A stretch of 64,000 bases of DNA. It comes from Kribbella kalugense. GTDB lineage: Bacteria > Actinomycetota > Actinomycetes > Propionibacteriales > Kribbellaceae. Of this stretch, positions 1 through 64,000 are shown one piece after another. The position numbers and the translations under genes were made by a program. Under the pieces are notes generated by a model. That model ran no database searches, had not been told where the DNA came from, and worked only from the letters and a program-made list of their open reading frames with translations. The stretch is taken from the NCBI RefSeq assembly GCF_004365875.1, contig NZ_SODF01000002.1:682001-746000 (forward strand), given 5' to 3'. Position 1 is the first letter of the stretch, and each line of letters opens with the position of its first letter.

Positions 1-1
1 G

Positions 2-301
2 GCGCCGGCCGTCTCGATGGCCGAGCGACTCAAGCAGCTCGCATCGGTGCCCGCCAGCCAGATGCTCTCGATCAAGTCGCAAACGGTGGATCCGGACTCC
101 AAGGAAGCGACGCTCGTCTACACCTACGTGCCGGAGAACTCGCTGCGCTACGTGATCGTCCGGTGGGTGGCCAACGGCGCCGGCCTGTGCACGTTCGAGA
201 TCGCGGTCACCGGACTCCCCCAGGACCAGGACGCCCTGGAGGCCATCCTGGACCACGCGGCGCAGTCAGCCCTCCGCACCGACTCGCAAATCGGCTCCTA
301 G
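2..301 (+). CDS. C-terminal end of an unknown protein (5' truncated by window edge)
   Basis: The frame is open from the first bases of the window and ends at a TAG at 299-301, so this is the C-terminal part (about 99 residues) of a longer gene; an internal ATG at 17 could be mistaken for a start. The visible part has alternating charged and hydrophobic stretches, no clear membrane helix, and a region around residues 30-60 that looks like beta strands ending in a central Cys. I do not recognise the family. Its stop overlaps by 36 bases the stop of the leftward ArsR gene, so the two genes are convergent. Confidence 0.6.
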   Translation, partial: APAVSMAERLKQLASVPASQMLSIKSQTVDPDSKEATLVYTYVPENSLRYVIVRWVANGAGLCTFEIAVTGLPQDQDALEAILDHAAQSALRTDSQIGS

Positions 302-1033
302 CAGTCCGGCGAGGGCTTCGTGGCCTGCAGGAGTTAGGTCGACAGCTCGTTGGTTGGGGCGGCGGTGGAGCCAGTTATTGACCAGCAGGCTGTCGACGAC
401 GGATGCGCCTAGTTGGCCCGACAGGTGGTGGCGTTGCTCGCTCCAGTCGACGCAAAACCTCAGGAGCTGGCGGCGGGACGGCTGGTCGGCCAGGTCGACG
501 CCCAGCTCGGCGAAGACCTCAGATGCCTTGGAACCAAGGGCATACGGGCCATCCGGGAGCTGCTTGGCCAGTGGGTCGTCCGGACGGCGGTCCGCGCCGA
601 CACCGCCGTCGGTGCGCCTCAGGGCATCCCGGCGTACCAGACCGTCCAGCAGGGCCACGCCGAGGCGGCCGGCCAGGTGGTCGTAGCAGGTGCGAGCCTC
701 GCGGAGTGCTGCGGCGCGGGTGCTTTGGCGGAGCGACTTGATCGGCTGCGGTTTCGCGATGCGGGCCAACGCCTCTACTGCGGCGGCCACGTCCGGACCG
801 GACAGTTTGTAATACCTCTGACGACCGGAGCGCTCGACTGCAACCAGACCGCCGTCCAGCAGCTTGTGCAGGTGGCCACTGATCGTCTGTGGTGACACAG
901 CGGCCTCCGAAGCCAGCAAGGAGGCGGGCAGCGCGCGGCCATCGGCCAGCGCCATCAGGACCTTCGCCCGCGCGGGCTCGGCCATCAGGCCGGCGGCGCG
1001 AGCCACATCGGCATCTCCACCCATGCCATCCAT
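266..1033 (-). CDS. ArsR-type (winged-helix) transcriptional regulator
   Basis: 255 residues from the ATG at 1033. The N-terminal 90 residues form an ArsR-like winged helix: a helix of the type 'AEPARAKVLMAL', then a recognition region 'VSPQTISGHLHKLLDGGLV' and a wing 'RSGRQRYYKL'. No pair of metal-binding cysteines follows the recognition helix, so it is probably not a classical metal sensor. The C-terminal 150 residues are an extra domain seen in actinobacterial members of this group. An open frame continues upstream but runs into the divergent exporter, so the ATG at 1033 is preferred. It is probably the regulator of the divergent MFS gene, which starts 48 bases away, and an inverted repeat lies between them. 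Ligand unknown. Confidence 0.82.
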   Translation of the reverse strand: MDGMGGDADVARAAGLMAEPARAKVLMALADGRALPASLLASEAAVSPQTISGHLHKLLDGGLVAVERSGRQRYYKLSGPDVAAAVEALARIAKPQPIKSLRQSTRAAALREARTCYDHLAGRLGVALLDGLVRRDALRRTDGGVGADRRPDDPLAKQLPDGPYALGSKASEVFAELGVDLADQPSRRQLLRFCVDWSEQRHHLSGQLGASVVDSLLVNNWLHRRPNQRAVDLTPAGHEALAGLLGADLRVGAEG

Positions 1034-1048
1034 CTTCACACCGCCATA

Positions 1049-1066
1049 CTTCGGCACAACCCGAAG
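1049..1066. promoter_or_regulatory. Inverted repeat, candidate ArsR operator
   Basis: CTTCGG and CCGAAG form a perfect 6-base inverted repeat with a 6-base spacer in the 48-base gap between the divergent ArsR and MFS genes. A site here could control both promoters. The symmetry is visible; the binding protein is inferred from position. Confidence 0.4.
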
Positions 1067-1081
1067 CGTTTCGGTGGCAGC

Positions 1082-2233
1082 TTGGACAGCATGTTGCTCG
1101 CCTTGCTGTGCGTCGGAATCTTCCTGGTCCAGCTGGACGTCACCGTGGTCAACGTGGCGCTGCCGACGATCCGGACCGGTCTTGAGACCAGCGCATCCGG
1201 GCAGCAGTGGGTCGTGAGCGGGTACATGATCGCGCTGGCCGGGCTCCTGCTCGTCTGTGGGGTGCTGGGCGACCGGATCGGCCACCGACGGGTCGTGCTC
1301 ACCGGGCTGACCGTTTTCGGCTGCGCGTCCCTGGTGTGCGGCATTGCGCCGAATATCGAGCTCCTGATCGCAGCGCGAGTACTCCAGGGCGTCGGCGCCG
1401 CACTGCTTTTGCCAGGCACCTTGGCTGTCATCACCGATCAGTACGTCGACAAGGCCGAAAGAGCCCGCGCTGTTGGGATCTGGGCCGGTGCGGGTGCACT
1501 GGCATTGGTTGCCGGGCCAATCCTCGGCGGCGTACTGGTCAGCGGATTCGGCTGGCGTGCGGTGTTCCTGATCAACCTGCCGATCATCGCGTTAGTCCTG
1601 CCGATGGCGTGGCGGATGGTGCCACAGCACCGGACCGCTCGCCGCGAGACCCACATCCGGCTGCGCATCGGCGCAGCGTTCGTCGGCGCCAACGTGGTCT
1701 CCGGCCTGATGAATCTGGTTGGTCTAGGCACGCTGCTCGCCCTGACCCTTTATTTACAAGAGCATCTGGACCAATCCGCGCTGCGCGCCGGCCTGGAGCT
1801 GCTGCCTGTTCTGCTGCCGCTAGCCGTGCTCGGCCCTGTCTCGGGCCGCATCACGGCTCGGTACGGCTCCCGGCTCCCCATGTCGTTCGGCCTTGCTCTC
1901 GGGGCTATCGGCTCGTTCTGCCTGCTAGCCGTCCGCCCCGACAGCCGGTACGCCGCGGTCATCCCGGTGGAGCTCTGCCTGGGTATCGGCATGGGGTTGC
2001 TGACCGCCGCCGTGGTCCACGCGGCGATCGCAGCCCTGCCACCGGACCGCGCCGGCCTGGCCAGTGGAGTCAACAACACCGCCCGGCAGGCTGTCGGCGC
2101 TGCGGGCGTAGCACTCTACAGTGCGGTTCTAAGCCACTCCGCGACCTTCACGACGGGCCTCCATACCCTCGCCTGGACAGGCGGTGCACTGTGGGTGCTA
2201 GGCCTCGGCATCACCTGGCTGACAGTGGATTAG
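1082..2233 (+). CDS. MFS exporter of the DHA2 type, internally shortened
   Basis: 383 residues from a TTG at 1082 (an ATG at 1091 is the alternative). The N-terminal half has clear DHA2 drug:H+ antiporter features: 'LDVTVVNVALPTI' in helix 1, a motif A version 'GDRIGHRRV', 'RVLQGVGAALLLPGTLA' in helix 4 and the motif C region 'GPILGGVL' in helix 5. DHA2 proteins normally have 14 helices and about 460-500 residues. Here the loop after helix 6 (about residue 180) runs straight into the segment that normally precedes helix 9, so the central two helices and their linkers appear to be missing. Probably exports a small toxic compound and is controlled by the divergent ArsR protein. Substrate unknown. 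Confidence 0.8.
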   Translation: MDSMLLALLCVGIFLVQLDVTVVNVALPTIRTGLETSASGQQWVVSGYMIALAGLLLVCGVLGDRIGHRRVVLTGLTVFGCASLVCGIAPNIELLIAARVLQGVGAALLLPGTLAVITDQYVDKAERARAVGIWAGAGALALVAGPILGGVLVSGFGWRAVFLINLPIIALVLPMAWRMVPQHRTARRETHIRLRIGAAFVGANVVSGLMNLVGLGTLLALTLYLQEHLDQSALRAGLELLPVLLPLAVLGPVSGRITARYGSRLPMSFGLALGAIGSFCLLAVRPDSRYAAVIPVELCLGIGMGLLTAAVVHAAIAALPPDRAGLASGVNNTARQAVGAAGVALYSAVLSHSATFTTGLHTLAWTGGALWVLGLGITWLTVD

Positions 2234-2364
2234 TCAGTCAGTCGGCCAGATGGTGCGGAAGATCGTCGAGCGCCACCGGTAGAACCTGCGACGAGCGGAC
2301 TGCATCAGCGCCGGCGACGGCCGGAGCCGTTCCGTCGGAAAACGCATGGGGGACTTCCTCAGCG

Positions 2365-3909
2365 CTAGTACTTCACCGAATCGGCGATCTCGGCAGCCCG
2401 GGCGGCATCTGGCGCGATCACCTGGACGAGCAGCGAGCCGCCGGTCCCCCGATCGACGACTCGTTCGTACAGGACCATATCGCCACCGGCGCACCCGCTC
2501 GAAAGCCGGTCCGTGGTCGGCCGGTCGTTGAACGTGCCCTGGCTGACCGTCTCTGGCTTGCACCCGAGCGCGGTGTTGTCGGGAAGGGCCAGCTTCGACC
2601 CGGCGAGGCCGAGGAACACGCCCGGCGCGGTCGCGGACAAGTCGGTATCCCGGCTGACCCGGAACGCGGGCGTTCGTGACGTGCTCCCTGGTGCCAGCCA
2701 GTCCGTCTGGGCCACCGACTTCGCCCACTCGCGCGGAACCGTCACCTTGAACTGCCCCTGCGAGACCTCTATCGCCTTGCCTCTGGACTGGTACCACTGC
2801 CCGGCGTACCCGGCGCCGCCGCCGACCAGCAGCGCCAACAGGGCGGCGACGACCCACCGCCCGCGCTTCCGCTTCCGCTTGGGTGTTGGGACAGGCTGTG
2901 GCTCGACCTTCTCGGTGGTCTCTTCTGGTACGGCGGGCGCGTCGACGGCGACGGTCTCCGCCGCCGCGTCCTCGGTCACCGACGGCTCGGCAAGCTTCAC
3001 GATCGTCGGTTGGTTCTCGTCGCTGAGCGCGGTCTTGCCGTCGAGATCGCCGGCGACCTGAATCGTCTCCCGGATCGACAGCGGGAAGTCGTGTGTCGTC
3101 TCGTCGAGCCCACCCACGAGTGCCCGGGTGAACGACTGGACGTCCGGCCAGCGATTCTCCCGGTCCGGCTCCAGCGCCCGGACGATCGCGGCGTCGACCT
3201 GCTCCGGCAGCTCGAACCCGAGCGAGCTCGGCGGCGGCGCCACCTTGACTCGGCTGGCCGCGCCCAATCCGTCGACCTGATGCGGTGAGCGCCCGGTCAA
3301 AGCGGCGTACGCGACCGCGCCGAGTGAGTACTGGTCGGCACGCTGGTCCAGCCGCTCACCCAGCGCCTGCTCGGGAGCGACGTACGACGGGGTGCCGCCG
3401 GGCATCGTGATCCGGGACACCTCGTCGAGCGACTTGCCCAGACCGAGGTCGGACAGGACGGCCCGCTCACCGTCGTCCGTACTGCGGAACAGAACGTTGG
3501 CCGGTTTCACGTCCCGGTGCAGCAGGCCGCGCCGGTGCAGGGCCTGCAGGCCGCGACCGACCTGGACCACCACGTCGACGGCCTCGGCCAGGGCCAGTGG
3601 CTTCTGCTTCAGCCGGTCGGCCAGCGTGCCGCGGTCGGCGTAGGTGAGCACCAGGAACGGCCGGCCGTCCTCGAGTTCGCCGACGTCGTGCACCTGGACG
3701 ACGTGCTCGGACTCGACGCGGCGCAGGAACCGGCCCTCCTCGAGAAACCGGTGCCGGACCGAGTCGTCGTGCCCCCAGTTGTCGGCGAGCACCTTGATCG
3801 CGACCTCGGCATCCAGTTGCTCATCGTGAGCAAGCCATACCGTAGCGAAACCGCCCGAGCCCAGGCGTCGGCGCACGACGTAACGTCCGAGTCTGGTTGG
3901 GACCCCCAT
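2365..3909 (-). CDS. Membrane Ser/Thr protein kinase with extracytoplasmic sensor domain
   Basis: 514 residues from the ATG at 3909; an ATG at 3918 is equally possible, and neither has a strong ribosome site. Residues 8-265 are a Hanks-type kinase domain: Gly-rich loop 'GSGGFATV' (17-24), Lys39, catalytic loop 'HRDVKPANVLF' (Asp133), 'SDLG' in place of DFG (Asp154), and an APE motif near 178-180. An acidic linker leads to a basic stop-transfer stretch and one membrane helix at about 352-370, followed by about 140 exported residues with two cysteines that could pair. It has no PASTA repeats. The gene is divergent from an ECF sigma factor 61 bases away, so the kinase may signal to it; that link is inferred. 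Confidence 0.88.
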   Translation of the reverse strand: MGVPTRLGRYVVRRRLGSGGFATVWLAHDEQLDAEVAIKVLADNWGHDDSVRHRFLEEGRFLRRVESEHVVQVHDVGELEDGRPFLVLTYADRGTLADRLKQKPLALAEAVDVVVQVGRGLQALHRRGLLHRDVKPANVLFRSTDDGERAVLSDLGLGKSLDEVSRITMPGGTPSYVAPEQALGERLDQRADQYSLGAVAYAALTGRSPHQVDGLGAASRVKVAPPPSSLGFELPEQVDAAIVRALEPDRENRWPDVQSFTRALVGGLDETTHDFPLSIRETIQVAGDLDGKTALSDENQPTIVKLAEPSVTEDAAAETVAVDAPAVPEETTEKVEPQPVPTPKRKRKRGRWVVAALLALLVGGGAGYAGQWYQSRGKAIEVSQGQFKVTVPREWAKSVAQTDWLAPGSTSRTPAFRVSRDTDLSATAPGVFLGLAGSKLALPDNTALGCKPETVSQGTFNDRPTTDRLSSGCAGGDMVLYERVVDRGTGGSLLVQVIAPDAARAAEIADSVKY

Positions 3910-3970
3910 ACAAGGCATTATGGAGTACCGGAGTGTCCCGTGCCGGGGCCGATCGACAGCAAAGGCGCAG

Positions 3971-4531
3971 ATGAGCGAGAGCACCAGCCCGACCGACGAC
4001 CTCGGAGTCTTGGCCGAGCGCGCCCAGGCGGGCGACAAACACGCGATGGACGACCTGCTGCGGCAGGTTTATCCGCGTGTCCTGCGGATCTGCCGCAGCG
4101 TGCTCCCGTACTCCGCAGACGCCGAGGACGCGGCCCAGGAAGCACTACTGAACGTCGCCACCAAGATCGGCTCGTACTCCGGCCGCAGCAGCTTCTCCAC
4201 CTGGGTCCACTCGGTCGCGGCCAACTCGGCCAGGTCGACGTACCGCAAGCTGAAGCGCACCGCCCAGGCCGCGCACAACCCGGAGACGATGGAGAAGCCG
4301 GACCCCCGGACCACCAGCGTGATCGCCGGCACCCGCCTGGACCTGCTCGAAGCCCTGGAGACCCTGGAGCGCGACCGTCCCCAGATGGTCACCCCGCTGG
4401 TACTGCGCGATGTCTACGGCCTCTCGTACGAGGAGATCGCCGCCGTCGTCGGCGCTCCCCTCGGCACGGTGAAATCCCGCATCCACGACGCCCGCGAGGT
4501 AGTCCGCCCCCTCCTCCGCCCCAAAGACTGA
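3971..4531 (+). CDS. ECF-family RNA polymerase sigma factor
   Basis: 186 residues from the ATG at 3971. Region 2 (about residues 12-85) contains the core-binding and -10 recognition helices, with 'DAEDAAQEALLNVATKI' and 'FSTWVHSVAANSAR'. Region 4 (about 125-180) carries the helix-turn-helix 'LSYEEIAAVVGAPLGTVKSR'. This is a normal two-domain ECF length. No zinc-type anti-sigma gene follows; instead the divergent neighbour is a membrane Ser/Thr kinase, an arrangement known for ECF groups controlled by kinases. Longer in-frame extensions reach back into the kinase gene and are unlikely to be used. Confidence 0.9.
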   Translation: MSESTSPTDDLGVLAERAQAGDKHAMDDLLRQVYPRVLRICRSVLPYSADAEDAAQEALLNVATKIGSYSGRSSFSTWVHSVAANSARSTYRKLKRTAQAAHNPETMEKPDPRTTSVIAGTRLDLLEALETLERDRPQMVTPLVLRDVYGLSYEEIAAVVGAPLGTVKSRIHDAREVVRPLLRPKD

Positions 4532-4571
4532 CGACTGATCACTGACCTCGCACGGGCATACCCTCCGGGTT

Positions 4572-5810
4572 ATGTCCGCCCGGGGGTTATTGCACAACGG
4601 TGACTATCTCAAGCTGCTGACCGGCCAAACGATCAGCAGCATCGGCTCGGCCATGAGCTCGTTCGTCTTCGTGCTGCTCGGCCTGGCCATCACCGGCTCC
4701 CCGGTGCAGGCCGGCCTGATCGGTACGGCGGGAGCTCTCGGGCAGACCCTGATGTCGCTGCCCGGCGGCGCGCTGGCCGATCGGTGGAACCGGCGCCGGA
4801 TCATGATCGGCTACAGCCTGTTCGGGACCCTGCTGTACGGCTCGGTCGCGGTGGCCGGCTGGCTCGACGTACTGACGCTGCCGCATCTGATCGCCGTCAG
4901 TCTGCTGAGCGGCGCGGGCTACGTCCTGTTCGTCCCGGCCGAGGCCGGTGCGCTGCGGCAGATCGTCGACCCCGACGACATCTCGACCGCCCTCGCCGCC
5001 AGCCACGGCCGGCAGAACCTGGCCGCTCTGATCGGGGCTCCACTCGGCGGTCTGCTCTACTCGATCGGCCGCGTCATCCCGGTCGCCATCGACACGATCT
5101 CGTACCTGGTGATGACGATCATGCTGACGACGATCCGGCACCCGCTGCCTGCCGCCAAGCCCGACGGCGACAAGCACGAGCCGATGCTGAAGGCGATCCG
5201 CTCCGGGCTGACCTGGATGTTCCGGCAGCCCGCGCTGCGGACGATCGCCGTCGTCGCGACCATCCTCAACTTCGCCGCGAACGGCACATTCATCGTCCTG
5301 ATCCTGAGCATGCAGCAGCGCGGCGTACCGACGCCCGTGATCGGGTTGCTGGAGACAGGGCTGGGTGTGGGTGGCCTGCTGGGCGCGATCGCCGCACCAA
5401 AGCTGCTGTCGAAGTTCAGCACCGGCAAGATCACGATCGCCTCCGGCTGGATCACCACTATCACCTTCGGCGCGACCGCGTTCACCACCCACGCGGCCGT
5501 GCTGATCGTGCTGCCGGCGCTCGCGATCTTCCTGCTGCCCGCGCTGAACTCCGGCCTGTTCGGCTATCAGATGCTGATCACCCCGGACAACCTGCAAGGA
5601 CGTGCGCAGAGCGCGGTCATGTTCCTGGCCAGCAGCACCAATCCGCTCGCACCGTTCCTCGGCGGCCTGCTGCTCGAAGGGTTCGGCTCGCGGTCGGCGC
5701 TGATGGTCTTCGGCGGGTTGCTCGTCATCGCCGCCGTACTGCTCACCCTCAGTCGTCCCATCCGCTCGATCCCGTTGCTGTCGGAGGTGTCAGCTACAAC
5801 GGCCACCTGA
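4572..5810 (+). CDS. MFS transporter (macrolide-efflux-like)
   Basis: 412 residues from the ATG at 4572. There are about twelve hydrophobic helices, motif A as '[15 protein letters not shown]' between helices 2 and 3, and a second half beginning near residue 215 after a charged cytoplasmic loop ('KPDGDKHEP'). The overall look is that of the MefA/TetV-like branch of MFS exporters, which expel hydrophobic compounds using the proton gradient. It follows the ECF sigma gene on the same strand with a 40-base gap and may be co-transcribed. No dedicated regulator is visible. Substrate unknown. Confidence 0.85.
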
Positions 5811-5851
5811 GAGGGCTCCCGTTCTGGGCGGGCGTGTGCTCAGATGGGTCC

Positions 5852-6856
5852 ATGAAGAAGCTCATCAACGAACCTGGTGATGTTGTGAGTGAGGCGCTGC
5901 AGGGGGTGGCGGCAGCGCACCCGGATCGGTTGCGGGTCGATCTGGAGAACCGGATCGTCTACCGCAAGGACGCGCCGAGACAGGGGAAGGTGGGGCTGAT
6001 CTCCGGCGGAGGGTCGGGGCACGAGCCGATGCACGGTGGGTTCGTCGGGCTCGGGATGCTGGACGCCGCGTGTGCGGGTGAGGTGTTTACGTCTCCGGTG
6101 CCGGACCAGATGATGGCCGCGACCAAGGCGGTCGACGCGGGTGCCGGCGTACTCCACATCGTGAAGAACTACACCGGCGACGTGATGAACTTCGAGATGG
6201 CCGCCGAGCTGGCCGCCGCCGACGCAGGCACCGAGGTGCTGTCGGTGGTGACGAACGACGACGTCGCCGTACAGGACAGCCTCTACACGGCCGGCCGCCG
6301 CGGGGTCGGCGTGACCGTACTGCTGGAGAAGATCGTCGGCGCGGCCGCCGAGGAGGGCCGCCCACTGCAAGAGGTCGCGGACCTCGCGAAGCGGGTGAAC
6401 GACAACGGTCGCAGCATGGGAATGGCACTCACGTCGTGCACAGTCCCGGCCGCGGGCAAGCCGACGTTCGAACTCGCCGAGAACGAGATGGAGGTCGGTA
6501 TCGGCATCCACGGCGAGCCCGGCCGGCAACGGTTGCCGCTGGCACCGGCCCGCGAGATCGCCTCGATGCTCCTTGACCCGGTCGTCTCCGATCTCCCTTA
6601 CCAGCAAGGCGATTCGGTGATTGCCTTCGTCAACGGCATGGGCGGTACGCCGCTGATCGAGCTCTACATCATGTACAACGAGGTGGCCAAGCTGCTCGAC
6701 CGGGCCGGTATCACCGTGGCCCGCTCACTGGTCGGCAACTACATCACCTCGCTCGAGATGGCCGGCTGCTCGATCACCCTCCTGAAAGTGGACGACGAAC
6801 TGGTACGCCTCTGGGACGCACCGGTGAACACCCCCGGCCTACGCTGGGGCGCGTGA
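5852..6856 (+). CDS. dhaK: Dihydroxyacetone kinase subunit K, substrate-binding
   Basis: 334 residues from the ATG at 5852. DhaK binds dihydroxyacetone covalently through a histidine as a hemiaminal while DhaL transfers phosphate to it. Visible features: the '[13 protein letters not shown]' turn (51-63), 'KNYTGD' with Asp110, and 'GIGIHGEPG' with His220 at the position of the substrate-binding histidine. The length matches the E. coli PTS-dependent subunit and there is no fused ATP-binding DhaL-like domain, so this is the phosphoprotein-dependent type. First gene of dhaK-dhaL-dhaM; it overlaps dhaL by 4 bases. No divergent DhaR- or DhaS-type regulator is present. Product: glycerone phosphate for glycolysis. 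Confidence 0.95.
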
Positions 6857-7479
6857 GCATGGGAGTCGATTCCTTCGTCAACTGGCTGCGCGACGTTGCG
6901 GGTACGTTGCATGAGAATGCGGCGTACCTGACCGAGCTGGACTCGGCGATCGGGGACGCCGACCACGGCGCGAACATGGATCGCGGGTTCCAGGCGGTCG
7001 TCGCGGTGCTGGACGAGACGTCGTTCGACAGTGTCGACGAGCTGTTGAAGAAGGCCGGGATGACGCTGGTCAGCAAGGTCGGCGGGGCGAGCGGGCCGCT
7101 GTACGGGACGTTCTTCCTGCGATTCGGGACTGCGATGTCCGGCGTCGAGCTGACGCCGGAGACGATCGGGCGCGGGCTACACGCCGGGGTCGAGGGAGTG
7201 CTTGCCCGCGGCAAGGCGGAACTCGGCGACAAGACGATGTACGACGCCTGGGCGCCTGCACTCGAGGCGTACGACGCTGCTGTCGCGGGCGGATCCGATC
7301 TCGGCGCGGCGCTGACCGCGGCTGCGGAGGCGGCCGCGAAGGGCCGGGACGCGACGGTGCCGCTGGTAGCGCGCAAGGGCCGGGCGAGCTATCTCGGCGA
7401 GCGCAGTGCCGGTCATCAGGATCCTGGGGCGACGAGTACGACGCTGATCTTGGAGTCCGCGGCCCGCACTCTCTCATGA
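6853..7479 (+). CDS. dhaL: Dihydroxyacetone kinase subunit L, ADP-binding
   Basis: 208 residues from a GTG at 6853 that overlaps the dhaK stop as GTGA; an ATG at 6859 is an alternative. DhaL holds ADP permanently as a coenzyme, receives phosphate from phospho-DhaM and passes it to DhaK-bound dihydroxyacetone. The metal-binding motif '[10 protein letters not shown]' supplies Asp30, Asp35 and Asp37. The C-terminal '[12 protein letters not shown]...GHQDPGA' stretch is the conserved lid region of the family. Its stop overlaps the dhaM start as ATGA, so the three subunits are translationally coupled. Confidence 0.95.
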
Positions 7480-9791
7480 TCGGGATCGTGGTGGTGTCGC
7501 ACAGCCGGCCGCTGGCTGAGGCGGCGGTCGGGCTCGCCGCGGAGATGGTTGCCGAGGACAAGCGACCGGTGATCGCAGTGGCGGCCGGGCTGGACGCGAC
7601 GACGTTCGGCACAGACGCGATGGCGGTCTCGGAGGCGATCACCTCGGCAGACAGCGCGGACGGCGTACTGGTGCTGCTCGATCTTGGCTCGGCGATCCTT
7701 AGTGCCGAAATGGCGCTGGAGTTCCTGGAGCCTGACGTCGCCGGGCATGTCCGGCTCACCAGTGCTCCGCTCGTTGAGGGATTGGTTGCCGCGGTGGTGA
7801 CTGCCTCCACCGGCGCCTCCCTCGACGCTGTGGTTGCCGAGGCCGAGCGCGGGCTGGTCGGCAAGCAGGACCATCTCGGCGACAGTCCGGCGGCTGCTGT
7901 GGCTCCGGTCGTGGAGGCGGACCGGAGCGTGGAGGTTGTGGTCGGCAACGAACATGGGCTGCACGCTCGACCGGCTGCTCGGTTGGTCGGGGTGGTGAAC
8001 GGGTTCGACGCGACGGTCACGCTCACTGACTTGGACACCGGGAAGGGTCCGGTGGATGCGGGCAGTTTGAGCATGGTCGCGACGTTGAACGCCCAGCAGG
8101 GGCACCGGGTGCGAGTTGGTGCGAGCGGTCCGCAAGCCGACGAAGCGCTGGCGGCGATCGAGAAGCTGGCGGCGGAGAACTTCGGCGACGAGCCCGCCCA
8201 GAAGGCTGCACCTGCGGCGAGTGGGTCTGGGCTGGATGTCGCGATCGGGCCGGCGGTGCTGGTGGGTGCGGGTGTCGATCTGAGCGGTTATGTTGCCGGG
8301 GACAACGAACTTGGCCGGCTGGACGATGCGCTCGGGGCGGTGGCTGACGAACTTCGTGAGCTGCGGGACGGCACCGCTGAGCACGGGGAGATCTTCGAGG
8401 CGCACCTTGCGTTGCTGAACGACCGCAAGGTGCTGGACGACGTGCGTACGGCGATCTCCGGCGGGGCATCGGCGCCCGCGGCGTGGAGCGAGGCGTATGA
8501 CGGTCTGGCGGAGACGTTCGAAGGGCTCGAAGACGGCTACCAGCGCGAGCGAGCTCAGGACGTCCGAGCGGTGCGGGATCGAGTACTGCGAGCACTGGTC
8601 GGGGCAACCTCCGCCGCGCCGGTCGAGTCGGGGATTCTCGTCGTACCTGAGTTGGATGCGGCTACTGCGGCCACGCTTGACGCGACCCGGATCGCCGGGA
8701 TCGCGGTGCGGGCGGCAGGGACGACCGGGCATGGGGTGATCGTGGCTCGCTCGCGCGGGATTCCGTTGATTACCGGGATCGGTGACGTCGAGGTACCGGC
8801 CGGCGCGACGGTCGCCTTCGACGTACGCACGGGATCGTTCGAGGTCGAGCCCGACGAGGACCGGGTACGGGCGACGATCACGGAGCGCCGGGACGAGCGG
8901 GAGCAGGCCGTCGTACGAGCGGACGAGCCGGCCACCACGCGCGACGGGCGGACGATCGACGTAGTGGTGAATGTCGGAGTCGTTCAGGACGCGGTCGACG
9001 TGCGCGGGGCGGACGGGTCCGGTCTGGTGCGGACCGAGGTGCTCTTCGGTGACCGCCGTACGCCTCCCACCGTCGATGAGCAGGTCGAGACGTTCCGCGC
9101 GATCGCGCGAGCGCTGCAGGGCAAGCCGATCACGATCCGGACCTGGGACATCGGCGGCGACAAGCCGTTGCCGTTCCTGCCCCAGGCCAAGGAGGCGAAC
9201 CCGTTCCTCGGCGAGCGCGGCCTGCGGGTCTTCCGCCGTCGGCCGGAACTGCTCCGCGATCAGCTCGAGGCCATCCGGCGTACGGCGGCCGAGACCCCGG
9301 TGCACGTGATGTTCCCGATGGTGACGACCGCCGACGAGGTCGCCTGGGCGTTGGGCGAACTCGGTCCGAGGGACGGTCTCGAGGTCGGCATCATGGTCGA
9401 GATACCGGCGGCCGCGTTGCGCGTCCGGACTCTCGCCAAGGATCTCGACTTCGTCAGCATCGGCACCAACGACCTCACGCAATACACAACGGCTGCCGAC
9501 CGCACCAACACTGCTGTCGCCTCACTCGCCGACGGTCTGGACCCAGCGGTCCTCCAGCTCATCGACCACGTCGTCCGCAACGCCGGCGTACGCGTCGCGG
9601 TCTGCGGTGACCTCGCCAGCGACCCACAGGCCGCAGTACTACTGGCGGCTCTCGGCGTCACTGAGCTCAGCGCGGTCGGACCGCAGGTGCCGCTCGTCAA
9701 AGCACGACTGCGACAGGCCGACCTCAGTCAGGTCGACACTGTCGCAGTACTAGCTGCTCGGGACGCGGATCAGGTACGCGGCCTGCTGTAG
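7476..9791 (+). CDS. dhaM: Dha phosphotransfer protein DhaM fused to HPr and a complete Enzyme I
   Basis: 771 residues. Three modules in order: an EIIA-mannose-like DhaM domain (about 1-130, phosphorylatable His9 in 'VVSHS'); an HPr domain (about 150-240, His163 in 'GLHARPA'); and a full PEP-protein phosphotransferase (about 250-771, His419 in 'GTTGHGVIVARS', then 'GTNDLTQYT' and 'VCGDLASD' of the PEP-binding barrel). In E. coli DhaM the Enzyme I part is truncated and general PTS proteins are needed. Here all steps from PEP to phospho-DhaM appear to be on one chain. The last 22 bases overlap the convergent cupin gene. Confidence 0.94.
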   Translation: MIGIVVVSHSRPLAEAAVGLAAEMVAEDKRPVIAVAAGLDATTFGTDAMAVSEAITSADSADGVLVLLDLGSAILSAEMALEFLEPDVAGHVRLTSAPLVEGLVAAVVTASTGASLDAVVAEAERGLVGKQDHLGDSPAAAVAPVVEADRSVEVVVGNEHGLHARPAARLVGVVNGFDATVTLTDLDTGKGPVDAGSLSMVATLNAQQGHRVRVGASGPQADEALAAIEKLAAENFGDEPAQKAAPAASGSGLDVAIGPAVLVGAGVDLSGYVAGDNELGRLDDALGAVADELRELRDGTAEHGEIFEAHLALLNDRKVLDDVRTAISGGASAPAAWSEAYDGLAETFEGLEDGYQRERAQDVRAVRDRVLRALVGATSAAPVESGILVVPELDAATAATLDATRIAGIAVRAAGTTGHGVIVARSRGIPLITGIGDVEVPAGATVAFDVRTGSFEVEPDEDRVRATITERRDEREQAVVRADEPATTRDGRTIDVVVNVGVVQDAVDVRGADGSGLVRTEVLFGDRRTPPTVDEQVETFRAIARALQGKPITIRTWDIGGDKPLPFLPQAKEANPFLGERGLRVFRRRPELLRDQLEAIRRTAAETPVHVMFPMVTTADEVAWALGELGPRDGLEVGIMVEIPAAALRVRTLAKDLDFVSIGTNDLTQYTTAADRTNTAVASLADGLDPAVLQLIDHVVRNAGVRVAVCGDLASDPQAAVLLAALGVTELSAVGPQVPLVKARLRQADLSQVDTVAVLAARDADQVRGLL

Positions 9792-10426
9792 TAGCGCAGC
9801 TCGACCAGGTTGAAGCCGGACGTGCGGTCTGGCTTGGCGGGGAGGGCGTAGGACTCGCCGGGCTCCAGGTAGGTCACGTCCGGGTGCTCGAGGTCCAGGT
9901 CGACCACCAGGGCCGGGTTGGCGCCGGTGTGCCAGGTGTACGACTCACCGGCCTCCGGGGTCAGGTGCTGCACGCGTACGTCGTCCTCGTCGACGACGAC
10001 CTTGGCCGGGATCTCACCGGCCTGCTCGAAACCGGCCTCGGCGGGCACACCCGCGACCGCGAAGTACGGGTCACCGGAGGCCTCCTCGCCGAGGTCGAGG
10101 AGCTCGATCAGCCGGTTGAGGTACGGCGCGTCGCCGTCGTTGGTGAGCATGTGCACCGGGGACACCGGGCGGTGCACCGAGCCGCCGACGGTCTCGCTCA
10201 GGTGCCTGGCCGGGCTGCCGTCCAGCCAGTCCATGTGGCACGGCGACGTCGACAGGCACAACACGACGTACGGGTTGTGGTGCAGGTGCCAGGCCTGCGC
10301 CTCACTAGGTGCCAGCGACACCTCCCAGACCCGGACGCGCGAGTTCTTCAGCAGCACACTGGTCCCGATCTCCCCCAGCACAACCTCGGTGCCATCGGGA
10401 GCGGTCACGGTGGTACCTGCGGTCAT
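9770..10426 (-). CDS. Cupin-fold protein of unknown function
   Basis: 218 residues. The N-terminal half contains a cupin barrel with a possible metal-binding motif ('WHLHHNPYVVLCL', then 'HRPVSPVHML'); the C-terminal half has a second, weaker barrel around 'ESYTWHTGANPALVVDL' and 'LEPGESYALPAK'. It may therefore be a bicupin. Cupins include dioxygenases, isomerases and sugar-binding proteins, and I cannot choose between these. It follows the GNAT gene on the same strand with a 4-base overlap, so the pair is co-transcribed, and its 3' end overlaps dhaM convergently. Confidence 0.75.
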   Translation of the reverse strand: MTAGTTVTAPDGTEVVLGEIGTSVLLKNSRVRVWEVSLAPSEAQAWHLHHNPYVVLCLSTSPCHMDWLDGSPARHLSETVGGSVHRPVSPVHMLTNDGDAPYLNRLIELLDLGEEASGDPYFAVAGVPAEAGFEQAGEIPAKVVVDEDDVRVQHLTPEAGESYTWHTGANPALVVDLDLEHPDVTYLEPGESYALPAKPDRTSGFNLVELRYYSRPRT

Positions 10427-10965
10427 GCGGTCTCCTCAATTGGTAGCTCCATCGCAACACCTGCCAACACAATGCCGTCCGGCATCGGTAGCTGAGCAGA
10501 CTCCACCTCTGTGAAGCCAAAAGCCTTGTAGAGCGGTACTCCGGGCAGCGTGGACATCAACGCCAGTTTGGTGAACCCCTCTGCCCGGGCCGCCTCGGTA
10601 CACGCAGTCAGGATCGCCCGGCCGAGTCCGCGCCGCGTCCAGTCCGCCCGGACGAACATCGCCCGAATCCGGGCCGGCTCGGTCGCCGGATCCAGGAGCC
10701 GCTCGTCAGCTCCCGCAGTACTCGCGTTGAACAGCTTGTTCCGCCGACTCCACCCACCGGCCGCAACGATCTCCCCAGCGGCCTCGTGCACGTAGTATGT
10801 GCCGTCGTCGATCAGCGCGGTGTCCAGCGTGGTGATGTGCTCCGCCGCACTGGCCGTCTCCACCGAGTCGTAGTACGCCGGGAACACGTCGAGCACCGAG
10901 GCTTGGGCCAGCTCAGCAATGGCTGCCCCGTCCGCCGGCACAGCTAGTCGCAGTACAGGGTCCAC
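10423..10965 (-). CDS. GNAT-family N-acetyltransferase
   Basis: 180 residues from the ATG at 10965. GNAT fold: acceptor-side residues up to about 70, then the acetyl-CoA-binding motif A 'IRAMFVRADWTRRGLGRAIL' with the pyrophosphate-binding R-x-x-G-x-G/A turn, and motif B near 'PLYKAFGFTEVE'. Members acetylate small amines, antibiotics or protein N-termini, and the substrate cannot be read from the sequence. It overlaps the downstream cupin gene by 4 bases and is the first gene of that pair. Confidence 0.88.
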   Translation of the reverse strand: MDPVLRLAVPADGAAIAELAQASVLDVFPAYYDSVETASAAEHITTLDTALIDDGTYYVHEAAGEIVAAGGWSRRNKLFNASTAGADERLLDPATEPARIRAMFVRADWTRRGLGRAILTACTEAARAEGFTKLALMSTLPGVPLYKAFGFTEVESAQLPMPDGIVLAGVAMELPIEETA

Positions 10966-10979
10966 GCGGACAGGCTAGT

Positions 10980-11765
10980 TCACCCCGAACGCCGCTTCTT
11001 GGCCCAGGTTCGGTACGTCCGGAACATGTTCCCTCCCGTCACCACGAGGATGGCCAGCAAGATCACCAGGCTGGGGCCTGTCGCGATGACGATGCCCGTG
11101 AACAGCAGCCCGACGGCGAGGCTCTTCGCCAGGTTCACGATCAACTGTCGGTCCAACGGTTCCGGCTCGGCCGCGAACTTCGCCGTCCTGGCCGGGGCGG
11201 CCGAGCTGGCCTGGCTGGTCAGGATCGGTGTCGGCGGCGCAGGCGCGGAGCGAACCGGCTTGGGCAGATCAGGCATGGGCTGACCCACGAAGATCGCATC
11301 CAGGTCGTCCCGAGTGCGGGCGACGTAGAGAAGGTGCGTGCGACGAGCCAGATCTGCTTTGTCGATTCGCCCGAGAGCGTAGTACTGCGTCAGCGCTTCC
11401 GAACACAGTTCCCACTCGTGCTCGGTCAGCACCGCCGCCGTCGGGCGGCGCAGCGGCGGGCGCCTCTTGACGACGGGCGGACGTTTGGCGGTGGCCGGTC
11501 GCTTGGTGGCCGGGGCGGGTGAGGCGGTGAGCCGCCCGACCTGAGCCAGGCGCTCCACCCCGGCCGGTGTCAGCTCGTAGTCCGCCGGACCGATGTCCTG
11601 TGGGCGGCGGACGACGTGTGCAGTGCCGATCAGCTCGTCCAGCACAGCCTGGACCTGGAGGTCTGTGGTGCCGGTAAACCTGACCAGCTCGGCCCGGCTC
11701 AGCGCGCGTCCCTCCAGGTACCTGAGCACCAGCCGCTCTACCCGAGGGTCCTTCACTTCCACCAC
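10980..11765 (-). CDS. DUF1707-like membrane protein with N-terminal winged-helix-like domain
   Basis: 261 residues. Residues 1-75 look like a small winged helix ('LSRAELVRFTGTTDLQVQAVLDEL', then a wing ending 'YELTPAGVERL'). A basic Pro/Ala/Lys linker follows, then a DUF1707-like (SHOCT-related) segment near 115-160 with 'YYALGRIDKADLARRTHLL'. Two membrane helices lie at about 208-245 and the tail is basic. A DNA-binding-like domain tethered to the membrane suggests a one-component sensor, but function is unknown. It shares its DUF1707 feature with the protein at 15366-15860. Confidence 0.7.
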   Translation of the reverse strand: MVEVKDPRVERLVLRYLEGRALSRAELVRFTGTTDLQVQAVLDELIGTAHVVRRPQDIGPADYELTPAGVERLAQVGRLTASPAPATKRPATAKRPPVVKRRPPLRRPTAAVLTEHEWELCSEALTQYYALGRIDKADLARRTHLLYVARTRDDLDAIFVGQPMPDLPKPVRSAPAPPTPILTSQASSAAPARTAKFAAEPEPLDRQLIVNLAKSLAVGLLFTGIVIATGPSLVILLAILVVTGGNMFRTYRTWAKKRRSG

Positions 11766-11814
11766 GCCTGTGCCGGCTTGTCCCCCACGCGTTCATTTTC
11801 GCAGGTCCAGGCGG

Positions 11815-14229
11815 TCAGTCGAATGTCAAAAGCAGCAATCCGCCTGAGTACGTCGGGCGCAGGGTGACCTCTACTCGGACGTACTGCGCCTGCACCGGGG
11901 TGAACGTGGTGGTGTTGAGTTGGTCGACTGTCACGTCGTACGGCGTGGTGTTGTCGACTGGGCGCCAGGTGTCCCCGTCCAGCCACAGCACGCGCCAGGA
12001 CTGCGGTACGCGGCACTGGCCGGAGCCGGTGTCGTCGTACCAGTACGCCGAGACCTGCGAGAGCTCCACGGGTTGACGGAGGTCGTACTCGATCCACTCC
12101 GTCGTCCCGCGACGATCCCACCAGGTAAACCGCGGAATCGACGCGTCCGCAGAGGACTCCGGGGTACGACCGGAGTCCGGCGCTTCTAGTGAGTCACCGT
12201 CGTTGACATGCGACGCCGTGATCCGGGTCCGGTAGCTCCACTCCTTGCCCTGCGGGGAGACTTGCGGGAACGACGTGACCCGCAGCCGGGCCGCACCCAT
12301 CGGAATGAGCGTCACCGTCTCCACAGGTTCCTCTGACCGCGCCGGCCCAGGCTGCAGCAGACCGACCACGTCCTCCGTGTCCGTCTCCCACTGCGGAAGC
12401 CGCCGAGCCTGCGCGGTCAGTGCGACTGGCACACCCTCAGCAGTAAAGGGGTCCGCGCCGGCGTCCCGTCGTACGACGTCAAAGCGCGCGCCGGCGACCA
12501 GTCCGTAGTTCCAGGGGGACTCCGGATAGACGGAGAGCTCGGGCCACTCGTCTGTCCCACCGATGCGCTCGTACCGCTCGTCGATCTGCAGCGAGTAGGT
12601 CAGCGGACCACGGTCCACAGAGACGGAGTCCTGATTGTCGTCCCAGACGCGGGTGGTGGTCCGCATCGGCAGCACTAGCTCGACGCGGTCGCCAGGACGC
12701 CAGGTGCGGTCCAGCTTGAGCCAGTCACCACTGACCCGGACCGGCTGCCCGTTGACCTTCACCGACACGTCATGCGCCCAGCCTGGACGCCTTAAATACA
12801 AGGGGAATCGCGCCGATCCCTGCACGGTAAACGTGATCGTGTCGGAGAACGGGTACTCCGTGTCCTGCACGATGCTCACCGTCTCACCAGCAGCTCCCAC
12901 GCGAGCGGTCACCTTGCTGGCGGAGTACATCGACGCAGCGAGACCGTTGTCGGTGGTAGCCAGCCAGAGCTCCTGGGCGTAGTACGGCCAGCCCATGCCG
13001 TAGTTGTGCGGACAGCACCGGTACTGATGTACGCCGTACTTGTAGGCCTGCATCGGGAACGGGTTCTGGAACTGCCCGTGCTTCGGCTGGTCGTCGAGCT
13101 GCACGCTGTTGGCACAGGTGATGTAGTGCATGACCTGCTGCTGCGGGTCGTACGACGCCGGCAGCGAGTTGAACGCCAGCTCCTCACACCTGTCCGTCCA
13201 GGCCGTGTCACCGGTGAAGCGAGTGAGCAGCTCACAGCTGTGCATCAGCTCGACGATCCCGCACGTCTCGAACCCCTGCCGCGGGTCACCGAACCCAGGC
13301 CGCGAGTTCTCGTCACCAGCGAACCCACCACCAGGAAACTGCCCATACCGGCCCATGACGGTCGCGTAGTTCCGGTACGTCGCTGCGCGGTGCTGCTCGT
13401 CGCCGGACAGCAGCCAGTACTGCAGCGGCTCCCGGAACCCCTGCGCCAGGTTGACGTTGTGCCACGTCGGAATGCCGTTGACGTAGTCCGCCGACCCGCT
13501 ATGCATCTTGCTGACCAGGTCGAGCAGCCACTGGTCTCCGGTGCGGTTGTAGAGCCAATAGGCACTGTCGATGTTGTCGCCCCAGCGGAACGCACCCCAC
13601 GACCGGTTGAACACCTCCGGCGGCTGCGTGTTCTGGAACCCCAGGTACTTGGTCATGAACGAAATGACCCGCTCGTCACCGGAGTACTCGTACCAGGACC
13701 GGAAAGCCGCCAGCAAAGGCATCCCCGGCCAGAAGTCCGGTCCGCCCTCCAGTGAGGTCCGCAGCCGCTCCGGACCGAACCACCCGTCCGCGGCCTGGGT
13801 CTTGATGATCCCGTTCATCCACTGCTCGGTCCTGGTCAGTACGCCGGTGTTGCCCGTGACGTACCCGAGGTCGCCGAATCCGCGGAGCCAGTACGGCAGC
13901 TCCTCCCAAGCTCCTTGCGCCGGGTCGACCCATCCGTTCGTGTCGTAGACCAGGAAGTCCGAGATCTCGTCGTACCGGCCGCAGAGTCCGTTGACCTGCA
14001 GCTCGAGCTGCTGCGCGAGCCAGCCGCGCGGCTGGATCGCACCGGGCGGAAGCTTCTGGAACGGGACAGGGCGAAGTGGCGCGCGCTGCGGGACGTAGTG
14101 ACCACCACGACCGGCGGGCTGCACAGCCTCGGCTTCAGAAGGGTCGATGGCGGTCACAACGGCCGCCGCGGCAAGGGAGACAGCGAGGAAGTCACGACGG
14201 GGCATTCCTTCGGGGCTGGGTTCGGGCAT
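11815..14229 (-). CDS. Tat-exported glycoside hydrolase, GH127 / beta-L-arabinofuranosidase type
   Basis: 804 residues. The N-terminus has a twin-arginine signal ('MPRRDFLAVSLAAAAV') ending near an Ala-rich cleavage region at about 35, so the folded enzyme is exported. The catalytic domain matches the DUF1680/GH127 group: 'FETCGIVELMHS' carries the conserved acidic residue and 'YRCCPHNYGMGWP' the paired cysteines that, in the family, bind zinc with the nucleophilic cysteine. A C-terminal beta-rich region from about 650 may be a discoidin-like carbohydrate-binding domain. It probably removes beta-L-arabinofuranose, or a related sugar, from plant polysaccharide. It is divergent from a LacI regulator with an inverted repeat between them. 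Confidence 0.85.
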   Translation of the reverse strand: MPEPSPEGMPRRDFLAVSLAAAAVVTAIDPSEAEAVQPAGRGGHYVPQRAPLRPVPFQKLPPGAIQPRGWLAQQLELQVNGLCGRYDEISDFLVYDTNGWVDPAQGAWEELPYWLRGFGDLGYVTGNTGVLTRTEQWMNGIIKTQAADGWFGPERLRTSLEGGPDFWPGMPLLAAFRSWYEYSGDERVISFMTKYLGFQNTQPPEVFNRSWGAFRWGDNIDSAYWLYNRTGDQWLLDLVSKMHSGSADYVNGIPTWHNVNLAQGFREPLQYWLLSGDEQHRAATYRNYATVMGRYGQFPGGGFAGDENSRPGFGDPRQGFETCGIVELMHSCELLTRFTGDTAWTDRCEELAFNSLPASYDPQQQVMHYITCANSVQLDDQPKHGQFQNPFPMQAYKYGVHQYRCCPHNYGMGWPYYAQELWLATTDNGLAASMYSASKVTARVGAAGETVSIVQDTEYPFSDTITFTVQGSARFPLYLRRPGWAHDVSVKVNGQPVRVSGDWLKLDRTWRPGDRVELVLPMRTTTRVWDDNQDSVSVDRGPLTYSLQIDERYERIGGTDEWPELSVYPESPWNYGLVAGARFDVVRRDAGADPFTAEGVPVALTAQARRLPQWETDTEDVVGLLQPGPARSEEPVETVTLIPMGAARLRVTSFPQVSPQGKEWSYRTRITASHVNDGDSLEAPDSGRTPESSADASIPRFTWWDRRGTTEWIEYDLRQPVELSQVSAYWYDDTGSGQCRVPQSWRVLWLDGDTWRPVDNTTPYDVTVDQLNTTTFTPVQAQYVRVEVTLRPTYSGGLLLLTFD

Positions 14230-14270
14230 GGCGAGGCGCCTTTCGGGTGACGGGGGCGGACATCACACCA

Positions 14271-14296
14271 ACGGAAAGACCGCACACGTTTTCCGT
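14271..14296. promoter_or_regulatory. Inverted repeat between GH127 and lacI-type genes, candidate operator
   Basis: ACGGAAA (14271-14277) and TTTCCGT (14290-14296) form a perfect 7-base inverted repeat with a 12-base spacer. It lies 42 bases upstream of the GH127 start and 110 bases upstream of the regulator start, a usual place for a LacI-family operator. Binding by the neighbouring LacI protein is inferred. Confidence 0.45.
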
Positions 14297-14405
14297 GACT
14301 GACAACGTAGGACTGCGAACCGCCTCGGTCAAGACCAAAGCGCAGGTCAGCGAGGTTGCAGCAGCCCTGTTGATAGGGTCTCAAGGAAGAGCGAGAGGAA
14401 ACGCC

Positions 14406-15377
14406 ATGAAGAGGCCAGGAGTGCGGATCACGGACGTCGCCGCGCTCGCCGGAGTGTCCGCCGGGACCGCGTCGAAGGCGCTGAACAACACCGGCCAACT
14501 GAGCCAAGAGACGCGAGCTCGGGTACGCCGGGCCGCCGCGCAACTCGGGTTCACCCCGGATGCCCGCGGTCGCGCGCTCTCGTCCGGCCGCACGTACACC
14601 GTCGCCCTGCTGACCACCGACAGCTCGGGCCGCTTCAGCATCCCGATCATGCGCGGCGTCGAGGACGTTCTCAGCGCAGGCGAGCTGGCGACCATCCTCT
14701 GCGACACCCGCGACGACCCGCTGCGCGAGCAGAGCTACCTACGTTCGTTGGTGGCCCGCGGAGTCGACGGCATCGTCGTCACCGGCCGACGGACCGAGCC
14801 GCGACCGCCGATCGACGTACCGCTGCCCGTCGTCTACGCACTCGCTGCCTCCACCAACCCGGCGGACGCCTCGGTCATCGTCGACGACGCGGCCGGCGCC
14901 GCCGCCACGATCACCCACCTACAAGGCCTCGGCCGGACCCGGATCGCCCACATCACCGGCCCGGCCAACCACCGCTCCGCCGCGGAACGCGCCGAAGCCG
15001 TCGCCGCCGCCCTCTGCACCGAGCCGCTCTTCGGCGAGTGGACCGAACGCTGGGGCCGCCAAGCCACCGATCTAGTACTGCGTCAGCACCCGGACGCAAT
15101 CACCTGCGGCAGCGACCAGATCGCCCGCGGCGTCTGCGACCGCCTCCGCGAACTCGGCCGCTCAGTACCCGACGACATCGCCGTCACCGGCTACGACAAC
15201 TGGCCGGTGATGGCCCTCGCCAGCCGTCCGCCGCTCACCACCGTGGACCTCCGCCTCGAAGACCTCGGCCGCCGCGCAGCCACCCTGCTCCTGGAATCCA
15301 TCGCCGGCACCCCGCACCACGGCGTACTCGAACTCCCAGCCCAGCTGGTCACGCGCGAGTCGACTCTAGGAGCCTGA
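14406..15377 (+). CDS. LacI-family transcriptional regulator
   Basis: 323 residues from the ATG at 14406, preceded by a purine-rich ribosome site (GAGAGGA). Residues 7-55 are the LacI helix-turn-helix with hinge ('ITDVAALAGVSAGTASKAL'), and residues 60-323 are the periplasmic-binding-protein-like effector domain. The effector domain has a normal ending ('TTVDLRLEDLGRRAATLLL'), and the middle of it is slightly short for the family. It probably represses the divergent GH127 gene until an arabinose-containing sugar is bound. The last 12 bases overlap the convergent DUF1707 gene. Confidence 0.9.
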   Translation: MKRPGVRITDVAALAGVSAGTASKALNNTGQLSQETRARVRRAAAQLGFTPDARGRALSSGRTYTVALLTTDSSGRFSIPIMRGVEDVLSAGELATILCDTRDDPLREQSYLRSLVARGVDGIVVTGRRTEPRPPIDVPLPVVYALAASTNPADASVIVDDAAGAAATITHLQGLGRTRIAHITGPANHRSAAERAEAVAAALCTEPLFGEWTERWGRQATDLVLRQHPDAITCGSDQIARGVCDRLRELGRSVPDDIAVTGYDNWPVMALASRPPLTTVDLRLEDLGRRAATLLLESIAGTPHHGVLELPAQLVTRESTLGA

Positions 15378-15860
15378 CTGCCGGCGCTCGTCGCGGCGCG
15401 GCTGGGACGCCCAGCGGTAGGTGAAGAACACCCAGGCGAGCGCCGGCAGCCCGAAGATCGCCGCCGCAATCTCGCGCCCGAAGACCAGGAACACCAGGCC
15501 GGTCAGCACGAACGGCACAGCCATCCACGCGGCCGCAGCGAAGGCGGCCCACCGCCACCTGCCCGGCTTCCGCGCCGCTGGCTTGTACAGCGAGGGCACC
15601 GGCAGCCCGGCGAAGATCGGCTGCAGATCCCCGTGCGTCACCGCGTCGTTCAGCAGGTCGACCCGCCGGTGCAACTCCAGCTCGTCCAGCCGGCCGATCG
15701 CGAACTGCTCCGCCAACTCATCGGTGGCGACCCGCCGCTCCTCGTCGGTCAGCCGGATCTGGGCCACCCGCCGCCGAGCGGCAGCAACCCGAGCCTCCTG
15801 ACCGGCGGCAGCCGCCAGCCCCATCAGCTCCCCCGCCTTACCAGGACGCCGTTCCGCCAT
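15366..15860 (-). CDS. DUF1707 membrane protein
   Basis: 164 residues. After a basic N-terminus, residues 35-90 form a DUF1707 domain ('IRLTDEERRVATDELAEQFA', 'GRLDELELHRRVDLLNDA', then 'FAGLP'). Two hydrophobic helices follow ('WAAFAAAAWMAVPFVLTGLV', then 'IFGLPALAWVFFTYRWA'). The domain is common in actinobacteria and often joined to two-helix membrane anchors; its role is not established. It sits directly upstream of purL on the same strand but is convergent with the LacI gene. Confidence 0.8.
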   Translation of the reverse strand: MAERRPGKAGELMGLAAAAGQEARVAAARRRVAQIRLTDEERRVATDELAEQFAIGRLDELELHRRVDLLNDAVTHGDLQPIFAGLPVPSLYKPAARKPGRWRWAAFAAAAWMAVPFVLTGLVFLVFGREIAAAIFGLPALAWVFFTYRWASQPRRDERRQSGS

Positions 15861-15902
15861 CCGTCACCTCACTCGTCCCCATCGAGTGTGCCAGACAGGT
15901 GT

Positions 15903-18164
15903 CTAGTTCAGGACGGACGGCAGTGTCGCGGTCCACGCCGTACGGAGCTCGGCCAGCGGGATCTCGAACTGGTCCTGGACGTCGAGGGTGTCACCGGTGA
16001 TGACGCCGATCTTCGCGTGCGGGAAGCGGCGGGCGGTGCACATGTCGGTGAACCGCACCTCCTCGGTCCGCGGTACGGCGACGATCGCGCGTCCGGCCGA
16101 CTCGGCGAACAGGAACAGGAACGGGTCGAGCCCGTCCGGCGCCCACACTCGCGCTCCCACGCCACCGCGCAGCGCGGACTCGACCAGCGCCTGCGCGGCA
16201 CCGCCGTCGCTGACATCGTGCGCCGCGTCGATCAGCCCGTCCCGCGAAGCGTTGATCAGGATGTCGGCCAGCTGCTGCTCGGCCGCCAGGTCCACCGCCG
16301 GCGGCCGCCCGCCGAGGTGACCGTGGACGACGTTCGCCCACTCCGACCCGGACAGCTCCTCCTCGGTCTCACCGAGCAGGTACAGCTGGTGACCCTCCAT
16401 CTCGGGCGTGAACCCGATCGGCGTACGGCGGGTGACATCGTCGATCACCCCGAGCACACCGACCACCGGGGTCGGCAGGATCGGGGTCTCGCCGGTCTGG
16501 TTGTAGAACGACACGTTCCCGCCGGTGACCGGGATGCCCAGCTCGATGCACCCGTCGACCAGACCCCGGATCGCCTCGGTGAACTGCCACATCACGCCCG
16601 AGTCCTCCGGCGAACCGAAGTTCAGGCAGTCCGTCACCGCTGCCGGGCGGGCACCCGTGGTGGCCACGTTCCGGTAGGACTCGGCGAGGGCCAGCTTCGC
16701 ACCGATGTACGGGTCGAGCTTGGCGAACCGGCCATTGCAGTCGGTCGAAACCGCGACACCGAGGCCGCTGGTCTCGTCGACCCGGATCATGCCGCTGTCC
16801 TCGGGCTGGGAGAGCACCGAGTTGCCCAGCACGTACCGGTCGTACTGGTCGGTCACCCAGGACTTGTCGCACAGGTTCGGCGACGCGACCAGCTGCAGCA
16901 GCGTGTCCCGCAGCTCCGCGCCAGTGGTTGCCCGTGGCAACTTCTCGGCGCCGTCGGCCTGCAGCTCGTCCTGCCAGTTCGGCCGCGCGTACGGGCGGTT
17001 GTAGACCGGCCCGTCGTGCGCGACGGTCTTCGGCAGAACATCGACGACCCGCTCGCCGTGCCAGTCGATCTCCAGCCGCCCGGTGTCGGTCACCTCACCG
17101 ATCACGTCGGCCTGGACATCCCACTTCGCGCAGATCTTCAGGAACGCCTCGACGTTGTCCGGGGTGACGCAGGCCATCATCCGCTCCTGCGACTCGCTCA
17201 TCAGGATCTCTTCGGGCGACAGCGAGGCATCCCGCAGCGGCACCTTGTCCAGCGACACCCGCATGCCGCCGTCGCCGGCACTGGCGAGCTCCGAGGTCGC
17301 ACAGGACAGTCCGCCGCCGCCGAGGTCCTGGATGCCCTCGACGACGTTCGCGGCGAAGAGCTCGAGGGTGCACTCGATCAGCAGCTTCTCCATGAACGGG
17401 TCGCCGACCTGGACCGCCGGCCGCTTGGTCGGACCACCCTCCGCGAAGGTCTCCGACGCCAGCACCGACACTCCGCCGATCCCGTCGCCGCCCGTCTTGG
17501 CGCCGTACAGGATCATCTGGTTGCCGACGCCGGTCGCGTTCGCGAGGTGCAGGTCCTCGTGCCGCATCACACCGATGCAGAGGGCGTTGACCAGCGGGTT
17601 GCCCAGGTACGTCGGGTCGAAGACGACCTCACCGCCGATGTTCGGCAACCCGAGGCTGTTCCCATAACCACCAACGCCCGACACGATGCCCGGCAGCACG
17701 CGCTTGGTGTCCGGAGCGTCCAGCGGACCGAAGCGGAGCGGATCCATCACCGCAACCGGGCGGGCGCCCATCGCGATGATGTCGCGGACGATTCCGCCGA
17801 CCCCGGTCGCGGCGCCCTGGTACGGCTCGACGTACGACGGGTGGTTGTGCGACTCCACCTTGAACGTGACGGCGTACCCCTCGCCGATGTCGATCACGCC
17901 CGCGTTCTCGCCGATACCGGCCAGCATCTTCCCGGCCGGCGTCTCCTGCGGGATCTCACCGAACCGCTTCAGGTGCACCTTCGACGACTTGTACGAGCAG
18001 TGCTCGCTCCACATCACCGAGTACATCGCCAGCTCACAGCTGGTCGGCCGCCGGTCCAGGATGTCGCGGATCCGCTGGTACTCGTCCGGCTTCAGCCCGA
18101 GCTCGGCCCACGGCTGCTCGACATCGGGGGTGCTGGTGGCGTTGCTAACGGTGTCGGTCGACAC
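15903..18164 (-). CDS. purL: Phosphoribosylformylglycinamidine synthase, large (synthetase) subunit
   Basis: 753 residues, the usual length of the small-type PurL that works with separate PurQ and PurS. It makes formylglycinamidine ribonucleotide from FGAR, ATP and ammonia delivered by PurQ, the fourth step of purine synthesis. Signature stretches include '[20 protein letters not shown]' and the ATP-binding '[15 protein letters not shown]'. The two internally similar halves expected of the family are present. It follows the membrane-protein gene by 1 base in the order purS-purQ-membrane protein-purL, so all four are probably one transcript. Confidence 0.96.
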
Positions 18165-18165
18165 T

Positions 18166-20217
18166 TCAGGACTCCTGCACTAGGTGGGACTCAGGTAAAA
18201 CGGTAGCGGGCTGGCGCACATCCATCAGATGCGCGATCAGCATCGGTACGGCGAAACCGGCCATGATTCCGGCCACGATCACGCCGACGTCGTTCAACAG
18301 GCTGCCGGCCAGACCGCAGACGGTCATCGCGATCAGGGTCGGCCGGACCATCGGTTCGCTGTGGTAGAAGCGCCGGTACGACGCACTCGGCACGCGATCC
18401 GGCAGCACGGTGGCAAGCATCAACAGGATCACCGCGACGAGCAGCACCCACCCGGCCGGACTGTGGAAGACCGCCAGCGCCGCCTGCAGTTTGCGGACCA
18501 GAACGTCGGTCACGTCGCCCTCGAACACCCGGGCCACGAACGCCCCGAAGTGACTCCGCTTCTCCGGTGGGCGCAGGTAGTCGAGGTACGCGACCCCGGA
18601 CACAGCCACCACGGCGCCAACGGCCACGCCAAGCAGTGCGCGCCAGGAGCTACTGCCACGCCAGGTAAGCCAGGCCATCAGCAGTACTGCGGGAGTGAGT
18701 CCGAGGATGCCACCGAAGTCCGTGCCCCAGCCCGGCGTACCGTCCACGACGATCGCCACGCCGCCGACAACGAGGACTGCGAGCGCGGCCTGGACCCGGC
18801 TCCGGTCGATCAGCTTCTGCGCGACCCATCCGGCCACAATCAGCGCACCAACCGCCAGCGTGGCGAAGGTGGAGTTCCCGAAGCCGTAGAACCGCCCACC
18901 GAAGACAGGACCGTCGACGAACATGCTGCCCAGCTGCATCGGCGTACCGAGCAGACCGTCGATCAGCAGCAGCAGATACGCCGCCGCAGCCAGTCCGATG
19001 TACGCGTAGCGCTTCAAGAACAGCATGGAGAGCGCGGCCGCGGCCACGCTGATGGCAATGGTCACGGCGTACAGGGCAATGCCCGGTGACGGCCACCGCC
19101 ACCAGACAGTCGCAGTGGCAAGGAAGACGGCGATGAAGAAGCCACCCTGGGTCAGCAGCACAAAGATCGCCGTACGCCGGGCCCACACGCTGCTGCGCCT
19201 GATCAGGAACCAGCCGAGTGCCAACGCCAGCGCGACAGCCAGAGTTGCCGCCACCCACTTGAGTACCAACCGCGGTTGCTCGAACCGCTGGTTCGCGCCC
19301 AGACGGTCCGCGATGACGGCCGCTGCATCAGTGTGTACGTCGCCAGTGGAGTCGATCTCGCTTCCGCCGAGCGGACCGGCCTTCGCTTCCCCTGCCGGAT
19401 CGACGTCCGCCGCTTGGCCGCGCAGTACGGTCGCGGTGATGTCGGCCAGCTGGATGAGGCCTGGGCGATGCGTCGAGTCGCTGGTCAGCCAGCGGGCGCC
19501 GTTGTCCGGCGGAAGCTGCAGGGCGGCGAGAGTCTGCTTGTGGGAGTCCACAGTCTCCTGGCTGACGCCGGTCAGCAGCACCCAGCCGCCGGCGGCCCTG
19601 GCCTTGCTGACCAGGTCGGCGAGCTGGAGCAGCGCCTCGCTGCGACCTTCGCGCGGCGGCAGCACTCCGGCGTCGATGAAAGCATCCCGGCAATCCGCGA
19701 GCCGGGTGGCGTTGAATTCGGGTGACCAGTTGGCCACTGAGCCGTCCGGCTTCGCGACCGCGATGGCAGCGCCCGGCCCGAAGCCGCAGACCCCGTCGCG
19801 GCTGGCGCCAAGCCGGCCTAGCGGTGCGCCGGTGTGGTGCTCCGCCTGGCGGTCGACGTACGTCTGCCAGCCCTGGATCTTGCCCTCGGCAACAGCCGGG
19901 AGGTCGCCGCAGGGCTGGTCCGGAACGTTGCCCCAGGCCCGGGAACCGGCACTGATCGTCAGCCAGCCGTCGATCGGGCAGGTATTCGGGCCGGCCGTCT
20001 TCACCGACATCGAGGCGACGTTCGACTGGTTCACCAGAGCGGTCAGCTCCGGCGAGCCCTTCACGTCAGCCCAGGTCAGGCCGGCCACGCCGATCACCAC
20101 GGCCTTGGCGTCCGGGCCGACCGGCTGGGCTGCCGCCGTACCTGTGACCGTGAGCACAGTGGTCACACCCGCGATGAGGGCACGGGCGACCCAACGGCGA
20201 AGCCCGGACAGGTTCAT
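18166..20217 (-). CDS. Large polytopic membrane protein with extracytoplasmic domain, inside the purine operon
   Basis: 683 residues. An N-terminal signal segment (about 10-33, ending 'GTAAAQPV') is followed by about 280 exported residues with several cysteines, and then nine to eleven membrane helices from about residue 330 to 670. The exported part starts '[16 protein letters not shown]' and contains '[13 protein letters not shown]', which faintly recalls alkaline-phosphatase-superfamily domains, but I cannot identify a full set of metal ligands. Similar proteins are widespread in actinobacteria without known function. The start overlaps the purQ stop as TGATG and the stop is 1 base from purL, so expression with purine genes is very likely. 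Confidence 0.85.
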
Positions 20218-20888
20218 CAGGAGGCGACGACGGCCTTCAGGACCGAGGTGAAGAAGCCCAGGCCGTCGGTGCTCGGGCCGGTGAGGGTCTCGACGCAGTG
20301 CTCCGGGTGCGGCATCAGGCCGACCACGTTGCCGCGTTCGTTGGTGATCCCGGCGATGTCGCGGTACGAGCCGTTCGGGTTCTCGTCCAGGTAGCGGGCG
20401 ACCACCCGGCCCTCGCCCTCCAGCCGGTCCAGCGTCGCCTCGTCGGCGACGAACGAACCGTCCTGGTTCTTCAGCACGATGGTGATCTCGTGGTTGGCGT
20501 CGTAGTCGCTGGTCCAGGCGGTGCGGTTGTTCTCGATCCGCAGCGGCTGGTCCTTGCAGATGAACTTGCGGCGATCGTTCTTGATCAGCGCGCCGGGCAG
20601 CAGGTGCGACTCACACAGCACCTGGAAGCCGTTGCAGATACCGAGCACCGGCATCCCCTGACCCGCCTTCGCGATGATGGTCTCCATCACCGGGGCGAAC
20701 CGGGAGATCGCGCCGGCCCGCAGGTAGTCGCCGTACGAGAACCCGCCGGGCAGGACGACCGCGTCCACACCGTGCAGATCCGCGTCGCCGTGCCAGAGCG
20801 CGACCGCCTCGGCACCGGCCACCGCGGCCGCGCGGCGGGCGTCGGCATCGTCCAGCGAACCCGGGAAGGTGACGACCCCGATCTTCAC
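20217..20888 (-). CDS. purQ: Phosphoribosylformylglycinamidine synthase, glutaminase subunit
   Basis: 223 residues. Class I glutamine amidotransferase that releases ammonia from glutamine for PurL. The nucleophile is Cys85 in '[11 protein letters not shown]', and the His/Glu pair lies in '[10 protein letters not shown]' (His194, Glu196). The N-terminus '[16 protein letters not shown]' is typical of PurQ. It overlaps purS by 4 bases upstream and the membrane-protein gene by 1 base downstream. Confidence 0.97.
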
Positions 20889-21136
20889 TGGTCGCCCTCG
20901 ACGTGCAGCGTGTAGTCCTCGATCACCGGGTTGGCCAGCAGCGTGTCGGCGGCCTTCCGGATCTCCGCGACCCGTTCCTCGGTCGCGTCACCATCCAGGG
21001 TGATCTCGAAGCGCTTTCCCTGCCGTACGTCGGCCACGCCGTCGAAGCCGAGCCGGCCGAACGCGCCGTGCACCGCCTTGCCCTGCGGGTCGAGAATCTC
21101 GGGCTTGAGCATGACGTCGACGACAACGCGAGCCAC
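20885..21136 (-). CDS. purS: Phosphoribosylformylglycinamidine synthase, PurS subunit
   Basis: 83 residues, the normal size for PurS, the small dimeric subunit that joins PurL and PurQ and helps channel ammonia. Typical stretches are '[17 protein letters not shown]' at the start and '[10 protein letters not shown]' in the middle. It is the first gene of purS-purQ-membrane protein-purL, and its promoter must lie in the 112-base gap shared with the divergent PadR gene. Confidence 0.95.
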
Positions 21137-21223
21137 TGACTACTCCAGGTTCGATCGGGCTGACGGCTGAATCCTACCGACCGGCGGCCAAGATCCCCGC
21201 ATCAAGCACTATTCATTCAGTAC

Positions 21224-21238
21224 ATACACGCCGTGTAT
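21224..21238. promoter_or_regulatory. Perfect 15-base palindrome, candidate PadR operator
   Basis: ATACACG-C-CGTGTAT is a perfect 7+1+7 palindrome ending 10 bases before the GTG start of the PadR gene. Its ATAC/GTAT ends resemble known PadR-family sites. Position just upstream of the PadR-ABC operon suggests autorepression, and a site here could also touch the divergent purS promoter. Binding is inferred. Confidence 0.6.
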
Positions 21239-21248
21239 AGTTCCGGTC

Positions 21249-21770
21249 GTGGCCACTGCGGAACTCGTCCTCGGACTGCTTTCCGGCGGCCCGGCGCACG
21301 GGTACGACGTGAAGCGCGGACACGACGCCTGGTTCCCGGACAGCCGGCCGCTCGCCTTCGGACAGGTGTACACGACGCTGGGGCGACTGGAGCGCGACGG
21401 ACTGGTCGAGGTGGTCGACAAGACGTCCGGCGGCGGCCCGGACCGGACCGTCTACGCGCTCACGAGCAAAGGCCGCGACCACCTCACCGACTGGCTCAAC
21501 GACCCGGTCCCCCCGGCCTGGGGCAGTGCCGACGAGGTACTGCGGAAGCTGGTGGCAGCCGTCCGCACCGGTGGGGATGCGGCCGGGTTCCTCGCCCGTC
21601 AGCGCGCAAACCACCTGCGCCGGATCCGGGAACTGCGCGAGACTCCGGCTGACGACGATCCGACGTCACCGCTGGTCCGCGAGTACATCGTGGCCCACCT
21701 CGATGCTGACCTGCGCTGGCTCGACACTGCTCTCGACCGCATTTCCGAGCAGAGGGGGACTCGCTCATGA
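21249..21770 (+). CDS. PadR-family transcriptional regulator
   Basis: 173 residues from the GTG at 21249. Residues 1-80 are the PadR winged helix ('ELVLGLLSGGPAHGYDVKR', then 'GQVYTTLGRLERDGLV' and wing 'DRTVYALTSKGR'); residues 90-170 form the helical dimerisation domain. PadR proteins usually repress multidrug transporters and release DNA when bound by a drug-like ligand. Here the gene overlaps an ABC transporter ATPase gene by 4 bases, and a perfect palindrome sits at its promoter, so it most likely controls its own operon. Confidence 0.92.
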   Translation: MATAELVLGLLSGGPAHGYDVKRGHDAWFPDSRPLAFGQVYTTLGRLERDGLVEVVDKTSGGGPDRTVYALTSKGRDHLTDWLNDPVPPAWGSADEVLRKLVAAVRTGGDAAGFLARQRANHLRRIRELRETPADDDPTSPLVREYIVAHLDADLRWLDTALDRISEQRGTRS

Positions 21771-22450
21771 GTGGATCGCAGGCGGTGCTCGAGCTGGACC
21801 GGGTCGAGTACTCGTACCGGCGGAACACTGCGCTGCGCGGAGTGAGTCTGCAGCTCAAGCCTGGCGAGGTAGTCGCTGTGACCGGTGCGAGCGGCTGCGG
21901 CAAGTCGACGCTGCTGCACTGCGCGGCCGGCATCCTCACGCCGGACGCCGGCACGATCCAGGTGGACGGTCAGGACGTGGCCGCGCTGCGGGAAGAGGAG
22001 CGCGCGAGACTCCGGCGTACGAAGGTCGGCATCGTGCTGCAGTTCGGTCAGCTGGTGCCGGACCTGCCGTTGATCGACAACGTGGCGCTGCCGCTGCTGC
22101 TGGACGGCCATGAGCGTGGTGAGGCACACCTGAGCGCTATGAACTGGCTGGAGCAGGTCGGGATCGCCGACGACGCGGATGCGGTTCCGACCGAGCTGTC
22201 CGGCGGCCAGACCCAGCGTGCTGCGGTAGCGCGTGCTTTGGTCACCGGACCGTCTGTAGTACTCGCGGACGAGCCGACCGGCAGCCTAGACAGCCAAGGC
22301 GGCCAGGAGCTGCTCGACGTCCTCCTGCAGGCTGCTCGTTACCGCGGCGCCGCTCTGCTGATGGTGACGCACGACAACCTCGTCGCGTCCTCGGCAGACC
22401 GCGAGATCAGGCTGCGCGACGGCCTCATCCAGCACGAGGTGTCCCTCTGA
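21767..22450 (+). CDS. ABC transporter ATP-binding protein (MacB/LolD-like)
   Basis: 227 residues. All nucleotide-binding motifs are present: Walker A 'GASGCGKST', Q-loop region 'VLQFGQLVPDL', signature 'LSGGQTQR', Walker B 'VVLADEPTG' and the switch His in 'MVTHDN'. Sequence type is that of ATPases paired with FtsX-like permeases, which act as mechanotransmitters or exporters of peptides and lipoproteins rather than importers. The start overlaps PadR (ATGA) and the stop overlaps the permease (TGATG). Confidence 0.94.
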   Translation: MSGSQAVLELDRVEYSYRRNTALRGVSLQLKPGEVVAVTGASGCGKSTLLHCAAGILTPDAGTIQVDGQDVAALREEERARLRRTKVGIVLQFGQLVPDLPLIDNVALPLLLDGHERGEAHLSAMNWLEQVGIADDADAVPTELSGGQTQRAAVARALVTGPSVVLADEPTGSLDSQGGQELLDVLLQAARYRGAALLMVTHDNLVASSADREIRLRDGLIQHEVSL

Positions 22451-23775
22451 TGACACTCGAGACACTGGTGCAGCTGGCTCGCTCACGGACACCGGCGGAC
22501 CGCAGCCGGGTTCAGCTGGCCACTACCGCGCTCGCCATCAGCGGAGCGCTCCTGCTCGGTGCGCTACGCATTGCACGGCTGGGAAAGGCCGAGCTGGACG
22601 AGGGCATCTACAGCAACTACGTCGCCGAGAGCGGTCTCCGGTCCGGCCTGATCGCGATCCTGATCATCCTTGCCCTGCTCACCGCGGGCCTTGCGGTTCA
22701 GGCGTTGCGACTGGGTACGGCGGCCCGCGAACGGCGAATGGTCGCGCTACGAATGGCAGGTGCGTCCAGCAAGCAGCTGCGACAGCTGACCGTCACTGAT
22801 GCAGCTATAGCCGGCTTCGCCGGCGGACTGTTCGCCGGACCTGCCTACCTGCTGCTCAGCCTGCTTTTCGGAGCACTCCCCCGAATGGCCCGGATCCTGC
22901 CCGGTGCGGAAGTGCTGGACGTGATCCTGTGGATCCCTGTGGTGATAGCGATGACGGCAGCCGGAGCGATGATCGGCAGCCTGCTGCACCGTGACGGACC
23001 GGTTCCTGCGGGACCGCAGTCCGCGACACCGCGTCGTACCGGCGTCATCGTGGGGCCGGTGCTGATGGTGCTGGGGGTACTGACCTCTGGCCACCTCGGA
23101 TACGTGGCGGTGACGGTCGCGATCGCCGGGTTTGCCCTGTTCTTCGTCAGCATCTCCGCGGTGTGGATCCGGGTGATCGGGCGACGACTGCTGCGGTCCG
23201 GCGACCCGGCCAACCTGCTGACCGGCGTCCGGCTGGTGACCGATTCGCGGCCCGCATCCCGGATTGCCATGCTGCTGGGTTGCTGCGGCTTCCTGGTCGG
23301 CACCCTGGCCGACGGGATTGCCGCTGTCCGAGCCGACGACACACTGGGTGGCTCCACCGCGTTCTACACGACTGGATTCGGGCTGACGATCGCCGGGCTG
23401 GCAGTAGTTGCTCTGACCGCACTCGGCGCACTGATCGTCGGTGTGGCAGACCAGTTGGTCGATCAGCGTCGCCAGTTCGCCAGTCTGACCGCACTGGGAG
23501 TTGACCTGCCGTTCCTCCGCCGGGTCATCCGCCGCCAGTTGACCGCGGTCGCCGCCCCGGCGCTCGCAGTGGGCCTCCTGCTCGGCACACTGATCGGCGT
23601 TGGTCAGATCGCTGGTGGTGCAGTCAATCCGTTCGACCTGGGCAACCTGCCGATCGCAGCTGCTCTGACGGCCGGGGGCTGGCTGCTCGGTCATCTCGGC
23701 GGCGCGGCCGCCGGTTTCCTGCTTCGCAACCAACTCCGGGACGCACTCGATCCCGAGAATCTGAGGGCCGCATGA
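22450..23775 (+). CDS. FtsX-like ABC transporter permease
   Basis: 441 residues with about eight membrane helices in two blocks (roughly 20-180 and 190-435). The stretch 'RERRMVALRMAGASSKQLRQ' is the typical FtsX/MacB cytoplasmic motif, and a second copy appears as 'QRRQFASLTALGVDLPFLRR'. One polypeptide therefore carries two FtsX-like half units. It forms the membrane part of the ABC system with the preceding ATPase, probably exporting or sensing a membrane-active compound. It overlaps the following gene by 4 bases. Confidence 0.9.
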   Translation: MTLETLVQLARSRTPADRSRVQLATTALAISGALLLGALRIARLGKAELDEGIYSNYVAESGLRSGLIAILIILALLTAGLAVQALRLGTAARERRMVALRMAGASSKQLRQLTVTDAAIAGFAGGLFAGPAYLLLSLLFGALPRMARILPGAEVLDVILWIPVVIAMTAAGAMIGSLLHRDGPVPAGPQSATPRRTGVIVGPVLMVLGVLTSGHLGYVAVTVAIAGFALFFVSISAVWIRVIGRRLLRSGDPANLLTGVRLVTDSRPASRIAMLLGCCGFLVGTLADGIAAVRADDTLGGSTAFYTTGFGLTIAGLAVVALTALGALIVGVADQLVDQRRQFASLTALGVDLPFLRRVIRRQLTAVAAPALAVGLLLGTLIGVGQIAGGAVNPFDLGNLPIAAALTAGGWLLGHLGGAAAGFLLRNQLRDALDPENLRAA

Positions 23776-24392
23776 CGTCGACACCCCTGGCGGTCCGGCC
23801 GGCGCTGTTGCTGGGCGTGCCGAACCGCATCACCCTGGTCCGGACCGTGCTCGCGATGACGGTCGCCACGATCGCGTTCCGCACCGGCGACATGGCGTGG
23901 CTGGTGCTCGGGTACTTCTCGTACTGGTTCGGCGACAGTCTCGACGGCTGGGTCGCTCGCCGCCGCAACGAGGAGTCGCTGTCCGGCGCGGTGTTCGACA
24001 TCGTCTGCGACCGAGCCTGCTCGTTCCTGCTGGCGGCGGCCTTCATGGCCACGTTCCCCTGGACGATCGGCCCACTGGCGATCTACCTGGTGCAGTTCGG
24101 CGTACTGGACACCATGCTGACGTTCTCGTTCCTGCTCTGGCCGTGGCTGCTCAGCCCGAACTACTTCTACAAGGTCGACCGGCCGATCTACATGTGGAAC
24201 TGGTCCAAGCCCGCGAAGGCGCTGAACACCGCGGCGGTGGTGATCTCGCTGGTCGTGGCCGGTCAGACCGGCGCCGAGTGGCTGCCGTACACCGTCGCGA
24301 TCGCGGCCCTCGTCGTCAAGGTCGTCTCGTCGTACCGGCTGATCACGATCCTCTGCGGCACCCGGCAGGCTGCTCCCGGAGAAGCGCGATGA
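23772..24392 (+). CDS. CDP-alcohol phosphatidyltransferase family protein
   Basis: 206 residues with about six membrane helices. The complete family motif D-x2-DG-x2-AR-x8-G-x3-D-x3-D is present, beginning at 'DSLDGWVAR' (about residues 56-64) and ending 'GAVFDIVCD', so the metal-binding active site is intact. Such enzymes move a phospho-alcohol from a CDP-activated donor to an alcohol acceptor during phospholipid synthesis. The exact lipid product cannot be told from sequence. It overlaps the ABC permease gene by 4 bases, so it belongs to the PadR-controlled operon. Confidence 0.9.
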   Translation: MTSTPLAVRPALLLGVPNRITLVRTVLAMTVATIAFRTGDMAWLVLGYFSYWFGDSLDGWVARRRNEESLSGAVFDIVCDRACSFLLAAAFMATFPWTIGPLAIYLVQFGVLDTMLTFSFLLWPWLLSPNYFYKVDRPIYMWNWSKPAKALNTAAVVISLVVAGQTGAEWLPYTVAIAALVVKVVSSYRLITILCGTRQAAPGEAR

Positions 24393-24408
24393 TTGTCAAG
24401 GACCCCTG

Positions 24409-24423
24409 CACCCGAGTCGGGTG
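24409..24423. other. Small hairpin after the phosphatidyltransferase gene
   Basis: CACCCG and CGGGTG pair with a 3-base loop, 17 bases after the stop of the CDP-alcohol transferase gene. It could weakly terminate or separate the two genes. No T-run follows, and the stem is short. Confidence 0.3.
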
Positions 24424-24495
24424 TAACCCTGATCCCGCCCGGAAGTGGTGCTGAGTTCCGTGGCAATGGCCGTAATGACATCTAGCCTCGGAGTC

Positions 24496-24984
24496 ATGTG
24501 GGTATGGCAACTGGTACTCGCGGTTGGCTTCGGGATCGGGTCCGCCGTCGTACCGGTGATGAACGCCGAGGCGTACGTCCTCGCCGTTGGCGCGACCCAC
24601 ACTCTGAACCCGGTGGTCGCCGCGATCGGAGTGACCGTCGGGCAGACCATCGGCAAGGTCGCGATGTTCCTCGCCGTCCGGTACCGCCCCAACTACGCGG
24701 CCAGGAAGACCAAGGAACCCAAGCCGGTCAACCTGGACACCCGCTGGGGCCGCTTCGTCCAGTGGAACCGCGACCTCAGCAAACGCCTGCTGGACGCGAT
24801 GAGCGACAGCCGCTGGGGCATCCCGGTCACGCTGCTGAGCGCCTTCGTCGGCATCCCACCGCTGTACGGCGTGGCCATCATCGGCGGCGCATCCCGGATG
24901 AAGACGGTCGTCTTCACCCTGTCGGTCCTCCTCGGCCGCGGCGCCCGCTTCATCCTGCTCGTGGTCGGCGTGAGCCTGTTCTAG
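24496..24984 (+). CDS. Small membrane protein of unknown function (DedA/VTT-like appearance)
   Basis: 162 residues from the ATG at 24496, which has GGAG just upstream; a GTG at 24445 would add 17 residues. There are four hydrophobic segments, with a charged cytoplasmic loop near the middle ('RPNYAARKTKEPKPVNLDTR'). The first half ('PVMNAEAYVLAVGATH') and the glycine-rich 'GIPPLYGVAIIGGASRM' resemble the SNARE-associated/VTT group, and this assignment is tentative. It follows the phosphatidyltransferase on the same strand, and its stop overlaps convergent purC by 4 bases. Confidence 0.72.
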   Translation: MWVWQLVLAVGFGIGSAVVPVMNAEAYVLAVGATHTLNPVVAAIGVTVGQTIGKVAMFLAVRYRPNYAARKTKEPKPVNLDTRWGRFVQWNRDLSKRLLDAMSDSRWGIPVTLLSAFVGIPPLYGVAIIGGASRMKTVVFTLSVLLGRGARFILLVVGVSLF

Positions 24985-25853
24985 CTGAACTTGCGACCGG
25001 TCAGCTGCTCGTAGGCGCCGATGTACGCGGACCTGGTGCGCTCGATCACCTCGTCGGACAACGGCGGCGGCGCCTCACCTGACGAGCGATCCCAGCCCGA
25101 GTCGAACTGCAGCCAGTCGCGGACGATCTGCTTGTCGTACGACGGTTGCTGCTTACCCGGAGCCCATTGGTCGGCCGGCCAGAACCGGCTCGAGTCGGGG
25201 GTCAGCACCTCGTCGGCGAGCACCAGCGTCCCGTCCGCGCGGGCGCCGAACTCGAACTTCGTGTCCGCCAGGATGATCCCGCGGTCCTCGGCGATCGCCC
25301 GCGCCCACGTGTAGATCTTCAGGGTGGTGTCCCGCAACGTCGACGCCGTGTCCGCGCCGACGGTCGCGACGACAGCGTCGTACGACACGTTCTCGTCGTG
25401 TTCGCCCAGGTCGGCCTTCGTGGCCGGGGTGAAGATCGGCGTTTCCAGCCGCGACCCCTCGACCAGGCCGTCCGGCAACGGGATGCCGCAGACGGCGCCG
25501 GTCGCGTTGTAGTCGAGCAGGCCGGTGCCGCTCAGGTACCCGCGGGCCACGCATTCGACCGGGTAGATCGCCAGCTTCTCGCACACCACCGCACGGCCCG
25601 CGACCTCGGCCGGCACCTCGGTGGAGATGATGTGGTTCGGCATGTCCAACTGCTCGAACCACCACAGGCTCATCGCGGTGAGCACCTTCCCCTTGTCGGG
25701 GATCGTCGACTCCAGGATCCAGTCGAACGCGCTCATCCGGTCGCTCGCGACCATCAGCAGGTCGCCGGACTCCAGCTCGTACAAGTCCCGGACCTTGCCC
25801 GAGTGGATGTGCTTCGCGCCGGGGATCTCAGGCGCCTGCGGCGGTGTGGTCAC
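24981..25853 (-). CDS. purC: Phosphoribosylaminoimidazole-succinocarboxamide synthase
   Basis: 290 residues. SAICAR synthase joins aspartate to CAIR with ATP in purine synthesis. Characteristic stretches: 'GKVRDLYELESGDLLMVASD', 'SAFDWILESTIPDKGKVLT', 'ECVARGYLSGTG', and the late 'ADTKFEFG' and 'DEVLTPDSSRFW'. Length fits the actinobacterial and fungal-like form rather than the short E. coli form. It stands alone here, convergent with the small membrane-protein gene and separated by 21 bases from the monooxygenase gene upstream. Confidence 0.96.
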   Translation of the reverse strand: MTTPPQAPEIPGAKHIHSGKVRDLYELESGDLLMVASDRMSAFDWILESTIPDKGKVLTAMSLWWFEQLDMPNHIISTEVPAEVAGRAVVCEKLAIYPVECVARGYLSGTGLLDYNATGAVCGIPLPDGLVEGSRLETPIFTPATKADLGEHDENVSYDAVVATVGADTASTLRDTTLKIYTWARAIAEDRGIILADTKFEFGARADGTLVLADEVLTPDSSRFWPADQWAPGKQQPSYDKQIVRDWLQFDSGWDRSSGEAPPPLSDEVIERTRSAYIGAYEQLTGRKFS

Positions 25854-25874
25854 AACCGCGATTGTTCCATCCGC

Positions 25875-26936
25875 CTACTTGCGCCCGCGCAGGGCCACCA
25901 GCTTGCCGCCGATCGAGAACAGGCCGTCGCGGAGCGTGGTGATCACCGGATTCTCGACCTGTGCGACCCGGCCGAGGCTCCGGGACCGCTTGACCAGCTT
26001 GGTCGTCGCGGGCCGCCGTTCAGCGTCGTACGCCGTCAGCGCGGCCGGGAGATCGCTGGTCGCACCGAGGTGGCGGGCCAGCGCGCCGGCGTCCTCGATC
26101 GCCGAGCACGCCCCGCGACCGAGGTTCGGCGTCATCGCGTGGGCCGCGTCGCCGACCAGGACGACCCGCCCCTGCGTGAACGGGACGAGCGGCAGCGTCA
26201 GGTCGTAGATGTCGTTCTGCAGGATCTTCTCGCTGCCGGCGATCAGCCTCGGGATCGGGTCGTGCCAACTCTCGAAGACGGTCGGCTCACTCGTCGTACC
26301 GGCGGCCTGGTTCGCCGTCCCGTACCAGTAGAACCGCCCGTCGATCAGCCGCGCGAACCCGAACAGTTGCCCCCGGCCCCAAGTCTCCCCACCGCCGTCG
26401 TCGAGCTCGACCTCCGCAATCCCCCGGTACGCCGTGAATCCGGAGTACCGCGGTCCGTCGTACTGCGGATACAACCCTCCCCGGACCGCACTCCGAATCC
26501 CGTCGGCGGCCACGAGCAACTCGGCCTGGAGCTCACCGTTGACCGTCACACCGTCCGCGTCTTGGGAGACCGTCCGCACCTCGTACCCGGTCCGCACGAT
26601 CACGGCCGGCCCGAATTCGGCCGTGATCAGCTCGTGCAGCTGGGTCCGGTGGATCATCACCGGTAACTCCAGGCCGAGGTCGGCTGCCCCGACCACCCAC
26701 CGGCCGTCCGGCTTCCGCATCCCGGCCGGCTTGGACGGTACGGACGCCTTCTCGACGCCCTTGACCCCGAGCTCCTCGAGCACGGCGACCGCCGACGGCC
26801 AGACCGAGATGCCGGCCCCCACCTCGCCCAGCTCCGGAGCACGCTCCAGCACTGTGACCTGCCAGCCGCACCGTTGCAGCGCGACAGCAGCGGTGACCCC
26901 TCCGATACCCGCTCCAACCACTATCGCCGTACTCAT
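25875..26936 (-). CDS. FAD-dependent aromatic-type monooxygenase
   Basis: 353 residues. Group A flavin monooxygenase fold: the dinucleotide-binding 'VVGAGIGGVTAAVALQ' (about 6-21) with the acidic residue at 'VLERAPELG', and the FAD ribityl motif 'VVLVGDAAHAMTPNLGRG' near residue 260. Members hydroxylate phenolic or other ring compounds using NAD(P)H and oxygen; the substrate is not clear, and the C-terminal thioredoxin-like domain of phenol hydroxylases is absent. It is divergent from a TetR regulator across a 20-base perfect palindrome, so it is probably the regulated target. Confidence 0.9.
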   Translation of the reverse strand: MSTAIVVGAGIGGVTAAVALQRCGWQVTVLERAPELGEVGAGISVWPSAVAVLEELGVKGVEKASVPSKPAGMRKPDGRWVVGAADLGLELPVMIHRTQLHELITAEFGPAVIVRTGYEVRTVSQDADGVTVNGELQAELLVAADGIRSAVRGGLYPQYDGPRYSGFTAYRGIAEVELDDGGGETWGRGQLFGFARLIDGRFYWYGTANQAAGTTSEPTVFESWHDPIPRLIAGSEKILQNDIYDLTLPLVPFTQGRVVLVGDAAHAMTPNLGRGACSAIEDAGALARHLGATSDLPAALTAYDAERRPATTKLVKRSRSLGRVAQVENPVITTLRDGLFSIGGKLVALRGRK

Positions 26937-26942
26937 GCCATC

Positions 26943-26962
26943 GACTCTACATCTGTAGAGTC
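26943..26962. promoter_or_regulatory. Perfect 20-base palindrome, TetR-type operator
   Basis: GACTCTACA-TC-TGTAGAGTC is a perfect 9+2+9 palindrome in the 53-base gap between the monooxygenase start (26936) and the TetR start (26990). This is the classical geometry for a TetR dimer site that controls both divergent genes. Both promoters must lie very close to it, so occupancy should block both. Confidence 0.75.
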
Positions 26963-26989
26963 TCAGTGGGAAGTGCGAGACTGACCGGC

Positions 26990-27568
26990 GTGACGAAGCA
27001 GGTGCCGCTGGGCGCGGATCGCCGGGACGCCATCGCCGACGCCGCGATCCACCTGGTCGCGACCCGCGGCCTGCGCGGGCTGACCCACCGCGCGGTCGAC
27101 ACCGAGGCGGGCCTGCCGCCGGGCTCCACGTCGTACTACCTACGCACCCGGAACGCGTTGCTCACCGCGTGCGTGAGCCGGATGCTCACCCGGGACGTGG
27201 GCGGGATGCCGCCGGCCGGTGGCGATCCGGTCGAACTGATGATCGGGATGACCGTCGGGCTCGCGCACGACCGGCCGGACGATCTGGTCGCGCGGTACGA
27301 GTTGTCGCTGGAGGCGAGCCGTCAGCCAGACCTACGGACCGCGATCGACGAAGGCGGACGGCAACTGCGGGCGATGCTCGCACAGTTGCTGGGCGGACTT
27401 GGCGTACCCGATCCGGAAGCGGCCGCGTGGCCGGTGGCGGCGATGCTGGACGGGCTGATGTACGACCGGGTCGCGGGGACGGGGGCAACGCTCTCACCAG
27501 AAGCGTTCGAGGCCGCCGTACGACGCTCTGTCACGGGACTGATCGCCGGCCTCAAAGGCGCTCCGTGA
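26990..27568 (+). CDS. TetR-family transcriptional regulator
   Basis: 192 residues from the GTG at 26990; a GTG at 26966 would add 8 residues but lies closer to the operator. The N-terminal helix-turn-helix reads 'IADAAIHLVATRGLRGLTHR', then 'EAGLPPGSTSYYLRTRNALL'. The rest is the helical ligand-binding domain. The divergent monooxygenase and the perfect palindrome between them argue that this protein represses itself and the monooxygenase, and responds to the enzyme's substrate. The 3' end overlaps a convergent membrane-protein gene by 17 bases. Confidence 0.92.
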   Translation: MTKQVPLGADRRDAIADAAIHLVATRGLRGLTHRAVDTEAGLPPGSTSYYLRTRNALLTACVSRMLTRDVGGMPPAGGDPVELMIGMTVGLAHDRPDDLVARYELSLEASRQPDLRTAIDEGGRQLRAMLAQLLGGLGVPDPEAAAWPVAAMLDGLMYDRVAGTGATLSPEAFEAAVRRSVTGLIAGLKGAP

Positions 27569-27974
27569 CCGTGACGAAGGTGAAGTAGCAGACGCCGATC
27601 AGCATGCCGACGTGACCGAGGACCGACAAGCCGGCGCCGGATCCCCAGGAGTCACCCTGCGTGTCCTCGGAATGCTTGCCGCCACTCGGCAACCAACGGG
27701 CCAGAAGCAACAATCCGATCACTGTCAGCAGCCACCACCCGGCCAGCATCACCAGCGCGATCTCGCGTCGACCGGCGATCAGGGCGATGACCCAGCCGAT
27801 CAACGTGATCACGCCGACAACGGTGTGCAACCGCAGCAGGGCAGCGGAGAACCCGTGCCGGCCGGCGCCGTGACCGGTGCCGTCGACAACAGTGTTGCCG
27901 AGCCGGACGCGCGTGATCAGCACGACGACCGCACCGAGCGCGGTCAGGAACCAGGTGACGTTCGACCATTCCAC
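27552..27974 (-). CDS. Small four-helix membrane protein of unknown function
   Basis: 140 residues from the GTG at 27974, which has a purine-rich site (AGGGATGGGG) just before it. Four hydrophobic segments ('FLTALGAVVVLITRV', 'RLHTVVGVITLIGWVIALIA', 'ALVMLAGWWLLTVIGLLLLA', 'LGHVGMLIGVCYFTFVTV') with a polar loop before the last one. No family recognised. It is separated from the glycosyltransferase operon upstream by a strong hairpin terminator. Confidence 0.72.
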   Translation of the reverse strand: MEWSNVTWFLTALGAVVVLITRVRLGNTVVDGTGHGAGRHGFSAALLRLHTVVGVITLIGWVIALIAGRREIALVMLAGWWLLTVIGLLLLARWLPSGGKHSEDTQGDSWGSGAGLSVLGHVGMLIGVCYFTFVTVTERL

Positions 27975-28055
27975 GACCCCATCCCTACCCCACCCCGTGG
28001 GCCCGTGAACCATTCCGCGTGTCGTCGTACTGCTTGACGATCGTCCAGAAATGGC

Positions 28056-28093
28056 GCCCGGCGGGCCGAGTGTCCGCTCGTGACCCGCCGGGC
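28056..28093 (-). terminator. Strong hairpin terminator after the glycosyltransferase operon
   Basis: GCCCGGCGGG (28056-28065) pairs perfectly with CCCGCCGGGC (28084-28093), and an inner CGAG/CTCG pair extends the stem. It lies 20 bases downstream of the last gene of the leftward operon. No T-run follows, as is usual in high-GC actinobacteria. Confidence 0.75.
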
Positions 28094-28112
28094 TGTCTAC
28101 TTCAGGTGAGGT

Positions 28113-28535
28113 TCAGCCGTTCTGCGTCTGCCCCTGCTGGTTGGGGATCGTCTGACCTTGCCCCTGGCCCTGACTTTGGCCCTGCCCTTGTCCCTGGCCC
28201 TGGTTGGGGACCGTGCCTTGCCCCTGCCCGTTTCCTTGCGGGAAGCCGCCGCGGAGCCCGCCGCCACCAGGTCCGCCGAACTGGTTCTGCTGGGTGCTGG
28301 ACCCGTCCCAGGAGTGTCCGACCGCCATCCCGCCAAGGAATGCGAGTACTGCGAGCAGCGAGCCTGCTCCGGCGAGCACCAGGGTGCTCGGTCGCCCACT
28401 CCCCTTGGCCTGCTCGGTCTGAGCCGGCGGCCCTGCCTGCTGCGCGGCCGGCTGCGAGCCGGCTTGCGCAGCCTGCGCGGCCTGCGCGGCCTGCGCGGCT
28501 TGCCACTGGGCTTCGGTGGACTGCGTCATCTTCAT
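28113..28535 (-). CDS. Low-complexity single-pass membrane protein (QA repeat inside, GQ repeat outside)
   Basis: 140 residues. N-terminal segment with repeated 'AAQ' units (about 10-30), a single membrane helix near 50-72 ('STLVLAGAGSLLAVLAFLGG'), then about 65 residues made mostly of Gly and Gln ('GQGQGQGQSQGQ'). No enzyme domain is possible. It overlaps the glycosyltransferase gene upstream by 4 bases, so the two are made together. The outside repeat could be an acceptor or a surface-exposed tether for the partner transferase; that is inference. Confidence 0.75.
   Translation of the reverse strand: MKMTQSTEAQWQAAQAAQAAQAAQAGSQPAAQQAGPPAQTEQAKGSGRPSTLVLAGAGSLLAVLAFLGGMAVGHSWDGSSTQQNQFGGPGGGGLRGGFPQGNGQGQGTVPNQGQGQGQGQSQGQGQGQTIPNQQGQTQNG
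28130..28240. repeat. Short tandem repeats encoding Gly-Gln
   Basis: Degenerate 6-base units of the form CCTTGC/CCCTGG repeat through this stretch and encode the Gly-Gln tail of the membrane protein at 28113-28535. Such units can change in number by slippage. Confidence 0.6.
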
Positions 28536-30613
28536 GCTCCTGTTCCGGTGGAGAGGTCGTAGATGGTGGTGCTGCCAACGGTCTGGGCCGTGAAGTTCTC
28601 CGACACCCAGGTGGAGATCTCGCTGGTGGTTCCGTCGCGACCGCCGCCGAAGCCGCCGCCACCGCCACCGCTCCCGACGAAGTAGTGAACCTTGCCCTGA
28701 GCAACCAGTTCTTTGAACTCGGCCAGCGACGGCGCCGGGTCGGTCCCGTTGAACCCGCCGAGCGCCATGATCGGTTCGCCGGACGCGATCTGCAGCGGCG
28801 CGGCTCCGTTGGCGGTCACCGCGGCTGCCGCCCAGGTGTAGCCCTTCGAGCCCTGCTGCAGCAGCGTCACGAGCTCACTGGAGACCCCACTGATCCCGCC
28901 GCCACCGAGGAACCCGCCCATACCGCCGCCACCCATACCGCCGGCCCCAGGCTGGCCCGTCGTACCAGTGCCAGTGCCAGTACCAGTTCCAGTACCCGCG
29001 CCCGTCCCCGGCTGCCCGGTAGTGCCAGTGCCTGTTCCAGTGCCCGTCTGACCAGGCGGAGTACCCGTCCGGCCGCCGAAGCCACCGCCACGTCCACCGC
29101 CCATGCCGCCCATCCCGCCAGGACCGGCGGTCGGGATCGCCCCGGCGTGCGCCGTGCTGATCGTGTCGATCGAGTACGCAGTAGGCCCGGCCAGCGCGCT
29201 GAAGACAAGCACCGCGGCAGCACCAACCCCGGCCCGCCGAGCCGCCGTCCGGTGCAGCTTGAGCTCAGGCAGCAGCATGATCAGTCCGGCCGCGGCCACA
29301 CCGGTGATCAGCACGACCCACCGCAGCCACGGCTGCCAGGACGGAGTGGAGTTCAGCAACGCGAAGCTCCAACCGGCCGTCAGCAGGGCACCGCCAGCAA
29401 GCGTTGCCCGCGGCAACCACTCGTTCCGGCGCCGCCACAGGATCGACATCGCGCCACCGATCACCGCACCGAACGCGGGCGCCAGCGCGATCATGTAGTA
29501 CGGGTGGATGATGCCCTGCATGTAGCTGAACACCAGCCCGGTGACGACCAGCCATCCACCCCACAGCAGGGCGAACGCGCGGGTCTTGTCCGTCCGCGGA
29601 GCCTTGCCTGCAGCAACCACCAGTACGGCCGTCGAGAGCAACGCGGCTGGCAGCAGCCAGGAGATCTGTGTTCCGAACTCACCACCGAACAGCCGCTGCA
29701 GACCCGTCGCACCACCCCAGCCGGGGTTGCCGACGCCGCCTCCGACCGACCCGGTCTCGTTGCCGCTCAACCGGCCGAGTCCGTTGTACCCGAGCGTCAG
29801 CTCGAGAATGCTGTTGTTCGACGACCCACCGACGTACGGTCGCGCGGACGCCGGCAGCAGCTCCACGATCGCAACCCACCAACCGGCGCTCACGATCATC
29901 GAGACCAGCGCCAGTCCGAGGTGCAGGAGACGCTTCCCGATCGCCGGCTTCCCGGCCACCAGGTACGCCAGCCCGAACGCCGGCAGGATCAGGAACGCCT
30001 GCAGCATCTTCGTCAGGAACCCGAACCCGACCAGCGCACCGGCCAGGATCATCCACCGGGCCGAGTGCTTCACCGAGTCGATCGCCCGGGTCACGGCCCA
30101 CGCACCGGCGCACAGCAGCAGGATCAGCAGCGCGTCCGGGTTGTTGAACCGGAACATCAGCACCGCGACCGGCGTCAGCGCGAGGATCGCACCGGCCAGC
30201 AGACCGGCGTTCGCCGAGAACCACCGCCGTACCGACACGTACACGAAGCCGACGCTGGCCACGCCCATCAGGGCCTGGGGCACCAGCATGCTCCAGGTGT
30301 TGAACCCGAAGATCCTTGCCGACAGCCCCATGATCCACAGCGAGCCCGGGGTCTTGTCGACGGTGATGAAGCTCGAGGAGTCGAACGACCCGAAGAACCA
30401 GGCCTTCCAGCTCGTCGACCCGGCCTGGACCGCGGCCGCGTAGTACTCGTTGGCGTAGGCGTTCTTGGACAAGCCCCACAGGTACGCGATCGCGGTCAGC
30501 ACCAGCAGACCGCCGTACAGGACCTTGTCCCGGCCGAAGGTGTACTGCGTGCTGATCGAACGCGGCCCGGCCCGGCGTGGGGTCGCCTCGACGGGATCCG
30601 TAACTGTCGTCAT
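28532..30613 (-). CDS. GT39/ArnT-like membrane glycosyltransferase with Gly/Thr-rich insert
   Basis: 693 residues. About eleven or more membrane helices in the first 480 residues, with the family's first-loop acidic motif ('ANEYYAAAV') and 'DKTPGSLWIMGLSARIFG'. These enzymes move a sugar from a polyprenyl-phosphate carrier to an acceptor outside the membrane. Residues about 500-590 are almost pure Gly/Thr/Gln repeats, followed by a compact C-terminal extracytoplasmic domain with 'IMALGGFNGTDPAPSLAEF'. It lies between a polyprenol-phosphate-type glycosyltransferase/GtrA protein (1 base upstream) and the Gln/Gly membrane protein (4-base overlap), suggesting carrier loading, transfer and acceptor in one operon. 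Confidence 0.88.
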   Translation of the reverse strand: MTTVTDPVEATPRRAGPRSISTQYTFGRDKVLYGGLLVLTAIAYLWGLSKNAYANEYYAAAVQAGSTSWKAWFFGSFDSSSFITVDKTPGSLWIMGLSARIFGFNTWSMLVPQALMGVASVGFVYVSVRRWFSANAGLLAGAILALTPVAVLMFRFNNPDALLILLLCAGAWAVTRAIDSVKHSARWMILAGALVGFGFLTKMLQAFLILPAFGLAYLVAGKPAIGKRLLHLGLALVSMIVSAGWWVAIVELLPASARPYVGGSSNNSILELTLGYNGLGRLSGNETGSVGGGVGNPGWGGATGLQRLFGGEFGTQISWLLPAALLSTAVLVVAAGKAPRTDKTRAFALLWGGWLVVTGLVFSYMQGIIHPYYMIALAPAFGAVIGGAMSILWRRRNEWLPRATLAGGALLTAGWSFALLNSTPSWQPWLRWVVLITGVAAAGLIMLLPELKLHRTAARRAGVGAAAVLVFSALAGPTAYSIDTISTAHAGAIPTAGPGGMGGMGGGRGGGFGGRTGTPPGQTGTGTGTGTTGQPGTGAGTGTGTGTGTGTTGQPGAGGMGGGGMGGFLGGGGISGVSSELVTLLQQGSKGYTWAAAAVTANGAAPLQIASGEPIMALGGFNGTDPAPSLAEFKELVAQGKVHYFVGSGGGGGGFGGGRDGTTSEISTWVSENFTAQTVGSTTIYDLSTGTGA
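28962..29048. repeat. Tandem CCAGTG/CCAGTA-type repeats within the glycosyltransferase gene
   Basis: Two blocks of near-identical 6-base units (CCAGTG, CCAGTA, CCAGTT) separated by a GC-rich spacer encode alternating Gly-Thr dipeptides. The two blocks also repeat each other, ending with 'TTGQPG' in the protein. Confidence 0.7.
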
Positions 30614-30614
30614 T

Positions 30615-31847
30615 TCAATTGCTCCGGGTGTTCTCGAGAACGGTGGGGGGTTCGAAGGCCGGGATGGTGGGTGCGTCGTCGTCGAAGACCCAGGCCTGGA
30701 AGAGGCTGAACCGGACCACGGTCGCGGCCAGGTTGGCGACGGTCAGCACGGTGATCTCCACCGCTTGGTGTGGCGCGGCGACCGCGGTGTGCAGCAGCCA
30801 GAGCGAGGCCGCGGTCAGACTCCAGCCGATGCCGAAGGTGACCAGCCCGCGCAGCTGATGCCGCCACCGGCCCTCCACGCCACGCACGCCGAACGTGATC
30901 CGCCGGTTGAGCGTGGTGTTGCCGACCGCGGTGATCAGCAGGGCCAGCAGGTTCGCCACCTGGGCCGGCATGCCTTGGCGCAGGACCAGATACAGCAGCG
31001 CGTACGCCGCCGTGCTGAGCACACCGATCGCGCCGAACCGCAGTACCCGCGCAGCCATCGCGGTCCGCGGATCGAGGATGCGCGGACGCCCGTACACCTG
31101 CCGGATCGGCTCGAGGTCGATCCGCCCGCGACCGAGATCGCGGGTCAGCCGGACGATCCCACGCAGGTCCTCGCCGACCGTCTTGGCGATCGCGACCCGG
31201 GAGTCGAGGTCGTCGACCCAGTCCACGGGTACTTCGTGGATCCGCAGGCCGGCCTTCTCCGCCAGCACCAGCAGCTCGGTATCGAAGAACCAGCTGGTGT
31301 CCTGCACCAGCGGCAGCAGCTCCCGCGCCACGTCGGCGCGGATCGCCTTGAACCCGCACTGCGCGTCCGAGAAGTGCGCGCTCAACGTTGCCCGCAGCAA
31401 CAGATTGTACGAGCGCGAGATGAACTCCCGCTTCGGCCGCCGGACCACCCGGGAGCCCTTCGCCAACCGGGTGCCGATGGCAACATCACTGTGCCCGGCC
31501 AGCAGCGGCGCGACCAGCGGGAGCAGGGCGTTCAGATTGGTGGACAGGTCGACGTCCATGTACGCGAGCACCTCCGCGGTGCTCGCGGACCAGACCTGCT
31601 TCAGCGCACGGCCGCGGCCGGACTGCTCGAGCCGGACGATCCGGACCCCGGGCAGCTCGCTCGCGAGCAGCATGCCGATCTCATAGGTCGCGTCCGTACT
31701 TCCGTTGTCCGCGATGCAGACCTCGGCCGGAAACGGGAAGGCGGTGTCGAGGAACTCCCGCAGCCGTCTGATATTCGGTCCGAGGTCGTTTTCCTCGTTC
31801 TTGACGGGTACGACGATCTCGACCCGAGGATGACCTGGAATCTGCAT
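30615..31847 (-). CDS. Glycosyltransferase family 2 fused to a GtrA-like membrane domain
   Basis: 410 residues. Residues 1-240 are a GT2 domain of the polyprenyl-phosphate type ('VEIVVPVKNEENDLGPNI', 'DNGSTDAT', and the metal-binding 'AYMDVDLSTN'). Residues 275-400 are a four-helix GtrA-like domain ('LRFGAIGVLSTAAYALLYLV'). It probably loads a sugar onto polyprenyl phosphate and helps flip it. It ends 1 base before the GT39 gene, which would use that lipid-linked sugar outside. Confidence 0.9.
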   Translation of the reverse strand: MQIPGHPRVEIVVPVKNEENDLGPNIRRLREFLDTAFPFPAEVCIADNGSTDATYEIGMLLASELPGVRIVRLEQSGRGRALKQVWSASTAEVLAYMDVDLSTNLNALLPLVAPLLAGHSDVAIGTRLAKGSRVVRRPKREFISRSYNLLLRATLSAHFSDAQCGFKAIRADVARELLPLVQDTSWFFDTELLVLAEKAGLRIHEVPVDWVDDLDSRVAIAKTVGEDLRGIVRLTRDLGRGRIDLEPIRQVYGRPRILDPRTAMAARVLRFGAIGVLSTAAYALLYLVLRQGMPAQVANLLALLITAVGNTTLNRRITFGVRGVEGRWRHQLRGLVTFGIGWSLTAASLWLLHTAVAAPHQAVEITVLTVANLAATVVRFSLFQAWVFDDDAPTIPAFEPPTVLENTRSN

Positions 31848-31891
31848 GACACCGATGCTGTCCGGTGAACCTTAGGCAGTCCCTGTGCGTC

Positions 31892-31913
31892 GCTGGCAGT
31901 TAGCTGGCAGTTA
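31892..31913. repeat. Two tandem 11-base copies at a gene end
   Basis: GCTGGCAGTTA occurs twice in direct succession; the second copy contains the stop codon of the leftward gene at 31911. Each copy contains the same TAA on the minus strand, so this looks like a small slippage duplication. Confidence 0.6.
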
Positions 31914-32303
31914 GCGCGTGCGGCGCAACCAGAGCAGTCCGAGCACCGGCAGCACCACCGGGACGAACCCGTAGCCCTGCCCGAAGTGCGACCACACAGT
32001 CGCGTCCGGGAAGTCGTCCGGTACGGCGTAACTGAAGGCGCCGATCGCGAGTACGCCGACCAGCTCGATCGCGATCGCGGTCGTGGCCACCTTGCGCGAC
32101 ACGTTGGTTGCCTTGGCCAACGCGAAGGTCGCCGCGCAATAGATGACCGCGGCAACGGCCGACAACAAGTAGGCGATTGGCGCATCGCTGAACTTGGTCG
32201 CGATCTGCACACCGGCCCGGGCGGTCGCGGCCAGCGCGAACACGCCGTACACCGCGATCAGGATCCGCCCCGGCCCGTGCTTGGTGGCTGCCGGATCTGT
32301 CAT
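31911..32303 (-). CDS. Four-helix membrane protein of unknown function
   Basis: 130 residues with four hydrophobic segments ('RILIAVYGVFALAATARAGV', 'APIAYLLSAVAAVIYCAATF', 'VATTAIAIELVGVLAIGAF', 'FVPVVLPVLGLLWLRRT'). No enzyme motif. It follows a similar small membrane gene with 1 base between them; the two may form a heteromeric unit. It is in the leftward string that runs from purB to the glycosyltransferases. Confidence 0.82.
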   Translation of the reverse strand: MTDPAATKHGPGRILIAVYGVFALAATARAGVQIATKFSDAPIAYLLSAVAAVIYCAATFALAKATNVSRKVATTAIAIELVGVLAIGAFSYAVPDDFPDATVWSHFGQGYGFVPVVLPVLGLLWLRRTR

Positions 32304-32304
32304 C

Positions 32305-32661
32305 TCAGACCGCCCACAGGTCGTGCAGCCGGAGCTCGAGGATCGGGATCACCAGGCAGGCGACAGCCAGCACGCCCGCACCCCAGCGGCTGCTCTCCGC
32401 CAGCGCCCAGAACGCACCGATCGGCAAGATGATCAGGGACCCGATCAGATAGCCGATGAAGAACGGCCCGGACACGTCCCGGTCGGTGCCGGCGAACTGC
32501 ACGATGCCGACGACCAGCTGGGCGACGAGGGCGACCTCGATGACACCGAGCGCGCCCAGCACGGTCCAGTCGATCCGCTTGTTCCGCGCGGCCAGCACGA
32601 CGGCGTACACCATCGCAGCCAGCGACAACGCGACAAGGAACCAGGTGAGCGGTGCGAACAC
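32305..32661 (-). CDS. Four-helix membrane protein of unknown function
   Basis: 118 residues, almost entirely hydrophobic with four helices and short loops ('NKRID', 'TDRDVSG', 'SSRWG'). No recognised catalytic residues. It begins 3 bases after the purB stop and ends 1 base before the next small membrane gene, so it is co-transcribed with both. Confidence 0.82.
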   Translation of the reverse strand: MFAPLTWFLVALSLAAMVYAVVLAARNKRIDWTVLGALGVIEVALVAQLVVGIVQFAGTDRDVSGPFFIGYLIGSLIILPIGAFWALAESSRWGAGVLAVACLVIPILELRLHDLWAV

Positions 32662-32664
32662 GGG

Positions 32665-34101
32665 TTAGAGGATGTCACCCGGCGTGTAGGCGGCGGCCTC
32701 CGGGTAGCGCTTGGCGAGGTCGTCGATCTTCGCGACGACCGCGCCGACCTGGGCGACGGCCGCGCCGGTGAAGGAGAGAGGCTCGCCGACGATGCCGACG
32801 ATCTGCTCCTCGGTCAGGCCGAGCCGGCCGTCTTCGCCGAGGCGGTGGAACAGGTCGTTGCCGGCCAGACCCTTGCGCAGGTCGAGCGCGGTCGCGACCG
32901 CGTGCTCCTTGATGACCTCGTGCGCGGTCTCCCGGCCGACGCCGTTCTTCACCGCGGCCATCAGCACCTTGGTCGTGGTCAGGAACGGCAGGTACCGCTC
33001 GAGCTCTCGCGACACCACAGCCGGATACACCCCGAACTCGTCCAGCACGGTCAGGAACGTCTCGAACAGCCCGTCCAGCGCGAAGAACGCGTCCGGCAAG
33101 GCAACCCGCCGTACGACGGAACAGAAGACGTCGCCTTCGTTCCACTGGTTGCCGGCCAGCTCGCCCGCCATCGAGGCGTACCCGCGCAGGATGACCGCGA
33201 GCCCGTTGACCCGCTCGCAGGACCGGGTGTTCATCTTGTGCGGCATCGCCGAGGACCCGACCTGGCCCTCCTTGAACCCTTCGGTGACCAGCTCGTGCCC
33301 GGCCATCAGCCGGATCGTGGTCGCCAGACTGGACGGGCCGGCGGCCAGCTGCACCAGCGCGGAGACGACTTCGTAGTCAAGCGAGCGCGGGTAGACCTGG
33401 CCGACGCTCGTCAGCGTGTGGCTGAAGCCCAGGTGCTGGGCGATGTCTTCCTCAAGCTTCTCGAGCTTCGCCGGGTCACCGCCGAACAGGTCGAGCATGT
33501 CCTGCGACGTACCCACCGGGCCCTTGATGCCGCGCAGCGGGTACCGCTCGAGCAGCTCCTCGATCCGCGCGATCGCGACCAGCAGCTCGTCCGCCGCCGA
33601 CGCGAACCGCTTGCCCAGCGTGGTCGCCTGCGCGGCGACGTTGTGGGAGCGCCCGGTCATCACCAGCGCCGCGTGGTCGGCGGCCTTCTGGCCGAGCTGT
33701 ACGGCGGTCGCCACCGCACGGTCCCGGACCAGCTCGAGCCCGGCGCGGATCTGGAGTTGCTCGACGTTCTCGGTCAGGTCACGACTCGTCATCCCCTTGT
33801 GGATGTGTTCGTGCCCGGCGAGCGCGCTGAACTCCTCGATCCGCGCCTTCACGTCGTGCCGCGTGACCCGCTCCCGGGCCGCGATCGACGCCAGGTCGAC
33901 CTGGTCGATCACTCGCTCGTAGTCCTCGACGACCCCGTCCGGAACCGCGACGCCGAGCTCCTTCTGGGCCGCCAGCACGGCGACCCAGAGCTTCCGCTCG
34001 AGCACGATCTTGTGCTCCGGTGACCACAGCTCCGCCATCGACTGACTGGCGTAGCGCGCGGCGAGAACGTTGGGGATCCGGGGCTTGGTCACGAGCCCCA
34101 T
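32665..34101 (-). CDS. purB: Adenylosuccinate lyase
   Basis: 478 residues. It catalyses two purine steps, releasing fumarate from SAICAR and from adenylosuccinate. The superfamily signature 'SSAMPHKMNTRSCE' (S-S-x-M-P-x-K-x-N) is present, with the catalytic-His region 'HKGMTSRDLTENVEQLQ' near 100. It sits 15 bases downstream of the SigE-type sigma/membrane-partner pair and directly upstream of two small membrane genes. Confidence 0.96.
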   Translation of the reverse strand: MGLVTKPRIPNVLAARYASQSMAELWSPEHKIVLERKLWVAVLAAQKELGVAVPDGVVEDYERVIDQVDLASIAARERVTRHDVKARIEEFSALAGHEHIHKGMTSRDLTENVEQLQIRAGLELVRDRAVATAVQLGQKAADHAALVMTGRSHNVAAQATTLGKRFASAADELLVAIARIEELLERYPLRGIKGPVGTSQDMLDLFGGDPAKLEKLEEDIAQHLGFSHTLTSVGQVYPRSLDYEVVSALVQLAAGPSSLATTIRLMAGHELVTEGFKEGQVGSSAMPHKMNTRSCERVNGLAVILRGYASMAGELAGNQWNEGDVFCSVVRRVALPDAFFALDGLFETFLTVLDEFGVYPAVVSRELERYLPFLTTTKVLMAAVKNGVGRETAHEVIKEHAVATALDLRKGLAGNDLFHRLGEDGRLGLTEEQIVGIVGEPLSFTGAAVAQVGAVVAKIDDLAKRYPEAAAYTPGDIL

Positions 34102-34116
34102 TCTCCCAGACGGCTA

Positions 34117-34740
34117 CTAGCCGACGGTCACCAGACCACAGAGCAGGGCGCCCGACAGGGTGCACACCTTGTACGACCCGGCGGCGAGACCCTTCGGCAG
34201 GGCCAGCGTGTACGGACCGGCGCTGGTGTACTGCGGGATCGCGATCCCGGACTCACCCGGGTTCACCTTCATCGAGTACGGCGTGGTGGCGTCGCCCGGC
34301 ACCTTGGCCACCAGGGTGTAGAGCGGCACGTCCGGCTTGGCCGCCGACGAGAGCGTGAAGGTCACGTTGCGGACCTTTTTGTCCGGGAACGACGCGACGA
34401 CCTGGCCGCCGGCCTTCAGGGCCTTCGCCGACGTCAGGGTCAGCGGGCCTGCCTTCTGGACCGGCGCCGGATTCGGCTGCTGCTCCAGCTCCGGCGGGGC
34501 GACCGCGTTCGTCGGGACCGGGCTGCCGGCGACGGGCGCGTTGTGCGCCGGCCGAAGCGTGGGGACAACCGCGACGGCGGCGACCACGACGGCCGCACCG
34601 AGCACGGTCAGACCGGCGGTCAGGCGGCGCTTGCGGGTGCGGGCCGTGGTCAGGACGGTGTCGAAGTCACCAGCGGACTCGGCGGCCTTGCGGTCCGCCA
34701 GGGCCTGCAGATCTTCCTGCAGATCAGGCATGGTCGTCAC
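34117..34740 (-). CDS. Single-pass membrane partner of the SigE-type sigma factor
   Basis: 207 residues. A cytoplasmic N-terminus of about 40 residues, one membrane helix ('LTAGLTVLGAAVVVAAVAVV'), then about 145 exported residues. The order matches that of a membrane anti-sigma factor, and the gene overlaps the sigma gene by 17 bases, but no zinc-type H-x3-C-x2-C motif is visible in the cytoplasmic part. The exported part contains two cysteines at its end ('YKVCTLSGALLCGL'). Likely an anti-sigma factor or sensor, by position and topology. Confidence 0.75.
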   Translation of the reverse strand: MTTMPDLQEDLQALADRKAAESAGDFDTVLTTARTRKRRLTAGLTVLGAAVVVAAVAVVPTLRPAHNAPVAGSPVPTNAVAPPELEQQPNPAPVQKAGPLTLTSAKALKAGGQVVASFPDKKVRNVTFTLSSAAKPDVPLYTLVAKVPGDATTPYSMKVNPGESGIAIPQYTSAGPYTLALPKGLAAGSYKVCTLSGALLCGLVTVG

Positions 34741-35212
34741 TCCTCAACAGCAATGAATCGGACAGGGTGTCCCGGGCCCGGGAGAGGCGCGACTTGACCG
34801 TGCCTTCCGCGATTCCGAGCGTGTCCGCCACCTGAGCCACGCTCAGGTCACAGACGTAATGGAGGACGACGACCTGCCGGGTCGGCATCGGCAGGCCGGC
34901 GAGAGCCTGCTCGAGGTCACCGGCGTACCCATCGGCGGGGTCCGCGACGTGGTCGGCCGGCAGCCGGTGGAACAAATGCGTCAGCCGGTTGCCGTCGCGG
35001 TGCCGGTTGGCAGCCAGTCGCACCGCGACCAGCCGCACCCAGGCCTCCGGAGAGTCGTACCGCGAAACCTTCTGCCAGCGGGGCACCAGCCGGACGAACG
35101 CCTCTTGAACGAGGTCTTCCGCCTCGGCACGTGACCCGGTCAGCAGCGAGATCACACCCACCAGCCGTGGCTGATGCGCGCGGTAGAACTCCCGCAGCCC
35201 CTCCGTCTCCAT
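34724..35212 (-). CDS. SigE-family (ECF) RNA polymerase sigma factor
   Basis: 162 residues from the ATG at 35212; a GTG at 35218 is the alternative, and an AGGTGGG site lies just before the ATG. Region 2 includes 'LTGSRAEAEDLVQEAFVRL' and region 4 the helix-turn-helix 'LSVAQVADTLGIAEGTVKSR'. The short length and sequence fit the SigE-type ECF group common in actinobacteria. It is translationally coupled to a membrane protein gene and lies upstream of purB. Confidence 0.9.
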   Translation of the reverse strand: METEGLREFYRAHQPRLVGVISLLTGSRAEAEDLVQEAFVRLVPRWQKVSRYDSPEAWVRLVAVRLAANRHRDGNRLTHLFHRLPADHVADPADGYAGDLEQALAGLPMPTRQVVVLHYVCDLSVAQVADTLGIAEGTVKSRLSRARDTLSDSLLLRSDDHA

Positions 35213-35290
35213 ACCCACCTACACCCCCGACCCATCAATCCGGTTCCATCGAGCCTAGAACAATTTCGGGCCGGGCAGTTTTGAGCCGGT

Positions 35291-36568
35291 TCAGACGGTG
35301 ATCTCGCCGCGCTCGGCCTTGAGGGCGATGTCGGTGCGGTGCTGCGAGCCCTTGATCCGGATCTGACCGACCGCGGCGTACGCGCGCTGCCGGGCCTCGG
35401 CGAGGTCCTTGCCGACGGCGCTGACCGCGAGGACCCGGCCGCCCGATGTCACGAGCTCCTCGCCGTCGAGCGCCGTACCGGCGTGGAAGACGCGGACGTC
35501 GGCGCTCTCGGCCTGGTCGACGCCTGCGATCGGGTCGCCCTTGCGCGGGCTGGACGGGTACTTCTTCGCGGCGACCACCACCGCGACCGAGGTGGCGCTC
35601 CGCCAGCTCAGGTCGCCCTGGTCGGCGAGCTTCCCGGTGGCGGCGGCGAGCAGCAGTCCGCCGAGCGGCGTCTTCAGCATCGGCAGCAGGGCCTGCGTCT
35701 CCGGGTCGCCGAAGCGGCAGTTGAACTCGATCACCCGGACACCGCGTGACGTCAGCGCCAGACCGGCGTACAGCAGGCCGCTGAACGGCGTACCGCGGTG
35801 GCGGAGCTCGTCGATGGTCGGCTGGAGGACCTTTTCGGTGATCTCGGCAACCAAGTCGTCCGGTGCCCACGGCAACGGTGTGTAGGCGCCCATGCCACCG
35901 GTGTTCGGGCCTTCGTCGTTGTCGGCGAGGCGCTTGAAGTCCTGGGCCGGCTGCATCGGCAGGACCGTGGTGCCGTCGGTGATCGCGAACAGCGAGACCT
36001 CGGGACCGTCGAGGAATTCCTCGATCAGCACCTGGTCGCACTCGGCCGCGTGGGCGAGCGCCTCTTCGCGGTCCGACGTGACGACAACGCCCTTGCCTGC
36101 AGCGAGTCCGTCGTCCTTCACGACGTACGGCGGGCCGAAAGCGTCGATCGCGGTCGCGGCCTGCTCGGGCGTCGTACACACGTACGCCCGGCCGGTCGGC
36201 ACGCCGGCGGCGGCCATCACGTCCTTGGCGAACGCCTTCGAGCCCTCGATCTGCGCGGCTTCTCGGGACGGACCGAAGACCGGGATCCCGGCGTCCCGCA
36301 GCGGATCGGCCAGCCCGGCGACCAGCGGCGCCTCGGGGCCGACGACGACCAGGTCGGCCTCGACCTCCTGCGCCAGCGCGACGACCGCGTCGTGGTCCGA
36401 GATGTCCACCGAACGGCAAACGATCGTTTGCCCGTCGTACGCCGGACGCAACGTGGCGATGCCAGGGTTGCCCGGGGCCGCCACCACCTCTTCAACCTCC
36501 GGGTCCTGGGACAGCGCCCAGGCCAGAGCATGCTCGCGGCCACCCGAGCCAACCACCAAAACCTTCAC
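35291..36568 (-). CDS. purD: Phosphoribosylamine-glycine ligase
   Basis: 425 residues. GARS joins glycine to phosphoribosylamine using ATP. The N-terminus 'MKVLVVGSGGREHALAWAL' is typical, followed by the ATP-grasp domain ('PYVVKDDGLAAGKGVVV', 'EEFLDGPEVSLFAITDG') and 'VIEFNCRFGDPETQALLP' containing metal ligands. Standard length for a single-function PurD. It is divergent from ugpA; the 75-base gap contains a perfect palindrome. Confidence 0.96.
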   Translation of the reverse strand: MKVLVVGSGGREHALAWALSQDPEVEEVVAAPGNPGIATLRPAYDGQTIVCRSVDISDHDAVVALAQEVEADLVVVGPEAPLVAGLADPLRDAGIPVFGPSREAAQIEGSKAFAKDVMAAAGVPTGRAYVCTTPEQAATAIDAFGPPYVVKDDGLAAGKGVVVTSDREEALAHAAECDQVLIEEFLDGPEVSLFAITDGTTVLPMQPAQDFKRLADNDEGPNTGGMGAYTPLPWAPDDLVAEITEKVLQPTIDELRHRGTPFSGLLYAGLALTSRGVRVIEFNCRFGDPETQALLPMLKTPLGGLLLAAATGKLADQGDLSWRSATSVAVVVAAKKYPSSPRKGDPIAGVDQAESADVRVFHAGTALDGEELVTSGGRVLAVSAVGKDLAEARQRAYAAVGQIRIKGSQHRTDIALKAERGEITV

Positions 36569-36592
36569 GGGCGCTCAGCCTAGCGTGCCCTG

Positions 36593-36609
36593 GCCCGGGG
36601 ACCCCGGGC
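36593..36609. promoter_or_regulatory. Perfect 17-base palindrome between purD and ugpA
   Basis: GCCCGGGG-A-CCCCGGGC is a perfect 8+1+8 palindrome in the gap between divergent purD and ugpA, 34 bases before the ugpA start. It may be an operator for the transporter operon. A GC-rich chance palindrome or small hairpin is also possible. Confidence 0.45.
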
Positions 36610-36643
36610 GGTGTAAGACTGCGCCCTTACTGGAGGTAAGCGA

Positions 36644-37561
36644 TTGACTACATCAACCGTATCGGCGCGCGCCGGCCGCCGCCCGTCCCCGGTGTCCCTG
36701 CTGTCCTGGCTGATGCTTGTGCCCTGCGTGGTGGTGTTCGCACTCTTCATCATCTGGCCGCTGGGCAAGTCCGTCTCGCTGTCGCTGCACGGCTCCGACC
36801 TGTTCGGCCGGCCGGACGCGTACGTCGGTCTGCAGCATTACCGGGACATGCTCGGCTCGCCCGATTTCCGGCACATCCTGGGCGTGACGTTCGGATTCGT
36901 GCTGCTCACCGTGATCCCCGGCGTACTGGGTGCGCTGGTGATCGTGCTGCTGCTCGAGCAGCACATCAAGGGGATCCGGATCTTCCGGACCGCGTTCGCG
37001 CTGCCGTTCGCGTTCTCGGTGGCCAGCGCTTCGGTCATCTTCGCGACCATCTACAACCCGGCGATCGGCCTCGCCAATGGTCTGCTCGGTCACTTCGGGG
37101 TGGATCGGATCGGCTGGCTGACCGACCCGTCCTGGGCCCTGATCAGCGTCGCGATCACCACGGTGTGGATGAGCATCGGGTACAACGTGCTGGTCCTGTC
37201 GGCGGGCATCGGCGCGATCCCGACCGAGCTCAACGAGGCGGCCACGCTGGACGGCGCCGGCGGTTTCCGGGCGTCGCGGTACATCACGATCCCGCTGCTC
37301 GGACCACAGTTGTTCTTCCTGATCGTGATCTCCACGATCCAGTCCCTGCAGGGCTTCGGGCAGATCAAGATCCTCACACCGGAGGGCGGACCGGAGCAGT
37401 CGACCAAGACGCTCGTCTACTCGATCTACCACACCGCCTTCGCGAACAACGCCAGCGATTTCGGCGCCGCGTCGGCCCAGGCGATCGTGCTGCTGGTGAT
37501 CCTGCTGATCTGCACGGCGATCCAGTTCGGCGTCCTGGAGAGGCGGGTGCACTACAAGTGA
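36644..37561 (+). CDS. ugpA: ABC transporter permease, UgpA-like
   Basis: 305 residues from a TTG at 36644, supported by a strong GGAGGT site 8 bases upstream. Six membrane helices, with the EAA loop 'ELNEAATLDGAGGFRASRYI' that contacts the ATPase. The sequence type is the MalF/UgpA group, and with the UgpB-like binding protein downstream the likely substrate is glycerol-3-phosphate or a glycerophosphodiester. The stop overlaps the next permease gene as GTGA. Confidence 0.85.
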   Translation: MTTSTVSARAGRRPSPVSLLSWLMLVPCVVVFALFIIWPLGKSVSLSLHGSDLFGRPDAYVGLQHYRDMLGSPDFRHILGVTFGFVLLTVIPGVLGALVIVLLLEQHIKGIRIFRTAFALPFAFSVASASVIFATIYNPAIGLANGLLGHFGVDRIGWLTDPSWALISVAITTVWMSIGYNVLVLSAGIGAIPTELNEAATLDGAGGFRASRYITIPLLGPQLFFLIVISTIQSLQGFGQIKILTPEGGPEQSTKTLVYSIYHTAFANNASDFGAASAQAIVLLVILLICTAIQFGVLERRVHYK

Positions 37562-38400
37562 GACCGGGCCGCATCATCACGTACGTCGTCCTGATCCTGG
37601 CCGCGGTCGCGGTGATCTTCCCGGTGTACTACGTCGTCGCCGGATCGATCATGTCGCCCGGGCAGATCTCGTCGTACCCGCCGGATCTCTTCCCGCACGG
37701 GATCTTCACCGGCAACTACAAAGGCACCGCGTCGTCGGGTACGCCGATCGGGCAGCAGTACGTGAACTCGATCCTGCAGACCTCGATCATCACGTTGTCG
37801 CAATTGATCACCAGCGTGCTGGCGGCGTACGCGTTCGTCTTCATGAAGATGTGGGGCCGGACCGTCCTGTTCGGTCTGTTCCTGGCCACGCTGATGGTGC
37901 CGTGGGAATCGATCGTGCTGCCGAACTACCTGACCATCACCGGTTGGTCGATCGGCGGTGAGCGGCTGACCGCGTCGTACGCCGGGACGATGATCGCGCT
38001 GGTGCTTCCGTTCCTGGCGAACGCGTTCGGGGTGTTCCTGCTCCGGCAGTCGTTCCTGCAGTTCCCGGTGGAACTGCGGGACGCGGCGACGATCGACGGC
38101 GCCGGGCACTGGCGGTTCCTCAGCCGGATCCTGATCCCGTTGAACAAGCCGGCGTTGATGGCGGTCGGGTTGTACGTCTTCCTGTCCGCCTGGAACCAGT
38201 TCTTCTGGCCGTTGCTGATCGGCGACTCCGCATCCCGCCGTACCTTGCAGATCGGCATCAGCCAGCTCAACGACGCGGAAGCCGCCGATCCGGGACTCAT
38301 CCTGGCCGGCGTCACGCTGTCCATCCTGCCCACGCTGGCCATCGTGATCTTCGGCCAGCGCTTCATCGTCCGCGGGCTGACCGCGGGTGCAATTCGCTAG
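37558..38400 (+). CDS. ugpE: ABC transporter permease, UgpE-like
   Basis: 280 residues from a GTG at 37558 that overlaps the ugpA stop. Six membrane helices, with the EAA motif 'ELRDAATIDGAGHWRFLSRI'. It is the MalG/UgpE-type partner of the preceding permease. The next gene encodes the binding lipoprotein. No ATPase gene (UgpC) is present nearby, so the pair must use an ATPase encoded elsewhere, as sugar transporters of actinobacteria often do with a shared ATPase. Confidence 0.85.
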   Translation: MRPGRIITYVVLILAAVAVIFPVYYVVAGSIMSPGQISSYPPDLFPHGIFTGNYKGTASSGTPIGQQYVNSILQTSIITLSQLITSVLAAYAFVFMKMWGRTVLFGLFLATLMVPWESIVLPNYLTITGWSIGGERLTASYAGTMIALVLPFLANAFGVFLLRQSFLQFPVELRDAATIDGAGHWRFLSRILIPLNKPALMAVGLYVFLSAWNQFFWPLLIGDSASRRTLQIGISQLNDAEAADPGLILAGVTLSILPTLAIVIFGQRFIVRGLTAGAIR

Positions 38401-38415
38401 GAAAGGTTGGTCCTG

Positions 38416-39828
38416 ATGAGATCCGTCCTCCCACGACGTACCGCGGCTGCCGCTTCGCTGCTGGCGGTGCTGGCTCTGGTCGCCGCCGGTTGCAGTGGCA
38501 ACTCCTCCTCCGACAAGGGCTCCGGCAGCGGCGCTCAGGACGCGCCCGACGCGACCGCTCTCGACAAGGCGAGCGGGGTCACCAAGATCACCTTCTGGCA
38601 CGGCATGAAGGGCGCGAACGGCGCGGCCGTCGACAAGCTGGTGAAGGCGTTCAACGCGGCGAACGCCGGCAAGATCGAGGTCACCGCGGTCTTCCAGGGT
38701 GACTACGACGACACGATCACGAAGTACAAGACGTCCGTACAGCAGGGCAACACGCCTTCGGTCGTACAGATCTACGACATCGGGTCGCGGTTCATGATCG
38801 ACTCCAAGCAGACCGTGCCGGTGCAGAAGTTCGCCGACAAGGACGGCTACTCGCTCGATTCGATCGAGCCGAACATCGCGAACTACTACTCGATCGACGG
38901 CGCGCTGAACTCGATGCCGTTCAACACGTCGATGCCGTTGCTGTACATCAACAAAGAGGCCTTCGTGAAGGCCGGTCTCGATCCCGCGAAGCCGCCGACG
39001 ACGCTGGACGAGATCATGGCGGACGCGAAGAAGCTGACCGTCAAGCAGGGCGGGAAGACGGTCCAGTACGGCTTCAACGCGGCCATCTACGGCTGGTTCA
39101 TCGAGCAGCTGATCGCCCAGTCCGGTACGACGTACTGCGACAACGACAACGGTCGCAAGGACCTCGCCACCAAGGTGAACTTCGCCGACGAGCAGGGCGT
39201 CAAGGTCGCCACCTGGTACCAGCAGATGTTCAAGCAGGGTCTGATGCCGAACACCGGCAAGAAGACCGACGACGCGCAAGCCGTCTTCAAGTCCGGTACG
39301 TCGGCGATGCACCTGGAGTCGACCGGTGCGTTGAAGGGCTACCTGGACGCGGCGAAGGGCAAGTTCACCGTCGTCACGGCGCCGTTCCCGCACCTGACCT
39401 CGGCCGACTCCGGTGGCCCGATCATCGGTGGGGCGTCGCTGTGGATCGACGGACCGGGTCACTCGGACGCGGAGAAGCGCGCGTCCTGGGAGTTCGTGAA
39501 GTTCGCCTCGTCACCTGAGCAGCAGGCCGCCTGGCACACCGGCACCGGCTACTTCCCGATCAACTCCAAGGCCCTCGACGTACCAGCGGACAAGGCCTGG
39601 GTCGCGCAGTACCCGCAGTTCACCACCGCGATCACCCAGTTGCACGCCACCAAGCCCACCAACGCCTCCTCGGGCTGCATCCTCGGCGTCATGCCCCAAG
39701 CCCGCAAGGCCTCCGAAGACGGCCTGGAAAAGGCAGTCCTGGGCACCGACCCGGCCACGGCCATGAAGGCCGCCGCCGACTCCATCAAGCCCCAGATCGA
39801 CCAGTACAACAAAACAGTCAAGAAGTAG
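38416..39828 (+). CDS. ugpB: UgpB-like extracellular solute-binding lipoprotein
   Basis: 470 residues from the ATG at 38416, with GAAAGG about 10 bases upstream; a TTG at 38407 is possible. A lipoprotein signal ends at 'LVAAGC' (Cys near residue 27), so the protein is anchored to the outer face of the membrane. Stretches 'ITFWHGMKGANGAAVDKL', 'NTPSVVQIYDIGSRFM', 'IIGGASLWIDG' and 'TGYFPI' line up with E. coli UgpB rather than with maltose-binding proteins. Probable ligand: sn-glycerol-3-phosphate or glycerophosphocholine. Confidence 0.85.
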   Translation: MRSVLPRRTAAAASLLAVLALVAAGCSGNSSSDKGSGSGAQDAPDATALDKASGVTKITFWHGMKGANGAAVDKLVKAFNAANAGKIEVTAVFQGDYDDTITKYKTSVQQGNTPSVVQIYDIGSRFMIDSKQTVPVQKFADKDGYSLDSIEPNIANYYSIDGALNSMPFNTSMPLLYINKEAFVKAGLDPAKPPTTLDEIMADAKKLTVKQGGKTVQYGFNAAIYGWFIEQLIAQSGTTYCDNDNGRKDLATKVNFADEQGVKVATWYQQMFKQGLMPNTGKKTDDAQAVFKSGTSAMHLESTGALKGYLDAAKGKFTVVTAPFPHLTSADSGGPIIGGASLWIDGPGHSDAEKRASWEFVKFASSPEQQAAWHTGTGYFPINSKALDVPADKAWVAQYPQFTTAITQLHATKPTNASSGCILGVMPQARKASEDGLEKAVLGTDPATAMKAAADSIKPQIDQYNKTVKK

Positions 39829-39832
39829 CGGG

Positions 39833-40477
39833 CTAAGCGCTGGGCTTGCGGGCATCCGCCGCCGCAAGCCCAGCGCGCATCGCCTCGCGTACTTCGGGCG
39901 TCCAGGGCCCAGTGGCGGTCAACGGAATCTCGGTCATGAACCGCCGCTCGTCCTCGGGGATCCACGCGACGATGAGATCCGGGTCGGCCGCATAAAGCTT
40001 CGGACCGTCCGGGCCGAGCAGGTCGGCGGCGACGAGTCGCCCGTCCGCGGCACGCATGACGTTCTCCGGATTGTCATCGAACTTGAGTCCGAGCCAGGGC
40101 AGCTCGCTCTGGGCCCGTTCGTGCACGCGGCGTACGGCATCAACGAGCTCGGCCACCTCCGGGTCGCGTCTGGCGATCGCCGCGAGGAACGCGACGGCCT
40201 CGCGCTCGGGCACGGGTTGGAGCCATTCCATGATCTGGAGGTCGCCGCCACCGGTGAGGCGACGGTGCGCGAACAGTTCCGGCACCTGCCGGGTGTGCGC
40301 GGCCTCTCGGTACAGCGCGGCTGTATACGGTCCGGCCGGATCGAACGGGCTGATCCGCGCCACCGCCGTACCGTCGGGCGATCGGAGCGCGATTGCCCAG
40401 TCGCCCGCCCCGCAGGCAGTCCATCCGGCCTTTCGGAGGGCTTGTTCCGCGTCGCGGTGATCGGCGTCCCGCTGCAT
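39833..40477 (-). CDS. Putative small kinase/phosphotransferase-fold protein
   Basis: 214 residues from the ATG at 40477. The N-terminal part has beta-strand features ('WAIALRSPDGTAVARISPF') that fit a kinase N-lobe, and 'LGLKFDDNPENVMRAADGRL' with 'AADLLGPD' resembles the catalytic loop and metal-binding Asp of aminoglycoside-phosphotransferase-like proteins, although the usual H-x-D is degenerate. It may be an atypical or inactive member. Convergent with ugpB, 4 bases away. Confidence 0.65.
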   Translation of the reverse strand: MQRDADHRDAEQALRKAGWTACGAGDWAIALRSPDGTAVARISPFDPAGPYTAALYREAAHTRQVPELFAHRRLTGGGDLQIMEWLQPVPEREAVAFLAAIARRDPEVAELVDAVRRVHERAQSELPWLGLKFDDNPENVMRAADGRLVAADLLGPDGPKLYAADPDLIVAWIPEDERRFMTEIPLTATGPWTPEVREAMRAGLAAADARKPSA

Positions 40478-40485
40478 AGGCACGC

Positions 40486-41223
40486 TCAGTAGTGCCAGTA
40501 GTAGCGGGCGTCGGCGTTCCAGGTGACTGGGACTGTGGTGCGGTTGGTGAAGGCCATGCCTAAGCCCTTGGCGATTTCCACTGTGCGGGTTAGTTGGAGG
40601 GAGTACGGGTGCTGGTTGTCGTCCCACCATTGTTCGTACTGCGTGATGCAGGTCTGGCCTGAGTAGTACGGGTTGGAGCAGGCGTGCGGCGGGAGCCACT
40701 TCTGGAGGTGGCGGAAGTTGACCGTCGTGGATCCGTTGGGCGGCTTGATGGTGCCGCTGGCGTCGAGGCAGTAGCCGGTGGTGGGGATGTTCCACTTCAC
40801 GTAGTGCTGGCGGTCGTTGGACGACGGGATGGGCTGCAGGTTGTTGCAGTTGACGTCGCCGATCTTCTCCGACGTGACGCGCTGGATCTGCGTGAGCGGG
40901 CGGCCGGCGCCGTCGTTGTAGCCGTCGAGAAGGACCCAGTCGCCGTCGTGGATGAAGTGCTCGGCGGACTTCGGCGGCCAGGACTTCGGATCGCCCCAGG
41001 AGATGTCGGACTCAGTCGCGCTCAGCGGAGTCCAGGCCCACTGGCCGGCCGCCGTACCGCCGGCGAAGTACTGCCCGGCCGACTTCTCGAACATCAGCGA
41101 GTACTGCGCATAGGTCTCGGTCGATGCTTCCGACGTGCGCGGAACCACCACGGCAACAGCCGACGTCAGGACCGCGGCCAGGCCGGTCAACACAGCGAGC
41201 CTAGGGATCACAGAGTGCGACAA
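40486..41223 (-). CDS. Exported protein of unknown function
   Basis: 245 residues from a TTG at 41223, supported by AAGGTG a few bases upstream; a GTG at 41208 is another option. A signal peptide covers about residues 1-35 ('VIPRLAVLTGLAAVLTSAVA'). The mature part is rich in Trp, Tyr and Asn and contains at least five cysteines in 'VNCNN', 'GYCLD', 'HACSNPYYSGQTC', which probably form disulfides. No family recognised. It is divergent from the hydrolase gene at 41303. Confidence 0.7.
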   Translation of the reverse strand: MSHSVIPRLAVLTGLAAVLTSAVAVVVPRTSEASTETYAQYSLMFEKSAGQYFAGGTAAGQWAWTPLSATESDISWGDPKSWPPKSAEHFIHDGDWVLLDGYNDGAGRPLTQIQRVTSEKIGDVNCNNLQPIPSSNDRQHYVKWNIPTTGYCLDASGTIKPPNGSTTVNFRHLQKWLPPHACSNPYYSGQTCITQYEQWWDDNQHPYSLQLTRTVEIAKGLGMAFTNRTTVPVTWNADARYYWHY

Positions 41224-41302
41224 TAGTGCACCTTGAGTTCCTGTTCCGTGCAGGCGGAGCGGTCTAGGCTCACGTTCACGAGTCCGACCCAGAGGAGCTT
41301 TC

Positions 41303-42172
41303 ATGCCGGAGCCTGTGACCCAGACGCTCGACGTGCCCGGAGCCACGCTGACGTACGACGTTCGCGGCGACGTGGCCGACCGTCCGTTGCTGCTACTCAT
41401 CGGCTCACCGATGGGCGCGAGCGGATTCCCGACCCTGGCCTCACACTTCGAAGACCGCACCGTGGTGACGTACGACCCGCGCGGTGTCGAGCGGAGCGTC
41501 CGTAGCGGCGACATCACCGAGCTGTCCCCGGACGACCACGCAGCCGACCTCGCCGCGCTGATCGAGCACCTCGACGCCGGCCCGGTCGACATCTTCGCGA
41601 GTAGTGGTGGCGCGGTGAACGCGCTGGCCCTGACAGCCAAGCGCCCCGACCTCATCAACACCCTCGTCGCCCACGAGCCGCCTCTCGCCGCGATCATCCC
41701 TGACAGCGAGGCCGCCCTGGCCGTGGTCGAGGACATGTACGCGACGTACCAGCGCGACGGCATGGGCGCCGGCATGGCGAAGTTCATCGCGCTGGTCAGT
41801 TACGACGGCGAGGTTCCCGCCGACTACACCCAGCAACCCGCGCCGGACCCGGCCATGTTCGGCCTCCCGACCGAGGACGACGGTTCCCGCGACGACGCCC
41901 TCCTCGGCCAGAACCTCCGCGGCTGTACGTCGTACCAGCCCGACTTCGACGCCCTCGCCAAGGCGACGGACCGCATCGTCATCGGAGTCGGCGAAGAGTC
42001 GTCGAACGCGCTCGCCGGTCGTGGTGGTCAGGCCGCTGCGGCTCGGCTCGGTCTGACGCCGGTCACGTTCCCCAGTAACCACGGTGGCTTCCTCGGCAAC
42101 GAGTACGGCCAACCCGGCAAACCGGAGGAGTTCGCCGGCACCTTGCGCGAGGTCCTCACGGGTCGCGGCTGA
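41303..42172 (+). CDS. Alpha/beta-hydrolase
   Basis: 289 residues from the ATG at 41303, with an AGAGGAG ribosome site. The fold is recognisable from 'VVTYDPRGVERS' and the nucleophile elbow 'IFASSGGAVNAL', where the family G-x-S-x-G is changed to A-S-S-G-G. The late His lies in 'FPSNHGGFLGNEYGQP'. Such proteins are esterases or haloalkane/epoxide-type hydrolases, and the altered elbow makes the exact reaction unclear. Single gene, followed by the FKBP gene on the same strand. Confidence 0.82.
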   Translation: MPEPVTQTLDVPGATLTYDVRGDVADRPLLLLIGSPMGASGFPTLASHFEDRTVVTYDPRGVERSVRSGDITELSPDDHAADLAALIEHLDAGPVDIFASSGGAVNALALTAKRPDLINTLVAHEPPLAAIIPDSEAALAVVEDMYATYQRDGMGAGMAKFIALVSYDGEVPADYTQQPAPDPAMFGLPTEDDGSRDDALLGQNLRGCTSYQPDFDALAKATDRIVIGVGEESSNALAGRGGQAAAARLGLTPVTFPSNHGGFLGNEYGQPGKPEEFAGTLREVLTGRG

Positions 42173-42272
42173 CCACACACCGGTTGTGTCCGACGTTCCG
42201 CTAACAGCGGAACAGAGCCGACTTCGAGGGTCCAGGACTCGACGCCACCGACGGGTCTGGTTAGCTGGAGCT

Positions 42273-42644
42273 ATGACTGAGAAGCCAGAGATCGACTTTC
42301 CGGACGGTCCGCCGCCTGCGGATCTCGAGATCACCGACATCAGCGTGGGCGACGGTGACGAGGCCAAGGCCGGTTCGCGCGTCAACGTGCACTACGTGGG
42401 CGTGGCCCACTCGACCGGCGAGGAATTCGACGCGTCGTACAACCGCGGCGCCCCGCTGGCCTTCCAGCTCGGCGTCGGCCAGGTGATCCAGGGCTGGGAC
42501 ACCGGCGTCCAGGGGATGAAGGTCGGCGGCCGGCGCAAGCTGGTCATCCCGCCGCACCTGGGGTACGGCGACCGCGGTGCAGGCAACGCCATCAAGCCGG
42601 GCGAAACCCTCATCTTCGTGGTCGACCTCGTCAGCGTCAGCTGA
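42273..42644 (+). CDS. FKBP-type peptidyl-prolyl isomerase
   Basis: 123 residues from the ATG at 42273, preceded by GGAG. A single FKBP domain fills the protein: 'GSRVNVHYVGVAHSTGEEFD', 'FQLGVGQVIQGWDTGVQGM', 'GGRRKLVIPPHLGYGDRG' and 'TLIFVVDLVSV'. There is no signal peptide, so it acts in the cytoplasm as a folding helper. Followed by a strong hairpin terminator. Confidence 0.95.
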   Translation: MTEKPEIDFPDGPPPADLEITDISVGDGDEAKAGSRVNVHYVGVAHSTGEEFDASYNRGAPLAFQLGVGQVIQGWDTGVQGMKVGGRRKLVIPPHLGYGDRGAGNAIKPGETLIFVVDLVSVS

Positions 42645-42661
42645 TCCGACCGCCGTCCGGG

Positions 42662-42701
42662 ACCCCCGCATCTCCGTCACACTGACGAAGATCGCGGGGG
42701 T
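42662..42701 (+). terminator. Hairpin terminator after the FKBP gene
   Basis: The arms at 42662-42679 and 42683-42701 pair over 17 or more bases with a 3-base loop; the base of the stem is ACCCCCGC/GCGGGGGT and TTCTT follows. It starts 17 bases after the FKBP stop. Confidence 0.85.
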
Positions 42702-42756
42702 TCTTCACGTAGTTGTACTCATCCGTCCCGCCCGGCGATTCGATTGACTGGCAGGC

Positions 42757-43377
42757 ATGACGACGATGGTTGCGACCGCAGTCCCCAGCACCCGGCCGAA
42801 CTGGCTGCGGTACGCCGCTCTGGCCGCGAAGGTCCTGCTCTTCGGATTGTTGCTCTCGGCCCTGATCTGGCCGGACCTGAGCGGGATCAAGGGCAAGGCG
42901 TCGACCGCGCGCCTGATCGTGTACCCGATCGGCGCGATGGTCCTTCCGCTGTGGTGGGTGGCCTACGGCCGCACGCGCAGCAAGCTCCACCGCACGTTCC
43001 CGTGGCACGCGGATCTGCTGATGACGCTGCCGTGGCTGATCGACCTGGTCGGCAACCGCTTCAACCTGTTCGACACCGTCACGTGGTGGGACGACGCCAT
43101 GCACTTCGTCCTCTGGGCCTTCCTCACCGCCGGCGTCCTGCTCGCGTTCGCACCGCGCGATCTCTCCCGAGCCCTCACCGTCTTCACGGCCCTCGGCTTC
43201 GGCGCCACCGCCGCGGTCGTCTGGGAGCTCGGTGAGTATGTCGCCTTCGTCCGCACCTCCCCCGAACTCCAAACGGCCTACACCGACACCCTCGGCGACC
43301 TGGCCCTCGGCACCCTCGGCGCTCTCCTAGCCGGCCTGATCACCTATCAAGCCCGCAAACCCCGCAGCCTGGCCTGA
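42757..43377 (+). CDS. Polytopic membrane protein (YjdF/DUF2238-like)
   Basis: 206 residues with about six hydrophobic segments. The central part, 'DLVGNRFNLFDTVTWWDDAM' followed by 'HFVLWAF', and the later 'ELGEY' are reminiscent of the DUF2238 group, in which Asp and His residues line one side of the membrane. Function unknown in that family. It stands alone between the FKBP terminator and the convergent siderophore operon. Confidence 0.75.
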   Translation: MTTMVATAVPSTRPNWLRYAALAAKVLLFGLLLSALIWPDLSGIKGKASTARLIVYPIGAMVLPLWWVAYGRTRSKLHRTFPWHADLLMTLPWLIDLVGNRFNLFDTVTWWDDAMHFVLWAFLTAGVLLAFAPRDLSRALTVFTALGFGATAAVVWELGEYVAFVRTSPELQTAYTDTLGDLALGTLGALLAGLITYQARKPRSLA

Positions 43378-43381
43378 CGCC

Positions 43382-44275
43382 TCAGCGGCTCGTTGGCCGG
43401 CAGATGCCGTTGGCGGCAGCGCTGGCTGCCAGGGCGGCGGCTGCGGGACTGGAGCCCGAGTCGACTGGAGTGCGCGTTGTATGGCGGCCGATCGGCACGA
43501 CCATCGGCGTACCGGCAACCGGATCCGGGACGACCTTGACAGCCAGGCCGAACACGTCCTGCACGACCTCCTCGGTGATCACCTGATCAGGGTTGCCCTC
43601 GGCAACGATCGCGCCGTCCTTCATCGCGATCAGGTGATCGCCGAACCGGCAGGCCTGGTTCAGGTCGTGCAGCACCAGCACGATCGTGCGTTCTTCGGCC
43701 TTGTTCAGATCCACCAGCAGATCGAGTACGTCGAACTGGTGGGTCAGGTCGAGGAACGTGGTCGGCTCGTCCAGCAGCAGGATGTCGGTCTCCTGGGCGA
43801 GCGCCATCGCGATCCACACCCGCTGCCGCTGACCACCGGACAGCTCATCGATCGGCCGGTCGGCGATCGAGAGTACGTCGGTCGACGTCATCGCAGCCGC
43901 GACCGCCTCGTCGTCCGCCTTCGACCACTGCCGGATCCACCGCGTCCGCGGATACCGTCCACGGCCGACCAGGTCGGCGACAGTGATCCCCTCCGGGGCG
44001 GTCGGCGACTGCGGCAGCAGACCGAGCTTGGTCGCCACCTCCCGAGTCGGAATCTGCTGAATACTCTTCCCGTCCAGCAGCACCGTTCCACGCGACGGCT
44101 TCAGCAACCGCGCGAGAGTCTTCAACAGCGTCGATTTGCCGCACGCGTTGGCGCCGACGATGACCGTGATCTTGCCGGTCGGGATCCGCACCGACAGGTC
44201 GTGGATGATCTCCCGCTGGTCGTACCCGACCGCGAGACCATCAGCTGCGAGGCTGTGTTCCACAGAGTTCTCCAT
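43382..44275 (-). CDS. Siderophore ABC importer ATPase (FepC/FecE type)
   Basis: 297 residues. Motifs: Walker A 'GANACGKST', signature 'LSGGQRQR', Walker B 'ILLLDEPTTFLD', switch His in 'LVLHDLNQA'. The sequence type is that of ATPases for ferric siderophores and related chelates. The C-terminal 30 residues extend beyond the domain and are Ala/Ser/Thr-rich. Third gene of a leftward operon under an iron box, 3 bases after the second permease. Confidence 0.93.
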   Translation of the reverse strand: MENSVEHSLAADGLAVGYDQREIIHDLSVRIPTGKITVIVGANACGKSTLLKTLARLLKPSRGTVLLDGKSIQQIPTREVATKLGLLPQSPTAPEGITVADLVGRGRYPRTRWIRQWSKADDEAVAAAMTSTDVLSIADRPIDELSGGQRQRVWIAMALAQETDILLLDEPTTFLDLTHQFDVLDLLVDLNKAEERTIVLVLHDLNQACRFGDHLIAMKDGAIVAEGNPDQVITEEVVQDVFGLAVKVVPDPVAGTPMVVPIGRHTTRTPVDSGSSPAAAALAASAAANGICRPTSR

Positions 44276-44278
44276 CTC

Positions 44279-45319
44279 TCAGCCACCACTCCCGACTCGG
44301 TTGGCCCGTGCCAGCAGGAACATCAGGTACGGCGCACCGACCACGCCGGTGACCACTCCAACGGGCAGCTGTGTTTCCCCGAACGCATGCTGCGCGACCA
44401 GATCCGACAGGCCCACCACCAGCGCCCCGATCAGCCCGGAGGTGATCATCGCCGGCCCCGGCGACCTGGTCAGCCGCCGCGCGATCGGCGGGGCAACGAA
44501 TGCCACAAAGCCGATCGGTCCCGCCGCAGCCGTCGCCACCGCAGCCAGCAGTACGGCGATCACGATCAACCCGAGCCGCGACACCTCCACCCGCAACCCC
44601 AACCCGTACGCCGTCTCGTCACCGAGCTGCAGGATCCGCAACTGGTGCACGAGGAACACCAGGAACGGCAGCAGTACGACGAACGTGATCGCCAACGACC
44701 GTACGTTCGACCAGTCCCGCCCGTTCAGACTCCCGGTCAGCCAGATCAACGCCTGCTGGGCGATCTCCACCCGCGCCTTCGTCAACAGGTACGACGTGAT
44801 GCTGGTCGCGATCGCACCGATCCCGATGCCGATCAGGATCAGCCGGTAACTCGAAACCCCATGCCGCCAGGCGAGCACGTACATCAGGAACGCCGTCAGC
44901 ACCGCACCCGCGATCGCGAACGCCGACACCGCGACCCCGGTAAACCCCAGCGTGACAATCGCGAACACCGCGAACGCACTCGCGCCGTAGGTCACCCCAA
45001 TGATGTCCGGACTCGCCAGCGGATTGCGGGCGATGCTCTGGAAGATCGCACCCGACAGACCAAGCGCCGTACCGACGAGCAGACCGGTCAATGCCCTCGG
45101 CAACCGCAGCTGGTTCACGATGAACTCGGTCGCGCGGTCGCCGCCGCCGAACAGCGTCTTCACCACGTCGATCACCGGGATCTTGAAGTCACCCAGCGAC
45201 AACGAGACACAGAAGGTCGCGAACACCACGATCGCGAGTACGACGATCACCACGAGCGTGCGGGTCTGCCGCGCCGCCCGAGCGCGCGAGATGACCTGGA
45301 CTGCCTCCGCTGTCGCCAT
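44279..45319 (-). CDS. Siderophore ABC importer permease (FecCD family)
   Basis: 346 residues with about ten membrane helices. FecCD-type signatures: 'RLPRALTGLLVGTALGLSGA', 'NPLASPDIIGVTYGASAF', and 'GPIGFVAFVAPPIARRL' in the region that contacts the ATPase. It pairs with the other permease to form the channel. The start overlaps the first permease stop by 1 base. Confidence 0.93.
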   Translation of the reverse strand: MATAEAVQVISRARAARQTRTLVVIVVLAIVVFATFCVSLSLGDFKIPVIDVVKTLFGGGDRATEFIVNQLRLPRALTGLLVGTALGLSGAIFQSIARNPLASPDIIGVTYGASAFAVFAIVTLGFTGVAVSAFAIAGAVLTAFLMYVLAWRHGVSSYRLILIGIGIGAIATSITSYLLTKARVEIAQQALIWLTGSLNGRDWSNVRSLAITFVVLLPFLVFLVHQLRILQLGDETAYGLGLRVEVSRLGLIVIAVLLAAVATAAAGPIGFVAFVAPPIARRLTRSPGPAMITSGLIGALVVGLSDLVAQHAFGETQLPVGVVTGVVGAPYLMFLLARANRVGSGG

Positions 45320-46392
45320 CAGAGATCGGCCAACTTCCGTCGGCGTACCAGGAAGATGAAGAAGGGCGCACCGAGAACCGCGGTCACGACGCCGACCTGC
45401 AACTCACCGGGCAGCGCGACGACGCGGCCGATCACGTCGGAGCCGAGCAGCAAGATAGGTGCCAGCAGCATCGAGTACGGCAGGATCCAGCGGTAGTCCG
45501 GGCCGGTCACCAGTCGCGCCACGTGCGGGATCGTCAGCCCGATGAAGCCGATCGGTCCCGCCGCCGCGGTCGCCGCTCCACACAGCAGTACGACGACGAC
45601 CGCGACGAACAACCGGGCCAGTCCGACCCGTTGACCGAGCGACTTCGCCACGTCATCCCCCAGCGACAACGCGTTCAGCACCCGCCCGCAGAACAACGAC
45701 AGCACGATCCCGACCAGGATGAACGGCGCGACCTGCGCCGCAACGTCCGAACCCCGGCCGGCGAACGACCCGACCGACCAGAACCGGAACTGGTCGAAGG
45801 TGTCGACATCACCGATCAGCAAGGCCGTCGTCAACGATCCGAGCATCGCGGTCAGCGCCGCACCGGCCAGCGCGAGCTTCACCGGCGTCGCGCCCTCCCG
45901 CCCGAGCGACCCGAGCAGATAGACCGCGACCGACGCCGCGGCCGCACCGGCGAACGCCAGCCAGACGTACGCCGTCAACGTCGACAACCCGAACCAATAG
46001 ATGCCCCCGACAACGAACAACGCCGCGCCGCCGTTGACCCCGAGGATGCCCGGATCGGCCAGCGGGTTGCGCGTGACGCCCTGCATCAACGCACCCGCCA
46101 GACCGAGGGCCGCCCCAACCATCAGGCCGATCAGCGTCCGCGGTACGCGCAGTGACCGGACGATCACCTGGTCGGTGTCCGCCTCGTTGTAGTGGCGCAG
46201 GGCATCGAGCACCGTGGACAACGGGATCTGCTTGGACCCGATCGCGATGCTGAGCAACGACACCAGGACCAGCAGGGCCAGACAGCCGATCAGCCCGAGG
46301 ACAAGAGTGGTCCGCCGGGCCCGGCGCCGCGGCCGCACGGGGGCGGACGTCAGCTCAGGGTCGGCGGAAGCGACAGCACTGGGCGGGGGCAT
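45319..46392 (-). CDS. Siderophore ABC importer permease (FecCD family), first gene of operon
   Basis: 357 residues with about ten membrane helices after a basic N-terminus ('VRPRRRARRTT'). FecCD signatures: 'RVPRTLIGLMVGAALGLAGA', 'NPLADPGILGVNGGAALFVV', 'GPIGFIGLTIPHVARLV'. It starts 18 bases from the iron box, so iron repression of this operon is likely. No substrate-binding lipoprotein gene is found next to it, unlike many such operons. Confidence 0.93.
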   Translation of the reverse strand: MPPPSAVASADPELTSAPVRPRRRARRTTLVLGLIGCLALLVLVSLLSIAIGSKQIPLSTVLDALRHYNEADTDQVIVRSLRVPRTLIGLMVGAALGLAGALMQGVTRNPLADPGILGVNGGAALFVVGGIYWFGLSTLTAYVWLAFAGAAAASVAVYLLGSLGREGATPVKLALAGAALTAMLGSLTTALLIGDVDTFDQFRFWSVGSFAGRGSDVAAQVAPFILVGIVLSLFCGRVLNALSLGDDVAKSLGQRVGLARLFVAVVVVLLCGAATAAAGPIGFIGLTIPHVARLVTGPDYRWILPYSMLLAPILLLGSDVIGRVVALPGELQVGVVTAVLGAPFFIFLVRRRKLADL

Positions 46393-46410
46393 TGGACTTT
46401 AGGGATCCTC

Positions 46411-46429
46411 TTAGGTAAGGCTAACCTCT
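46411..46429. promoter_or_regulatory. IdeR/DmdR-type iron box
   Basis: TTAGGTAAGGCTAACCTCT matches the actinobacterial iron-box consensus TTAGGTTAGGCTAACCTAA at 16 of 19 positions, with the core AGGCTAACCT intact. It lies in the 114-base gap between the divergent permease operon and the siderophore-interacting protein gene, so iron-loaded IdeR/DmdR should repress both when iron is sufficient. Confidence 0.88.
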
Positions 46430-46506
46430 AGCTGCCTCAGCTTAACCCGGCCGCCCACGGGTTCGCACCTGCGCCTCCCCTGCCAAGTTTATGGAGAAAC
46501 CACAGC

Positions 46507-47313
46507 ATGACGACTGTGCTCGAGCGACCGATCGTGTTCGACTCGCTCCTTGCCACCGTGGCGGCCGTTGACGACCTCAGCCCGCACCTGCGCCGAGTGA
46601 CGTTCGTCGCCCCGCGGATCGCGGACGCGGTCACGGCCGGGCCGGACCAGCGGATCAAGGTCCTCCTCACCCCACCCAACGGCAGCGCGATCAGCCTTCC
46701 CACCGGCCCCGAGTGGTACGCCGATTGGTGCGCGCAGCCCGTCGACGAGCGTTTCATCATGCGGACGTACACCGTGCGCGCACTCCGCCCGGACGTCGCC
46801 GAGCTGGACGTCGAGTTCGTCCTGCACGGAGTCAACGGACCGGCGTCGGCCTGGGTCAGCGAGGCTCAGTTGGGCGACGAGGTCGGGCTGCTGCTTCCGT
46901 TCGCGGTCGACACGTCCAGCGCCAAGGGCCTGCTGCACTCCGGCGTCGACTACGTGCCGCCGGCGACCAGCGTGCGCCGGATCCTGGTCGCGGACGAGAC
47001 CGCGCTCCCGGCGCTGGCGGGCATCCTCGAGGAGCTCCCGGCCGACGTACATGCCACTGTGTTCGTCGCCGTACCGGATGCTGCTGACGTGCGACCGCTG
47101 GCCGGGAACGCGGACATCACCTGGGTCACGGACGGTTCGTTGCTAGAGGCACTCAAATCCGCGACCCTGCCGTTCGATCCGGACTATGCCTGGGTCGCCG
47201 GCGAGTCGTCGATGATCAAGGCAGTACGCCGCCATCTGGTCAACGCAGTCGGGATGCCGAAGTCCACGATCTCCTTCCAGGGCTACTGGAAACGCGGCGA
47301 AGCGCACTGCTGA
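46507..47313 (+). CDS. Siderophore-interacting protein (ViuB-like ferric-siderophore reductase)
   Basis: 268 residues from the ATG at 46507, preceded by GGAGAAA. The FAD-binding domain (about 1-130) has the motif 'RFIMRTYTVRALRPDVAELD' and 'GPASAWVSEAQLGDEVGLL'; the NAD(P)H-binding-like domain follows ('DETALPALAGILEEL', 'YAWVAGESSMIKAVRRHLV'). The family reduces ferric iron off internalised siderophores in the cytoplasm. It shares an iron box with the divergent importer and is convergent with the acyl-CoA ligase gene, 4 bases away. Confidence 0.93.
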   Translation: MTTVLERPIVFDSLLATVAAVDDLSPHLRRVTFVAPRIADAVTAGPDQRIKVLLTPPNGSAISLPTGPEWYADWCAQPVDERFIMRTYTVRALRPDVAELDVEFVLHGVNGPASAWVSEAQLGDEVGLLLPFAVDTSSAKGLLHSGVDYVPPATSVRRILVADETALPALAGILEELPADVHATVFVAVPDAADVRPLAGNADITWVTDGSLLEALKSATLPFDPDYAWVAGESSMIKAVRRHLVNAVGMPKSTISFQGYWKRGEAHC

Positions 47314-47317
47314 TCGC

Positions 47318-48862
47318 TCAGTCCACCAGCTGATCGCGGAGCACGTACTTCTGGATCTTGCCCGACGCGGTCGTCGGGAAGCTGTCGACGAACCGCCAGA
47401 TCCGCGGCACCTTGTGCGGCGCCAAGCGCCCCTGCAGATGCGCTCGCAGTACGTCGAGATCCGTCGACTCGGCCGCGGGTCTGACGAAAGCGGCGACCTG
47501 TTCGCCCCAGAAGTCGTCGGGTACGCCGACCACGGCGACGTCGGCCACCGCGGGATGAGTGATCAGCAGCTGCTCGATCTCGCGGGGGTAGATGTTCTCG
47601 CCACCGCGGATGATCAGCTCCTTGAGCCGGCCCTCGATCCGGCAGTAGCCGCGTTCGTCCATGCTCGCGAGATCGCCGGTGTGCAGCCAGCCGTCCGGGT
47701 CGATGGCGGCCGCGGTCTGCACCGGATCATCGAAGTACCCAGCCATCACGTGGTACCCGCGGGTGCACAGCTCGCCCACCGTTCCGTGGGCGACCGGCTC
47801 CGTCGTCCCAGGACGAACGATCCGCACCTCCGCGCCGGGGAGCGGGCGGCCGATCGTCTCGGCCCGGTTCTCCGGCGTGTCGTCCAACCGGGTCATGGTG
47901 ATGGCCGGAGAAGCTTCCGTCTGCGCGTACACGATCGACATCGGAACCCCGAGACCTGTTTCGATCTGCCGGACCAGCTCGGGCGCGACGGTGGCACCAC
48001 CGGAGATCGCATAACGCACCGACGACAGATCAGTTCCGGCGAAGGACGGATGCGCGAGGATCGCGAGCAACATCGTCGGCACGCCGCACAACTGCGCAGA
48101 GCGCTCGGACTCGGTCAACCGCAGTTGGAGGGCCGGGTCGAAGCGGGGCACAAGCACGTGAGTACCCAGGCTCGCCAGTGGTGCAAGCGTTCCCTGGACG
48201 CAGCCCGCGGTGTGGAACAACGGCATCGGGTTCACGAACACCTCACCGGGCTCCATCGCGAAGGTCTCGACGTACGACAACCGGGCGTTGTTGGTGATGC
48301 CGCGATGCCGCAGTACGGCGCCTTTCGGCTTACCGGTGGTTCCCGAGGTGTACTGGATCTGCGCGGGATCGCCGGGCTGAACGACCGGCAGGATCTCGGT
48401 CGGGGATCCGGATTCCTTGAATTCCTTCCAGTCGTCGAACAGCACGATCTCCCGCAGTTCAGGCAGTTCGGACCGGACCGCCAGCACCGTGTCCAGCAGC
48501 GGATTGTCTCGGTACTGCCGGACCAGGAAGACCCCCGCGGAACGGGACTGCGCGAGCACGTGGACCAACTCCCGGTCCCGCAGCGCCGGGTTGACCGTGA
48601 CCAGGGTGAGGCCTGCCAGCGCCGCCGCGAACTCGAGCACCACCCACTCCGGGATGTTGTCGGCCCAGACCGCGATCCGTTCGCCGGGCTCGAACCGGCC
48701 GAGCAGGGCCCGGGCGACGGCTTCGGATTCGGCCAGCAACTCGTCGTACCGCCATCGCCGGCGGTCGGCCGGATCGGGCAGACCTTCGACCAGCGCGACC
48801 GTCGAAGGCGCGCGCTCGGCGGCCGACCGGAGCATCGATCCCACTGTCTCTTCCCGGATCAT
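47318..48862 (-). CDS. Acyl-CoA ligase (AMP-forming)
   Basis: 514 residues from the ATG at 48862. ANL-superfamily motifs: phosphate-binding 'YTSGTTGKPKGAVLRHRG', 'YAQTEASPAI', 'GWLHTGDLASMDERGYCRI', and the hinge and lysine region ending 'PTTASGKIQKYVLRDQL'. It activates a carboxylic acid, probably a fatty or branched acid, to its CoA thioester. It overlaps the upstream SDR gene by 4 bases, and the SDR overlaps a secreted hydrolase, so the three probably act in one degradation pathway. Confidence 0.92.
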   Translation of the reverse strand: MIREETVGSMLRSAAERAPSTVALVEGLPDPADRRRWRYDELLAESEAVARALLGRFEPGERIAVWADNIPEWVVLEFAAALAGLTLVTVNPALRDRELVHVLAQSRSAGVFLVRQYRDNPLLDTVLAVRSELPELREIVLFDDWKEFKESGSPTEILPVVQPGDPAQIQYTSGTTGKPKGAVLRHRGITNNARLSYVETFAMEPGEVFVNPMPLFHTAGCVQGTLAPLASLGTHVLVPRFDPALQLRLTESERSAQLCGVPTMLLAILAHPSFAGTDLSSVRYAISGGATVAPELVRQIETGLGVPMSIVYAQTEASPAITMTRLDDTPENRAETIGRPLPGAEVRIVRPGTTEPVAHGTVGELCTRGYHVMAGYFDDPVQTAAAIDPDGWLHTGDLASMDERGYCRIEGRLKELIIRGGENIYPREIEQLLITHPAVADVAVVGVPDDFWGEQVAAFVRPAAESTDLDVLRAHLQGRLAPHKVPRIWRFVDSFPTTASGKIQKYVLRDQLVD

Positions 48863-49710
48863 GACGTCCGCCCGTCGATCCAGAGCGGCTCCGCCGGAGC
48901 ATCGCCCGTCAGCCAGTAGTCGTCGAGATCCTCCGCCGACCAGCCGCGCTCGGTCAGGATCTCTTCGTCGGTGACCATCCGCCCGGTACACGTCCGGGGT
49001 TCGCTGGTCAGGATCTCCAGCGCGGCGTCGACGTAGATCTCCGGGCGCCGCCACTGCGTCGGCTCGCCCATCTTGGCGCTCCCCCAGTTCCGGGTGGCCG
49101 CGGTGTCGATCGGCGCGGCCGGCCAGAGTGCGTTGGCGGCCACGTTGTCGTCCAGATGCTCGGCCGCGATCCCGAGCGCGAGCCGGCTCATGCCCATCTT
49201 GGTCGTCATGTACGCCGCCTTTCCGGGCGAGGCCGCGGTCGTGATCGCGGGGCTGTTCGTGAGCAGGTGGCCCCAGCCCTGCCGGACCATGTGCGGAAGC
49301 GCGTAGTACGCCGCGAGGTAGGCGGCGCGGACGTTCACCTGCCAGATCAGGTCGTACCGCTTCGGTGGGGTGTCGATCACGCGTTCCCACCACAGCGCGC
49401 CCGCGTTGCTGACCACGATGTCGACGCGGCCGAACTCGTCCACGGTGCGCTGGATCAACGCCTCGACCTGACTCTCACTGCGTACGTCGGTCCGGACCGC
49501 GATCGCCCGCGCACCGAGCGACTGCACCTCCTCGGCGACCGAGTGGATCGTGCCGGGCAGCCGTGGATCCTCGGTCTCACTCTTGCCACTCACCACCACG
49601 TCCGCGCCGGCCGCTGCCAGCGCGAGCACCAGCGCACGCCCGATCCCACGGCTGCTGCCGGTCACAACCGCAACCCGCCCAGCCAGCTCACCGCTGTGGT
49701 CCCGCTTCAA
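48859..49710 (-). CDS. Short-chain dehydrogenase/reductase
   Basis: 283 residues from a TTG at 49710 with GGAGGAG about 6 bases upstream. Rossmann motif 'VVTGSSRGIGRAL' (about 15-27), 'SNAG' (101-104), and the catalytic Tyr167/Lys171 in 'AAYMTTKMGM'. The C-terminal stretch ('WGSAKMGEPTQWRRPEIYVD', then 'TCTGRMVTDEEIL') resembles the HSDL2-like and citronellal-type dehydrogenase branch. It may oxidise an alcohol or aldehyde, or a 3-hydroxyacyl intermediate, for the adjacent ligase pathway. Confidence 0.9.
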   Translation of the reverse strand: MKRDHSGELAGRVAVVTGSSRGIGRALVLALAAAGADVVVSGKSETEDPRLPGTIHSVAEEVQSLGARAIAVRTDVRSESQVEALIQRTVDEFGRVDIVVSNAGALWWERVIDTPPKRYDLIWQVNVRAAYLAAYYALPHMVRQGWGHLLTNSPAITTAASPGKAAYMTTKMGMSRLALGIAAEHLDDNVAANALWPAAPIDTAATRNWGSAKMGEPTQWRRPEIYVDAALEILTSEPRTCTGRMVTDEEILTERGWSAEDLDDYWLTGDAPAEPLWIDGRTS

Positions 49711-50696
49711 AACCGCTCCTCCAACCAGGCGAGCGAACGCTGGAAACCCAACTGGTTGTTCAACTCGAGCGCGACGTCGTGCCCGGCTCCCGGTTGCACG
49801 TAGACCTCGGCCCCGGCCGGGAAGAGCGCCGGCGCGGCCCGCTCCAGACCGGCCTGGGTACAGGCCAACGGATTGCAGATCACGCGATCGTTCGCACCGA
49901 CGATCCGCAGCGTCGGTACGCCGATCCGGGTACTGAGGCCGGTGTTGACCTCCACCAGGTACGTCGTCTCGGACAGCGAGGCCGTGTCCTTGAGCGCATC
50001 GTCCGCCGCGATCACAGCCGGGTCCGCATTGCTGCTCTGGTAGAAGAATCCGCGCGTTCCCGGCCGGGTGGTGACATAGGTCGGGTCGACGATTCGGCCG
50101 AGGAATCGTGGATCGACCGCGGCCGGCCACAAGGTCGACACCAGCCCAGCGACCCCGAGCGCGCTGGGTTGCTGGAACCAGCCGGTGCCGATCACGCCGT
50201 CGACATCGTGGTACGTCGCCGAGGTGAGATCGGAGACGAACGTCCCGTAGGAGTGACCGGTCAGCACGATCCGGTTGTAGTCACGGCCGAGACTCCCACC
50301 GCGGACGGCGCCGACGACCTGGTGCAACGCGTCGGCGTTGGAGTACGCGTTCACCGCGACCCCCAGCGCCGGCCGAGTGGATCGGCCGATGCCGAGCCGA
50401 TCGATCGCCAGGGTGTCGTAGCCACGGTCGTTCATGAACTTCACGTACGAATAGCGCCCGTCGAAGCCCGGCAGGTCGAAGTACGCGTGGGTGTAGGTGA
50501 CGCCAGGCACAAGGATCTGCAGCGGTTTGCCGGTCCCCGCCGCGGTCCGGCAGTAGCGCCCGTAAATGACACCGTCCGGCACACCGGCGACGGAGATCGG
50601 CGTACTGACGTCCGAGCACGTCAACTGAGGCGCACCGGCTGCCGCACCCGGCGGCAGTACGGCGAGCATGATCGCCGCCAACGATCTGAGCAGCAT
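49707..50696 (-). CDS. Exported alpha/beta-hydrolase (probable esterase/lipase)
   Basis: 329 residues from the ATG at 50696, with a GGGAGGT ribosome site. A signal peptide covers about 1-22 ('LLRSLAAIMLAVLPPGAAA'). Triad candidates: Ser in 'VLTGHSYGTFVSD', Asp in 'IVGANDRVICNP', His in 'QPGAGHDVALEL'. Four cysteines probably form two disulfides. Acting outside, it may release an alcohol or acid from an ester for the SDR and ligase encoded downstream; its stop overlaps the SDR start as TTGA. It is divergent from the PucR regulator. Confidence 0.85.
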   Translation of the reverse strand: MLLRSLAAIMLAVLPPGAAAGAPQLTCSDVSTPISVAGVPDGVIYGRYCRTAAGTGKPLQILVPGVTYTHAYFDLPGFDGRYSYVKFMNDRGYDTLAIDRLGIGRSTRPALGVAVNAYSNADALHQVVGAVRGGSLGRDYNRIVLTGHSYGTFVSDLTSATYHDVDGVIGTGWFQQPSALGVAGLVSTLWPAAVDPRFLGRIVDPTYVTTRPGTRGFFYQSSNADPAVIAADDALKDTASLSETTYLVEVNTGLSTRIGVPTLRIVGANDRVICNPLACTQAGLERAAPALFPAGAEVYVQPGAGHDVALELNNQLGFQRSLAWLEERF

Positions 50697-50839
50697 CGGC
50701 ACACCTCCCGAAGAGTCCTGGTGGCAGCGTCGAACTGGTCCGGCGTACAAACAATGTGGCGACTCAGCGGAATCAACGACCCGGAATTGTTTCCGGCACC
50801 AACTCCTCGTGTCTGACCTGGGAAGATAGGCTCCGGAGC

Positions 50840-52009
50840 ATGCAAGCCCGCGATGAGCTGTCGGCGCTCGGGTACCAGGTCCTCGAGCGGTTGGACGCCG
50901 TCGTCGACGCGATGTCCCGCCGGGTCTACTCCGAGCTCGCGTTCTACTCCGAGGGCGACGTCAGCGCGGTCGACCTACGCCGCTCGATCCACGACAACCT
51001 CGTGCCCGTACTGCGCAGCCTCAGCGCCTCCGTTCCACTGGACCTCGGGCCGGCACGAGCCACCGGAAGAGAACGAGCCGAGCAAGACGCACCGCTCCCG
51101 GAAGTACTCCGCGCCTTCCGGATCGGCTTCGAACTGCTGTGGCAGGACCTGGTCGAAACTGCCCGAAGCACCGGCATCGCGAGCGATCAGAGCCTGGTCG
51201 ACGCGGCGACGACGGTGTGGCGCCTGGCCGGTGAGTGCACCGATGCGCTGGCGATCGCCTACCGGGCGTCCTCGACGGAGCTCGCCGTACAACTCGAGCA
51301 CCGCAGGCTTGCCCTCCTCGACGCTCTGTTCCACGGAGCCGTGACCGACACGACCAGCCTGTGGGAGATCGGCGAAGCAATCGGGGTGCCGCTCAGTGGG
51401 CGGTTCCTGGTGGTACTGACGCCTTCCGCGCAGGACCTGGAGACTCGCTTGCGTACGCACGGTGTCCACTCCGCCTGGAGATGGCAACCGGATGCGCTGA
51501 CCGGCCTCCTGTCACTCACGCCCGGCCTCACAGAGTCCGCAGTACTGGCCGATCTTGAGCGTGGCGCCACCACCGACATCGGCGTGAGCGGGCTCTTCCA
51601 GCACCTCCGCGACACTCCGCGAGCCGTACATCAGGCGCGGATCGCCTTGACCACCCTCACCCATCGGTCCGGGTTCGCCGTCCAGTACGACGACAGTCCG
51701 CTGGCCAGTCTGGTCAGCGCCGCACCGGCGGAGGCCTCGCGCATCAGCACCGAAGTACTCGGCGGGCTGCTGGCGCTCGGCGTACACGAGCGCAGCGTGT
51801 TGATCCGCACCTTGCGCACCTGGTGTGCCGAGGCCGGCTCAACCGGCCGGACCGCCGAGCAGTTGCACTGTCACGCCAACACGATCCGCTACCGGCTCCG
51901 CAGGATCGAAGCTCTGACCGAGCGGTCATTGCGCGATCCACAGCACGTGGCCGAACTCGTCGCCGCGCTGAGCGCATTGCGGGTATCGCCCGAGATCCGG
52001 GAGAGCTGA
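50840..52009 (+). CDS. PucR-family transcriptional regulator
   Basis: 389 residues from the ATG at 50840; the frame is open further upstream to 50756. The N-terminal half (about 1-170) is a helical sensor domain of the RsbR/CdaR-like kind. A GGDEF-like degenerate middle domain follows ('GRFLVVLTPSAQDLETRL'), and the C-terminus is the PucR/CdaR helix-turn-helix with 'QLHCHANTIRYRLRRIEALT'. It is divergent from the hydrolase-SDR-ligase operon and is its likely activator. Confidence 0.88.
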   Translation: MQARDELSALGYQVLERLDAVVDAMSRRVYSELAFYSEGDVSAVDLRRSIHDNLVPVLRSLSASVPLDLGPARATGRERAEQDAPLPEVLRAFRIGFELLWQDLVETARSTGIASDQSLVDAATTVWRLAGECTDALAIAYRASSTELAVQLEHRRLALLDALFHGAVTDTTSLWEIGEAIGVPLSGRFLVVLTPSAQDLETRLRTHGVHSAWRWQPDALTGLLSLTPGLTESAVLADLERGATTDIGVSGLFQHLRDTPRAVHQARIALTTLTHRSGFAVQYDDSPLASLVSAAPAEASRISTEVLGGLLALGVHERSVLIRTLRTWCAEAGSTGRTAEQLHCHANTIRYRLRRIEALTERSLRDPQHVAELVAALSALRVSPEIRES

Positions 52010-52041
52010 AGGGCAGAGGTTTCAGCCCTCCCGGAAGTCAG

Positions 52042-53238
52042 TTAGGACGGGTTCTCGGCGTGGGTCAGCGTCTCCCACGCGACGAACAGGTTGTTCGAAC
52101 CCGCCGGACGCTTGGACTCGGTCAGGGCCTGGGTGTTCGCCATCGCGATCCCCAAGCGGGTGTGCAGCGCGTTGTAGCCGACCTCGGTGATCGGGCCGAG
52201 GCCGCGGTTCACCGAGCCGCCGCAGAGCCACGACGGGACCGGCTCGAGATTGCGCTCCCAGCGGGACTGGAACCCGAGGGCCTGACGAAGTCGCTCACCG
52301 AACTCCGGGTACATGTCGATGCCCTGGATCCGGGCCGTTTCCAGCACATGTGAGATCGACGAGATGCCGTAGCCGGTGTGGGTGAAGTCGCGGCAGGTCT
52401 CCTGAGTCAAGCCTGTCACGAACGTCCCCTGGCCCTGCCAGTAGCTGACGATCTTGTCGCGGGTGTTGAGGTTCTGGCTCGGCACCGTCTTCGGCAGCGC
52501 GCCGTCGGACTCCAGGTACACGTACGCCGGGACCCGCAGCCGGTAGAGCGCGATCGACTTGTCGTAGATCGTCTTGTCCTCCAGGAACACACCGATGCCC
52601 TGAAGGGCCTCGGTCATGCTCAGTTCCCAGTTCCCGTTGGAGTTCGAGCCGTTGATCATCTTCGGCACGTACACGTTGCGCAGCATGGTCGCGAACCGGC
52701 CTGAATTCGGCCAGTTCCCGTAGAGGTACTTGATGATCTCGGCGGCCTTCGGCCACGAGGACGCGGACCACGCGGTCTGCAGCGGCGCGTTGCTGTTGGT
52801 GTGGTCCGTGATCGTCGCCGACCACGCATCCATCAGCTGGATCGACTTCTGCGCGTAGGCGGTGTTGCCGGTCAGATACCAGAGCAGGGCATCGGTGTAC
52901 GCCGCGATGGCGTCCTCGCGCTCGTCGGTGCAGCCGAGGTTCGGATCGGAGTACGGGCCGCATTCGACCACGGCTCGCGGTTTCGGCGTACGGGAGAGCG
53001 AGGCGTACGAGCTGCTCTTCGCCTGGTTGAACGCGTTGGTCCACGGCTGCGCGCCGGCCTGCACCTTGGCCTTGACGAAGTCGAGCTGAGCCCGGCTCAC
53101 ACCAACACCGGGATGGGTAAACGTGGCCGGCGCGTCTACGGCGGCCGGTGCGTTCGTGGAGGCAATCGCTGGACTGCTGAGTGTCCCGGCAACCAGCGCA
53201 GCACAAGCTGCAGCCAGCACCAGAGGTTTCTTCTTCAT
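52042..53238 (-). CDS. Exported alginate-lyase-like polysaccharide-degrading protein
   Basis: 398 residues from the ATG at 53238. A Sec signal covers about 1-27 ('KKKPLVLAAACAALVAGTLS'). The mature part is an (alpha/alpha)-type domain as in the alginate lyase family: repeats of long helices, 'AIAAYTDALLWYLTGNTAYA', 'NGSNSNGNWELSMTEALQGI', and 'QETCRDFTHTGYGISSI', where Asn, His and Tyr residues typical of the lyase site occur. Acts on an acidic polysaccharide outside the cell; the true substrate is uncertain. Its upstream region contains the long hairpin element. Confidence 0.82.
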   Translation of the reverse strand: MKKKPLVLAAACAALVAGTLSSPAIASTNAPAAVDAPATFTHPGVGVSRAQLDFVKAKVQAGAQPWTNAFNQAKSSSYASLSRTPKPRAVVECGPYSDPNLGCTDEREDAIAAYTDALLWYLTGNTAYAQKSIQLMDAWSATITDHTNSNAPLQTAWSASSWPKAAEIIKYLYGNWPNSGRFATMLRNVYVPKMINGSNSNGNWELSMTEALQGIGVFLEDKTIYDKSIALYRLRVPAYVYLESDGALPKTVPSQNLNTRDKIVSYWQGQGTFVTGLTQETCRDFTHTGYGISSISHVLETARIQGIDMYPEFGERLRQALGFQSRWERNLEPVPSWLCGGSVNRGLGPITEVGYNALHTRLGIAMANTQALTESKRPAGSNNLFVAWETLTHAENPS

Positions 53239-53271
53239 GGGCGGTGTCCTGTCTTCGGGGCGGTGGACACT

Positions 53272-53455
53272 TGCGCTTCCCCCACGTGCCCTGTGCCGGC
53301 TGTCACTCGAGTGATTGCGGTGTTCAGGTGCGTGCATCGCGGTGCCGGAGCGAAGGCCTCGATGTTGGTTCATCGTGGCCTTTGCTCCGGTGCCGCGAGG
53401 TGCGTGCCTGGGCGCCGCAAGCGCCGAGTGCCAGCCGGCACAGGGCACAAGCGCA
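53272..53455 (+). ncRNA. 184-base extended hairpin with G:U-compatible arms (candidate structured RNA or palindromic element)
   Basis: Left arm 53286-53364 and right arm 53371-53448 pair around a 6-base loop (TTGGTT, 53365-53370). I count about 61 Watson-Crick and 10 G:U pairs, three mismatches, and one 5x4 internal loop. An outer TGCGCTT/AAGCGCA pair (53272-53278 with 53449-53455) extends it across a 7-base bulge. All ten transition differences between the arms are G:U in a rightward transcript and would be A:C in a leftward one. It lies between the lyase gene and the remains of a Tat-signal gene. It could also be a mobile palindromic repeat; no tested function. Confidence 0.6.
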
Positions 53456-53578
53456 GGGTCTTTGCGAAAGTTTGACGACGGACGGTGAGGGCGTCAACAT
53501 CTCAGCAGGAACAAAATTCACTTCGGAACAAAACAGGAGAATTTCCCAGCTCAGTGGAACAAAGTGAGGATCTGTCCC

Positions 53579-53796
53579 ATGAAACGACGCCAGTTCCTGA
53601 CCGTCGGAACCGCAGTCATGGCCGGCCCGGCACTACCCTCCGTCACCACCCCGCCGTCCCCCGCAGCGTGGTCCGGTACCTGAACTACACCCGCGGGTGG
53701 GCCGAGCAGCACGCGTACGGCATCCCCGGCGGCGTCACCACCCGGCACGCCGACAACTGGCAGGTCTCGCGAGTTAGTGACCGAGCTGACTGGTGA
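53579..53796 (+). pseudogene. Remnant of a Tat-exported protein gene (frameshifted and truncated)
   Basis: An ATG at 53579 with a GTGAGGA ribosome site opens a Tat-like signal ('MKRRQFLTVGTAVMAGPALP') that stops after 34 codons at 53681-53683. Just before this, near a run of C at 53658-53662, the coding character moves to another frame and continues ('VVRYLNYTRGWAEQHAYGIP', then 'GGVTTRHADNWQVS') until a TGA at 53794-53796. A single indel would join the two parts, giving about 70 residues, still far too short for an enzyme. The 3' end overlaps the convergent PPOX gene. Original family not recognised. Confidence 0.6.
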
Positions 53797-54166
53797 TGCG
53801 CTCGACCACGATGCTCGTCGTGTAGCGCGTCGTACCCGGCGGCTCGACATCGTTCCAGTCGCCGGTGTACTTCCGCGCCACCGCCTGCTCCAGCGCCAGC
53901 TCCGGATCGGGCACCAGGTCGTCGATCCGGCCCCGGAGTTCGACGTAGTACGTCGGCCGGGCCGGGTCGACGATCACCACCGAGATCAACGGGTTCCGCT
54001 GCAGGTTCCGCAGCTTCTGCCGCCCGTCGACCAGGCTGATCCGCACCCGCTCGCCGTCCCAGAGGAACCACAGCGGCGTCACCTGCGGCTCGCCGCGTTT
54101 GCCGATCGTGCCCACCATCGCGACCGCCGTCGACGACAGCAGGTCATGAAACTCCGCTGGGATCAT
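53774..54166 (-). CDS. PPOX-class (pyridoxamine 5'-phosphate oxidase-like) flavoprotein, possibly F420-dependent
   Basis: 130 residues from the ATG at 54166. A split beta-barrel protein: 'VAMVGTIGKRGEPQVTPLWF', 'VRISLVDGRQKLRNLQRNP' and 'ISVVIVDPARPTYYVELRG'. The size and sequence fit the actinobacterial group of small PPOX proteins, many of which bind F420 rather than FMN. The cofactor cannot be proved from the sequence alone. It is downstream of, and in the same direction as, the TetR gene. Confidence 0.85.
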   Translation of the reverse strand: MIPAEFHDLLSSTAVAMVGTIGKRGEPQVTPLWFLWDGERVRISLVDGRQKLRNLQRNPLISVVIVDPARPTYYVELRGRIDDLVPDPELALEQAVARKYTGDWNDVEPPGTTRYTTSIVVERITSQLGH

Positions 54167-54203
54167 TGGCCGACCATAGTTCCCGGTGGGCCCAACGCTG
54201 GGC

Positions 54204-54794
54204 TCAGCGCGCCTGGGTCGCCAGTTCGCCGGTGTGAACGCCGGCCGCGTCGAGGAGGACTGACGCGGTGGCGGCGCCGATGCCGCCGAGGGGCTGGGCG
54301 CGGACGACCGACCGCGCGCTGGCACCGTCGAAGATCATCGTGAGCTGGATGGCCAGGGTGGACGGGTCGTCGGCGCCGGCCGTCACCAGCTCGCGGTGGA
54401 AGAAGTCGGTGAGCTGCTGCTTGAAGTGCCGCGCCACCACCGACCCCGGATGCTCCGGGTTCTTCAGCTCCACCGCCGTACTCACGTAGGGGCAGCCGAG
54501 GTAGTTGCCCGACGCAACCAGCTCGTCCTGGCGCTCGAACACGGTGAGGATCCGCTCCCGCGGCGACCGGTCGTCGTCGGCGCCCGGGTGCAGCAACACC
54601 TGGTACATCGGGCCGCGGCTGGCCAGGCTCTCCGCGATCAGCTCGTCCTTGGACCGGAACAGCTGGTACATCGACTTCTTCGACACCCCGGCCGCCTTGC
54701 AGAGCGCGTCCACTCCTATGTTGACGCCGTCGCGGTAGAAGAGTTCGCCCGCGGCATCGAGCAGCCGCTCGCGGGGTGTCGCCGAGGTGGTCAT
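54204..54794 (-). CDS. TetR-family transcriptional regulator
   Basis: 196 residues from the ATG at 54794. The helix-turn-helix region reads 'LLDAAGELFYRDGVNIGVDA', then 'CKAAGVSKKSMYQLFRSKDE'. The C-terminal domain contains 'GCPYVSTAVEL', as in the YcdC/AcrR-like branch. The divergent SDR gene is 89 bases away, and two 14-16 base palindromes lie between them, so autorepression together with control of the SDR is very likely. Confidence 0.92.
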   Translation of the reverse strand: MTTSATPRERLLDAAGELFYRDGVNIGVDALCKAAGVSKKSMYQLFRSKDELIAESLASRGPMYQVLLHPGADDDRSPRERILTVFERQDELVASGNYLGCPYVSTAVELKNPEHPGSVVARHFKQQLTDFFHRELVTAGADDPSTLAIQLTMIFDGASARSVVRAQPLGGIGAATASVLLDAAGVHTGELATQAR

Positions 54795-54826
54795 GGAACG
54801 AGGGTACCGGCTGGATTTGAATTCGG

Positions 54827-54840
54827 AAACCGATCGGTTT
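54827..54840. promoter_or_regulatory. Perfect 14-base palindrome, TetR operator 1
   Basis: AAACCGATCGGTTT is a perfect palindrome in the TetR-SDR gap. Its centre is 24 bases from that of a second, near-identical site, so two regulator dimers could bind with the same face offset by just over two turns. Confidence 0.72.
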
Positions 54841-54849
54841 ACAGTCATG

Positions 54850-54865
54850 GAAACAGATCGGTTTC
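54850..54865. promoter_or_regulatory. Near-perfect 16-base palindrome, TetR operator 2
   Basis: GAAACAGATCGGTTTC differs from a perfect palindrome at one base pair and shares the GATCGGTTT half with the neighbouring site. It lies 18 bases before the SDR start, so it would block translation-proximal transcription of that gene. Confidence 0.68.
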
Positions 54866-54883
54866 TAGCATCGGAGTTCTCAG

Positions 54884-55585
54884 ATGACCTCACTCGAAGG
54901 CGCCGTCGTCCTGGTCACCGGCGGGCAGCGCGGGATCGGCAAGGCGATCGTCGACGACCTGCTCAGCCGTGGCGCGGCGAAGATCTATGCGACCGCCCGC
55001 AGCCCTCGACCGAGTACAGACCCGCGCGTCGTCCCGCTGCCCCTGGAGATCACCGACCAGGCCTCGATCGACGCCCTGGCGGCGGCCGCTCCGGACGTGA
55101 CGATCCTGATCAACAACGCCGGCTCCAGCTCGCCGGACACTTACCTGGACAGCTCGCTCGAGGACGTCCGCGCCGTCTTCGACGCGAACTTCTTCGGCCC
55201 GCTCCAGCTCACCAAGGCGTTCGTACCGATCATCGAGCGCAACGGCGGCGGCCACATTCTGAACGCCCACTCGGCCCTGTCCTGGGTCGCCCGGCACGGC
55301 GCGTACTCCGCGACCAAGGCCGCGTTCTGGCTGCAGACCAACGCGATCCGCGTCGAACTGGTCAACCGCGGCATCGGCGTCACCGGCCTGCACATGGGGT
55401 ACGTCGACACCGACATGACGACCGCGGTCACGGCACCGAAGTCGCGCCCCGAGGACATCGCCAAGCACGCCCTCGACGGCATCGAGTCCGGCGCGTACGA
55501 AGTACTGGCCGACGACACCGCCCGCGGCGCCAAGGCCGGCGTCTCGGGTGACCTGAGCGCCGTCTACCCCGAGCTAGTCGGCTGA
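54884..55585 (+). CDS. Short-chain dehydrogenase/reductase
   Basis: 233 residues from the ATG at 54884. Rossmann motif 'VLVTGGQRGIG' (9-19), 'NNAGSSSPDT' (77-86) and the catalytic Tyr141/Lys145 in 'AYSATKAA'. Short SDR of the classical type with NAD(P)H use and unknown substrate. Control by the divergent TetR through the twin operators is likely; the ligand may be a substrate or product of this enzyme. The 3' end overlaps the convergent DJ-1/PfpI gene by 12 bases. Confidence 0.9.
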   Translation: MTSLEGAVVLVTGGQRGIGKAIVDDLLSRGAAKIYATARSPRPSTDPRVVPLPLEITDQASIDALAAAAPDVTILINNAGSSSPDTYLDSSLEDVRAVFDANFFGPLQLTKAFVPIIERNGGGHILNAHSALSWVARHGAYSATKAAFWLQTNAIRVELVNRGIGVTGLHMGYVDTDMTTAVTAPKSRPEDIAKHALDGIESGAYEVLADDTARGAKAGVSGDLSAVYPELVG

Positions 55586-56170
55586 CCTGTAGACATCGCG
55601 ATCGCGGGTGTACTCCATCGCACCCGCGATCCCGTCGGCGACGTCCGCTCCGAGCTCGCGCTCGACGACATGCAGCGCGAGATCAATCCCGCTGGTGATC
55701 CCGCCGGCGGTGATCAGCGTGCCGTCATCGACGACCCGGTTGGTCTTCAGCTCGGCACCGAACGCCTCCAGCTCGGCCCACGCACCACGGTTCGTCGTCG
55801 CCGGCCGGCCTTTCACCAGGCCGGCCTCAGCGAGCAGCATCGAGCCGGTGCACACCGAGCCGATCCACTGCAGTGAGGGCGCCAGCTCGGCGATCCTGGC
55901 CGTCATCACCCCACGACGGGCTTCGGCCCAGGCACCCTTCTCCGCGCGGTTCATCCACCCGCCGCCCGGGACGAACAACGCATCCGGCTGCCCCAGTCCC
56001 TCGGGTGCCTTGAACTGCAGCCCGTGCAGACCGGTCACCTCCGCCGGCCCGTCCAGCCCCACCACGGCCAGCTCGAACTCGGGCTGTCGCGCCGCGTGAC
56101 TCCAGACCTCGAACGGCCCCATCACGTCCATCTCGTCCACACCGTCGAACACCAGGATCTCGATTCGCAT
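55574..56170 (-). CDS. DJ-1/PfpI-family protein (isonitrile-hydratase-like)
   Basis: 198 residues from the ATG at 56170. Class I amidotransferase-like fold with the nucleophile elbow 'IGSVCTGSMLLAEAGL' (Cys107) and the supporting acid in 'GVDEMDVMGPFEVW'. 'GRPATTNRGAWAELEAFGA' and 'LITAGGITSGIDLALHVVER' are typical of the InhA/thiJ-like group that includes isonitrile hydratases and the sensor half of some AraC regulators. No AraC domain is attached here. Reaction not certain. Confidence 0.85.
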   Translation of the reverse strand: MRIEILVFDGVDEMDVMGPFEVWSHAARQPEFELAVVGLDGPAEVTGLHGLQFKAPEGLGQPDALFVPGGGWMNRAEKGAWAEARRGVMTARIAELAPSLQWIGSVCTGSMLLAEAGLVKGRPATTNRGAWAELEAFGAELKTNRVVDDGTLITAGGITSGIDLALHVVERELGADVADGIAGAMEYTRDRDVYRSAD

Positions 56171-56248
56171 ACCCCCACCCAACCGGCCTCGCTCAGGTAC
56201 GGACCAGTGGCCACGAAGCCGCCATTCGCAAGGATCTGGCCAACACTT

Positions 56249-56569
56249 TTAGACCAGTACGTCGGTGGCCTTGTGCGTGCGGTCGACGCCCTCGACAAAG
56301 ATCACCACACCGTCGGAGTTCTCGGTCCGCAGCGGCAGGATCTCGCGGTAGTCCGGCGACTCGTACCAGTCCCGCAGGTGGTCGTAGTCCGGGAACTCGA
56401 TCACGATCGGCGCCCCCTCCCACTCACCCTCGATCTGCGCAGGCTTCGCGCCGTGCACGATGAAGTGACCGTCGTACGGCGCCAGCGTCTCGTCGATCCG
56501 CTCGAGGTACTCGACGATGCCGGCGCCCATCCGGACGTTGCGCAGGTAGGCGATCGCGTAGGCCTTCAT
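56249..56569 (-). CDS. DUF1330 (ferredoxin-like fold) protein
   Basis: 106 residues from the ATG at 56569; an ATG at 56581 is another option. A dimeric alpha/beta-barrel fold is expected from 'YAIAYLRNVRMGAGIVEYLE', 'GHFIVHGAKPAQIEGEW', and 'PIVIEFPDYDHLRDWYESPD', the DUF1330 hallmark. Function unknown. The gene stands alone, 102 bases from the divergent kinase gene. Confidence 0.85.
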   Translation of the reverse strand: MKAYAIAYLRNVRMGAGIVEYLERIDETLAPYDGHFIVHGAKPAQIEGEWEGAPIVIEFPDYDHLRDWYESPDYREILPLRTENSDGVVIFVEGVDRTHKATDVLV

Positions 56570-56671
56570 TCTCTGTTCCATGGCTTCAGCCTCGACCACG
56601 CGGAGAGTTCGCACGATTACCTCTGACGTCATCGGGACAGCTTGGTCTGATGCCGACGTACCGTAGATGCC

Positions 56672-58585
56672 ATGTCAGTAACAGGGGGACCGCCATCCAC
56701 CCATGCGGAGGAGGTGGAAGAAGAGCGGGTCGGGCCGTACCGGTTGATCCGGCGGCTCGGGCAGGGCGGCATGGGTGTCGTCTACCTGGCCGAGGGGACC
56801 GAAGGCCAGGAAGTCGCGCTCAAGGTACTGCGGCCGCACGTGGCAGACGACCCGATCGCACGGGCCCGGTTGCAGCGCGAAGCGACCACACTGCAGAAGG
56901 TGGACCACCCCGGTGTGGCCGGCATCCTGGACCACGACCTGGAGGCTGACCGGCCTTACCTGGTGACCCGGTTCGTCCCAGGCCGACCGCTGGACGAGCA
57001 CGTGGACGAGCGCGGCCCGCTGACCCCGCGCAAGTGGCTGCCGGTGGCGGGGTGCCTGGCTGAGTCGCTGCAGGCGATCCACGCGGTCGGAGTGATCCAC
57101 CGCGACCTGAAGCCCGGCAACGTGATGATGTTCAACGGCAAGCCGGTGATGATCGACTTCGGCATCGCCCAGGCCGCCGACGACCTCCGACTCACCCAGA
57201 CCGGTCTGGTGATCGGTACGCCGGGTTACCTGGCTCCTGAGCTCATCGAGGGCGAGATGGTGTCGGAGTCCGCGGACTGGTGGGGCTGGGCTGCCACTGT
57301 GGCGTTCGCCGCGACCGGACGCCGGCCGTTCGGCAAGGGACCGTTCGAGGCAGTGCTGGCCCGGGTGCACTCCGGTCACGCCGACCTGGAGGGACTGGAC
57401 CCGCGGCTGAAGCCCCTGCTCGCTGCGGCGTTGTCGCCGGGCAAGGCCGATCGTCCGACGCAGGAAGAGATCATGGCCGGCCTCAGCCGGTACTCCGAGG
57501 GCCGCGACGCACTGCCGCCACGCGAGACGCCGACCGTGGCCGCTGTACCGCCGACCCGGGTGGTCACGAAGCTGATGCCGACGGAGGCCGAGGGGCCGAC
57601 ACCAACTGAAGTAGCGCAGCTGGTGCCGCCGGTGATCCCGCCGCTCTCGGCGTTCGCACCGATCCGGGACAGGCTCCGGGATGCGGCGGCGAAGAAGCCG
57701 GTCGCACCTGTGCACCCAGCGACCTACAGTCCGGCTCCGAACGCGGCTGCGCCGGCCGGGATGCCGTTGCCGTACCAGAGCGGCCCACCGGCGCCGTACC
57801 CGAACCAGGGTCCCTACCCGGGCCAGGCGCCGTACCCGAACCAATCGCCGTACTCGAACCAGCCGGTGCCCTACCAGCAGCCGAGCCAGCCGAGCCAGCC
57901 CGCACCGGTGCAACCTGCTCAGCCGGCCAAGGCTCCGCCGACCGGTCGGCGTACTGCGGTGATCATCGGCTTCATGGTCGCGCTGATCGGACTGATCGCG
58001 CTGACTCCGGTCATCGGCACAGCGAGCGCGGTAGTACTGCTCGTGCTGGCTCGAACAGTCGACCGTTCGAGCACAGCGCTGATGCGTCGCCGTCAGGTCC
58101 GCGGTCGATCCGGGAAGTCGGACGGCGTTGTCGCGGCAGCTGCCAGCCCGCTGCAGCTCGTGACCGCTTTCCTGGTCACGCTGCCGTGCCTGATCCTTCC
58201 GCTGATCATGGCGGTTGTTATCGGCGGCATCGTCACCGGTGTTGCCGCCACGGCGTACGACCTCACTTGGCAGCCACTGTCAGCCGTTGGCTTCGGCAGC
58301 GCCGCCCTGACTGCACTCTTCACGGCCTGGTGGGGCCCCGGCGGCAGCTCGCTGCGCCGAGGTGCCCACATCACTGCTCGCAACACCTTCCGCGCACAGT
58401 GGCTATCCGCGCTCGTCGCCGTGGCTCTGCTGGCGATCGGCGCTGTCACGTTCTACAAGGCCACGCAGGGCGCTGGCGCCGACTGGGCACGCAATCCGAT
58501 CGAGACGCCCAACATCCACCGCCCGACCCTCGGCGACCTTCGCAACGCGCCGTTCATCCGGGACCTCCCCATCATCGGCAACTGA
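56672..58585 (+). CDS. Polytopic membrane Ser/Thr protein kinase
   Basis: 637 residues. Residues 23-280 are a Hanks-type kinase: 'LGQGGMGVVYLA', Lys51, 'HRDLKPGNVMMF' (Asp145), 'IDFGIAQ' (Asp162), and an APE motif at 188-190. Residues 330-425 are a Pro/Tyr/Gln-rich linker with repeated 'PYPNQ' and 'PYSNQ' units. From about 428 to 600 there are four to six hydrophobic helices, and the C-terminus ends in a short polar tail. Most bacterial kinases of this class have one helix and an outside sensor, so this topology is unusual. Neighbours give no clear substrate; purA follows convergently. Confidence 0.87.
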   Translation: MSVTGGPPSTHAEEVEEERVGPYRLIRRLGQGGMGVVYLAEGTEGQEVALKVLRPHVADDPIARARLQREATTLQKVDHPGVAGILDHDLEADRPYLVTRFVPGRPLDEHVDERGPLTPRKWLPVAGCLAESLQAIHAVGVIHRDLKPGNVMMFNGKPVMIDFGIAQAADDLRLTQTGLVIGTPGYLAPELIEGEMVSESADWWGWAATVAFAATGRRPFGKGPFEAVLARVHSGHADLEGLDPRLKPLLAAALSPGKADRPTQEEIMAGLSRYSEGRDALPPRETPTVAAVPPTRVVTKLMPTEAEGPTPTEVAQLVPPVIPPLSAFAPIRDRLRDAAAKKPVAPVHPATYSPAPNAAAPAGMPLPYQSGPPAPYPNQGPYPGQAPYPNQSPYSNQPVPYQQPSQPSQPAPVQPAQPAKAPPTGRRTAVIIGFMVALIGLIALTPVIGTASAVVLLVLARTVDRSSTALMRRRQVRGRSGKSDGVVAAAASPLQLVTAFLVTLPCLILPLIMAVVIGGIVTGVAATAYDLTWQPLSAVGFGSAALTALFTAWWGPGGSSLRRGAHITARNTFRAQWLSALVAVALLAIGAVTFYKATQGAGADWARNPIETPNIHRPTLGDLRNAPFIRDLPIIGN

Positions 58586-58609
58586 CTGACAGGGAGGCCG
58601 GACGCGCCC

Positions 58610-59890
58610 TCAGAGCTGGACGATCTGGCTGCGCTCGGGGCCTACACCGATGGCAGAGATCCGCGCGCCACTAAGAGACTCGACTGCACGGACGTACGAC
58701 TGGGCCTCCTTCGGCAGGTCCTCGAACGTCCGGCACTCGGTGATGTCGTTGGACCAGCCGTCGAACTCCTCGTAGACCGGGCTCGCGTGGTGGAAGTCGG
58801 TCTGGGTCATCGGCATCTCTTCGTACCGGACGCCGTTCACCTCGTACGCGACGCAGACCGGGATCTTCTCGCGGCCGGTCAACGTGTCCAGCTTGGTGAG
58901 GACGAAGTCGGAGACGCCGTTGACGCGGGCGGCGTACCGGGCGATGACCGAGTCGTACCAACCACACCGGCGCGGCCGGCCGGTCGTCGTACCGAACTCG
59001 AAGCCCTGCTGACGCAGCCACTCGCCGTCGGCGTCCAGCAGCTCGGTCGGGAACGGACCCTCACCGACGCGGGTCGTGTAGGCCTTCACCACGGCCATCA
59101 CGCGGTCGATCCGGGTCGGCGGGATGCCGGTGCCGGTGCAGGCGCCCGCGGAGATCGCGTTCGAGGAGGTGACGAACGGATACGTCCCGTGGTCGACGTC
59201 CAGCAGCGTCGCCTGGCCGGCCTCCATCAGGACCGTCTTGCCTTCGTCGAGTGCCTTGTTCAGCAGGAGGCTCGTGTCGGCCACCATCGGCTTGAGGCGG
59301 TCGGCGTACCCGAGCAGCTCGTCGAGGACCTCGCGGATCTCGACCGCACGCCGGTTGTACACCTTCACCAGCAGCTGGTTCTTCTGCTCCAGCGCGCCGG
59401 TCACCTTCTGCTCGAGGATCTTCTCGTCGTACAGGTCCTGGATCCGGATGCCGATCCGGTTCATCTTGTCGGCGTACGTCGGACCGATGCCACGGCCCGT
59501 GGTCCCGATCTTCCGGCTGCCGAGGAACCGCTCGGTGACCTTGTCCAGCGTCCGGTTGTACGGCGGGATGACGTGGGCGCTCGCGCTGATCAGGAGGCGC
59601 GAGGTGTCGACCCCGCGGGCCTGCAGCGCGTCGAGCTCCTCGAACAGCACGTTGAGGTCCACCACGACGCCGTTGCCGATCACCGGGGTCACACCCGGCG
59701 TGAGGATGCCGCTCGGGAGCAGGTGCAGCGCGTACTTCTCGGATCCGATCACGACCGTGTGGCCGGCGTTGTTGCCGCCGTTGAACTTGACCACGTAGTC
59801 GATGACCTCGCCCGTGTTGCCGAGCAGATCGGTCGCCTTGCCTTTGCCCTCATCGCCCCACTGGGCGCCGACGAGCACGATTGCGGGCAT
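58610..59890 (-). CDS. purA: Adenylosuccinate synthetase
   Basis: 426 residues from the ATG at 59890, with a GGAGGG ribosome site. It joins aspartate to IMP with GTP, the first step to AMP. GTP-binding '[16 protein letters not shown]' at the start, '[20 protein letters not shown]' in the middle, and '[13 protein letters not shown]' near 300. Standard length. Its upstream leader contains a PHO-box-like direct repeat. It is convergent with the kinase gene. Confidence 0.96.
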
Positions 59891-60138
59891 CTCAGCCCTC
59901 CTCTTCACGCGCCGGACTGACAACCTCACACCGCGTGGCTGCCGACGCTGGAAACGGTGAAGCCCGGAGACGTTCACCGGACGTTCATCCGGTAACGCAT
60001 CCAGGCCCTTACGACCAGATCCTACCGGACCCGGGCGTCAGCGTTTCGGGCCTGTCCACAATCCTCAAGCGACCGTTTCAAGTCTCTGTTGCATCAAGTG
60101 ATGGGTTGCCATTTAGCGTGATCGCGTGCACACTCTTA
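59891..60138. other. purA upstream region
   Basis: 248 bases without a gene. It holds the PHO-box-like repeat at 59972-59993 and a possible leftward -10 hexamer TAGGAT at 60019-60024, which would give an untranslated leader of about 120 bases. No convincing -35 element or riboswitch core is seen. Confidence 0.35.
59972..59993 (+). promoter_or_regulatory. PHO-box-like direct repeat upstream of purA
   Basis: GTTCACCGGAC and GTTCATCCGGT follow each other at exactly 11-base spacing, matching the 11-base direct-repeat units recognised by PhoP in Streptomyces and its relatives (core GTTCAC/T-C). It lies 82 bases upstream of purA, and would be just downstream of the proposed -10. PhoP binding here is inferred. 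Confidence 0.5.
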
Positions 60139-60190
60139 GTCAGCGGCCCGCCGAAACTGCCGCAGGGGACGGTTCCGGCGGGCCGCTGAC
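60139..60190 (-). terminator. Hairpin terminator after the VOC gene
   Basis: A perfect 15-base stem, 60139-60153 with 60176-60190 (outer arm GTCAGCGGCCCGCCG), encloses a 22-base loop. It begins 11 bases past the stop of the leftward VOC gene and would also insulate purA. Confidence 0.75.
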
Positions 60191-60201
60191 CTCTGTCCGG
60201 G

Positions 60202-60687
60202 CTACTCCAGCCCCTCCGGGTTGGACGCGAGCCACTCCTTCACCCGCCGGTCCGCCTCCTCCGGGGACACGTCCTCGACCTTCGTCAGGATCGCCCAGCG
60301 GTGCCCGAACGGGTCGATGACCGTTCCGAACCGGTCGCCGGTCATGAAGGTCTGCACCGCCTCCACCGACCGTGCGCCGGCCTCGATCGCCTTCGCGTAC
60401 GTCGCGTCCACGTCCGGCACGTAGTGCACCAGCGAGGAGTGCACCCACTCGCCGTTGGGCGCGCGCAGACCGATCTGCGGCATCTCGTCACTCAGCTGCA
60501 GCATCGAGTTCCCGATCTTCAGCTCCGCCTGACCGACCCGCCCGTCGGGCATGTCCTGCCGGCTGATCACCTCCGCCCCGAACACCGCTTGGTAGAACTC
60601 GATCGCCTTCGGCCCGTCCGAGACGGCGAGGTACGGCGTCAGCGAGTGATAACTGTCGGGGATGGGGTTTACCGTGTTCGTCGTCAT
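60202..60687 (-). CDS. VOC-family (glyoxalase/PhnB-like) protein
   Basis: 161 residues from the ATG at 60687, preceded by AGGGGC. Two beta-alpha-beta-beta-beta modules: 'LTPYLAVSDGPKAIEFYQAV' and 'PDVDATYAKAIEAGARSVEA', ending 'FGTVIDPFGHRWAILTKVED', the PhnB-like signature. Such proteins bind metals or antibiotics or act on small metabolites; the role here is unknown. Divergent from the AraC regulator across 53 bases, so it may be the regulated target. Confidence 0.9.
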   Translation of the reverse strand: MTTNTVNPIPDSYHSLTPYLAVSDGPKAIEFYQAVFGAEVISRQDMPDGRVGQAELKIGNSMLQLSDEMPQIGLRAPNGEWVHSSLVHYVPDVDATYAKAIEAGARSVEAVQTFMTGDRFGTVIDPFGHRWAILTKVEDVSPEEADRRVKEWLASNPEGLE

Positions 60688-60740
60688 GCCCCTAGTCAAT
60701 TCGCTCGGGGCTTCCTGGTCTTGTAAGAAAGCGACACGCC

Positions 60741-61559
60741 TTGACCCAGCCGGCCGACAGCGAGAAGGGCATCCTGCACCCGCGGGAGCAGGCCCGGCAT
60801 CGTTCGTTGAGCCGGCTCGCGGCCGGACCCGAGGCCGGGCGGTTCGTGGAGTGGTACTGGATCGTCGAGTGGGACCTGGACGCGCCGTACACGGCCGAGG
60901 TGCTGCCGTTCCCTTCGGTCAACGTGACGTTCGAGCAGCCGGGTGGCGCGTTCGTGAACGGGGTCTGCACGCGGAAGTTCGAGCGTGAGCTGATCGGACG
61001 CGGGCGGGCGTTCGGGGTGAAGTTCTGGGCCGGCGGGTTCGGCGCGATCACCGGAATCGACGTCGGCTCGCTCTGCGACGAGGTGCTGCCGCTGACCGAC
61101 GTCTTCCCGGACGGCGATCGGCTGGCGGACCTGATGTTCACGGCCGAATCCGACGTACGGCGTCGTGCTGTGTTCGAGGCGTTCCTGCATGACCACCTCG
61201 CGCCGCCGGATCCGTCGTACGAGCTGGTGCGGGAGATCGTCTCGACGATGGCAGCCGATCGGTCGATTGCGCGGGTGGACGAGATCACCGAGCGTTTCGG
61301 CGTACCGATCCGGACTCTGCAGCGGCTGTTCCGGCGGTACGTCGGTGTCGGGCCGAAGTGGGTGCTGCGGCGTTACCGGCTGCACGACGGCGCTGAGCTG
61401 CTGGCCCAGGGCGAAGTGGCCGAGTTGGCGGAGCTGTCCGCGTCCCTCGGCTACTTCGACCAGGCGCATTTCTCGAAGGAGTTCAAGCAACAGATCGGGC
61501 TGACCCCGGCCGAGTACGCGACCAGAGCCTCGGCCGAACGCCAGATCACCTACCGCTGA
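60741..61559 (+). CDS. AraC-family transcriptional regulator
   Basis: 272 residues from a TTG at 60741. The N-terminal 150 residues are a DUF6597-like sensor region ('VEWYWIVEWDLDAPYTAEVL', 'PFPSVNVTFEQPGG'). The C-terminal 100 residues have both AraC helix-turn-helix units: 'VDEITERFGVPIRTLQRLFR' and 'ELSASLGYFDQAHFSKEFKQ'. The organisation matches actinobacterial AraC regulators of unknown ligand. Its stop overlaps the convergent MFS gene by 14 bases. Confidence 0.9.
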   Translation: MTQPADSEKGILHPREQARHRSLSRLAAGPEAGRFVEWYWIVEWDLDAPYTAEVLPFPSVNVTFEQPGGAFVNGVCTRKFERELIGRGRAFGVKFWAGGFGAITGIDVGSLCDEVLPLTDVFPDGDRLADLMFTAESDVRRRAVFEAFLHDHLAPPDPSYELVREIVSTMAADRSIARVDEITERFGVPIRTLQRLFRRYVGVGPKWVLRRYRLHDGAELLAQGEVAELAELSASLGYFDQAHFSKEFKQQIGLTPAEYATRASAERQITYR

Positions 61560-62745
61560 GCTTCACCACGACACCCATCGCAGCTGCTGCCGTCGCAGCC
61601 ATGAGCGCGACAACAAAGCCGTACTGCGCGCTGTGCGCATCGACGACCCGTCCTGCGAACGCAGCGCCCAGGGCGATCCCGGCGGCGCTCCCCGAGTTCA
61701 GCCAGGTGAAGGCCTGCGTCAGTACGGCGGGCTGCACCGACGACTCGGCCAACACGGACGAGAGCGTCTGGAAGGGTGCGATCGCCAAGCCAGGTAGGGC
61801 CAACGCGATGGCGGCGGCGAGCGGAGTTTGTATTGCGATCAACGGCACGCAGGTCAACGCGAGGCCCGTCAGCACGACCACGAACTGGGTTGGCGGGGCG
61901 GTCCGCCAACGCCTTGCGCCGTACGCGATTCCGGCGAACAAACTGACCAGACTGGTGATGCTGTAGAGCGGACCGGCCAGTCCCGGCGTACCTCTCGAGA
62001 CGGCGAACGCGGTGACCGACACCTGCATGCTGCCGAAGAACAGTCCGATGCCGACGTTCGTGCCGACCAGTCCGGCGAACCGCTTGTGCAGCAGGCTCTT
62101 GGGACTCACATGCTGACCAGGTGCTCCCTGCGGAGGCGCCGTACTGCGTTGCATCGCGACCAGGAAGCCGCCTGTCAGCAGGAGACTCGTGGCGAGTATC
62201 GATCCGGCTACCGGGTTGGCCAGGGAGCTGACTGTTCCCACGAGTCCCGGGCCGACCATGAATGCGATGCCCACGCTCAACGACTCGAGTGCGAAAGCCG
62301 AGGAAAGCAGTGGGGTTCCGTTGAGTGCGTGCGACCAGCGCGCTGCTGTCTGGGCGCCTAGCTGCGGGAGTGATCCACCAGCCAGGACACCAGCCACGAC
62401 GAGCGACCAGAGTGGTGCGTTGTTGACGGTCAGGCCGATCAGCAGGGCTACGGCGACGGCGTGGGCGAGCAGGGTGACCGGCAACATGCGGGTCTGACCG
62501 AAACGGTCGATGAGCCGGGCGACCTGTGGTCCGGCGACCGCTTCGGCGACGGCGAAGCCACCGGTCACGCTGCCGGCCGCGCCGTACGAGCCGGTCGCTC
62601 CGTGGACCAGCCAGACGATTCCGAGGCCGGTCATCGCGATCCCGATCTTCGCCGGGACCGCTGCCAGGTAGAACTTCCATGCGCCGGGAGTCCGCAGTAC
62701 TGCTGCGTAAGTGGGCGCGCCTATCCGTCCGGTGAGTGCCGGCAC
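61546..62745 (-). CDS. MFS transporter
   Basis: 399 residues from a GTG at 62745. About twelve membrane helices. In place of the classical motif A it has 'ARLIDRFGQTRMLPVTLLAH' after helix 2. The second half begins around residue 215 ('HKRFAGLVGTNVGIGLFFGS'). It looks like the exporters of the unassigned actinobacterial MFS group. No regulator is adjacent except the convergent AraC gene. Substrate unknown. Confidence 0.85.
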   Translation of the reverse strand: MPALTGRIGAPTYAAVLRTPGAWKFYLAAVPAKIGIAMTGLGIVWLVHGATGSYGAAGSVTGGFAVAEAVAGPQVARLIDRFGQTRMLPVTLLAHAVAVALLIGLTVNNAPLWSLVVAGVLAGGSLPQLGAQTAARWSHALNGTPLLSSAFALESLSVGIAFMVGPGLVGTVSSLANPVAGSILATSLLLTGGFLVAMQRSTAPPQGAPGQHVSPKSLLHKRFAGLVGTNVGIGLFFGSMQVSVTAFAVSRGTPGLAGPLYSITSLVSLFAGIAYGARRWRTAPPTQFVVVLTGLALTCVPLIAIQTPLAAAIALALPGLAIAPFQTLSSVLAESSVQPAVLTQAFTWLNSGSAAGIALGAAFAGRVVDAHSAQYGFVVALMAATAAAAMGVVVKLSGR

Positions 62746-62849
62746 GGTGAGACCTTCCGCTGCCCGGAGGGGCGGGGACTCGACCGTGGGCGTCCTGCTT
62801 CGCCGGTCTGTCCGTCCGCCTAGAACCGTCCATGTTCGGCAGGAAGTTT

Positions 62850-62866
62850 CCCTTCGATAGGAAGGG
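62850..62866 (-). terminator. Small hairpin downstream of the comB-like gene
   Basis: CCCTTC and GAAGGG form a 6-base stem with a 5-base loop about 52 bases past the end of the leftward ComB-like gene; on that strand AAAC follows. A weak candidate terminator. Confidence 0.35.
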
Positions 62867-62917
62867 GGGACGCTCGCCGCCTGCCGGCACTGTCAACGGG
62901 CAGAAACCTTCGTTGCT

Positions 62918-63667
62918 TCAGGTTGACCCGAACATCATACCGTCCCGGAGCACCGGCACGCTCCGGCTCTGGTCCACCTCCGCGGCGATCGCGACATCCT
63001 CCGGATAGCCGTACTGCGTGAGCTCGCGACCGCTGGCGCACTCGTGCAGAAGGTTGGGCAGCTCGTCGGCCACAGCGTCGTACGCCGCCACCGCTGCTCG
63101 TGCCTCCGGGGACAGATCGTTCTGGTCGAGCGCACTCAGGAACCCGCCGGCTCCCCAGAGGTCCTCGACGGCCGGCCGGAGCGAGCCGTCGTGCCACCGC
63201 TCCCCTGCCGCGATCGCGACGACCCTGCGGCCGGCGCCCTGCGCCTTCACCCAGTCCGCGGCGGCCTGGCGATTACGCAACGACACCGCGATCACCGTCG
63301 CCCCGCCATCGCTGAGTTCCTTGGCGATCGTCGACCCGTTCGGCGACGGCAGCACGAGTCTGGCGACACCCTGCGCCCGACGGATCGTCACCGGCGACAA
63401 GCTCACGTCACCCGGCCCGGCCTCGGATCGCCCGACGGCTAGCTTGGCATTCCGACGGTCGGCGTACGCGACCGCTGTCTCGTCCCGCCATCGATAGGGA
63501 TAGACCTCGATGCCGAGGTCGGCCGCGACCGTCACCGCGGTCGTGAACGACAACACGTCGACCACAGCCACGATGTCCCCGGCAACGACTCCGGCCCCGA
63601 CCGGCCCCCACTCGAATCCGACGCTGAACCCGTCCTGGGCATAAGGGCTGGTCACCCGACGGATCAT
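62918..63667 (-). CDS. comB: 2-phosphosulfolactate phosphatase-like protein (ComB family)
   Basis: 249 residues from the ATG at 63667; a TTG at 63691 would add 8 residues. ComB hydrolyses 2-phosphosulfolactate in archaeal coenzyme M synthesis; bacterial members have other, mostly unknown, substrates. Visible features: 'GDIVAVVDVLSFTTAVTVAA' near the start, 'LVLPSPNGSTIAKELSDG' and 'VVAIAAGERWHDGSLRPAVE' with the conserved acidic residues. A role in coenzyme M is not implied here. Confidence 0.88.
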   Translation of the reverse strand: MIRRVTSPYAQDGFSVGFEWGPVGAGVVAGDIVAVVDVLSFTTAVTVAADLGIEVYPYRWRDETAVAYADRRNAKLAVGRSEAGPGDVSLSPVTIRRAQGVARLVLPSPNGSTIAKELSDGGATVIAVSLRNRQAAADWVKAQGAGRRVVAIAAGERWHDGSLRPAVEDLWGAGGFLSALDQNDLSPEARAAVAAYDAVADELPNLLHECASGRELTQYGYPEDVAIAAEVDQSRSVPVLRDGMMFGST

Positions 63668-63698
63668 CCCGCCGAGCAACCAACCCGACAACCAGGTT

Positions 63699-64000
63699 TC
63701 AGCTCAAGGCGTCAGCGGCGGCCGGCGACGAGTCCCGAAGGAACGTCGTACAGCGCTCTGCCTCGTCCTTCTCGTCGATGAGCGCCGCGGCCTTGCCGAG
63801 TGCCGCGAGCGCACGAAGGAACCCGCGGTTCGGCTCGTGCTCCCACGGCACCGGGCCGTGGCCCTTCCAGCCGTTCCGCCGGAGCAGGTCGAGCGCACGG
63901 TGATAGCCGGTCCGCGCGAACGCGTACGCTTCGATCGTCCGGGCGTCCGCCAGCGCGCCCTCGGCCAGCACGGCCCAGGCGAGCGACGACGTCGGATGCT
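63699..64000 (-). CDS. DUF3151-family protein (5' end beyond the window)
   Basis: At least 99 residues; the frame is open to the window edge, so the start lies beyond it. An internal GTG at 63971 should not be taken as the start. Typical DUF3151 stretches are 'HPTSSLAWAVLAEGALADAR', 'RTGYHRALDLLRRNGWKG', and 'PVPWEHEPNRGFLRALAALG'. This is a helical protein widespread in actinobacteria with no established function. Its stop lies 31 bases before the comB-like start, so the two may be co-transcribed. Confidence 0.85.
   Translation of the reverse strand, partial: HPTSSLAWAVLAEGALADARTIEAYAFARTGYHRALDLLRRNGWKGHGPVPWEHEPNRGFLRALAALGKAAALIDEKDEAERCTTFLRDSSPAAADALS

Follow-up and report, generated by a model that had tools for sequence, protein, structure and literature searches.

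The long hairpin in the window (the whole analyzed stretch of 64,000 nucleotides from Kribbella kalugense) is one member of a hitherto unlabelled family of mobile palindromes of ∼163 bp. Copies of this family are dispersed, and their orthologous empty sites are free of the hairpin, which confirms the small palindromic mobile element that the original prediction had listed among its possibilities. We found no published description of such a hairpin family in the open-access literature.

On the + strand, the window hairpin (Table 1) forms 74 pairs, namely 63 Watson–Crick and 11 G:U pairs, and no A:C pair. The stem is interrupted by a T.C mismatch (53303/53431), an A.G mismatch (53314/53421), a bulged A (53310), and the two conserved mismatches listed in the table. 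Folding of positions 53262–53465 as RNA yields −167.9 kcal/mol for the + strand (z = −16.5; 0 of 200 shuffled sequences equally stable) and −128 for the − strand, whereas folding of the hairpin as DNA yields −83.8 and −69.2 for the + and − strand, respectively. The predicted long hairpin with a 6-base loop is thus real. Its transitions between the arms do all leave G:U and never A:C, although a recount gives 11 G:U pairs instead of the ten transitions reported initially. The lack of likeness to a known RNA family also held up, as an Rfam search with the window hairpin returned nothing at the gathering threshold; weak sub-threshold matches to miRNA-hairpin models of Rfam reflect generic hairpin likeness.

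Table 1. Features of the hairpin element in the window and of its target-site flanks
Feature	Position	Strand	Remarks
Whole hairpin element, subfamily A copy	53286–53448	+	163 bp; empty orthologous site known
5′ outer arm	53286–53309	+	Pairs with 53425–53448; sequence varies among copies
3′ outer arm	53425–53448	+	Partner of 53286–53309
5′ half of the conserved core	53310–53364	+	GTGC at 53328–53331, 53332–53335, and 53342–53345
Terminal loop TTGGTT	53365–53370	+	Varies among copies (CGGAG, TTTTTC, CTTTTC, others)
3′ half of the conserved core	53371–53424	+	GTGC partners at 53390–53393, 53400–53403, and 53404–53407; contains the family signature GCGAGGTGC
Conserved A.G mismatch	53336/53399	+	A.G in 45/46 A copies and 76/104 B copies
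Conserved T.T mismatch beside the loop stem	53359/53376	+	T.T in 46/46 A copies and 99/104 B copies
Left target-site flank	53279–53285	+	From comparison with the empty site in two relatives
Right target-site flank AAGCGCA	53449–53455	+	From comparison with the empty site in two relatives

The window copy lies between divergent genes, since the gene for a protein with an Alginate_lyase Pfam domain (PF05426, E = 8.7e-9; 52042–53238, − strand) starts 48 bp from the hairpin. The second neighbor is the remnant of a gene for a Tat-exported protein (53580–53796, + strand) with an MKRRQFLTVG start; in the window, this gene is disrupted and also shortened internally. Its reading frame is intact at the locus L023 of a relative, Kribbella sandramycini, in line with the “dead Tat gene” of the original prediction. 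Judged by eye, the intact protein is presumably an unsaturated-uronyl hydrolase of the GH88/GH105 type. The orthologue of the window copy is found in the same relative (82.6% over 1.6 kb), and the changes in its arms are compensated.

The genome of the window holds ∼14 clear copies by BLAST and 17–23 by covariance model, which measure 161–165 bp from arm end to arm end. Within the genus, the family is present in 36–37 of 37 genomes; when matches to one or the other query are counted, all 37 give at least one and often more than 10. Outside the family but within the same order, none of the 21 genomes searched gave a match. A pattern scan recovered copies in Kribbella and also in Streptomyces and Lentzea, and relatives of the element occur on Streptomyces and Embleya plasmids. 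Searches of phages, viral contigs, and IMG/VR found no copies, and the window copy itself was not found on a phage or plasmid. The Kribbella copies form two subfamilies, A (which includes the window copy) and B. A single genome of Lentzea terrae (G208) contains ∼91 model matches. In the Streptomyces-type copies L240, L241, L254, and L265 (genus g27, probably Streptomyces), the loop is TACTGGACGTA and the ends are sequences such as CTAGGGCCTGT...ACAGGCCCTAG; a variant of the core has TCTC/GAGA where the A.G mismatch would otherwise lie.

Searches with joined flanks identified orthologous empty sites for 14 copies of the genome. These sites contain no hairpin, which indicates that the element inserts, and many show CTAG at the junction. 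The empty site of the window copy is CCCCCACTAGCGCAG in two relatives and reads CCCCCAC TAG CGCAG. Occupancy of the loci is patchy between close species, and empty sites are common. In an alignment alone, a TA duplication looks the same as insertion of [A...T] into CT^AG. However, duplicated bases should be conserved equally, and the ends of 149 copies differ in this respect: T(−2) is conserved in 54–63% and T(+1) in 84–86%, A(−1) in 84% and A(+2) in 40–47%. A TA duplication is therefore unlikely. The element inserts at CT^AG-like sites, apparently without target duplication. The target duplications that had been named initially as the sign of a mobile repeat were not found. The copy-specific arms might have been explained by a hairpin or terminator already present at the target, but the hairpin-free empty sites rule this out. 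In relatives, the two copies L344 (G007:C3:896860–897240) and L347 (G016:C1:2644660–2645045) carry internal deletions. These are bounded by short direct repeats (GCGAG; GTGC region), a pattern that slippage across a hairpin would be expected to leave.

In the core of the element, both arms read GTGC on one and the same strand, and these motifs therefore pair with each other via tandem wobbles. The wobble columns and the A.G and T.T mismatches are conserved across 46 A copies and 104 B copies. The outer 23 pairs show an arm identity of 57–67% among copies, yet 95–96% of them are Watson–Crick; after shuffling of the 3′ letters this value is 57–67%, and after sliding 23–33%. At many outer-arm positions, all four types of Watson–Crick pairs occur across the copies. 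Orthologous copies are ∼95% identical in the core compared with roughly 85–91% in the flanks, indicating that they are constrained in place. Compensated double changes between orthologous copies amount to 47 by the RNAalifold structure and 24 by geometry. The RNAalifold tally (47 double changes, 40 G:U, 0 A:C) is partly circular because this structure excludes mismatches, and orthologue changes were recounted with geometric pairing and without the pair L076/L416. L076 and L416 differ more in their arms than their flanks would lead one to expect, and they may represent independent insertions at the same site. Copy L345 (G019:C1:1885160–1885600) occupies the same site as copy L013 of the genome of the window; the flanks are ∼95% identical and the arms and loops very different, so that L345 and L013 reflect either an independent insertion at the same site and in the same orientation or a replacement by another copy.

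Of 165 unique Kribbella copies, 150 were aligned in subfamilies A (46) and B (104). At positions that are normally Watson–Crick pairs, the + strand shows 209 G.T versus 11 A.C mismatches, 84 G.G versus 3 C.C, 78 A.G versus 10 C.T, and 6 T.T versus 2 A.A. Counted as distinct column events, the same ratios are 65:11, 19:3, 21:10, and 5:2. Equal numbers on both sides would be expected of a symmetric palindrome, and the family is therefore asymmetric with respect to strand. The homologue search proposed with the original prediction recovered homologues throughout Kribbella that keep their pairing, with wobbles on the predicted strand. When vertically inherited copies that share a site are compared, the single changes comprise 47 of the G-type and 1 of the C-type. 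The tolerated mismatches are the most stable ones in DNA as well as in RNA, in agreement with selection that favors a folded + strand. In 34 of 83 contexts, both neighbors are antisense to the + strand. The asymmetry is 99:3 in copies with both neighbors antisense, and it is equally strong in every gene context, so that the constraint is probably not on read-through RNA. These counts show that pairing of the + strand, and not of its complement, is kept at fixed sites once the element has inserted, regardless of the direction of the neighboring genes.

Replication origins were mapped by parS sites in 12 of the 13 genomes searched. In the genome of the window, the parS region (C2:1.177–1.199 Mb) comprises parB-parA-gidB-yidC-rnpA / dnaA-dnaN-recF-gyrB-gyrA, with the genes recognized by eye from their translations; this parAB-rnpA-dnaA-dnaN-gyrBA order confirms oriC. 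Among the best-scoring copies listed from 12 Kribbella genomes, 147 of 149 carry the G:U strand in one replication orientation: right of the origin it is the − strand, and left of it the + strand. The corresponding binomial p value of ∼3e-41 assumes independent copies, which orthologous copies are not. The bias is already evident within single genomes, where the copies listed agree in 20/20 (G012), 17/17 (G024), 17/17 (G030), and 16/16 (G035) cases. The exceptions among the copies listed are G014:C1:647874 and G028:C1:1065465, the latter of which lies near the assumed terminus. It follows from this orientation that the G:U strand matches the nascent lagging strand in sense and corresponds to the leading-strand template. 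The rule is not universal, since Lentzea terrae and one Streptomyces genome have copies of both orientations on the same contig.

We see roughly an even chance that the element is a non-autonomous hairpin that is moved in single-stranded form at replication forks by an enzyme acting in trans. The imperfect palindrome of ∼163–165 bp enters CT^AG-like sites with undetectable duplication and, in Kribbella, almost always in one orientation relative to the fork. Its working form would be a single-stranded hairpin, most likely of DNA, and the enzyme at the fork may recognize the GTGC wobble core and the helix, not the sequence of the outer arms. This mode of action would resemble that of peel-and-paste or REPIN elements without their Y1 transposase. 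A more specific scheme is tentative: an enzyme other than Y1/HUH may insert the single strand of nascent-lagging sense at CT^AG without duplication, and a fork-dependent process may re-pair the arms in place.

Y1 transposases (PF01797) were absent from all 39 genomes searched, 25 of them Kribbella, whereas five control genomes were positive. DUF4096 transposases are missing from the genome of the window and occur in 1 of 19 genomes of the genus; DDE_3 (IS630) transposases are likewise missing from the genome of the window and occur in 4 of 16. All three were rejected as movers, being absent or rare in Kribbella. No recurrent gene was found beside the copies, and apparent partner ORFs at these positions turned out to be the hairpin itself read as protein. 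Against a hairpin moved at the fork stands the strand under constraint, since the + strand is the leading-strand template, whereas IS200/IS605 elements act on the lagging-strand template. The mixed orientations in Lentzea terrae and one Streptomyces genome also speak against it. In addition, the constraint on fixed, vertically inherited copies exceeds the needs of a purely selfish element. These three observations limit our confidence in the mechanism.

An ordinary MITE would depend on an IS630- or IS5/IS427-type DDE transposase for its movement, with TA duplication at CTAG and the arms serving as plain terminal inverted repeats. TA-like dinucleotides do lie beside many copies, and several joined flanks (L020, L015, and L014) contain one TA more than the empty site. 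However, the end bases are unequally conserved, the terminal inverted repeats are too variable for recognition by sequence, and the two DDE families searched are as scarce as described above. As a plain MITE also leaves the orientation lock and the strand asymmetry unexplained, we regard it as rather unlikely. It is unlikely as well that the copies are sites useful to the host in replication or segregation, which would arise in random orientation and survive with the correct ori–ter polarity, their pairing being kept for function. Such sites would account for the orientation of 147 of 149 among the best-scoring copies listed and for the higher identity of orthologous cores relative to their flanks, but not for loci that are patchily occupied between close species and commonly empty, for copies that decay by deletions between direct repeats, or for the missing orientation lock in Lentzea terrae. 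A filter at replication is fairly improbable. Here, the lagging-strand template (the A:C strand) would fold into hairpins, and a putative NucS, the mismatch endonuclease of actinobacteria, would remove copies or orientations that expose G-T, G-G, or T-T. On this strand, G.T, G.G, and T.T are indeed rare and A.C, C.C, and A.A common; NucS of Mycobacterium smegmatis repairs exactly G-G, G-T, and T-T (PMC11551767), and NucS requires the sliding clamp (PMC8228993). Yet the filter predicts A.G and C.T in equal numbers, whereas 78 and 10 are seen (10 and 1 among orthologue singles), and by itself it does not explain why the arms stay complementary.

Strand-specific tolerance of G:U, compensatory changes, and a very stable + strand fold would also be expected of a structured RNA from the + strand, be it regulatory, a 3′ UTR, or an RNase III substrate. 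The original prediction had proposed a selected + strand RNA stem, of which the strand-specific constraint stands for the whole family; the read-through RNA does not, given the asymmetry of 99:3 in the antisense contexts (34 of 83). The same ratio, together with an orientation that tracks replication and not transcription, disfavors the processing substrate suggested at the outset. These results apply to read-through RNA, and an RNA transcribed from its own promoter may exist. Inspection of the sequences outside the core revealed no conserved promoter, and we consider an RNA distinctly improbable. Mutation of C to T (or of cytosine in general) biased to the + strand, without selection, would agree with the orthologue single changes, most of which hit the C of a G:C pair. 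The regional bias of this kind envisaged originally is contradicted by + strand substitutions in the flanks, which lack an excess (C/T 114, A/G 149; A/C 81, G/T 54). Since G:U changes of the A-to-G type are also seen and the compensated double changes (24 by geometry) are unaccounted for, we attach very little credence to mutation bias.

A near-absolute replication orientation is rare for mobile DNA and is joined here to a folding constraint on one strand, for which ∼150 aligned copies allow counts at every base. Three questions thus become directly testable with this family: the strand of a long palindrome that an actinobacterial fork exposes, the enzyme by which hairpins move when a genome lacks Y1 transposases, and the way in which the arms of a palindrome remain complementary during sequence drift. 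It provides a handle on DNA-moving or DNA-processing machinery, and as an unlabelled repeat family it is useful for the annotation of Kribbella, Lentzea, and Streptomyces genomes.

The element shares with REPIN/REP sequences and their RAYT transposases (PMC3116915, PMC3733652) the organization as short, non-autonomous extragenic palindromes with long hairpins and compensatory changes in the arms. Whereas REPINs have conserved ends (a GTAG-type foot) and a variable spacer, the Kribbella element has a conserved core and variable outer arms. Moreover, Y1/RAYT transposases are found in 0 of 25 genomes of the genus, and the strict replication orientation is a feature of the Kribbella element. Single-strand transposons of the IS200/IS605 type follow replication and act on the lagging-strand template; with these and their non-autonomous derivatives, the element has in common the hairpin, the absence of target duplication, and, in Kribbella but not in Lentzea terrae, the orientation that follows replication (PMC5371812). 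It differs in that TnpA(Y1) was not found in the genus, the constraint acts on the leading- and not the lagging-strand template, and the target CT^AG is weakly conserved.

ERIC, NEMIS/Correia, and other MITE-like palindromes of bacteria are, like the Kribbella element, non-coding imperfect palindromes of 100–165 bp at TA-containing sites. In contrast to these, the Kribbella element possesses paired outer arms that are free in sequence and a replication-locked orientation, and it does not fit a TA duplication. MITEs derived from IS5/IS427 or IS630 also insert around CTAG or TA, and some arms of the Kribbella family begin with GGGCGTGTC, which we take to be IS5-like. However, the parent transposases are absent or rare in the hosts, and the arms are too variable. 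By its size, the Kribbella element is MITE-like, whereas its combination of a conserved wobble core, free paired arms, undetectable duplication, near-absolute replication orientation in one genus, and a folding constraint on one strand is unusual.
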